Assembly (NCBI GenBank): GCA_016218625.1
Contig: JACRDL010000103.1
Span: 1 to 39,729 of the forward strand
Origin: Elusimicrobiota bacterium
Lineage (GTDB): Bacteria > Elusimicrobiota > UBA8919
DNA: 39,729 nucleotides
Direction of reading: 5' to 3'
Shown here: piece by piece, positions 1 through 39,729 of the stretch
How positions within the stretch are numbered: the stretch's first letter is position 1
How the letters are laid out: each line of letters starts with the position of its first letter
Position numbers and translations under genes: made by a program
Notes under the pieces: generated by a model
Databases searched by the model: none
What the model saw: only the letters and a program-made list of their open reading frames with translations
What the model was told of the DNA's origin: nothing

Positions 1-3000
1 ACCGTTCACAATGAAACAGGACGAGTCAATAATTCAGTATGTGTATATTGACCCCGCGTCTCAACCCGAGCAGATACTTTTGCAGTTTTACACAGACCTC
101 GGTGACGGAGAGCACAGGGTCTATTGGGGAAACAGCAAAATCCAGACCGGCGGAGTAGAAGGAACGCCTTCGTTATACAGGATGGGGTCTTTGCCTCAAG
201 CAGGTCAATGGGTTCGCTTAAAGATTTCGCCGTCAACTATAGGGCTTGCGGGGAAACCGATAAAAGGTATGCTGTTTGCGACATACAACGGCAGGGCGTA
301 CTGGGACAAGACAACCTCTGCGCCGTATTACGACACTCAGACGGAAACAACCAAGACGGTTGATGTATCCGTCGGCGACGACTCAACGGATACGACAATA
401 AAATACACGCTGCTTAAATCAGCGACGGTTCAACTTGATGTATATGATTTTTCCGGCGCGCTTGTAAAAAACATATTCAGCGGGTTCATGTCGTCCGGCA
501 GTTATGAAAATACATGGGACCAGAAAAACACCCTCGGCAATTTTGTTTCAGACGGCGATTATTATTTCAGATTCGCATCCACCGCTCCGATTGATTCCGA
601 GTCAATAGTGCATCTTTCAACCGGCGATTTTACAATTGATTTTTCAACGATTGCTTATGATGTCAACGGCAACAAATATGAAATAGAAGGAAATACAATA
701 ACAAAGCGGACTCAATACGGCTATCTTCTAACGCAGTTCGGAAGCGACAAACTTTTATCTCCGACGGGTTTGGCGATTGATTCATCAGGCGATATGTATG
801 TTCAGGATACTGTCGGCAAGCACAAGTTTTTAGTCGGAGCGAGAAAGATAGAAATAAAGAATATTGTTGCTAATATCAGGATACCTGCGGAGGGCTCGCT
901 TGTCCGTGCAACAGTCCCCATATTCGGCGTCGCCACCGCGAAGAATTTCAAGGACTACAAGGTTGAATACGGCAAGGGCTTTAACCCTTCAACATGGACG
1001 GCGATAGTCGTCTCGCAGACGGAAATGCTTGACAACTATGTGATACCGTCGGGACAGCAGACGATTTACGGCAACCTTGCGACATGGGAAACGGGGATGG
1101 TGCCCGGCGAGGAATATCCGCTGAACGATATTTTCCACCCTGCGGTGGATTTAGGCATTTCGGGAAAATATACCGTGCGTCTGACTGTGAACAGTTACAC
1201 CGGGCAGACAAAATCACAGGACGTACATCTGATAGTCGGAAGGGTAATAAACAACGGCACGGGTGGAATAATAGCGAGCGACGACGGTAAAGTAAAGGTA
1301 ACAGTCCCGCCTCTGGCTTTGCAAAATGACTGGGACTTATTTGCTATTGTCGGTCAGGATACGGGAACGCCGGACATACCTTCGGGATATAATTTAATAG
1401 GAAATATTTACGATTTCAAACCGACCGATTATACATTCCGGCGCCCCTGCACACTTGAGTTCGCATATACGCCTTCCGATTTGGGCGCCGGCAACGAAGA
1501 CCGTCTGGGGCTTTACAGGTATGAACCGGTTGAAAAGAAATGGGTACTCATTTCAACGAGACGGGATGTAATTTTATCCGAAGGCGATTTGGTCGCTTCT
1601 ATTTTGATTGACGACAACTTTACGGAGTTTTCAAAATATAAATGTTATTATGCCATTCTGGAAGACACTACAAAACCGCAACCGCCCGTTATTTACCAGC
1701 CGCCGTCACCGACAAATCAGAAACTGCTCACCGTTTCAGGCAGGACGGAATCATCTGCGACCGTTGATATGTTTGTGAACTACAGTTCAACCTATACGAC
1801 TATTGCAAACACGACCGGCGATTTTGTTTTCAGAAATGTTCTGCTTTCAACCGGGACAAATTCATTATACGGAGTTGCAACGGATGTTTCGGGATATTCC
1901 AGTGACGCATCGTCGTCGGTAACCGTCAATGTGCTGTTAAGCGAACCGACAAATGTATATAAGATTTCGTTCAAGCAGTCAAACTTCATAATTGACGAGA
2001 CGGCTAATTTGAACCGGGGCGAAAAAGTATACGTTGAACTTACGGGACTGGACGCTTCAACGAGCACTGTTGACAGATCATACTGTGTGCTGTTCTCGTC
2101 ATATTCCGACCCTGTCGGCATAAAACTGCAACTTACGGAGACGGGAGTAAATACAGGTGTTTATCGCGGCTCCGCTTTAATCGGCAGTGAAACAGACGTG
2201 CAGAATCTTGTTCTTGCCGCAGGAATACAGGGCGAGCAGGTAAAGGTTGTATCTGAAACGGACTCTTCAAAATATGACATACTTTACATTGAGGATTTAA
2301 CCGCTCCTTCGCCGCCCGATGTATGGTCAACGTCTCACCTGTCTGCCGTGCAGAACACTTTTGAGACGGGTCTTGGCGAATTTTCAAAATTATCGGATAT
2401 CGGCGCAGAAGTTATGCTTACAACAGAGTCAAAATCAACGGGTGAATATTCGGTCAGAATAAAGCAGGTTGTTGAAAAAGGCGATTTCTCGGTTAAATTA
2501 AAATCGTCCGGTTTTGATGCCAAACAATATCCGATAATAAGTTTTGATTACAAAATCCCTGCCGGAGTAAAAACAAACATATTCGTCATAAGAGGCAACG
2601 TGTGGAATGAGATAGTTTTCACCGATACCGCGAAGAACCTTCCGCCGACATATACGACCATCGGCAGCGTTTCTCCGACAGCCGACAACAACTGGCATAA
2701 TATGGAGTTCAACCTTTACAACTTGCTGAAACAAAAATATCCTAACGATACGGAATTTGTCGTTGACTTAATAGTCATCGGCGACTGGGACTCCGGACTT
2801 TTCTGGTCTGTAACGCCGGGCAATAATACTGTGGGTTCAACAATGTATATTGACAATTTTTTCGTTAAAACGCCGGGCTCAAACAACCCCAATCCAGTAT
2901 TTGAGTGGTCTTCAGCCGTTGACGCTTCCGGTATTGCCGGCTACAGTTATGTTTTGGACCAGAGTTCAAATACAGTTCCCGACGAAATCAGCGAAGGTGC

Positions 3001-6000
3001 GCAGACATCAACTATGTTTATAAACAAGGGCGAGGGTATCTGGTATTTCCATATACGCAGTGTTGATGGCGCCGGCAACTGGTCAAAGACGAACCGCTGC
3101 GCGATAAAAATAGATACGCAGGGTCCAACAGTTAGCAACCCGTATCCTGAAAACGGCGTTAGAGAATCCGCAAATGAAGTCCAACTGAAAATTACCGATG
3201 CCGGCGGCAGCGGTGTCAATCCTGAGACGATAAAGGTATCCATAAACGGCACAGTATATGATTATTCTTCCGGCGGGATAAGTTATAACACGCAGACGGG
3301 CACGATGACATTCAGGTTCGCCGATGTGAAACCGGCGCCGGTCGTTATATTTGACGGAGGCGTTGTTAACGTTTCACTTACCGAAGCAAAGGACTTCGTC
3401 GGCAACGGCATTTCTTCTGTTTATTCCTGGTGGTGGATAGCGGACTATTCAAGATTTTCGGGCAGCGACGTTTCGCTTTTAACCATAAACGGTGCGGAAC
3501 AGCCGTGCTGGAGCAGGGACTCGTCAAAAATAGCGTTTGTATCGGAGAGAGACGGGAACAAAGACATCTGGACAATGGATTCCTCAAATTATGCCGAGTT
3601 GATTTCAACCAGTATATATAAAGTGACAACAAGCACTTTCGCTGAAACGGAACCCTCATTCTCGCACGACGGCGCGAAAATCGCATACATTAAAGAAGGA
3701 GACATCTGGCTCATAAACGCCGACGGGACAAATCCCGTTCAAATTTCAAGCGGAACGGAAACAGACAGCCATCCAGTATGGTCGTCCGACAGCACGAAGA
3801 TTGTTTTTGCGAGAAGTTCGTCGGGGCTCGGCAATCTATGGCAGATGAATATAAACACGGTGAACTGGACGAAGACGGGCGAGACGCAGTTGACATCCGA
3901 CGACATCGGATATAACTTTGACCCGCAGTTCTCGTTTGACGACGCGAAAATAACTTACCGAAGGTCGCTTTACGTTGACAATGTCTGGGTAATGAATTCT
4001 AACGGAACGGAAAAAAGACAACTTACTGCGAGCAATTATGATTTCGCTCCTGCATTCTCATACAAAAACGACAGAATTATATTTGACACAAAACGAACCG
4101 GCGGTATTTCATCCGTCTGGATTTCCGACATAACCGGCGAAAATCAGAAACTGCTTATAGACAATCACGCCACCTGGCCCGAGACCGATCCCGTATGGTC
4201 GCCCGACGGCTCTCGTATTGCATTTACATCCACGAGAAACGGTTCAAAGAACGTCTGGGTATTGTCATTGCTTGAAGTGACCGAAGTTGCAACCTCAACT
4301 GCGATTTTCTCGCCTAACGGCGACGGCATCTGCGACACTGCGGACATAAAGTACAACCTGTCCGTCGGCGAGACGACGGTAAACATAGAAATATACAATT
4401 CTGTAAATGTTCTTGTCAGGACGCTTTTAAGTTCAGAAGTGCAGTCAGTCGGAAGTAAAGCAATTCCATGGGACGGCAGAAATAATTCGGGAAATATATG
4501 TGGCGACGGCGTGTACACCTACAAAATCACGGCGCTCGGCAAATCCGCAACCGAACCGGTGATAAAACAGGGAACGGTGAAGATAGACAATTCCGCACCT
4601 TCAACAACATTAACCGCCACTGCCCCGCTTAATACCGCTCTTTCATCGGGCAGTACATATTATGTAAAAGCGCAGACGGTATTTTCATTAGCCGCTACTG
4701 ACGGTTCCGGAATCGGTTTGGATTATACTTATTACAGTTGGGACAAAGGCGTTACATGGAACACCTACACAGGCGGCAATTTCACATTACCCATTTCTTC
4801 CGGTTATGCGACGATTCAGTACAAATCAGTTGACAAACTTATCAATTATGAACAGCCGAAAGAGGTGTTTTTGTTAGTTGACAATAAATCACCCATTACA
4901 GATATTTTTGTTGGCGGGACGACATATTATACTGAAAGCGCTAAATATATTACACCACAAACATATTTTGTATTGAGTTCGACCGACGACATAACGAGTG
5001 TCGTCTCCGGCGTTAAGGAAATAAAATATGTAAAAGACGGTGGTAACTATATATATCAAAGCGGAAGCATAACATTTACAACCGGCGGCGCACATACATT
5101 TTCATATTATGCGACTGATAATGTGGACAATAATGAGACATCCCACCAGTATAATGTTTTTGTTGATACAGTTCCGCCGACACCCGCCATATCATTATCG
5201 CCGTCCCCTTTCTTTAACGGTATAAGTTCATATACCACGACTTCAACGACTTATACGCTTACAGGAACGGATACCGCATCCGGTACGGATAAGATATATT
5301 ACAAAATTGACGGTTCGTCCTTCACACTTTACACTTCACCATTCACGATTATTAGTGAAAGTGAGCATACAATTTATTACAAAGCAAAAGATAATCTCGG
5401 TAATGAAAGCGGGATAAGTTCCTTTAAGTTCATAACGGACAATTCCGCACCGACGGTAAAAATACAGCCCGACGGACTTATTTACGTTTACGGCACTACG
5501 AATTATGCGCCGGTATCAACAAGATACATTCTTTCGTCCAGCACAAATGTTACCCAGATAGAATACAGCGTAAACGGTTCAAGTTTTGTTGTGTATACGG
5601 GTTCAATAACGCTTACGGATGCGGGACTTAATACGATTGATTTCAAAGCGCTGAAAAATGGTATTTATGAAGATACAGCAACATACAAGGTGGTAGTTGA
5701 CACTGCTCCACCGCAGACAGTTTCTTCCATTCTCGGCTGGCAGTATTCCGGTGAGTCGCTATTTATAGGAGCAACAAGCCAGATAAAACTTGAAGCGGCG
5801 GAATCGGGGCAGTTACCTTCGGGTCTGAAAACGACGAGATACGCGGTTGACGACGGGACTGTTGCTGTAGTTTATGTTTCACCGTTCAATCTTTCTTCAA
5901 CGGGTGAGCACTCGGTGAAATACTGGTCAACGGACAATGTTGAAAACACGGAATCCACAAACACGCTTACGGTTGTTTTTGATAATGTCTCGCCGACAAG

Positions 6001-9000
6001 TCAAATCGCATACAGCACTGAGTGCGGCAAAAGTTATATTTCAAGCGGAAAGACATATCTGTCCGGCGATGTGTATTTTGCGGTCAGTTCAACTGAGACC
6101 GTTTCCGGACTGAACAGGATTGAATATGCGATTGATTCCGCCAATTATACGACTTATACCGGCACGTTCAACATAACCGCTGACGGTTGGCACACAATAT
6201 ACTACCGCGGGGTTGACAACGTGGAAAATAAAGAGCCGGCAAAGTCATACACGATAATTACCGATAAAACACCGCCCGCTATTACAGTTACGCTGCAGGG
6301 TAATTTTTACGCTTCCGGCGGTGTTAATTACGCCAATTCAGATACAAGATTTGTTTTCATTGCACCGGATAATCTTTCGGGAACTAACAGGATAGAAGTC
6401 AGCGTTGATTCCGGAACTTACAATTCCATCGTCGGTTACATTACTCTTTCAGCCGAAGGTCCGCATACGTTAGAATATTACGCGGTCGACAATCTTAACA
6501 ACCAGACCAACCCGCCGCTTGTTCACAACGTAACCATTGACAATACCGTGCCTTCCACCGATTTCTTCGTTTCTGGTTCGTCATATACAACAGGTCAGAC
6601 GGTATACATTTCATCGGGTTCGCTTATAGGGTTTAATGCGACGGACACGGCCAGCGGAGTAAAAGAGACAAAATACAAAATTGATTCCGGCTACTGGACG
6701 TCGTATTCCACAGGCACGGGATTTTCAGTAACACCAGGATTACATACAATTACATATTACAGCACGGACAATCTTCTTAACAAGGAAACGGAAATACAGA
6801 AGAACTTCTATCTTGATGGTACGGCCCCCGCAACGACACTTACGACGTCGGAACAGCCGTTTGATAACGGTGTGAACCTGTTTATGTCGGATAGTTCTTC
6901 AATCACGCTTACGGCTTCGGATATCGGCTGCGGCGTCTCAAATATTTATTACGCTATAGATTCCTCGTCGTTTACAGAATATACGGAACCGTTTATGATT
7001 TCTACCGCCGGATTCCATAACGTATATTATTATGCGGTTGACCATCTGAATAATTCCGAATCAACAAAAGTATTTGAAATTGTCATTGACTCAACACCGC
7101 CGTCGGCAAAAATCACGCCGAGTGTAGATTTATATATTTCAAACGGTGTCAATTATGCATCGGCAACGGTTACATACAGTTTAAGATCTTTGAATACGAC
7201 ATCCTTTATGGTGAACGTTGACAGTTCGGGTTATGTTGTATATACAGATGCAATTTCATTAGCAACCGAAGGACTGCATACAATTGCATTCTACGGTATC
7301 GTGAACGGCATCAACGAAGATGAGTCAATTTTTGAGATTTACGTTGATATCGGGAAGCCGTCTGTCTTGTTGGGTTTTTCAGGTCCGCAATATTCAACAG
7401 GCAATAAGGTCTACACGTCGTCTTCAACTCTTTATCTTTTAACTGCAGAAGATTCAGCGACAATGGTTAATACCGGCATAGAATATGCAGAATACGGAAT
7501 AGATACCAGCGGCTGGTTGATGATAACCTCGCTTCCGGTATACCAGAAACAACTCAATATATTCCCGACGGAAGGCGACCATACCGTCCGCTACAGAACA
7601 TCTGACAATGTCGGCAACATCACGGAGTCATCAACGACAATATCAGTTGACAAAACGCCGCCGGCAATCGCACTTCTTCCGGACGGTTCGCCATATATTG
7701 CAAACGGAAAAAATTATGTATCCGGAAATATGAAGTTCAGTATTACGGGGACCGACACCGGTTCCGGTGTTAATAGTATTGAATGCAAAATAGATACGGG
7801 CTCATATACCGTTTATCAAAATACATTCACTGTAAATATTGCAGGCGACCATGTCATATACTATCGCGCTTCCGACAATATCGGAAACGCAACCGAGATA
7901 AAATCCTACGGTATCTTTGTGGATACTGTTCCGCCGTCGGTATCAATTGCCGTATCAGGCAAAAGTTATACGAATTCGCAGAGTATAAACTTCGCCCTGC
8001 CCGATACGCAGTTCTCTTTCTCCGGCGCTGACAACATTGCGTTTGACCGCGTAGAATACAATCCCGATGACAACGGTTACAGGGCATATTCAACGCCCGT
8101 TACATTTATATCCGAGGGTTTGCATAACTTACGGTATAAATCAGCCGACAAAGTCGGCAACTGGTCGGCTGAAAAATCGTATTCCGTAACTATAGACACG
8201 ACACCGCCGGGAACGACCGTAGATATACTTGATTTTTCAATGATTGAAGACGGAAAAACATATGTCGGCCCGCAGACAAGATATGTATTTTTATCAACCG
8301 ATGCCGCTTCCGGAGTGTACATAACGAACTACAAAATAGATAACGGTTCTTGGAATCCTTTAACGGAAAATTCCGTTATGCTGAATCTGGTTTCCGGCGA
8401 GCATTTAATTTCATATTATTCCGTTGACAGAGTTGACAATACCGAGCCGGCGAAATCATTCACAGTATACGTTGATACTATACCGCCGGCCGCGCCGCAG
8501 GGAGTTACGGCTCTGGCGATAAACGATACGGATGTAGAACTCACCTGGACGGCGAATACGGAGTCCGACCTTGCCGGCTACAACATTTACAGGGCCGGCG
8601 TAAAAATCAGTACATACATCGTTACTTTGACGACTTACACGGATTCGGGACTTTCACCAAAAGAATACGGCTGGCAGGTTTCTGCGGTTGACAAACTGGG
8701 CAACGAATCGGTGGTTTCTTCTACGGTATCTCTTGTTGTCGGAAAACTGCCTTGCCTTGTATCACTCACGTTGCCTGAAAAATATTCGCTTGCCACGGGA
8801 ACCATTACAATAACAGGTACTGCCGCAGGACTGCATTTCAGTCAGTATGAGATTGAATACGGGCAGGGAACGGAACCGGCATCCTGGACAAATATTACGA
8901 CCTCAACAAATCCCGTTGAAAGCGGTTCGCTTACACAATGGGATACGTTTGCCGTCTCGGATGGGCTTTATACCGTAAAATTGAAAGCGAAAAACACGGT

Positions 9001-12000
9001 GGACGTTATTACCGAAACCAATACTGTTGTTTCGGTTGATAATACTGTGCCGACGGTAGATATTTCGTCGCTTGTTGCAAATTCATATATCAGGCAGACG
9101 GTAGAAATAAGAGGCACTGCTTACGATGTCAATTTCTCCTCATACAAGGTGGAGTATTCTTCTACAACCAACTTTACTTTGATAGCGGAGTCAACGATTA
9201 CTGTTACAAACGGCACACTTGCTTTATGGGATACTTTGCAACTTCCCGATAGCGTCTATACACTGAAACTCACGGCATTTGATAAAATATCTTTATTAAG
9301 TCAAACAACTATTTCCGTAAATGTAGACAACTCTACACCCACGGCATCAATAATTTCACCGTCTGAAAATCAGGAAATATTCGGAACAATAAATATCATC
9401 GGCATCGCAACTGCGAATAACTTCAAGGAATATGTTCTAGAATACGGAAAAGGTTCAACGCCGTCCGCGTGGACAACAATTACTACAAGCACGAACCCAG
9501 TAATTTCCGGTACACTCGGAACACTTGATACAGTCGGACTTAAAGGAACTTACACATTGCGGATTAAAGTAAAAAATCTTGCAGAAGGAGAAGCAGTCGC
9601 AACGGTTGCAGTAAACATAAAACCGCAGTTGATAATAACCGAACTCAATCCGCAGGATGCATATCACGACTGGGTGGAAATATATTGCACGACAGGAACA
9701 ATAGATATTTCCGGATATATTCTTTCCAACCTCAATACAGGAACGCATTCGCAATTAGCAACATCTTCCATTACAATTACGCAAGGAGAGTATGCAGTAA
9801 TACACTGGAAAGCCGGGACTGATGAGACGGATTCAACCGGTGATATAAACGGCAATGGATATATTGACCTTTACATTCCGGATACGCCGCTTTCTTCTGC
9901 CGATGACCAGTTATGTTTGATGAAGGATAATAAAATCGTGGACGCTGTGATATGGACAAACAACGACGGTTCAATGTCATCAGACGAGGTTGACAATGCC
10001 AATTATCTTGTTAGTCGGAACGAATGGACAGGAACGTTCAGTCAAAGCGACCAGTCCTCGGCGGTGGTAATCGGCAGTGAAAAACAGTCAATAGGCAGGT
10101 CGTTCTCAACCGCTGTTGATATCGATTCCAAAAACGATTGGTCAATAATTCAGACGCCCAATCCCGGCAAAAACAATTCAATATCCGTTCCGAATATTAT
10201 TCACATTCCGGTTACGGTCTCAACCGCCGGAACAAACATAGAGATAACCGCGGAAATAACAGACACTGACGGTATTTCATCGGCAACGCTATATTACAAA
10301 ATAACCGGTTCAGGAACGTTCTTACAGGCGTCAATGTCCGCTTCCAGCAATACATATACCGCAACAATACCGTCAAACAGCGTGACAACTTCCGGCGTGG
10401 ATTACTACATCAAAGCAACCGATAATTCATCCAACAGTTCAAGTAATCCGCTCTTTGCACCGTTAAGTATTTATTATGTATCAGTTAATCCCGCGCCCAG
10501 CAGTGCAAAAATTATTGTGAACGAAATAATGTATGACCCGTCTACGGCAGAGCCGGGCACGGAATGGATAGAAATTTACAATGCCGGTGAAACATCTGTA
10601 GATATTTCAAGTTGGACGGTCGGAGACACTACGACGACTACCGGTGCATACGAGGGTATTTATACATTTTCTACTGGAACGGTTCTTACCGCTCACCAAT
10701 ATCTTGTCCTTGCAAGGAGCAATGAAGCGGCAAACGGAAATTACGACCTGATATACGGCGGAAATTCGCAGGGAAACATTGCTCTTACCAATACAGGTGA
10801 CCAGGTCTTTGTCAGGGATAACAACGGCTTCATAATTGATTCTGTTGACTATGTTTCATCCTGGGGCGGTTCAAACGGAACGGGACCCAACAACAATTCG
10901 CTTGAAAGAAAAAATCCGCTTGGTACAACACAGGATTCGGCTAACTGGGCTTCTTCAAGCGTTTCATCCGGCACGCCGAAATCGGTTAACAGTGTTACGA
11001 TAAAACCGGTAATTTCAAATGTTTTAGTTGCGCCGTCTGTATTCTCGCCGAACGGCGACGAACTGTTTGACTCAACCACCATTTATTATTCGGTCTCGCA
11101 GGATGTAAGCGTCGCAATAAAAGTTTATGATTCCGGCGATACGCTTGTAAAAACACTGCTTGACAACGTATTTAAATCTTCAGGAACGCATAATGAAATA
11201 TGGGACGGGAAAAACAGCAGCGGATATTACGTCGCAACAGGTACGTACACGATAAAAATAGATGCGGTTAATTCGGGAGCGATTACCGCGAATACGGTTT
11301 CGGTCAATGTAAAGGTTGACAACACACTTCCATCTGCCGGGATTTCTTCGCCGCAATACAATCAGATATACGGTCATTTTGTAACTATTTCCGGCACTGC
11401 TACCGACGCTAATTTCAACGGTTATACGATAAAATTCGGCACCGGCTCCGCACCTTACGAGTGGAGCACCGTTTTGAGTTCTACAAATCCCGCGGTAAAC
11501 GGATTGCTGGGAACATGGAATACCGGCGCGCTAAACGGGACGTACAGTATAAAACTTGATGCGAAAGACAGCGTTGAGAACGTATACAGTTCTGCCGTAA
11601 CCATAAAAATTGACAATACCGCGCCGGTTACAAATATCAGTCCCGTGCCTGCATTATACAACCAGTATGTGTCTTCCTGGACTAAATACGGACTTTCTGC
11701 ATATGACCCTGTTGTATCGGATGTATCAGCGGGCATTTCATTAACGGAGTATAAAATTGATTCCGGCAATTTCACAACTTACACGACAAGCATTACGCTA
11801 ACGACCGGCGGCAGTCGTACGATAACATACAGGAGCAAAGACGTCGTCAATAATACGGAAACAGACAAAACATTTAATGTTTGTGTGGATACTATTTCCC
11901 CGGTGACCACGGTTACCGTTTACGGTGACTATTACAACGACGGCGTAAATAATTACGGGACATATGGTTCGTCCGTTGTGTTTACTTCATCGGACACGCT

Positions 12001-15000
12001 TTCGGGTGCAAAAGAAACATGGGTGTCCGTTGACAACGGCAGTTGGGGTTTATATACATCGCCGATAAAATTTACAACCGAAGGCACGCATTCCGTAAAG
12101 TATTATTCAAAAGATAATGTCGGCAATACCGAAAAAATCCGAACATACCTTATAACTGTTGACGATACGTTCCCGATAGTGAACATTTCAAATCCTTTGA
12201 GCGGTTCGTATATAAGACAGACGGTTGAAATAAAAGGCGTAATAGTTGACCCGAATCTCAAAAGATATTATATTGAAGTCGGGCAGGGAAATAATCCCGC
12301 ATCTTGGACAAGAATATATACTTCCGGTTTGACCGATATAAATACGGCGACATATAACCAACTCATTGCCATTTACGGCGTCGGACCCGTCATCACCGAC
12401 ATATTGATTTCGTCAAGACCGTTCCACAACTGGCAGGAAGTAAAAGATGTTCTATGGGTAGGTCCTGTTCGTTTGAGAGAAATCCAGGATAATACCCTGT
12501 TGACGATTTCCAAAGACGGGCTCATACTTTATTGGGATACGACACAACACCCTGACGGTATTTATACTCTAAAAATTGTTGCCGAGGATAAGTCGGGTCA
12601 TATTGAAGAGGAAAGACAAACAAATATCACGATAGACAATACACAACCGACTGCAAGTATTTCTATACCAGCACCAAATAGTTATATCCAAGGTAATGTC
12701 CGGATAGCGGGCACAGCAAAAGATACAAATTTCAGTTACTACAAACTTTCCCAGGGCAAAGGTGCGAGTCCGTCTTCGTGGAATTTGCTTATTCAGTCCC
12801 AGATTCCCGTAGACAGTAAAACATTTACTTATTGGAATAGCGCACAATCTGATGACGGCCCGAGAAGTTTCCGTCTGCAGGTGTATGATAAAGCAGGTAA
12901 TGATATAGATTATAGAACGACCGCTTATCTTGACAATACACTGCCCGTTATTGTGATTTCCACACCTGTAGCAAATCAGGTTGTAAAAGGACTGGTTACT
13001 GTATCAGGAACAACAGCGGATATGTACTTTGACCATTATGTTTTAAGGGTAAACACCAGCGATGTATATACCAGCACAGTTTCTGTAACCAATGGATATT
13101 TAGGGGCATGGAATACAACAAGTTATGCTGATGGTCAGTATGACCTGTATCTCATTGCCTGGGATAAAATCGGGCATCAGGGTAGCACATATGTAACGGT
13201 TAATGTTGATAATCCGCCGGCAATATCAAATGTTTCGGCAACAAACATTGAACCGAGAAAGGCAACGATTAACTGGACAACGAATGAGCCGGCTGACAGC
13301 AGAGTGGAATATGGCACGAGCACATCGTACGGATTTTCAAAATATGATGCCGCTCTTGTTACAAATCATTGTCTGACATTAACCGACCTTTCTCCCGGAA
13401 CGACATACCATTATTTTGTCAAATCAAAGGATTCTGCCAATCAGGAAACACAATCAGGCGACTATACATTTACAACGCTTCTGGAAGCGACATCGGTTCA
13501 GTTATCTCTTACATCAACAGGTGACAACACAGTTACGATTTCCTGGACATCTTCCCAACCAGGTTCTTATCCTATTGATAGTTACAAGGTCTACAGGGCG
13601 ACATTTACAGAGGCGATTTCTTCAAAAACGCTGATAGCCAGCACTACGCAACTTTCATACACTGATACAGGGCTTGTAAATCTGACGACATATTATTATC
13701 AGGTAGTGGCATTGGATACCGGCGGTTTTGGGAGTTTGCCTTCAAATGAAGTTGCAGGCATGCCGCAGGATACAGTAGCACCTTCTGCAATAACCGATTT
13801 AATGTCGTATGCAGGTCCTTATTCTGGCGAGGCGGTTCTTTTATGGACGGCAACGGGTGACAACGAAGCATCCGGCACGGCAACATCTTACGACATCAGA
13901 TACCGGCTCAATTCACCCATTACAACAGAAGACGATTTTAATTCAAGTTCGCAGGTAACCGGCGATCCGACACCAGCGGTTTCAGGCACAGAGCAGTGGA
14001 TGACTATTACAGGACTTACTGCAAACAATACATATTATTTTGCAATGAAAGCAGTAGATGATGCAGGATTAAGTTCTAATCTTTCCAATTCTCCATCCGC
14101 ATATCTGTACTATGAGGGTTCACCTGTAAGGATAAATGAGGTTGTTGCTGCAAGACCGCCATCTGAGGGTTCTGACGCTATAGAATTTTATGTTACAAGA
14201 TACGGAAATTACGGCGGGTATAAACTTTATGAACTGGCTAACTGGATGGGATGCGAGCTCGTGGAAACATTCCCGACAACAGGCGACTGGGCGAACCCGA
14301 TTTCTTCAGGAACATATATTATTCTGCACCTCATGGAAGGAACTGATGAAACGATTATCGGTTCCGATAACATAGTTCACATCTACAGTACCGAGAGCGG
14401 AGGTCAGACAGGTTTGATAAAGACGGACAATGTTCTGCTTTTGAGTGATTCCGGCGGTATTGCATTTAGTAACGGTGTGTATCAATCTGGAACTATCGTT
14501 GACGCTGTTGCATGGGCAAACCAGGATACGGTCAATTTCACCGGAGAAAGCGGCAACCAGTTTGAGCAGTTCTCTGCGGCGATAAATGCTGCTGTCAACC
14601 AGAGTCAGTGGAATAAAGAACATTCAGGCATTGTGCAGATTGATACGCCAAACTCAAGGGCATTGACATCAACAAAATCACTGGCGAGAACAGAAGGTGC
14701 ATCGGATACAAGCCCTTCAAAGACAGAATGGTCTATCAGGAATACAATCACGCTTGGCACAGTCAACGGCTCATCTACTGCTTTACCCGGCAGAGGTACA
14801 GCAAGCATTTCGTCTTCAACGGTCGTTGCCGGTTCAACCATATCATTAACGATTACATATACGGCAGAAACAAACGATTTGGACGATTCGGGTCATATGG
14901 TTGTAATAATAATTCCGGACAACTGGACGCAGCCGCAAACGACCAGTTCAAATACTGCGGGCTATGTGACGACGAATTACTCTATTGAATCCGGCTGGGC

Positions 15001-17590
15001 GTTATCTGTTTCCAGCCGTGAAATAATCGTTCCCGTCGCCAATATGCTTTCGGGCGGTTCTATCGCAATTGAATACAAAAATGCGATTGTGCAACCGTCA
15101 AGCGGCACGGCAGCATTTACCGTTAAAGCGGATGATAGGGGGACAAACATCGGCGAACTGACAAGCGGTTCACCTATTGTAAATGTTGTGTTCAGACCAG
15201 AAACAATTACAAATCTTTCTGCTTCATCAGGACCGAATACGGGTGAGATTACTCTGACCTGGTCGGCGCCAGACCCGAAAGATGGAACGGATGCCTCCAA
15301 TTCTTATGATATTCGTTATGCATCTTATGCTGTGATAACTGACGAAATATTTACATCCGCGACACAGATAACGAATGAACTCTCACCACAGTCAAAAGGT
15401 ATAAACCAGTCATTTGTCATTACGGGATTGACCGAAAACACGACATATTATTTTGCGATTAAATCATCCAATGATTACAATGTCTGGTCTGAACTTTCAA
15501 ATTCCGCTTTTGCTATTGCACAAAAAGATATATTTGCACCAAACAGCATTACTGACCTTAAAGCGATGAGAGGATACCAGCAGGGCGAGATAAACCTCTC
15601 ATGGACTTCACCTGGCGATGACGGAACCGTGGGCACTGCTTCAACATACATAGTAAGATACAGCACAACAGGTTCAATAGATTCCGGCGACTGGTCATCT
15701 GCAACTGACATCATCGGAGAACCGACTCCGCTTGTTTCCGGCACTCAGCAGAGCATGGCAGTTACCGGTTTAACACCCGGCGGAATTTATTATTTTGCAA
15801 TGAAATCGCAGGATGATGCCCAAAACATTTCAACAGTATCCAACTGCTCATCAGCGACCGCAAGACCGTCAAATATAGCCGACTATCTTGTAATATCCGA
15901 GATATGCGTGGGAACAACCGGCTCTACGCTTGAATATGTGGAACTATACAACCCGACGACTTACCCAATTACCGTGCAGGGGAATATAAAATTAAAGATG
16001 ACGACAGGCACAAGCGATGCCTTACAAAATAAAACAATCACTTGGATAAATTCAACAATACCTACACACGGATTTTTCCTGTTTGCTTCAACAAACACAA
16101 TTGGAAATGTTTCTGCTGATGCAAAATATTCCGCAGGAATTACCGGTTCCGACGGTGTGATGATAACAAACGTGTCTGATGTTGTAATTGACAAAGTCGC
16201 ATGGGGGAACGATTCCACTGGCGATATTCCAACCTGCACTGAAAATACAAGGGTCTCATCTACAACCGCACTGGCTACCGGTAATTCTATAGAAAGAAAA
16301 GCAAATGTAAATTCAACTGCATCGTCAATGTTACCCGGCGGGGCTGACTATTTATCAGGCAACGGTTTTGATACCGAAAACAATAACAACGATTTTGTCG
16401 TGCATATTGGCACTTACAATCCGCAGAATTCCGGATTCTGCGAGGGTTCACCTGCGTTCTGGGCGCGGCTTGACCCGACGGAAATAACTATACAACCCGG
16501 CCAGCATAAAGAAATAAATGTCGTTATCACTAATTTTGACGACGAGGATTGCTTCTTTGATTTGTCGTTAAATACCGCGCTTCCATCAACATATTACGCA
16601 ATGCCCAAAACGGTAAAAGTGAAAGCTGGCGATACAAACTCTACGAAGATAAACATACACATACCAGCAAACGTTTCTCTGCCCGAAGACACGATGTATC
16701 CGGTAACCGTTCAGGTAAAGCACCTGTGTAAACCATCGCATCATGAAAGGCATAATCCTGAAAATGTTTATATGGTTTGGACGAACGGCGAGGTTTTAAT
16801 AAAGGGTGATACCGATGAGAGAACGCGGACAATAAGGATGGTCGCATCTACCGGCGGTGGTATTTACAATAAAAAGAGTGCGCAGGTGACCATCCATAAC
16901 GGAACAATGGCTGAAGATGCCGAATTCCAGATAATTGAGGAAGACAAGACAAATTCTTCGGAAGAGATTGCAAAGAATAATTCAAAACAGGAACAAGGAC
17001 TTGTTGAGGTCGGCGCCGGATTTGAATTTGAGCCGTCATCGGTGCAGTTTAACAACAATGTTGTCATTACACTGCCATATGATACTGTGTTATCATCACA
17101 GAGTTATGTATATTATGTTTGTTCGTGGGACAAAGTTGAAAAGAACTGGAAGATGATGCCGACTGTAGAAATGGACGAGGATTCAAAACAAGTTTCCTGT
17201 AATGCAAAACATTTCTCGCTGTATAAGGTGTTTGCAAAACCGGTTAGAATTCAGGCAATATTGTCCAGCAAAGTTGAAGCAGACCCGGCATTTGTGAAAG
17301 GCGAGATATACAGTTTCCCGAACCCGGCTAAACGCGGTAAGTGTCCCACACTGCACATAGAGTGCGGAGTTGCCGACAAAGTGGAGATACGGATATACAA
17401 CATAGCAGCGGAGTTAGTGGATTCAACGGAACTTTACGGGACTCCGCAGACAATACGGAACAAATATGCATATGAGTACAACTGGGACATATCCGACATC
17501 GCCAGCGGAGTGTATATTTACGTGATTAGGGCGAAGAAATCAGGATACGGTGACATAAAAGCGACAGGGAAGGCGGCAATCATAAAATAG
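1..17590 (+). CDS. Giant multidomain cell-surface/secreted protein, 5'-truncated by the window edge (TolB-like propeller, FlgD-like, Ig-like repeats, lamin-tail-like domains, FN3, C-terminal sorting-like domain)
   Basis: Single ORF of 5859 codons from ATG 11; the frame is open upstream to base 2 and the protein begins mid-domain (IIQYVYIDPASQPEQILLQFYTDLGDGEHRVYWG...), so the real start lies outside the window. Motifs: FSPNGDG (FlgD-like, twice), repeated D.PP/VDNTxP Ig-like units, WSPDGSRIAFTSTRNGSKNVWVLSL (PD40), IIVNEIMYDP...EWIEIYN (lamin tail), SFPNPA...ASGVYIYVIRA at the C-terminus. Confidence 0.93.
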   Translation, partial: PFTMKQDESIIQYVYIDPASQPEQILLQFYTDLGDGEHRVYWGNSKIQTGGVEGTPSLYRMGSLPQAGQWVRLKISPSTIGLAGKPIKGMLFATYNGRAYWDKTTSAPYYDTQTETTKTVDVSVGDDSTDTTIKYTLLKSATVQLDVYDFSGALVKNIFSGFMSSGSYENTWDQKNTLGNFVSDGDYYFRFASTAPIDSESIVHLSTGDFTIDFSTIAYDVNGNKYEIEGNTITKRTQYGYLLTQFGSDKLLSPTGLAIDSSGDMYVQDTVGKHKFLVGARKIEIKNIVANIRIPAEGSLVRATVPIFGVATAKNFKDYKVEYGKGFNPSTWTAIVVSQTEMLDNYVIPSGQQTIYGNLATWETGMVPGEEYPLNDIFHPAVDLGISGKYTVRLTVNSYTGQTKSQDVHLIVGRVINNGTGGIIASDDGKVKVTVPPLALQNDWDLFAIVGQDTGTPDIPSGYNLIGNIYDFKPTDYTFRRPCTLEFAYTPSDLGAGNEDRLGLYRYEPVEKKWVLISTRRDVILSEGDLVASILIDDNFTEFSKYKCYYAILEDTTKPQPPVIYQPPSPTNQKLLTVSGRTESSATVDMFVNYSSTYTTIANTTGDFVFRNVLLSTGTNSLYGVATDVSGYSSDASSSVTVNVLLSEPTNVYKISFKQSNFIIDETANLNRGEKVYVELTGLDASTSTVDRSYCVLFSSYSDPVGIKLQLTETGVNTGVYRGSALIGSETDVQNLVLAAGIQGEQVKVVSETDSSKYDILYIEDLTAPSPPDVWSTSHLSAVQNTFETGLGEFSKLSDIGAEVMLTTESKSTGEYSVRIKQVVEKGDFSVKLKSSGFDAKQYPIISFDYKIPAGVKTNIFVIRGNVWNEIVFTDTAKNLPPTYTTIGSVSPTADNNWHNMEFNLYNLLKQKYPNDTEFVVDLIVIGDWDSGLFWSVTPGNNTVGSTMYIDNFFVKTPGSNNPNPVFEWSSAVDASGIAGYSYVLDQSSNTVPDEISEGAQTSTMFINKGEGIWYFHIRSVDGAGNWSKTNRCAIKIDTQGPTVSNPYPENGVRESANEVQLKITDAGGSGVNPETIKVSINGTVYDYSSGGISYNTQTGTMTFRFADVKPAPVVIFDGGVVNVSLTEAKDFVGNGISSVYSWWWIADYSRFSGSDVSLLTINGAEQPCWSRDSSKIAFVSERDGNKDIWTMDSSNYAELISTSIYKVTTSTFAETEPSFSHDGAKIAYIKEGDIWLINADGTNPVQISSGTETDSHPVWSSDSTKIVFARSSSGLGNLWQMNINTVNWTKTGETQLTSDDIGYNFDPQFSFDDAKITYRRSLYVDNVWVMNSNGTEKRQLTASNYDFAPAFSYKNDRIIFDTKRTGGISSVWISDITGENQKLLIDNHATWPETDPVWSPDGSRIAFTSTRNGSKNVWVLSLLEVTEVATSTAIFSPNGDGICDTADIKYNLSVGETTVNIEIYNSVNVLVRTLLSSEVQSVGSKAIPWDGRNNSGNICGDGVYTYKITALGKSATEPVIKQGTVKIDNSAPSTTLTATAPLNTALSSGSTYYVKAQTVFSLAATDGSGIGLDYTYYSWDKGVTWNTYTGGNFTLPISSGYATIQYKSVDKLINYEQPKEVFLLVDNKSPITDIFVGGTTYYTESAKYITPQTYFVLSSTDDITSVVSGVKEIKYVKDGGNYIYQSGSITFTTGGAHTFSYYATDNVDNNETSHQYNVFVDTVPPTPAISLSPSPFFNGISSYTTTSTTYTLTGTDTASGTDKIYYKIDGSSFTLYTSPFTIISESEHTIYYKAKDNLGNESGISSFKFITDNSAPTVKIQPDGLIYVYGTTNYAPVSTRYILSSSTNVTQIEYSVNGSSFVVYTGSITLTDAGLNTIDFKALKNGIYEDTATYKVVVDTAPPQTVSSILGWQYSGESLFIGATSQIKLEAAESGQLPSGLKTTRYAVDDGTVAVVYVSPFNLSSTGEHSVKYWSTDNVENTESTNTLTVVFDNVSPTSQIAYSTECGKSYISSGKTYLSGDVYFAVSSTETVSGLNRIEYAIDSANYTTYTGTFNITADGWHTIYYRGVDNVENKEPAKSYTIITDKTPPAITVTLQGNFYASGGVNYANSDTRFVFIAPDNLSGTNRIEVSVDSGTYNSIVGYITLSAEGPHTLEYYAVDNLNNQTNPPLVHNVTIDNTVPSTDFFVSGSSYTTGQTVYISSGSLIGFNATDTASGVKETKYKIDSGYWTSYSTGTGFSVTPGLHTITYYSTDNLLNKETEIQKNFYLDGTAPATTLTTSEQPFDNGVNLFMSDSSSITLTASDIGCGVSNIYYAIDSSSFTEYTEPFMISTAGFHNVYYYAVDHLNNSESTKVFEIVIDSTPPSAKITPSVDLYISNGVNYASATVTYSLRSLNTTSFMVNVDSSGYVVYTDAISLATEGLHTIAFYGIVNGINEDESIFEIYVDIGKPSVLLGFSGPQYSTGNKVYTSSSTLYLLTAEDSATMVNTGIEYAEYGIDTSGWLMITSLPVYQKQLNIFPTEGDHTVRYRTSDNVGNITESSTTISVDKTPPAIALLPDGSPYIANGKNYVSGNMKFSITGTDTGSGVNSIECKIDTGSYTVYQNTFTVNIAGDHVIYYRASDNIGNATEIKSYGIFVDTVPPSVSIAVSGKSYTNSQSINFALPDTQFSFSGADNIAFDRVEYNPDDNGYRAYSTPVTFISEGLHNLRYKSADKVGNWSAEKSYSVTIDTTPPGTTVDILDFSMIEDGKTYVGPQTRYVFLSTDAASGVYITNYKIDNGSWNPLTENSVMLNLVSGEHLISYYSVDRVDNTEPAKSFTVYVDTIPPAAPQGVTALAINDTDVELTWTANTESDLAGYNIYRAGVKISTYIVTLTTYTDSGLSPKEYGWQVSAVDKLGNESVVSSTVSLVVGKLPCLVSLTLPEKYSLATGTITITGTAAGLHFSQYEIEYGQGTEPASWTNITTSTNPVESGSLTQWDTFAVSDGLYTVKLKAKNTVDVITETNTVVSVDNTVPTVDISSLVANSYIRQTVEIRGTAYDVNFSSYKVEYSSTTNFTLIAESTITVTNGTLALWDTLQLPDSVYTLKLTAFDKISLLSQTTISVNVDNSTPTASIISPSENQEIFGTINIIGIATANNFKEYVLEYGKGSTPSAWTTITTSTNPVISGTLGTLDTVGLKGTYTLRIKVKNLAEGEAVATVAVNIKPQLIITELNPQDAYHDWVEIYCTTGTIDISGYILSNLNTGTHSQLATSSITITQGEYAVIHWKAGTDETDSTGDINGNGYIDLYIPDTPLSSADDQLCLMKDNKIVDAVIWTNNDGSMSSDEVDNANYLVSRNEWTGTFSQSDQSSAVVIGSEKQSIGRSFSTAVDIDSKNDWSIIQTPNPGKNNSISVPNIIHIPVTVSTAGTNIEITAEITDTDGISSATLYYKITGSGTFLQASMSASSNTYTATIPSNSVTTSGVDYYIKATDNSSNSSSNPLFAPLSIYYVSVNPAPSSAKIIVNEIMYDPSTAEPGTEWIEIYNAGETSVDISSWTVGDTTTTTGAYEGIYTFSTGTVLTAHQYLVLARSNEAANGNYDLIYGGNSQGNIALTNTGDQVFVRDNNGFIIDSVDYVSSWGGSNGTGPNNNSLERKNPLGTTQDSANWASSSVSSGTPKSVNSVTIKPVISNVLVAPSVFSPNGDELFDSTTIYYSVSQDVSVAIKVYDSGDTLVKTLLDNVFKSSGTHNEIWDGKNSSGYYVATGTYTIKIDAVNSGAITANTVSVNVKVDNTLPSAGISSPQYNQIYGHFVTISGTATDANFNGYTIKFGTGSAPYEWSTVLSSTNPAVNGLLGTWNTGALNGTYSIKLDAKDSVENVYSSAVTIKIDNTAPVTNISPVPALYNQYVSSWTKYGLSAYDPVVSDVSAGISLTEYKIDSGNFTTYTTSITLTTGGSRTITYRSKDVVNNTETDKTFNVCVDTISPVTTVTVYGDYYNDGVNNYGTYGSSVVFTSSDTLSGAKETWVSVDNGSWGLYTSPIKFTTEGTHSVKYYSKDNVGNTEKIRTYLITVDDTFPIVNISNPLSGSYIRQTVEIKGVIVDPNLKRYYIEVGQGNNPASWTRIYTSGLTDINTATYNQLIAIYGVGPVITDILISSRPFHNWQEVKDVLWVGPVRLREIQDNTLLTISKDGLILYWDTTQHPDGIYTLKIVAEDKSGHIEEERQTNITIDNTQPTASISIPAPNSYIQGNVRIAGTAKDTNFSYYKLSQGKGASPSSWNLLIQSQIPVDSKTFTYWNSAQSDDGPRSFRLQVYDKAGNDIDYRTTAYLDNTLPVIVISTPVANQVVKGLVTVSGTTADMYFDHYVLRVNTSDVYTSTVSVTNGYLGAWNTTSYADGQYDLYLIAWDKIGHQGSTYVTVNVDNPPAISNVSATNIEPRKATINWTTNEPADSRVEYGTSTSYGFSKYDAALVTNHCLTLTDLSPGTTYHYFVKSKDSANQETQSGDYTFTTLLEATSVQLSLTSTGDNTVTISWTSSQPGSYPIDSYKVYRATFTEAISSKTLIASTTQLSYTDTGLVNLTTYYYQVVALDTGGFGSLPSNEVAGMPQDTVAPSAITDLMSYAGPYSGEAVLLWTATGDNEASGTATSYDIRYRLNSPITTEDDFNSSSQVTGDPTPAVSGTEQWMTITGLTANNTYYFAMKAVDDAGLSSNLSNSPSAYLYYEGSPVRINEVVAARPPSEGSDAIEFYVTRYGNYGGYKLYELANWMGCELVETFPTTGDWANPISSGTYIILHLMEGTDETIIGSDNIVHIYSTESGGQTGLIKTDNVLLLSDSGGIAFSNGVYQSGTIVDAVAWANQDTVNFTGESGNQFEQFSAAINAAVNQSQWNKEHSGIVQIDTPNSRALTSTKSLARTEGASDTSPSKTEWSIRNTITLGTVNGSSTALPGRGTASISSSTVVAGSTISLTITYTAETNDLDDSGHMVVIIIPDNWTQPQTTSSNTAGYVTTNYSIESGWALSVSSREIIVPVANMLSGGSIAIEYKNAIVQPSSGTAAFTVKADDRGTNIGELTSGSPIVNVVFRPETITNLSASSGPNTGEITLTWSAPDPKDGTDASNSYDIRYASYAVITDEIFTSATQITNELSPQSKGINQSFVITGLTENTTYYFAIKSSNDYNVWSELSNSAFAIAQKDIFAPNSITDLKAMRGYQQGEINLSWTSPGDDGTVGTASTYIVRYSTTGSIDSGDWSSATDIIGEPTPLVSGTQQSMAVTGLTPGGIYYFAMKSQDDAQNISTVSNCSSATARPSNIADYLVISEICVGTTGSTLEYVELYNPTTYPITVQGNIKLKMTTGTSDALQNKTITWINSTIPTHGFFLFASTNTIGNVSADAKYSAGITGSDGVMITNVSDVVIDKVAWGNDSTGDIPTCTENTRVSSTTALATGNSIERKANVNSTASSMLPGGADYLSGNGFDTENNNNDFVVHIGTYNPQNSGFCEGSPAFWARLDPTEITIQPGQHKEINVVITNFDDEDCFFDLSLNTALPSTYYAMPKTVKVKAGDTNSTKINIHIPANVSLPEDTMYPVTVQVKHLCKPSHHERHNPENVYMVWTNGEVLIKGDTDERTRTIRMVASTGGGIYNKKSAQVTIHNGTMAEDAEFQIIEEDKTNSSEEIAKNNSKQEQGLVEVGAGFEFEPSSVQFNNNVVITLPYDTVLSSQSYVYYVCSWDKVEKNWKMMPTVEMDEDSKQVSCNAKHFSLYKVFAKPVRIQAILSSKVEADPAFVKGEIYSFPNPAKRGKCPTLHIECGVADKVEIRIYNIAAELVDSTELYGTPQTIRNKYAYEYNWDISDIASGVYIYVIRAKKSGYGDIKATGKAAIIK
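3476..4273 (+). other. TolB/PD40-like beta-propeller region within the giant protein
   Basis: Repeated blade motifs: QPCWSRDSSKIAFVSERDGNKDIWTMD, EPSFSHDGAKIAYIKEGDIWLINADGTN, HPVWSSDSTKIVFARSS, DPQFSFDDAKITYRR, DPVWSPDGSRIAFTSTRNGSKNVWVL. Confidence 0.85.
4596..8488 (+). repeat. 14 consecutive Ig-like repeat units (about 91-100 aa each) inside the giant protein
   Basis: Recurring pattern (VDxxPP)-xxGxxYxxxxxxYxLxxxDxxSGVxxIxYxIDxxxxxxYxxxFxxxxxGxHTIxYYxxDNxxNxE, counted by eye 14 times between VDNSAPSTTL and VDTIPPAAPQ. Confidence 0.85.
9625..10160 (+). other. Lamin-tail-like domain 1 in the giant protein
   Basis: PQLIITELNPQDAYHDWVEIYCTTGTIDISGYILSN...DNKIVDAVIWTNNDG. Confidence 0.7.
10495..11000 (+). 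other. Lamin-tail domain 2 in the giant protein
   Basis: AKIIVNEIMYDPSTAEPGTEWIEIYNAGETSVDISSWTVGD...NTGDQVFVRDNNGFIIDSVDY...GPNNNSLERKNP. Confidence 0.85.
12326..12492 (+). other. ComEA-like helix-hairpin-helix (HhH) segment embedded in an Ig-like repeat of the giant protein
   Basis: DINTATYNQLIAIYGVGPVITDILISSRPFHNWQEVKDVLWVGPVRLREIQ matches the INTA..xxL..(I/L)xGIGPxxAxxIIxxRPFxxxxELxxVxGIGPxxLxxI pattern of ComEA-type double HhH. Confidence 0.8.
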
Positions 17591-17611
17591 CAATTGCAAT
17601 TCGGAGAAAAA

Positions 17612-18145
17612 ATGGCATTACATTTTAGATGTTATAATTGTTGGGAAAGTTTAAAATATGAAAATGGTAACAATGATTACGTGAAATGTCCAAGTTGTAA
17701 GTCAGAATTATACGTTGGAGATTTGGAAGAAATGTTTGAGAAATCGGCATCATTGGAAAATCCGCCCGAACACAATAAACTACTTGAAAAATTGCTGAAT
17801 CAATTAGAGCAAAATAAAAAAATAATTGCTGGAAACACAGAGATTATTGCCGGACCTGATATAAGGCATAGACCGGATGCAATATTTTATAATAGTGTTG
17901 ATAGCGAGCAAATACATCCAATAATCTTCGAAGTTGAAACTTTTGAAAGTATGGAAACGAAGCATTCAATTAGTCAATGTGCTATTTTTTCTCTTACGGC
18001 GAATAAGACGGAAGGTGAGTTTTACTTAGTAGTTCCCGCAGTTTTTGAAGATGAAGAAGAAAAAAAATATAGTGGACAGGAAATTGCAAAAGATATAATG
18101 GAAGAAAATAGTATAGAAAATGTAGAAATTATTACTATAGAATGA
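17612..18145 (+). CDS. Zinc-ribbon protein with a possible PD-(D/E)XK-like C-terminal domain
   Basis: ATG 17612 preceded by GGAG (the track's TTG start at 17594 is less likely). N-terminal CYNC...CPSC zinc ribbon, then RPDAIFY...HPIIFEVETFESMETKHSISQCAIFSL. Confidence 0.7.
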   Translation: MALHFRCYNCWESLKYENGNNDYVKCPSCKSELYVGDLEEMFEKSASLENPPEHNKLLEKLLNQLEQNKKIIAGNTEIIAGPDIRHRPDAIFYNSVDSEQIHPIIFEVETFESMETKHSISQCAIFSLTANKTEGEFYLVVPAVFEDEEEKKYSGQEIAKDIMEENSIENVEIITIE

Positions 18146-18159
18146 TTTTAGAGGTTAAA

Positions 18160-19074
18160 ATGAAAAATAAATATTTGTTTGTTCTTATTTTGTGTTATCA
18201 GTTTTTGGTAGGTAACTTTTTGTCTGCCTCAAACAGCGGAGCAAGTTTCTTGAACATCGGCACATCCGCAAGGGCAATCTCAATGGGCGGGGCATATGTG
18301 GGAGTGGCAGACGACGCAAACGCAATCAGTTACAATCCTGCGGGATTATCGCAGTTAAACAGAAACGAAATAACGGCCCAGCATACGGAGTGGATATCTG
18401 ATGTAAAACACGACTTTCTTGCAGGTGCGTTTCCGTTAAGAAACAGCACGGTAGGTTTCAGCGTGATATATTTATCGCAGGGGAAGCTCGAAGGCAGAGA
18501 CGAGGACAGGAACAAAACGGACTCATTTTCTGCTTATGATGTGGCGACAACGATTTCTTACGCAAAAAGCATCAACGATAAAGTAAAATTCGGGACGAAC
18601 TTAAAACTCATACAGCAGAAGATAGAGACGGAACACGCTACCGGAGTGGCGGTTGACATCGGAACACTTTACAATACAGCAATAAAAAATCTCACACTGG
18701 GGTTTTCATTCCGGAACCTCGGACCGAAGATGACATTTATATCCGAAGGTTATAATCTGCCCCTAACGGCAACTGTTGGTTTTGGCTACACACTCAAAAG
18801 AGCAATAACATTAGCGTTTGATGTGAAGAGGAAGATAATAGACAACAAAACGGAAGTATCATTCGGCACGGAATACACACCGATAAATATATTAGCGTTG
18901 CGAGTCGGCTATCTGAAATCGCTCAATCCTGAAGACATCTCAAAACTCTCCGACTTCAAAGGACTTGGTGGCGGATTGGGACTCCGTATATTAAATTTCT
19001 CTACTGACTACGCATTTGTCCCTTACGGCGATTTGGGAAATACCCACAGGGTATCGTTTAGCATAAAATTTTAA
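18160..19074 (+). CDS. PorV/PorQ-family outer-membrane beta-barrel protein
   Basis: Signal peptide, then GASFLNIGTSARAISMGGAYVGVADDANAISYNPAGLSQLNRNEITAQHTEWISDVKHDFLAGAFP. ATG 18160 has an upstream AGAGG; the track start at 18142 is probably 6 codons too early. Confidence 0.85.
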   Translation: MKNKYLFVLILCYQFLVGNFLSASNSGASFLNIGTSARAISMGGAYVGVADDANAISYNPAGLSQLNRNEITAQHTEWISDVKHDFLAGAFPLRNSTVGFSVIYLSQGKLEGRDEDRNKTDSFSAYDVATTISYAKSINDKVKFGTNLKLIQQKIETEHATGVAVDIGTLYNTAIKNLTLGFSFRNLGPKMTFISEGYNLPLTATVGFGYTLKRAITLAFDVKRKIIDNKTEVSFGTEYTPINILALRVGYLKSLNPEDISKLSDFKGLGGGLGLRILNFSTDYAFVPYGDLGNTHRVSFSIKF

Positions 19075-19227
19075 TAGTATTCTATTCTACTCTACTTTAA
19101 CATAGTAAATTACTAATATTGGTCGTCACAAAAAATTAACAGGGTGGGCAAAAAAAAATAAGAGTTTCAGATTTGCCAACAAGAAAATAATTTTGCGACA
19201 GGCAACATTATATCAGGGAGAAATTAT

Positions 19228-20658
19228 ATGAACGATACTACAAAAAAAGACAGCATCAATTATTACGATAAAAGGAATGTTCCGTATGATGCGAATTCCC
19301 CCACAGACAATAGAACATTTTTTGAGCATGATATTAGTGCAATTATCTATACAAATGCGTTTAAACGACTTTCTTTAAAATCACAAATTATTATTAAACC
19401 GATAAGGGATCATTTTCGCTCAAGAATGACACATACTCATGAAGTTATTGATAACGCATTGGCAATTGCTAAAGGTTTGAATCATAAAAAATGGGAACTA
19501 GACTTAAATCTAGTTCAATCTATTGGATTAGCTCATGATTTGGGACATACTCCTTTCGGACATAAAGGGGAAAGAACTCTCAGGGAAATAGTCTGTAGGG
19601 TATTAAAGAGTAATTTTAATTTGAAAATAGACGAGGAAGAAGAACATTTATTTTTTAATCATGCTTCTAATTCTGCAAGAATTTTAGATTTTATAGGAGA
19701 TATTACGCCCCAGTGTGTTAATGGAGTTCTATGTCATAGTTGGAATCCTTGGAAGGGGTATTTTAACGAATCAAGAATAAGGAAGCATGTTTCAGAATTT
19801 AAAATTTGTGTTCCAATTGAGGATATTCCAGATACTTATGAAGCACAAGTTGTGGCGATTTCAGATCAATTAACAAGTATCAATCATGATATAGAGGATC
19901 TTATCGGTGGTGAAAAATATACTAATAATGGTGCAGGTGAATTAAAGAATAAAATTAAAACTATGATAGATGAAATCAAAATTAAAGGACTAAATATAAC
20001 GTCCATATATTCCGGTGTGGAATCTTTTATTTCTGATGAAAAAAAGAGAAGTTATGGAAGAAAATATCGTATAGAAAATATTATATCTAATGTAGTTAGC
20101 AATAATAATTATTCAGAATCAAACAAAGCTAATGAGTGTGCGTTAAAATTGAATACAGAATGGTCAATATTTTTAGATATTATTGAGACCATAATTCGCA
20201 AAATAATTAGAGAAGAATCATGGTTTGTGGGTAGGGATGCAATGGCGGATGCAATGATTTCCGTTGCATTTAATCATTTTTGGCCAATTGTTAAAGAATA
20301 CAATGAATTATTATCAGAAAATAATAAACCAAAAAATATAAGTATTGACGGCAAACAATACGGAATTGAAGAAACGACAAAATATTTGGATCACTTTTTT
20401 GAATATTATAAGGACAAATATTTAATTGAAAATAATATAAATAAAATAAAAAATCGAACGAAATACGTCAAAAAATTATGGGACCAACAAATATTAGAAA
20501 AAATAGAAATGAAGTATAATAAGGATATAAAGATATCTGATTTTAAAAATAGAGCAATAAATTTAATTTCTTTGGTCGATTTTATTGCAGGATTAACTGA
20601 TAGATATTGCATTCAAATCTTTGGTGATTTATATAAAGGGTTTTTAACTCAAGGATAA
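19228..20658 (+). CDS. dgt: dGTPase-like HD-domain deoxynucleoside triphosphate triphosphohydrolase
   Basis: FKRLSLKSQI...RSRMTHTHEVIDNALAIAKGLN...IGLAHDLGHTPFGHKGERTL: HD motif and typical dGTPase N-terminus; GGGAG upstream of ATG. Confidence 0.85.
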   Translation: MNDTTKKDSINYYDKRNVPYDANSPTDNRTFFEHDISAIIYTNAFKRLSLKSQIIIKPIRDHFRSRMTHTHEVIDNALAIAKGLNHKKWELDLNLVQSIGLAHDLGHTPFGHKGERTLREIVCRVLKSNFNLKIDEEEEHLFFNHASNSARILDFIGDITPQCVNGVLCHSWNPWKGYFNESRIRKHVSEFKICVPIEDIPDTYEAQVVAISDQLTSINHDIEDLIGGEKYTNNGAGELKNKIKTMIDEIKIKGLNITSIYSGVESFISDEKKRSYGRKYRIENIISNVVSNNNYSESNKANECALKLNTEWSIFLDIIETIIRKIIREESWFVGRDAMADAMISVAFNHFWPIVKEYNELLSENNKPKNISIDGKQYGIEETTKYLDHFFEYYKDKYLIENNINKIKNRTKYVKKLWDQQILEKIEMKYNKDIKISDFKNRAINLISLVDFIAGLTDRYCIQIFGDLYKGFLTQG

Positions 20659-20823
20659 ATGGTGTTAAACTTCAGAAAGAGTGGGGACAAATAAAGATAT
20701 ATATAAAGTTGACGGAGTGACGGGAAAAACAAGCAATGCTCAGACTCGTCCCATCCGGTTTTTCCTATCCTGACTGAAAAGGTACTGTCTATTGCAGAAT
20801 TTAATACCTGCCGAAAATATTCC

Positions 20824-20852
20824 TTGAGTTTTTCGTGAAAAAGAAGTATAAT
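20824..20852 (+). promoter_or_regulatory. Putative sigma70-type promoter (TTGAGT-17-TATAAT)
   Basis: TTGAGT 20824-20829, TATAAT 20847-20852, 17-bp spacer; upstream of ORF 21012. Confidence 0.5.
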
Positions 20853-21011
20853 TTTTTCACAATTCTGATTATAAGTTTTAATTCATTAGAGGTGGGCACT
20901 GGGAAGTTGTAGAAAAATAAAAAAGAAAAATGTCAAGCATTCCTCAACCCACATATTCCCATTTTCAAAACTTTTTTTGCAAAAGAACGAAATAAACAAA
21001 GGAGGATTATT

Positions 21012-21341
21012 ATGGAATTACAAGTAGAAAGCGATGTTGAATTATATTTATCGGTAGATTATATCTCAGGTTTTTTTGAAGTGGCATTAAATAAACAGCC
21101 ACTTTGTTCTTTCTCTAATGGTTCACAACAAAACAAAACTATTCCGCTTATACTTAGTCCAGGATTAAATACAATAGATATGACAGCAAAAAATATTGGG
21201 AATGTTAAATTTAATGTAACTTGCGAGATAGATAAAAAGAGGAACGGTGAAACACAAATTTTTTCTGGACCATATACTTTTAATGACCCCAATAGAAAAG
21301 TTATGGGAGAAACAATTTATGTCAAGTTAATCAACAAGTAA
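21012..21341 (+). CDS. Hypothetical protein (109 aa)
   Basis: ORF with strong RBS AAAGGAGG upstream of ATG. Confidence 0.65.
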   Translation: MELQVESDVELYLSVDYISGFFEVALNKQPLCSFSNGSQQNKTIPLILSPGLNTIDMTAKNIGNVKFNVTCEIDKKRNGETQIFSGPYTFNDPNRKVMGETIYVKLINK

Positions 21342-21368
21342 AATATTATAAACAAGGAGGATGGAATC

Positions 21369-21917
21369 ATGAAAAAGAATATTTTTATATTACTTTTTTT
21401 ATTGCAATTAACAGGTTGTGCTCATCAATATTCTATAAGAAAACCAACATCACATAATATTGATACGTATAAAGGTAAAGCAGCTCAGATGGTTGATGAG
21501 TATAATAATTTAGTAAGCACAAGTACTGAACTGCTCAATGAAAAAATAAATGATTATAATTCAAAATCAAAGATACTATGGCACTTAAATTTTTGGCCAG
21601 ATATGTTAGGAGCAATTGGGGCTTCGTATATTGCTATTTCTGCTGATTCAGATAAAACTCATCAATCTAAGAACGTTGGAATAATCACAGGTACGATGTT
21701 AGGGTTATCAATTACTATGAAACAATTAAGCGGATTTTCAACAAGAGTTATTGAAACAAATTCTGAAGTAACAAAAAAAGAAGAGATTTTAAGTAATGCT
21801 GAAAAATCTTTCAAAGAAATTGAAACGGGATTAAGATCCGCTGATTCAAAAATATTACAAGAATCACTTGAGCAATTTATCATACTCAACAGACAACTTG
21901 AAAGCAACTGCCATTGA
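21369..21917 (+). CDS. Predicted lipoprotein of unknown function
   Basis: MKKNIFILLFLLQLTGCAHQ: signal peptide with lipobox LTGC; RBS AAGGAGG. Confidence 0.75.
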   Translation: MKKNIFILLFLLQLTGCAHQYSIRKPTSHNIDTYKGKAAQMVDEYNNLVSTSTELLNEKINDYNSKSKILWHLNFWPDMLGAIGASYIAISADSDKTHQSKNVGIITGTMLGLSITMKQLSGFSTRVIETNSEVTKKEEILSNAEKSFKEIETGLRSADSKILQESLEQFIILNRQLESNCH

Positions 21918-22064
21918 TAGAGAATATAAGGAAAATGGAGATACTTCACATTTCCCAGTTTTCCTATCAGTAATTTTAATTTTTAACACACTCAAAATTT
22001 TTCCTGCCGTTATAACCTACCTCTTAAAAACCTTGCCGGTTGAAAGCAGAGCAAAAAATATTCC

Positions 22065-22093
22065 TTGATTTTCAACTCTCCATAAGATATAAT
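22065..22093 (+). promoter_or_regulatory. Putative sigma70-type promoter of the interrupted ERCC4 nuclease gene (TTGATT-17-TATAAT)
   Basis: TTGATT 22065-22070, TATAAT 22088-22093, 17-bp spacer, just upstream of ATG 22102. Confidence 0.55.
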
Positions 22094-22101
22094 GATTTTT
22101 A

Positions 22102-22517
22102 ATGAACAGATGGTTATTATTTCCCATCGCAGTTAAAAATTTCCCGTATAAACTTTATATTGAGGAAGAACAGGATAAATTTTTGGTGCTATCGGTTCAG
22201 GATAAATGGCCTGGTCCCGGTAAAAAGATATTTTGTTTGCCGAATGGATATTGTGAAGAAAATAATTTACCACAGATTAAACCAATAGAAGAGTGTAATA
22301 TCATATCAACCCAGCGATACGATAAAAAACTCACAATTGTTCTTGATAGAAAAACCCGTCGCAGATGCTGGTTTTTGTTTTTGAAGGGAGAATATAAAAC
22401 AAGACCTGGTGAATTTTACGAGCAGGTATTCTGGATAACGCATTCATCGGCGAAAGAAAGAAGGCCCGGTGCATATATACCAAAAAGCAAAGATGCCCAG
22501 TCGCTTGAGATAATAAT
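22102..22517 (+). pseudogene. 5' part of an ERCC4-type nuclease gene interrupted by the IS element
   Basis: The ORF runs to 22554 only by reading into the IS. Joining 22102-22517 to 24056-24464 gives 825 nt (275 codons) in frame: ...QSLEIIIDTRERRPYKFGDAKIKRKNLSAGDYALLKNGEISAVAERKTLDNFLHEIG... Confidence 0.88.
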
Positions 22518-24050
22518 CCTGAAAAATGCGGGAAAGAGCCATTTTTTACAGTGAGCTCGTCGGAGCGCCCGCAGTGGTCATTTGCAAATTGACCTATTTT
22601 AGCAATGACTTCACTTTTTGTGCATTGCGAAATATCTGTTTTAACAGTTTTTCGTTGGGATGATTTCTCTGAAATTTCAATATGTTTTTGTGGCCGGGCG
22701 TAGTAAATTTTCCCGGTGCAACTAAAATATTTCGGCGTATCCATTTCAGTGTTTTTGATTGAAGTTGTTCCGGTAAACACAACATCTGGAACCAGCGGAA
22801 TAAATCGTAATCCAGAAGCAAAAGTTTTAAATGCACCTGATTCGCCAGAAATTTTCTGGTTGGAATTTTGCTCATAAAAAAATCCGTTTTCAGTTCTTTG
22901 ATACCGTAGGTTTCCACTGCGGCACGGTCGTTGTAAAAATACCAGACATGTTCCGGTTCTAAATCCAGATTGGTCACAAATACATGGTATTCGTAGCGGT
23001 CTATTTTTAACAATGTTCGCTGGCTGGTTTCCGGTTCTGGCGGCAATTGATATCGCATCACCACAAAACGAAATGCTTTTTTCCAGTTGTGCGGTTGATA
23101 TTGGAATTCTGTTATTGCTAATTTGTAACGATGGTTGAAAACGCGATATCGTAAACCCGGCAATCGCAATTTTATCGGTTCGGTCACTTGCGCGACTATT
23201 ACAAAACCGTAACCGTTTCCGTCTATGAATTTGACAGTCTGCCAGCAATAAAAACCGGCATCGCAGCGGATACGAATTCTGGATTTGGCAATAGTGGAAG
23301 GTATTTTTTCCAGAGCGGTTTCCATAAATGGAATGACTTCCGATTTGTTTTTCGATTTTCCGGGACGGAGTGCGCCATTGAGAATTACTCTGATATGGCT
23401 CTCGAAACCGAATACAGGATGATATGATTTTCTGCCATGCTTGAAAGGATTGTAGCCAACTTCTGCCAGTTCCTGATTCCCGTAAACTGTCAGAACACTG
23501 GAATCGAAATCCAGAGTGGCCGAAGTCAGTGTGTGCGGATACTGAAATATTTTTTGCCGGATAATGTCGTGCACTCTTTCTATTTGAGTCAGGTCCTCCG
23601 GCGTCATATTTAAAATGAAGTCCCGCATCGCTCTGGTTGCTGGTAATTTTGGCAGACCCGTCAACTCCGGAATCAGACCGTTGTATTTCATTGAAGTCAG
23701 ATGATCCAGCCGCTCTATCCCGGCAATGGTGTAGTAAAAATGGGATAAAAGCAGGTCTGACCAATGAAAATAATTGTTGCGGTGGGAAAGGCAAAGATAG
23801 GTTTGATAAAATCGTTTCAGATGCAACGATTTTGCAAATTGATGAATAATTGGGAATCCAGCAAGAAATGTTAAGCCCTCTTCTCCGAAGGTAAAATGAA
23901 TTTTTTGTATCCCTTTTCCCATATTGCAGAAGTTTCACTATTAGTGAAGGTTGTGCAGAGAGTTTTTTATCGCGTTTATTATACATTTTTTAAGTCGGGA
24001 AATCAACATTTTATTATGTCAAAAAACTGTGTTTTCCCGCATTTTTCAGG
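22518..24050 (-). mobile_element. IS1380-family insertion sequence (1533 bp)
   Basis: Terminal inverted repeats CCTGAAAAATGCGGGAAA (22518-22535) and TTTCCCGCATTTTTCAGG (24033-24050), flanked by ATAAT target duplication (22513-22517 and 24051-24055); contains an intact transposase. Confidence 0.95.
22594..23922 (-). CDS. IS1380-family DDE transposase (442 aa)
   Basis: TLDFDSSVLTVYGNQELAEVGYNPFKHGRKSYHPVFGFESHIRVILNGALRPGKSKNKSEVIPFMETALEKIP; YFYNDRAAVETYGIKELKTDF. Confidence 0.92.
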   Translation of the reverse strand: MGKGIQKIHFTFGEEGLTFLAGFPIIHQFAKSLHLKRFYQTYLCLSHRNNYFHWSDLLLSHFYYTIAGIERLDHLTSMKYNGLIPELTGLPKLPATRAMRDFILNMTPEDLTQIERVHDIIRQKIFQYPHTLTSATLDFDSSVLTVYGNQELAEVGYNPFKHGRKSYHPVFGFESHIRVILNGALRPGKSKNKSEVIPFMETALEKIPSTIAKSRIRIRCDAGFYCWQTVKFIDGNGYGFVIVAQVTEPIKLRLPGLRYRVFNHRYKLAITEFQYQPHNWKKAFRFVVMRYQLPPEPETSQRTLLKIDRYEYHVFVTNLDLEPEHVWYFYNDRAAVETYGIKELKTDFFMSKIPTRKFLANQVHLKLLLLDYDLFRWFQMLCLPEQLQSKTLKWIRRNILVAPGKFTTPGHKNILKFQRNHPNEKLLKQIFRNAQKVKSLLK

Positions 24051-24055
24051 ATAAT

Positions 24056-24464
24056 AGATACCCGTGAAAGACGACCGTATAAATTTGGAGATGCAAAAAT
24101 CAAAAGAAAAAATCTTTCTGCCGGTGATTATGCACTTCTTAAAAACGGTGAAATATCTGCAGTTGCCGAGCGAAAAACGCTTGATAATTTTCTACACGAG
24201 ATAGGCACTTACGATTTTTTCAAATTGGCGTTGCAGGAATTAAGCAAAGCGAAATATAAAGTAGTAGTATTTGAGTCGCCGTACAGTGATTTCATCAATC
24301 CGAAGAAACAAAAATTTTACAGTGCGACTTACATCGCAGATATACTCGCCGACTTATTTGTAGGTTTTCCGGAGATACAGTTTGTCTTTTGTGATAACAG
24401 AAAATTTGCAAACGAATGGGTTCACAGATGGTTCAAGCGGATTGATACCAAAGAAAGATTATGA
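24056..24464 (+). pseudogene. 3' part of the interrupted ERCC4-type nuclease gene
   Basis: In-frame continuation of 22102-22517 after removing the IS and one ATAAT copy; carries AGDYALL...AVAERKTLDNF. Confidence 0.88.
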
Positions 24465-24925
24465 AAACATATGTTTTCAAGATAAAACTGAAACATTGTA
24501 AAAAAATTTGGCGGAAGGTTGAAATTCAATCAGACCAAACACTTCATAGTTTAGCATATGCTATCCTGGATGCTTTTAAATTTGATTATGACCATTTGTA
24601 TTCTTTTTTTATGAGTAACAAACTGTGGGATAAATATAGTGAAATTGCACATCCAGATTCAAGAAGTGATGCTGATGATGATGTCTACAGTTTTCTTGAT
24701 GAAATAAGAGGAACTGTAACACCAAAACCCAAAATAACAGACGTAGTAAAACTTAATTCGCTGAAATTAGTTCCAAAGCAAAAATTTCTTTTCTTATACG
24801 ATTATGGAGATTGCTGGCAATTTGAAGTAGAGTTTGTAAAAGAAATTGAAAATGCAAATAGTGATATTAAATATCCGCGAGTTATTGAATCTCAAGGGGG
24901 TTCACCAATACAGTATGCACGATAA
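24461..24925 (+). CDS. Plasmid pRiA4b ORF-3-like family protein
   Basis: YVFKIKLKHCKKIWRKVEIQSDQTLHSLAYAILDAFKFDYDHLYSFFM...FLFLYDYGDCWQFEVEFVKE...YPRVIESQGGSPIQY; ATGA overlap with the preceding gene. Confidence 0.82.
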   Translation: MKTYVFKIKLKHCKKIWRKVEIQSDQTLHSLAYAILDAFKFDYDHLYSFFMSNKLWDKYSEIAHPDSRSDADDDVYSFLDEIRGTVTPKPKITDVVKLNSLKLVPKQKFLFLYDYGDCWQFEVEFVKEIENANSDIKYPRVIESQGGSPIQYAR

Positions 24926-24972
24926 AAAAATGAAGGTAGCGTGTGAATCATAAATCATTTTTTTGGTGAGAT

Positions 24973-25311
24973 ATGAAAATAGAACAATATCAGTTTGGTG
25001 AAATAGTTGTTAACTCTAAAACTTACACTTCTGATGTTATTATCTACCCTGATAGAGTAGAATCTAATTGGTGGCGAAAAGAAGGGCATTCGTTATGCAT
25101 TGATGACTTAAAAGATGTGCTTTCAAGAAAACCTGAGACAATAATTGTTGGCACTGGTTATTCTGGTTGTATGAAGATTCCCGAAGAGACAAAAAAATAT
25201 ATTGAAAGCCAGAATATAAAATTGATTATAAAAAGAACATCTGAAATAATAGAAATATGGAATAAACTCAACACAAAGAATGTTATTGCTTGTCTGCATT
25301 TAACTTGCTAA
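24973..25311 (+). CDS. Mth938/NDUFAF3-like domain protein
   Basis: MKIEQYQFGEIVVNSKTYTSDVIIYPDRVESNWWRKEGHSLCIDDLKDVLSRKPETIIVGTGYSGCMKIPEE pattern. Confidence 0.8.
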   Translation: MKIEQYQFGEIVVNSKTYTSDVIIYPDRVESNWWRKEGHSLCIDDLKDVLSRKPETIIVGTGYSGCMKIPEETKKYIESQNIKLIIKRTSEIIEIWNKLNTKNVIACLHLTC

Positions 25312-25471
25312 TCAGATACGGCGAAAAAAAGAAATGAAAAAATACAGGTTCAATCTTATATGCAGTCAGCGGGACAAAAAGTGCAAATACCGGCAGATAG
25401 AAAGGTATATGCCCTACTGCTCTGATTACAGGAAAAAATAGAGTGTGATAATAGGTCCGCCGAAAAAAATC

Positions 25472-25500
25472 TTGACAAAAGAAAAATAACTTTGTAAAAT
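25472..25500 (+). promoter_or_regulatory. Putative sigma70-type promoter (TTGACA-17-TAAAAT)
   Basis: TTGACA 25472-25477, TAAAAT 25495-25500, 17-bp spacer; upstream of ORF 25545. Confidence 0.55.
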
Positions 25501-25544
25501 AACTTTTGCGAAACCATTTTTTATAGGTACAGGAGATAGTTTTT

Positions 25545-25745
25545 ATGATGAACGAAATCGGAATTACTGCCGGACAAATTTGGAAGTATGTTGACAAAAA
25601 CGGCGAAGTAACAGCCCTGAAACTTAAATCCGCACTTGGCATTACTAATACCGTTCTTTACATGGGAATTGGATGGTTGGCACGCGAAGGAAAAATCAAC
25701 ATAGTTGAATACGCAAAGGGTTATAAAATTTCCCTAAAAAAATAA
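25545..25745 (+). CDS. Small winged helix-turn-helix protein (DUF2582-like)
   Basis: MNEIGITAGQIWKYVDKNGEVTALKLKSALGITNTVLYMGIGWLAREGKINI. Confidence 0.82.
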   Translation: MMNEIGITAGQIWKYVDKNGEVTALKLKSALGITNTVLYMGIGWLAREGKINIVEYAKGYKISLKK

Positions 25746-25917
25746 CGGGGAACATATTAGGTGGCTATTTTATAGGTTAAAATGTTGCCCTTAATTTGCC
25801 CTTACAAACGGTCATTTTTTATCTCAAATGGTTTTAAGATGTCCCAAATTGACCACATAGAAAAAAGCGGTTTTATTGACGGAAAAGTGGTTGAAAAAAA
25901 GTAGTTAGACGGAATAC

Positions 25918-25991
25918 GGGCTCTTAGCTCAGTTGGTCAGAGCAGCTGACTCATAATCAGCGGGTCGGGGGTTCAAGTCCCTCAGAGCCCA
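25918..25991 (+). tRNA. tRNA with CAU anticodon (Met or Ile2)
   Basis: Acceptor GGGCTCT/AGAGCCC, D-loop TAGCTCAGTTGGTCAGAGC, anticodon arm GCTGA-CTCATAA-TCAGC, T-arm GTTCAAGTC; CCA not encoded. Met versus lysidine-Ile2 is not resolvable by eye. Confidence 0.92.
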
Positions 25992-25999
25992 GTATAAGG

Positions 26000-26031
26000 A
26001 AGTGGTAAGTGGTAAGTGGTAAGTGGGAAGT
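26000..26031 (+). repeat. Heptanucleotide tandem repeat (AAGTGGT)n at the nth 5' end
   Basis: AAGTGGT AAGTGGT AAGTGGT AAGTGGG AAGT read directly. Confidence 0.9.
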
Positions 26032-26662
26032 AAAAGCGAACGAGATTTTACTTCGGTTGAAAAAATATTATCCCGATGTAAAAAAAACGGCATTGACATT
26101 TTCAAATCCGCTGGAAATTCTGGTTGCAACAGTTCTTTCCGCACAATGCACGGATGAACGGGTCAATAAAATTACCCCATTTCTTTTTGCTAAATATAAA
26201 AAGGCATCCGATTATGCCGGCGCCGATATAAAAATTTTTGAACAGGAAATAAAATCCGCCGGTTTTTATCACAACAAGTCAAAAAATATAATAAGCGCCT
26301 GCAAAATTATTGACGGAAAATACAACGGTAAAGTTCCCGATACTATGGAGAGATTACTGACACTTCCCGGAGTTGCAAGAAAAACGGCGAATATCGTGTT
26401 AGGAAACGCATTCGGAAAAACATTCGGTATCGCGGTTGATACGCATGTAAAACGTTTATCACTTCGTTTGGGACTTTCAAAAAATAACGGTCCCGAAAAA
26501 ATAGAGCAGGATTTAATGAAAATTTTTGACAAAGAAGATTGGTTCGCTGTTTCAAATCTTTTAATAGAACACGGAAGAAAAAAATGTAGAGCGAAAAAAC
26601 CCGACTGCAAAAATTGTTTTTTACGGGACTTATGTCCCAGAATAGGAGTTCCGGGCAATTAG
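26009..26662 (+). CDS. nth: Endonuclease III
   Basis: VLSAQCTDERVNKITPFLF...LPGVARKTANIVLGNAFG...VDTHVKRLSLRLGL...C6KKPDC..C...CP FeS cluster (CRAKKPDCKNCFLRDLCP). GTG start within the heptamer repeat, AAGGA SD at 25996-26000. Confidence 0.9.
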   Translation: MVSGKWEVKANEILLRLKKYYPDVKKTALTFSNPLEILVATVLSAQCTDERVNKITPFLFAKYKKASDYAGADIKIFEQEIKSAGFYHNKSKNIISACKIIDGKYNGKVPDTMERLLTLPGVARKTANIVLGNAFGKTFGIAVDTHVKRLSLRLGLSKNNGPEKIEQDLMKIFDKEDWFAVSNLLIEHGRKKCRAKKPDCKNCFLRDLCPRIGVPGN

Positions 26663-26724
26663 CTCAGCGGGAGAGCACTCCCCTCACACGGGAGGGGTCG
26701 CAGGTTCAATCCCTGCATTGCCCA
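26653..26724 (+). tRNA. tRNA-Val (CAC)
   Basis: Acceptor GGGCAAT/ATTGCCC, D-arm TAGCTCAGCGGGAGAGC, anticodon arm CTCCC-CTCACAC-GGGAG (CAC), T-arm CAGGTTCAATCCCTG; CCA not encoded. Confidence 0.92.
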
Positions 26725-26810
26725 ATAACGGCGATTAAAAAATTGGAAAGATTAGAAAAATTAGAAAGATTTTAATCTTTTAATCTTTCAATGTTTCAAT
26801 CGATTTTATT

Positions 26811-27512
26811 ATGAACGAACAACTTATAAAACTTATAGAATTGCAGGACATTGATTCCAAAATAGATGAGGCAAATAATAACATTGAGAAAATCAACGGT
26901 GAAATGAACTTTTTACGGGAAACTCTTGTAAAAGAAAAAGAACAGATTGAATCCGCCAAAAAAGATATAACAAACAGCAATATCTTAAAAAAAGAAAAGG
27001 AAGTAGAAATAGCGTCAATAGAAGAAAAAATCAAAAAGCACAATATGGAATTAAATGCGGTTAAAACCAACGATGCATATAAAGCGCTTTTAACAGAGAT
27101 AGAAAACGGGAAAAACGAAAAATTAAAGATAGAAGATGAATTATTGGTATTGATGGAAGCCGATGAAAAAACATATAAGGACATGAAAAATTTGCAAAAA
27201 GAATACGAAAATAAAGAATCAGAATTTGTTGAAAAAAAAGCGTTATTTGAAAGTGATTTAAAAAAATCGGGCGAACTGGTTTCGCAACGAATTTCGGAAC
27301 GGAAAACAAAACTGGCGGAATTGCCGAAAAATATTGCCGACAAGTATGAAAATATAAGAAAAAACAAAAATGGTGCTGCCGTAGTAATGGTAGAAGATAA
27401 TGCCTGCGGCGGATGTCACAGGAATTTACCGATTCACATTATTGACGAATTAAAAAAAGGCAAGGATTTGATAACTTGCAATAATTGTATGAGGATTTTG
27501 TATCAGAAATAA
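26811..27512 (+). CDS. C4-type zinc-ribbon coiled-coil protein (COG1579-like)
   Basis: Long coiled coil followed by CGGCHRNLP...CNNCMRILY. Confidence 0.85.
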   Translation: MNEQLIKLIELQDIDSKIDEANNNIEKINGEMNFLRETLVKEKEQIESAKKDITNSNILKKEKEVEIASIEEKIKKHNMELNAVKTNDAYKALLTEIENGKNEKLKIEDELLVLMEADEKTYKDMKNLQKEYENKESEFVEKKALFESDLKKSGELVSQRISERKTKLAELPKNIADKYENIRKNKNGAAVVMVEDNACGGCHRNLPIHIIDELKKGKDLITCNNCMRILYQK

Positions 27513-27928
27513 TGAAAGAACTAATTATCCATATTGACGGTGCGTCGCGCGGTAACCCGGGACCATCCGGGATAGGAATAATTGTTAAAGATATTTCAGG
27601 TGAAGTTGTTAAAAATATAAAAAAATATATTGGAATTGCTACAAACAATACAGCCGAGTATAGTGCGTTTCTTATCGCATTAGGCGTTGCGGAAAAGTTC
27701 GGGGCCAATAAAATTAAAATTTTTCTTGATTCGGAACTTGTTTATAAACAATATCTCGGAGAATACAGAACCAATGATAAAAATCTTAAAGAGTATTTGA
27801 AAAAAATAAGAGAGAAAGAAAAAAAATTTCTAAGCGTTGAAGTTACTCATATTCCGAGAGAAAATAATAAAGAGGCAGATAAACTTGCAAACATTGCGAT
27901 AAATATAGGCGAAACAGGAGGGGATTGA
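27512..27928 (+). CDS. rnhA: Ribonuclease HI family protein
   Basis: IIHIDGASRGNPGPSGIGIIVKD...NNTAEYSAFLIAL...LDSELVYKQYLGEYR...HIPRENNKEADKLAN; ATG overlaps the previous TAA (TAATG). Track start at 27485 is upstream of the likely start. Confidence 0.88.
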   Translation: MKELIIHIDGASRGNPGPSGIGIIVKDISGEVVKNIKKYIGIATNNTAEYSAFLIALGVAEKFGANKIKIFLDSELVYKQYLGEYRTNDKNLKEYLKKIREKEKKFLSVEVTHIPRENNKEADKLANIAINIGETGGD

Positions 27929-28358
27929 GGAATTGCTCTCCGCCAACCGGCGGGGGGAGGAAAGTCCGGACTCCGCAGAACAGGGTGATGGCTAATGGCC
28001 ACCGCTTCCCGATGTAACATCGGGAGGTAGGGAAAGTGCCACAGAAAAAATACGGCTATAAGCAAAGTAAAATGTAGCCCCCGAATTTATTCGGGGGTGA
28101 GCGAAGCGAATAGCAAAGGTGAAAAGGCGCGGTAAGAGCGCACCGCTTTGATAGTGATATCAGAGGCAGGGCAAACCCCACCCGGAGCAAGGTCCAAAAT
28201 AAAAGATTCGTCCCGGTTAAAAGGAACGAAACGGGATTGTTCGTCCCGTCACTATTTTTAAGGTTGACCGCTTGACCCCGCAAGTAATTTCGGGGCTAGA
28301 GAAATAATTCCGTTATCTCGATAAAATGGGATAAACAGAATCCGGCTTACTAATCCCC
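27920..28358 (+). ncRNA. rnpB: RNase P RNA, bacterial type A-like
   Basis: P4/CRI GAGGAAAGTCCGGACTCC, ACAGAAAAAATAC, GGTGAAAAGGCGCGGTAAGAGCGCACCGC, AGGCAGGGCAAACCCCACCCGGAGCAAGGTCCAAA, GAATCCGGCTTAC; P1 GGGGATT (27920-27926) with AATCCCC (28352-28358). Confidence 0.93.
28070..28113 (+). repeat. 44-nt palindromic repeat, copy 1 (within the rnpB P12 position)
   Basis: AAATGTAGCCCCCGAATTTATTCGGGGGTGAGCGAAGCGAATAG; perfect stem CCCCCGAA/TTCGGGGG. Confidence 0.9.
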
Positions 28359-28460
28359 TTCTGTATCAGTTAAAACTTTTTATTCTTTGCCATTGGCGTT
28401 CCTGCTCAAAAGGTCACGCTTACTTCCTTATCTGTAAAAAATAATAAATAAAAAAAATAC

Positions 28461-28489
28461 TTGACAAAGTATAATGAATTTTTTATAAT
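28461..28489 (+). promoter_or_regulatory. Consensus sigma70 promoter of the dcw cluster (TTGACA-17-TATAAT)
   Basis: TTGACA 28461-28466, TATAAT 28484-28489, exact 17-bp spacer. Confidence 0.85.
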
Positions 28490-28497
28490 ATATCAAA

Positions 28498-28527
28498 GTG
28501 GTGAATAGTGGTGAATTAGTAGTAATT
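28498..28527 (+). promoter_or_regulatory. Putative MraZ operator: three 10-bp-period direct repeats
   Basis: GTGGTGAATA GTGGTGAATT AGTAGTAATT immediately downstream of the -10 and upstream of mraZ. Confidence 0.6.
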
Positions 28528-28533
28528 ATGGTT

Positions 28534-28577
28534 AAATGTAGCCCCCGACTTTAGTCGGGGGTGAGTGGAGCGAATAG
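28534..28577 (+). repeat. 44-nt palindromic repeat, copy 2 (mraZ 5' leader)
   Basis: AAATGTAGCCCCCGACTTTAGTCGGGGGTGAGTGGAGCGAATAG; 40/44 identical to copy 1. Confidence 0.9.
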
Positions 28578-28583
28578 ATAATT

Positions 28584-29003
28584 ATGTTTGTTGGACTCTA
28601 CGAATACTCAATTGACTCAAAAGGCAGAATTTTCATACCTTCAAAATTCAGGCGAAACAATCATTTCATAATTACAATAGGACTTGATGAATGCCTGTAT
28701 GCTTATCCCAAAGATAGATGGGGAAAACTTGAGAATAAACTTGATGTCCTGCCTTTCAACGACAAATCCGAAGAGCGTGCGTTCAAAAGAGTTTTTTTAT
28801 CCGGTGCTACCGAGTTAAAACCGGATTCACAGGGCAGGATTTTAATACCCTATCATTTAAGAAATTATGCCAAATTAAAAAACGATGTTATAATAATAGG
28901 GGTTTCAAGCAGAATAGAAATATGGTCAAAATCTATATGGGAAAAATATAACAAAAATGCCAAAAAATTATTTTTCAAACATGTAAGCTCTTTGGAAATA
29001 TGA
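28584..29003 (+). CDS. mraZ: Transcriptional regulator MraZ
   Basis: MFVGLYEYSIDSKGRIFIPSKFRR...ATELKPDSQGRILIPYHLRNYAKL: two AbrB/MraZ motifs. Confidence 0.95.
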   Translation: MFVGLYEYSIDSKGRIFIPSKFRRNNHFIITIGLDECLYAYPKDRWGKLENKLDVLPFNDKSEERAFKRVFLSGATELKPDSQGRILIPYHLRNYAKLKNDVIIIGVSSRIEIWSKSIWEKYNKNAKKLFFKHVSSLEI

Positions 29004-29047
29004 AGGGTATAAACCCTGTGTTTTCATCGCTCGCTCAAAAATAAGTT

Positions 29048-29929
29048 ATGGAACATATTCCGGTAATGTCCGACGAAGCAATTAAGTATTTGAATATAAA
29101 AAAAAACGGAACATATATTGATTGTACTTTCGGTGGTGGCGGACATTCAATCGGGATAATTAAAAAGCTGTCGCCGAAAGGAAAACTTTTGGCACTGGAC
29201 TGGGATTGCGAAACCGAAAAATTATTCATAGAAAATTTCAGTTCTTACAAAAATGCAAAATTTGTATGCTCTAACTTTGCGGAATTATCAACAGTTGTAA
29301 AAGAATGCAATATTAAAAAGATTGGTGGAATATTGTTTGATTTCGGATTCTCTTCATTACAAATTGACGATTATAGTAGAGGTTTCAGTTTTAATTTTGA
29401 TGCGCCTCTTGATATGAGGTATAATAGAAATAACACGGTAACAGCCGAAAAAATTATTAATACTTTTAGTGAAAGAAAATTAGCGCAAATATTTTCAGAT
29501 TTTGCCGACGAACAATTTTCAGTAAAAATAGCAAAAGCCGTAATCAATTACAGAGTCAAAAAAAAAATATCAAAAACATTAGAACTCGTTGAAATAATTA
29601 AAAGTGCAACGCCGTATTGGTATCAGAAGCGGAAGATTCATTTTGCCACAAAAACATTTCAGGCATTAAGAATTGCGGTCAACAATGAACTGGAAAATAT
29701 AAAAAAAGGAGTTGTGTCTGCAATAAATCTGGCATCCTTCGGTTCTAGAATAGTCGTTATTTCGTTTCATTCAATCGAGCACAGATTATTAAAAAATATT
29801 TTCAAAGAAGCGGTAAAAAATAATTCTATAAAATTAGTTGAAAAAAAACCGATTTTTCCTTCAGCATTTGAAATTGCCGAAAATCCGCGCTCCAGGTCCG
29901 CACAGTTAAGGGTTGTGGAAAAAATATGA
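29048..29929 (+). CDS. rsmH: 16S rRNA m4C1402 methyltransferase
   Basis: MEHIPVMSDEAIKYL...YIDCTFGGGGHSIGIIKKL...GILFDFGFSSLQID...RGFSFNFDAPLDMRY...ISFHSIEHRLLKNIF. Confidence 0.95.
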   Translation: MEHIPVMSDEAIKYLNIKKNGTYIDCTFGGGGHSIGIIKKLSPKGKLLALDWDCETEKLFIENFSSYKNAKFVCSNFAELSTVVKECNIKKIGGILFDFGFSSLQIDDYSRGFSFNFDAPLDMRYNRNNTVTAEKIINTFSERKLAQIFSDFADEQFSVKIAKAVINYRVKKKISKTLELVEIIKSATPYWYQKRKIHFATKTFQALRIAVNNELENIKKGVVSAINLASFGSRIVVISFHSIEHRLLKNIFKEAVKNNSIKLVEKKPIFPSAFEIAENPRSRSAQLRVVEKI

Positions 29930-29944
29930 AAGTCGCTCACAAGC

Positions 29945-30022
29945 AAATTTCTTTGGTCGCTCCCTTGCTTGCCCCGTTAGATAAGATTCTCTATCTAACG
30001 GGGTAAATCGCTCAAAGAATTT
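29945..30022 (+). repeat. Palindromic element in the rsmH-ftsL spacer
   Basis: Inner perfect 12-bp stem CCCCGTTAGATA (29972-29983)/TATCTAACGGGG (29992-30003); outer AAATTTCTTTG (29945-29955)/CAAAGAATTT (30013-30022). Confidence 0.75.
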
Positions 30023-30125
30023 ACTCCTGGAACGAATAAGTCGCAAATTCAAAACCTGCAGAAATTTCTTGCTTCGCCCCTAAAGGGACTTCCTTTGGGC
30101 GCTCCGCGATTAAGAAGGTGAAAAT

Positions 30126-30431
30126 ATGAGAATTCACAGAGTTCACGGAGCAAATAAAGTAAAACGCTCCGGTGTGTATTTTAAGTGGTCAATTATAATA
30201 ATAATTTTCGGTTCTTTTTATGCATGGCAGAGAATAGAATCTAGAAAACTCGGTTACAAAATAAGCGAAATTAACGGAAGAATTTTATCGTTAGCCAAGG
30301 AAAATAAATATCTTACGATGAAAATAATGGACATAACTGCGATGAATAATCTTGAGGAAGTAGCCAAAAAGCGTTTAGGGTTGGTAACACCCAAGCCGTC
30401 CGATATTGTGGTAATGGAAGAATTAAAATGA
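30126..30431 (+). CDS. ftsL: FtsL-like cell division protein
   Basis: Short bitopic protein with one TM and a coiled-coil (ISEINGRILSLAKENKYL...EEVAKKRLGLVTPKPSDIVVM), located between rsmH and ftsI. Confidence 0.8.
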   Translation: MRIHRVHGANKVKRSGVYFKWSIIIIIFGSFYAWQRIESRKLGYKISEINGRILSLAKENKYLTMKIMDITAMNNLEEVAKKRLGLVTPKPSDIVVMEELK

Positions 30432-32101
30432 GAACGGTCAGATATAAAATTATCTTTATTTGCCTTTTTATTTTTTTTATGTTTTTCATTATTGGTTCCC
30501 GTTTGTTTTGGGTGCAAATCGTTAATTATACTTTTTTTGCCCAAGAGGTTTCTAAACAATCCAAAAGAATAAAAAAAACTCAGACATTAAGGGGAAACAT
30601 TTATGATAGAAATATGGTGACTCTTGCAACAAGTATGGTGGCGGAGTCATGCTACATTGAGACAAAAAAAGCAAATGGCTTGGATGTAGAACTTTTTTCA
30701 AAATGTACAGGCATCTCGCCCGCGGATATCCGTTCAAAATTAAATCAGAATAAAAATTCAGTGCTGATAAAAAGGAAATTGCTTCCGGATGAAGTGCTGA
30801 AAATTAAATCAAAAAATTTCCCCGGCGTTTATTTTGAAAAAGAGCAACTACGTTTTTATCCTGAGAATTCGCTGGCAAATTATGTGGTCGGAGTTGTCGG
30901 AACAGACAATAAAGGGTTGTCCGGCGTTGAGTATCTATTTGATGATTTTCTTACGGGTCTGGCAAAAAAATATGTTGTTATGAAAGATGGCAAGGGGAGG
31001 GAGATAATTTTAGATAATGATTCGGAAGATGAAAACAGGTATGTGGTGCTGACAATTGATAGCCGTTTGCAGCACATTGCCGAGGCGGTTCTTAAAAAAG
31101 CACATAAAACTACAAATGCCAAATCACTGACTTGTATAATTCAAAATCCGTATACCGGCGAAATTCTTGCGATGGCATCATATCCGTCTTATGACCCGAA
31201 TAAAAAAATTGACCCAAAAATGCTCAAAAACATATCTCTCGGCGATGCATTTGAGCCCGGAAGTGTTTTTAAGATTGTAACCGCCGCAGCTGCTTTGGAA
31301 AAACATCCGGAAGTTTTAAGTAAAAATTTTTTCTGTGAAAACGGTTCTTATAAATTGGCGAAAAATATAACCATACATGACCATGAAAAATACGGCTTGT
31401 TATCTTTTCAAGATATGTTTGCTTATTCTTCAAATATAGGTTTTGCAAAACTTGCCAGAATTATAGGAAAACAGGATCTGTGGCAGTATGCCCGTTCTTT
31501 CGGGTTTGGAATGAATACGGGAATAGAACTCACAGGAGAGACATCAGGGCGTTTAGAACCTGCGAGCAAATGGTCGGGTGTTTCCTGTGAAATAATTTCT
31601 TTCGGGCAGGAATTATCCGCCAATGCTTTACAAATCATAAATTCATTTTCAACCGTTGCCAACGGCGGAGTTTTGATGGAGCCGAAAATAATAAAATCCA
31701 TTTTTTGTAACAACAAGGATATCCAAACTTTTGAACCGGTAAAAATAAGAAGGGTAATTTCACCTGCGACCGCCGACAGTATCAGAAAAATGCTGGAAGC
31801 CGTTGTTGAATACGGTACCGGTGTTCAGGCAAAAATTGACGGTATTAAGATTGCCGGTAAAACAGGCACTGCCCAAAAATACGACAAGCATCTGAAAAGG
31901 TATTCCGATTCAAAATATGTTTCGCTTTTTGCGGGATTTTTTCCGTCTAAAAAGCCCGAGGTAACGATACTGGTTATCGTGGACGAGCCGAAAGGAGATT
32001 ACTGGGCATCTTCGGTTGCCACGCCGATTTTCAGAAACATTTCATCAAACATTCTTGAATATCTGAATATCCGCCAGGAAAACAAATTTGCGCTAAAATG
32101 A
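30428..32101 (+). CDS. ftsI: Penicillin-binding protein / division transpeptidase
   Basis: EPGSVFKIVTAAAALE (SxxK), YSSNIGFAKLA (SxN), KTGTAQKYD (KTG). Confidence 0.93.
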   Translation: MRTVRYKIIFICLFIFFMFFIIGSRLFWVQIVNYTFFAQEVSKQSKRIKKTQTLRGNIYDRNMVTLATSMVAESCYIETKKANGLDVELFSKCTGISPADIRSKLNQNKNSVLIKRKLLPDEVLKIKSKNFPGVYFEKEQLRFYPENSLANYVVGVVGTDNKGLSGVEYLFDDFLTGLAKKYVVMKDGKGREIILDNDSEDENRYVVLTIDSRLQHIAEAVLKKAHKTTNAKSLTCIIQNPYTGEILAMASYPSYDPNKKIDPKMLKNISLGDAFEPGSVFKIVTAAAALEKHPEVLSKNFFCENGSYKLAKNITIHDHEKYGLLSFQDMFAYSSNIGFAKLARIIGKQDLWQYARSFGFGMNTGIELTGETSGRLEPASKWSGVSCEIISFGQELSANALQIINSFSTVANGGVLMEPKIIKSIFCNNKDIQTFEPVKIRRVISPATADSIRKMLEAVVEYGTGVQAKIDGIKIAGKTGTAQKYDKHLKRYSDSKYVSLFAGFFPSKKPEVTILVIVDEPKGDYWASSVATPIFRNISSNILEYLNIRQENKFALK

Positions 32102-33675
32102 AAATTTCCGAATTAATAAATAAGTTAGACATAGAGTTGCACGGTGCCGGGGATAAAGAAATATCAGGCGTTGCATATGATTCGCGTAAGGTATCAAAGG
32201 ATTACCTTTTTGTCGCTTTGCACGGTTTGAAAGAGGATGGGAAAAATTATATTAAAGACGCGATTTCGCACGGTGCAGCTGCAATACTTACGGATGACAA
32301 AACTATAAACCCCGTTAGAAGTGGCACATCGTGCCCTGTTAGAGATGTCGCACCGCGACACGGTATCTCTAACAGGGCGTGCTACGATACTTCTATTGGG
32401 GTAAAATATGATAATACAGTTTTTCTTACAACGAATAATGTTTCAGATATGTTCGGTAAAATTTCTTCGCGGTTTTACGATAAACCGTCTAAGAAAATGA
32501 AGGTTTTTGCAGTAACCGGTACAAACGGTAAAACAACTATTACATATATTATTGAAAAGATATTTGAAAATGCCGGAATAAAATTAGGCGTTGTAGGGAC
32601 AATTTTTTATCGTTTCGGAAATCTTTCAATTTCTGCGCCCAACACGACTCCCCAATCATTGGATTTACACGAACTTCTTTCAAAAATGGAATCTGCGGGC
32701 GCCGACGGTGTTGTTATGGAGGTTTCGTCGCACGGGCTTGTTCAAAACAGAATTTCTGGATTAGAGATAGATGTAGCAATTTTTACCAATCTTACACGGG
32801 ACCATCTGGATTATCATAAAACAATGGATGGGTATAAAAAAGCAAAATTCCTTCTTTTTGAAAAATTTTTAAGTGAGTCGGAAAAGGAAAAAAAATATTC
32901 CATAATAAATGTTGACGATTCTGCCGGCCGCGAATTGACAAAAATTGCCAAAGGCACAGTAATAACATATGGTATAAAATCCGATGCCGATATAAAAGCG
33001 ACAGATATTGAAATGTTTAAAAATAAGACCATGTTTAATGTAGAAATTTCCGGTAAAAAAATAAAGATAGAGACAAAACTCATAGGTCGGCACAACATTT
33101 ATAACATACTTGCCGCTATCGGTTGTGCGTATTCGCAAAATATAGATTTAGAAAAACTCGCGGACGGAATTAAAAAATTTGAGACGGTTCCCGGAAGATT
33201 TGAAACGGTTCACGGCGGGCAACCGTTTTCGGTCATAATTGATTATGCCCATACTCCTGATGCACTCGGTAATTTAATTCAGGCGGCAAGGACGATAAAA
33301 CATAAAAAAATCATTACCGTTTTCGGTTGTGGCGGCGACCGCGACCGCTCAAAGAGACCTTTAATGGGCGAAATTGTAGGTAGAATGTCCGACTATACGA
33401 TTATAACATCGGACAATCCTCGTTCTGAAAAACCGGAGCTGATAGCGTTAGATGTGGAGGTCGGATTGCAGAGAGTAAAATGCAAAAATTATGAGGTTAT
33501 ATTGGACAGAACCGATGCGATAAAAAGAGCCGTTGAACTTTGTTCACCCGATGATATACTTCTTATAGCGGGAAAAGGTCATGAAAATTATCAGATTATA
33601 GAAAACGAAAAAATTCCCTACAACGATAAAGAGGTTGCGATAAAAATACTGACTGAAAAATATGGAAAAAACTGA
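32098..33675 (+). CDS. murE: UDP-MurNAc-tripeptide ligase (probably meso-DAP-adding)
   Basis: VTGTNGKTTITYII...NTTPQSLDLHELL...TNLTRDHLDYHKTMDGYKKAKFLLF...SDNPRSEKPE (DNPR motif)...GKGHENYQII. Confidence 0.95.
   Translation: MKISELINKLDIELHGAGDKEISGVAYDSRKVSKDYLFVALHGLKEDGKNYIKDAISHGAAAILTDDKTINPVRSGTSCPVRDVAPRHGISNRACYDTSIGVKYDNTVFLTTNNVSDMFGKISSRFYDKPSKKMKVFAVTGTNGKTTITYIIEKIFENAGIKLGVVGTIFYRFGNLSISAPNTTPQSLDLHELLSKMESAGADGVVMEVSSHGLVQNRISGLEIDVAIFTNLTRDHLDYHKTMDGYKKAKFLLFEKFLSESEKEKKYSIINVDDSAGRELTKIAKGTVITYGIKSDADIKATDIEMFKNKTMFNVEISGKKIKIETKLIGRHNIYNILAAIGCAYSQNIDLEKLADGIKKFETVPGRFETVHGGQPFSVIIDYAHTPDALGNLIQAARTIKHKKIITVFGCGGDRDRSKRPLMGEIVGRMSDYTIITSDNPRSEKPELIALDVEVGLQRVKCKNYEVILDRTDAIKRAVELCSPDDILLIAGKGHENYQIIENEKIPYNDKEVAIKILTEKYGKN
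32309..32402 (+). repeat. 94-nt imperfect palindromic element inserted in frame within murE
   Basis: Outer arms ACCCC..TAGAAGT / ACTTCTA..GGGGT, middle GCCCTGTTAGAGAT / ATCTCTAACAGGGC, inner TGTCGC-ACC-GCGACA, side hairpin GGCAC-ATC-GTGCC. Confidence 0.85.
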
Positions 33676-35017
33676 AATATCAAAAATTGCGGATACGATA
33701 AACGGACATTTGTCCATAAATAAAAAAATATGGGTAACGGGTGTTTCAATTGATTCCCGCACAATTAGAAAAGGAGATATTTTTTTTGCGATAAAAGGTG
33801 AAAAGTTAGACGGGCATAATTTTATAAATGATACCATATCAAAAGGTGTTGCTGCTATTGTTGTGTCACAACGAGTATCTTTAATTCGTAAATTGCCGAT
33901 AATTTATGTCAAAGATACAACAAAGGCACTTCAAGATTTTGCAAAATATTACAGAAATATATTTAATGTAAAAGTGATAGGTATAACCGGTTCAAACGGC
34001 AAGACGACCACAAAAGATATTCTGACATCCGTATTGTCACAAAAAAGTTCGGTTTTATCCAGTCAGGGAAATTTTAATAATCACATAGGACTTCCTTTGA
34101 CACTTTTTCAGTTGGAAAAAAAGCACAGATATTGTGTTCTTGAAATGGGGACAAATCATAGAGGCGAAATTGCCCGTCTTTGCGAAATATCTTCGCCGTC
34201 CGTAGGCATTATTACAAATATAGGGACGGCACACATAGGCAATTTCGGCTCGTTAAAAAACATATTGAAAGAAAAGGCGGAACTTTTTAATTCATTGGGT
34301 TCTAACGGTATAGCCGTCATAAATAACGATGATGAATTTATAACTTTTTTTGCCCAAAATTTAAAGTGCAAAAAAATAACATTCGGTATGAAAAATAGTG
34401 CCGATATTATGGCTTGTGATATTTTACTTAAAGCTGAAAACACAACCTTTTCACTTAGATATAAAAAAAGAAAAGAAAAAATTGTGTTGCCTGTTGTAGG
34501 ATTGTTTAATGTCTACAATGCACTTGCCGGTGCGGCCGCCGCGGTTTCACTGGGTTATTCTTTTAATGAAATAGCGGCCGGCATTCGAAATTTTGTTCCA
34601 CAGGCATTAAGAATGGAGACGATAAATCTGAAAAACGGAATTGTTATTGTGAATGATTCCTATAATGCCAATCCGACATCAATGCGCATGGCGATTGAAA
34701 ATTTTGCAAAAATATTTTATAATAACAGAAAAGTGCTTGTTTTGGGAGATATGCTTGAATTGGGAGGCATTGAAATAGCTGAACATAAAAAAATCGGTGA
34801 GTTTATAAAAACAAATAAGTATGCCGACAGTGTCTTAACAGTCGGTGATTTGGCGAAACATATAACGGATAAATCAGGCGGCGTCTGGTTTGAAAATAAA
34901 GACAAACTTTTGGAATATCTTAAAAAAAATCTCAAATATGGAGACGCTGTATTATTTAAGGCATCAAGAAAAATTGCCTTAGAGGATGTTGTTAATTCTC
35001 TAATCTCTAATCTCTAA
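33662..35017 (+). CDS. murF: UDP-MurNAc-tripeptide--D-Ala-D-Ala ligase
   Basis: VIGITGSNGKTTTKDILTSVLS...GNFNNHIGLPLTLF...LEMGTNHRGEIARL...NDSYNANPTSMRMAIENF. Confidence 0.95.
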   Translation: MEKTEISKIADTINGHLSINKKIWVTGVSIDSRTIRKGDIFFAIKGEKLDGHNFINDTISKGVAAIVVSQRVSLIRKLPIIYVKDTTKALQDFAKYYRNIFNVKVIGITGSNGKTTTKDILTSVLSQKSSVLSSQGNFNNHIGLPLTLFQLEKKHRYCVLEMGTNHRGEIARLCEISSPSVGIITNIGTAHIGNFGSLKNILKEKAELFNSLGSNGIAVINNDDEFITFFAQNLKCKKITFGMKNSADIMACDILLKAENTTFSLRYKKRKEKIVLPVVGLFNVYNALAGAAAAVSLGYSFNEIAAGIRNFVPQALRMETINLKNGIVIVNDSYNANPTSMRMAIENFAKIFYNNRKVLVLGDMLELGGIEIAEHKKIGEFIKTNKYADSVLTVGDLAKHITDKSGGVWFENKDKLLEYLKKNLKYGDAVLFKASRKIALEDVVNSLISNL

Positions 35018-35022
35018 TCTCT
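34997..35022 (+). repeat. Heptanucleotide tandem repeat (TCTCTAA)n spanning the murF stop codon
   Basis: TCTCTAA TCTCTAA TCTCTAA TCTCTG read directly. Confidence 0.88.
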
Positions 35023-35030
35023 GTCTTTTT

Positions 35031-36113
35031 ATGTTTTATTACCTCTATTATTTGTCGGAAAAGTTTTCGCCGCTGAATGTTTTTCAGTATATTACTTTCC
35101 GCGCCGGCGGCGCTATTTTTACTGCCCTTTTGATTTCCATTATTTTCGGTCCGTATCTCATAAAAAAATTAAAGGCATTGAAAATTGAACAAATAATACG
35201 GAGCGACGGTCCTCAGACCCATTTTGCCAAATCCGGCACGCCCACAATGGGAGGATTGGTAATTCTTGTATCACTTGTCATTTCAACGCTTTTATGGGCA
35301 CGGTTTGACAACAGGTTTATATGGATTTTAATTTTTTCTGCACTTTATCTCGGATTTTTAGGTTTTATGGATGATTACCTTAAACTTGTAAAAAAACATT
35401 CTTATGGATTGTCCGCATCAAAAAAAATAATATACATTTCAGTTCTCGGACTTATAATTGCCGCCGTCAATTTTTATAATCCGCCTAATCCGAAATATAT
35501 CACATCCGTTAATATTCCATACTTGAAAGAAACATTTTTGAACCTCGGGATTTTTTATATATTTTTTTCCTATTTTATCGTTATAGGATCTTCAAATGCA
35601 GTAAATCTTACCGACGGGCTTGACGGCTTGGCTGTGGGTTCAATTATTTTTTCAGGGCTTGTTTATGTGGTATTTGCATATGTGTCCGGCAATGCGAAGT
35701 TCGCCAGTTACTTGAAAGTTATACCCGTTTCCGGCGCCGGTGAAATTTGCATATTCTTGACGGCGATGATAGGTGCTGGCTTAGGTTTTTTATGGTTTAA
35801 TTGCCATCCCGCGGAAGTTTTTATGGGTGATACCGGCTCATTGTTTTTAGGCGGCAGCATAGGAATTGTCAGCATTCTTGTAAAACAGGAACTGATTTTA
35901 ATTGTCGTCGGCGGAATATTTGTCGTTGAGGTTTTGTCGGTTCTGCTGCAAGTTAGTTCATATCGGCTAAGACATAAAAGAATTTTCAAAATGGCGCCGC
36001 TTCACCATCATTTCGAACTTACAGGTCTTCCCGAAGAGAAAGTCGTAATAAGATTTTGGATTGTTGCTATAATTCTTGCTCTTCTATCTTTGAGTTCGCT
36101 GAAAATTAGGTGA
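35031..36113 (+). CDS. mraY: Phospho-MurNAc-pentapeptide translocase
   Basis: DGPQTHFAKSGTPTMGGLVIL...FLGFMDDYLKL...NAVNLTDGLDGLAVG...FMGDTGSLFLGG...APLHHHFELTGLPEEKVVIRFWI. Confidence 0.96.
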   Translation: MFYYLYYLSEKFSPLNVFQYITFRAGGAIFTALLISIIFGPYLIKKLKALKIEQIIRSDGPQTHFAKSGTPTMGGLVILVSLVISTLLWARFDNRFIWILIFSALYLGFLGFMDDYLKLVKKHSYGLSASKKIIYISVLGLIIAAVNFYNPPNPKYITSVNIPYLKETFLNLGIFYIFFSYFIVIGSSNAVNLTDGLDGLAVGSIIFSGLVYVVFAYVSGNAKFASYLKVIPVSGAGEICIFLTAMIGAGLGFLWFNCHPAEVFMGDTGSLFLGGSIGIVSILVKQELILIVVGGIFVVEVLSVLLQVSSYRLRHKRIFKMAPLHHHFELTGLPEEKVVIRFWIVAIILALLSLSSLKIR

Positions 36114-36118
36114 AGCGA

Positions 36119-36250
36119 TGAAGACGGATGAGAAACACGGATGAAAACGGATGGCGTCACGGATTCAGAAAAAGACGACGCAAACGGATAAAATCGCGGA
36201 TATAAACGGATTTTTATCTGTCTGAATCTGCGTTTCTATCCGTTTGAATC
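36119..36250 (+). repeat. Degenerate CGGAT-rich repeat spacer between mraY and murD
   Basis: Seven CGGAT occurrences followed by inverted ATCTG/ATCCG segments, ending ATCCGTTTGAATC. Confidence 0.7.
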
Positions 36251-36261
36251 GTTGTTAAAAA

Positions 36262-37530
36262 ATGAAAAAAAACTGGAAAAAAGTTGCTGTTTTGGGCGCC
36301 GCGAAAACCGGTATTTCCTGTGCCAATTATTTTTCCAAAAAAGGTGCTGATGTTCTTTTAAGTGAGACAAAGCTGAAAAATGATATTCAAATAAAAAATT
36401 TATCAAAAAAAGTTGAACTTGAATTCGGCGATCACTCTCAAAAAATATTATCCTGCGATTTAATCATACCAAGTCCAGGCGTGTCCGGTGATATTCCAAT
36501 TTTACTTTCCGCAAAAAAAAAAGACATTGAGATTCTTTCCGATATTGAGATTTTTTTCCTTTTTGCAAAATACAAAATGATTATTGCCATAACTGGCACC
36601 AACGGAAAGACGACTACGACTTCAATGGTCGGCGAAGCACTTTCCGATGCTGGTTACAAAAATATTGTTTGCGGAAACATAGGCGCACCCGTCTGCGATT
36701 TTATTGAAAAATCCGACGCTCAAACATACATAGTTATGGAGGTTTCAAGTTATCAACTGGAATATACGAAAAATTTCACTCCGCATATATCTGCTGTTTT
36801 GAATATTACGCCCGACCATTTACATCGGCACAAAACGATGGAAAATTATGCGGATATAAAATCAAAGATATTTACCAACCAAAAAAAGAATGACTTTTGC
36901 ATACTTAATAAAGACGATGAATTATGCCTAAAACTTTCCCAAAAGTGCAGTTCGAATATCAGATTTTTTTCTGCAAAAGAAAATAAAAAAGAGTTAAATC
37001 TTAAAATTCCGGGCGTGCATAACATAGAAAATGCGCTTGCTTCAATTGAAATGCTAACCTGTGCCGGTCTTTCCAAAAAAACTATTTTAAGGTCACTGTC
37101 GAATTTTAATGGTGTAGAACATCGTCTTGAATTCGTAAGAGAAATTAACGAGGTAAAATACATAAATGATTCAAAAGGCACAAATGTATCATCAACATTA
37201 GTTGCCATAAAATCTTTCAGTCAACCGATTATTTTAATTCTCGGCGGGCGTGATAAAGGTTCTCCGTATACGCCGTTGATTCCGCTTATTAAAAATAATG
37301 TAAAGAAAATTATTGCAATCGGCGAAGCGAAGAAAAAAATATTCACCCAACTGAAAGATGCAACGGATATAATTTTGCTCGATAATGTAGAAGCAGCGGT
37401 TAAAAAAGCGAGAGAAATTGCCGTCGTCGGTGATGTTGTTATGTTATCGCCCGCGTGTGCATCTTTTGATCAGTTTAAAAACTACGAAGAGAGGGGAAAG
37501 TTTTTTAAGAAGGTAGTGAATAATTTATGA
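36262..37530 (+). CDS. murD: UDP-MurNAc-L-alanine--D-glutamate ligase
   Basis: IAITGTNGKTTTTSMVGEAL...EVSSYQLEYTKNFTPHISAVLNITPDHLHRHKTMENY...NDSKGTNVSSTLVAI...LILGGRDKGSPYTPL. Confidence 0.95.
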   Translation: MKKNWKKVAVLGAAKTGISCANYFSKKGADVLLSETKLKNDIQIKNLSKKVELEFGDHSQKILSCDLIIPSPGVSGDIPILLSAKKKDIEILSDIEIFFLFAKYKMIIAITGTNGKTTTTSMVGEALSDAGYKNIVCGNIGAPVCDFIEKSDAQTYIVMEVSSYQLEYTKNFTPHISAVLNITPDHLHRHKTMENYADIKSKIFTNQKKNDFCILNKDDELCLKLSQKCSSNIRFFSAKENKKELNLKIPGVHNIENALASIEMLTCAGLSKKTILRSLSNFNGVEHRLEFVREINEVKYINDSKGTNVSSTLVAIKSFSQPIILILGGRDKGSPYTPLIPLIKNNVKKIIAIGEAKKKIFTQLKDATDIILLDNVEAAVKKAREIAVVGDVVMLSPACASFDQFKNYEERGKFFKKVVNNL

Positions 37531-38621
37531 AACAACCGAAATTTTACAATCACTGGGTTTTAATAATTGTGCTTGCCTTGGTTTCTATAGGCATTGTTAT
37601 GGTTTTATCGGCAAGCGGCGGTATGGCGGATTACAGATATGGCAGTCCGGCGAAATTTTTTTTGAAACAGGTATTATGGGTTGTGCTTGGAATTTTTTCA
37701 TTGCTTTTTTTCTCTGTATTTGATTACAATAAACTAAAAAAGTTCGTCGTCCCGCTTCTGATTTTTACCGTTTTACTTTTAATTTCAGTTTTGCTTTTCG
37801 GAACTACTGTCAGCGGGGCAAAAAGATGGTTGAGATTCGGCCCGGTAGGTTTCCAACCCTCTGAAATAGCGAAAATAACTGTCATTATTTTTCTTGCTTG
37901 GTATATTGACAGACGAACCAGCAAAATAAAAAATTTCAATGACGGCCTCCTTAAACCTTTTTTTGTCGTCGGTTTTATATTGATTTTAATATTTTTAGAG
38001 CGGGATTTCGGAGTGCCGTTTCTCATTTTTATGATAACAGTTTTCCTTTTATTTGTCGGCGGAGCGAATTATTTGTATATTATTTTTGCGGCCGCTGCTG
38101 CTGTTCCGGTTGTAATTTATGCCGTAATAAAAGAGCCGTACCGTCTAAAAAGAATAACAACTTTTCTTAATCCGTGGGCAGACCCGCAGGGCGCAGGTTA
38201 CCAACTTGTTCAGTCGCTTATTGCTATGGGTTCAGGAGGATTATTCGGTACGGGATTAGGCAAATCAATAGTGAAGATGCTTTTTTTACCCGATCCGCAT
38301 ACCGATTTTATATTTCCGATTATCGGGGAGGAATTCGGTTTCATAGGGACGATGCTTATTTTATCGCTGTTTTTCGCGTTGTTCATATTCGGAATAAAAA
38401 TTGCGGTGAATGCAAAGAATCTGTTCGGCCAACTTCTCGCATTCGGAATAACCGTTATGATTACTTTACAGGCACTCATCAATATGTCGGTAAGTGTGGG
38501 GGTAATACCTACGAAGGGACTTCCGCTTCCATTTATATCGTTCGGCGGATCATCCATATTGGTTATCTTAACATCTGTCGGTATATTATTAAATATCGGC
38601 AAACAACTTAAAAATGAATAA
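37527..38621 (+). CDS. ftsW: SEDS-family peptidoglycan polymerase FtsW
   Basis: AKRWLRFGPVGFQPSEIAKITVIIFLA...ERDFGVPFLIF...PHTDFIFPIIGEEFGFIG...GLPLPFISFGGSSI; between murD and murG. Confidence 0.94.
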   Translation: MKQPKFYNHWVLIIVLALVSIGIVMVLSASGGMADYRYGSPAKFFLKQVLWVVLGIFSLLFFSVFDYNKLKKFVVPLLIFTVLLLISVLLFGTTVSGAKRWLRFGPVGFQPSEIAKITVIIFLAWYIDRRTSKIKNFNDGLLKPFFVVGFILILIFLERDFGVPFLIFMITVFLLFVGGANYLYIIFAAAAAVPVVIYAVIKEPYRLKRITTFLNPWADPQGAGYQLVQSLIAMGSGGLFGTGLGKSIVKMLFLPDPHTDFIFPIIGEEFGFIGTMLILSLFFALFIFGIKIAVNAKNLFGQLLAFGITVMITLQALINMSVSVGVIPTKGLPLPFISFGGSSILVILTSVGILLNIGKQLKNE

Positions 38622-39684
38622 AATACACAGAAAAATTCTTATTGCAGTATCATCCACGGGAGGGCATATATATCCCGGAGTCGCATTGGCTGCTACACTT
38701 AAAAAAAAAGGGTGGGATGTTTTTTTTGTCGGAAAGAAATCTGAAATAATTGCAAAAGAGGGTTACAGGTTTTATGTCCTATCATCCGTCGGATATCCTC
38801 GGGCGTTGTCATTCAATACGCTTATTTTTTTAGTGAAAATTTTTTACTCAATAATTCAGTCAATAAAAATTTTGGTGAAGGAAAAACCAAGTGTTGTAAT
38901 AGGTTTCGGCGGATATGTTTCATTTCCTGCAATTTTTAGTGCGCGGCTTTTGAACATACCGTCAGTAATTCATGAACAGAATTTTATACCTGGACTTGCA
39001 AATAAACTTTCGGCAAAATTCGCCAATAAGATATGTATAAGTTTTGAGGATTCAAAAAAATATTTTCCGTCTAAAAAAGTGGTTTTTACCGGCAATCCTG
39101 TCCGTCAAGAAATTCTAAATATAGCAAGACCACTTCCAACTTCCCACTTCCCACTTACGGTTTTAATTTTCGGCGGAAGTCAGGGTGCACACAATATAAA
39201 TATTGCTTTGATAAATTCGCTGGCTAAGTTATTATCTATAAAAGAAAAAATAAGGTTTATTCATATAACCGGCGAAAATGATTTTGAAATTGTGAAGAAT
39301 GCTTATAAAAACAATGGTTTTACGGCGGAGGTCCACAAATATCTTTACAACATTGAGACGGCTTATAAAAATGCCTCGCTTGTGGTATGTCGTGCCGGTG
39401 CAACAACAATTGCCGAGTTAATCGTATTAAAAATGCCTGCAATTTTAATTCCTTACCCGTATTCAACGGAAAACCATCAAAAGGCAAATGCCGACTATCT
39501 TTCCATAAATGGCTGTGCAGTTGTCATAGAAGAAAAAGAAATTTCGGAAAAAGAACTGTCAGGGCAAATCCTTCAATTAATAAATAATCCCGAAACGCTC
39601 GCCAAAATGTCTGAATCGTATAAAAAAATATCTTATCCCGACCCCATAAAAACATTTCTTGATTTAATAGAAAAACCTGTCTAA
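38614..39684 (+). CDS. murG: UDP-GlcNAc:lipid I GlcNAc transferase
   Basis: AVSSTGGHIYPGVALAATLKKKGWDVFFVG...VIGFGGYVSFPAIFSARLLNIPSVIHEQN...GNPVRQEIL...ILIPYPYSTENHQKANADYL. Confidence 0.95.
   Translation: MNKIHRKILIAVSSTGGHIYPGVALAATLKKKGWDVFFVGKKSEIIAKEGYRFYVLSSVGYPRALSFNTLIFLVKIFYSIIQSIKILVKEKPSVVIGFGGYVSFPAIFSARLLNIPSVIHEQNFIPGLANKLSAKFANKICISFEDSKKYFPSKKVVFTGNPVRQEILNIARPLPTSHFPLTVLIFGGSQGAHNINIALINSLAKLLSIKEKIRFIHITGENDFEIVKNAYKNNGFTAEVHKYLYNIETAYKNASLVVCRAGATTIAELIVLKMPAILIPYPYSTENHQKANADYLSINGCAVVIEEKEISEKELSGQILQLINNPETLAKMSESYKKISYPDPIKTFLDLIEKPV
39130..39156 (+). repeat. Heptanucleotide tandem repeat inside murG (complement unit AAGTGGG)
   Basis: CCACTT CCAACTT CCCACTT CCCACTT; encodes the PLPTSHFPL linker. 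Confidence 0.85.
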
Positions 39685-39716
39685 ATAGTTTCTGTTGAAA
39701 AACTAACAGAAACTAT
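39685..39716 (+). other. Perfect 12-bp hairpin directly after the murG stop codon
   Basis: ATAGTTTCTGTT (39685-39696) / AACAGAAACTAT (39705-39716), loop GAAAAACT. Confidence 0.85.
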
Positions 39717-39729
39717 GATGACGGCGATA

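Follow-up and report, generated by a model that had tools for sequence, protein, structure and literature searches.

The window analysed here is a stretch of 39,729 nucleotides from an Elusimicrobiota bacterium (contig JACRDL010000103.1), and the gene of main interest within it is murE (32098-33675, plus strand), whose 525-residue product matches NCBIfam NF001126 (E = 2e-173). An earlier note, made from the letters of the DNA, had named the gene as murE and drawn attention to a palindrome inside it that leaves the reading frame undisturbed; both points are borne out, as the ORF is open throughout and the palindrome (32309-32402) has arms at 32309-32346 and 32365-32402 that are 76% complementary. 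The contrast in composition that it described is also real, with 55% G+C in the insert and 37% in the remaining murE. Folded as RNA, the palindrome reaches a predicted -54.3 kcal/mol (z = -6.6), and none of 200 shuffles was equally good. Elsewhere in the window, a second, intergenic member of the same family (29972-30003, 32 nt, CCCCGTTAGATAAGATTCTCTATCTAACGGGG) precedes the murE copy by about 2.3 kb and has no exact duplication. The window also holds an insertion sequence (22513-24055), whose DDE_Tnp_1 transposase is on the minus strand and whose 35-nt inverted repeats do not resemble the ends of the palindromic element. A hairpin of another, REP-like kind (GTAGCCCCCGA..TCGGGGG, 28062-28114) lies within the RNase P RNA (27917-28365), in its P12 region, where 87 nt separate the flanking conserved motifs vs 56 nt in congeners; a second copy of this GTAGCCCCCGA hairpin is intergenic (28531-28577).

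The murE insert had been described as one nested palindrome of 94 nt encoding about 31 extra residues. It is indeed palindromic, nested and an in-frame addition, but it consists of two separate 44-nt elements, one inserted into the other, and the exact figures are 92 nt and 32 residues. The outer element, including its nested copy (32310-32401), stands between TAAA at 32306-32309 and TAAA at 32402-32405, and 92 nt plus one TAAA make 96 nt, or 32 codons (residues 71-102). The outer element starts CCCCGTTAGA, the inner element has the same kind of ends, and each is bounded by direct repeats of 4 nt, TAAA for the outer and CGTG for the inner. Uninterrupted copies of 44 nt in the same genome (for example C108:14815, C37 and C41:64257) begin with exactly the left part of the outer element (CCCCGTTAGAAGTGGCACATCGTG, 32310-32333). 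This part ends in the left CGTG (32330-32333), which recurs at 32378-32381 and occurs singly in the uninterrupted copies. The inner element (CCCTGTTAGAGATGTCGCACCGCGACACGGTATCTCTAACAGGG, 32334-32377) has close copies that stand alone with duplications of their own, namely C80:11804 (TGAA), C41:42173 (TCAA) and C33:14657 (TTGA). Beyond the right CGTG (32378-32381), assigned by comparison of copies, the right part of the outer element (CTACGATACTTCTATTGGGG, 32382-32401) carries two substitutions relative to the consensus ...TCTAACGGGG. When the genome was searched with the murE element, some partial copies matched query positions 5-30 plus 74-98 and others only 30-73, because the outer and inner elements each occur alone, the outer type as CCCCGTTAGAAGTGGCACATCGTGCTACGATACTTCTAACGGGG; thus, the murE insert is an element within an element. 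Furthermore, four other copies of the outer element are interrupted at this same bond: by the inner type found in murE, in reversed orientation, in C66; by a different 44-mer in two copies on C91; and by a 26-nt element in C78. The loop of the outer hairpin is therefore an insertion hotspot. As both C91 copies share their inner element, they may stem from a single nesting, after which the 92-nt unit moved, or from two events.

The direction of the change is clear. In the alignment of orthologues that the earlier note had proposed, the insert is absent from all 29 Elusimicrobiota MurE sequences, and none has a homologous peptide. At the level of DNA, the murE site is empty in two congeners (G001 and G002), with a single TAAA in G002, and the left and right flanks align to congener sequence with an overlap of exactly 4 nt (L045/L046), which sets the limits of both TAAA duplications. 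Similar alignments to G001 and G002 were made for 14 further host genes, and in 15 of 15, murE included, the element is absent from the congeners, whose sequence is generally shorter by 48 nt where the copy is single, by 96 nt where it is nested and by 78 nt at the HMGL copy, in which the inner element has 26 nt. Alignments were untidy at UvrB (which carries two insertions), at one NadA and at some divergent flanks, but there too the congeners are without the element. The copies in murE and in the 14 other host genes are thus insertions in this genome, not deletions elsewhere. An AlphaFold model, also among the checks suggested earlier, shows what such an insertion might mean for the protein: the MurE insert is predicted as a disordered loop between two strands of the N-terminal domain on an otherwise intact and confident fold (mean pLDDT 90.4), and residues 74-102 form the single segment with pLDDT below 50.

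The search for further copies found many, including some in other ORFs. About 49 sites, defined by exact ends and counted from the search listing, were found in this draft assembly, which is 86% complete. A strict pattern matched 29 copies in the genome, nothing when the pattern was reversed as a control and nothing in the two congeners. Among 33 catalogued 44-mers (one site, C124:2708, was entered twice), 26 have identical 4-nt flanks, mostly of the form TNNA (TTGA 7, TTTA 5, TCAA 4, TAAA 4, plus others), and seven have unequal flanks; the duplications CGTG (inner murE element), CAAG and CTTG depart from TNNA. One unequal pair, TTCA|TAAA, recurs in independent insertions and also in Omnitrophota (the two UvrB copies, the CoaBC copy, L119 and L182). 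Both ends of the element read CCC[CT]GTTAGA, and the 13-bp arms are paired in 98% of cells. Distinct versions keep the 13-bp outer stem, a 5-nt bulge and a 5-bp inner stem, and changes on both sides of seven pairs preserve the arms, as at position 4/41, where U-A occurs in 13 distinct versions and C-G in seven. The covariation score is 0.346 vs 0.148 in shuffles, with slides also far lower, for copies that are related and so not independent. Longer, AT-rich copies of 64-66 nt also occur (L087, L089 and L094, at C16:159, C23:5606 and C62:4775); in these, the flank TTGA and the first C of the element together give TTGACC-17 nt-TATAAT, matching sigma-70 at 11 of 12 positions. Judged by these letters, the AT-rich copies could possibly serve as mobile promoters, with site counts per region that are not clearly above shuffles.

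About 25 of the roughly 49 sites lie within protein genes, and the hosts include MurE, UvrB (twice), MutS, DnaE, DnaX, GlmU, NadA, TatD, YidC, RlmD, CoaBC and ValS, among others. ORFs of 140 codons or longer hold 25 copies, of which 24 use phase 2 and 22 share one orientation (22:3, p = 1.6e-4). A stop is always present in phase 0. In phase 1, 41 of 46 combinations of version and orientation are open, so that insertions in phase 1 would be possible, but from the codon context of TNNA in the window only 64% of phase 1 and 2 insertions are expected in phase 2, compared with 26 of 27 in a wider list (p = 1e-4). The one phase-1 copy (L030) lies ten residues from the start of its protein. In the open phase, the element reads xx-C CCT/C GTT AGA ... 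TCT AAC A/GGG, giving a polar, turn-rich peptide of the form xPVR...SN[GR]V.

The family is not confined to this genome. In GTDB species genomes, a scan matched at least 111 stretches, and as some single matches may be due to chance, the conclusion about other phyla rests on loci with duplications. Among the matches listed, 75 sites have exact 4-nt duplications, 80% of them TNNA, in Omnitrophota, Patescibacteria, Planctomycetota, Deltaproteobacteria/Desulfobacterota, Nitrospirota and Cloacimonadota, and in another Elusimicrobia genome. The family is thus present in at least seven phyla, six of them besides Elusimicrobiota. Between genomes the ends are common and the interiors differ. Among the same matches, length plus 4 is divisible by three at 11 of 11 sites in ORFs vs 27 of 64 outside (p = 4e-4). 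Most of the 11 have the same peptide signature, the phase-2 copies among them. The hosts of these phase-2 copies are ETF, RACo, topoisomerase I, DNA polymerase I, a tyrosine recombinase and a flavin/pyridine-nucleotide oxidoreductase; a penicillin-binding protein also hosts a copy, with unequal flanks. One genome, Deltaproteobacteria RBG_16_49_23 (G103; e.g. L243 and L247), has more than 60 related copies of 40-210 nt, with modular interiors made of repeated blocks.

We consider it highly probable (about 0.9) that the murE insert is non-autonomous, MITE-like mobile DNA that entered after the split from the congeners and is tolerated, its nesting and its intact frame being directly visible. On this reading, a 44-nt hairpin-forming element integrated at a TAAA site in murE, duplicating 4 nt, and a second family member of 44 nt then entered the loop of the first hairpin, with duplication of CGTG. 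Either event adds 44 + 4 = 48 nt, or 16 codons, and the 48-nt increment and the open phase would together explain survival within genes. An insertion in the open phase would add to the host protein a flexible surface loop of the polar xPVR...SN[GR]V type, and it is because the open phase gives a polar peptide that insertions in that phase would survive selection. The duplications are consistent with a DNA transposition that has a 4-nt stagger, and the covariation of the arms and the nesting in loops suggest that the DNA passes through a hairpin or cruciform intermediate, hairpin DNA presumably being the target for nesting. The element would be mobilised in trans by a separate enzyme. The inserted peptide is probably translated, as far as the open frames can tell, and its effect on MurE is likely to be near-neutral. 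More broadly, an undescribed transposition system may operate in at least seven phyla whose bacteria are mostly uncultivated, moving hairpins of 35-150 nt whose sole requirement is a shared terminus of 10-13 nt, targeting TNNA and its own hairpin loops, and producing 4-nt duplications. Such a system may have evolved classes of length and codon phase (length plus 4 divisible by three, phase 2, xPVR...SN[GR]V) that allow life inside essential proteins as a translated loop. We offer this wider proposal tentatively, at odds somewhat short of even.

What, then, moves the element? No autonomous copy with matching ends was found among the exact ends listed in its own draft genome, and no autonomous parent was found in the stretches inspected of Desulfobacterota G103 and the CPR genomes G113 and G116, where the unpaired ends inspected were paired with short partners or had no clear partner, and none enclosed a transposase. 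DDE_Tnp_1 was considered as the mover and set aside, as its presence does not track the element and its loci lack the element's ends; in general, 44 nt is very short for a substrate of a DDE transposase. A plasmid search gave no match, and only 15 viral contigs matched, mostly on one side and possibly at chance level. Mobilisation by a Y1 (RAYT) transposase, as for REP-type elements, is the best surviving of the other explanations and would suit short palindromes; Y1_Tnp genes occur in 10 of 10 element-rich genomes tested. However, Y1_Tnp is equally present in congeners that lack the element by pattern search, the Y1 loci examined are not flanked by element ends, and the clean 4-nt duplications and two symmetrical ends, with no GTAG or CGTC head, are not those of a REP; we regard this origin as improbable.

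Slightly less favoured still is the idea that the copies are beneficial, the hairpin or its peptide being selected as a regulatory or protein-interaction module. The predominance of a single orientation and phase within genes and the pairing of arms and inner stem kept across versions would agree with such a role, but the hosts are unrelated (cell wall, replication, repair, transport, cofactors), their orthologues manage without the element, and the filtering of harmful insertions can explain the phase and perhaps the orientation. Still less credible is removal of the element before or during translation, by RNA excision or by ribosomal bypassing as in T4 gene 60 and the byp elements of fungal mitochondria, so that the protein is unchanged. 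A stable hairpin between short direct repeats within conserved genes does have the anatomy expected for this, but bypassing requires neither an open frame nor a 3n length, whereas the coding copies are open and nearly all in one phase, and in ORFs of other phyla only lengths for which length plus 4 is divisible by three were found among the matches listed. The codons at the two murE repeats (ATA before the element, GTA at its end) share only two bases. Finally, an artefact of assembly or binning, conceivable for short repeats in a draft metagenome-assembled genome, has a negligible chance given about 49 sites over many contigs, site-specific duplications, preserved frames and the family's presence in assemblies made by many independent projects.

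The tolerated, in-frame mobile insertion that we favour raises multiple questions. How does selfish DNA lengthen essential proteins, why does one frame and orientation win, and which enzyme moves a 44-nt hairpin? Protein-coding palindromes have been regarded as a peculiarity of Rickettsia and Wolbachia, and a further family in many phyla makes the phenomenon general; its clean duplications and fresh empty sites also make the insertions dateable. For annotation, xPVR...SN[GR]V peptides in environmental proteins are likely to mark inserted elements. The element matches no known RNA family in Rfam, and searches of the open-access literature for the end sequence, for the peptide signature and on the topic found no relevant description, so the family is apparently unreported.

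In fungal mitochondria, byp and double-hairpin elements are short hairpins within coding sequences, sometimes nested, and the byps are bypassed; here, in contrast, the open frame argues for translation. The earlier note had likened the insert to the Rickettsia palindromic elements (RPEs), and the behaviour supports that comparison, with copies in other genes, empty orthologous sites, target-site duplications and conserved frames. Like the RPEs and the protein-coding palindromes of Wolbachia, these are in-frame palindromic repeats in unrelated conserved genes, open and tolerated. RPEs, described from Rickettsia, have 105-146 bp and 12-bp terminal inverted repeats (Ogata et al. 2000, 2002; reviewed in PMC2229807, PMC10969869), and their target duplication is unproven, being given as '?' (PMC2229807). 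The present elements differ in measuring about 35-55 nt when coding (44 nt for nearly all in this genome, 92 nt when nested), in their CCC[CT]GTTAGA ends, in 4-nt duplications with demonstrated empty sites, in nesting at a fixed site in the hairpin loop, and in a range of at least seven phyla. Length and host range are the two features compared, and as the genome belongs to Elusimicrobiota, not Rickettsiales, with listed matches bearing exact duplications in other phyla, the family is not filed as an RPE. REP elements are likewise short palindromes in many copies, but those of the GTAG and CGTC superfamilies have 20-40 bp and a tetranucleotide at one end (PMC3733652), whereas here the ends are identical and a 4-nt duplication is present. 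Type II MITEs (PMC10969869) share small size, the lack of a protein gene of their own, terminal inverted repeats, target-site duplications and a similarity between genomes that is limited to the ends; the differences are a length of 44 nt instead of the usual 50-500 bp, the absence of any parent IS found, and an intragenic, frame-neutral placement for about half of this genome's copies. In summary, the element behaves as an RPE-like protein-coding palindrome and has the anatomy of a very short type II MITE.
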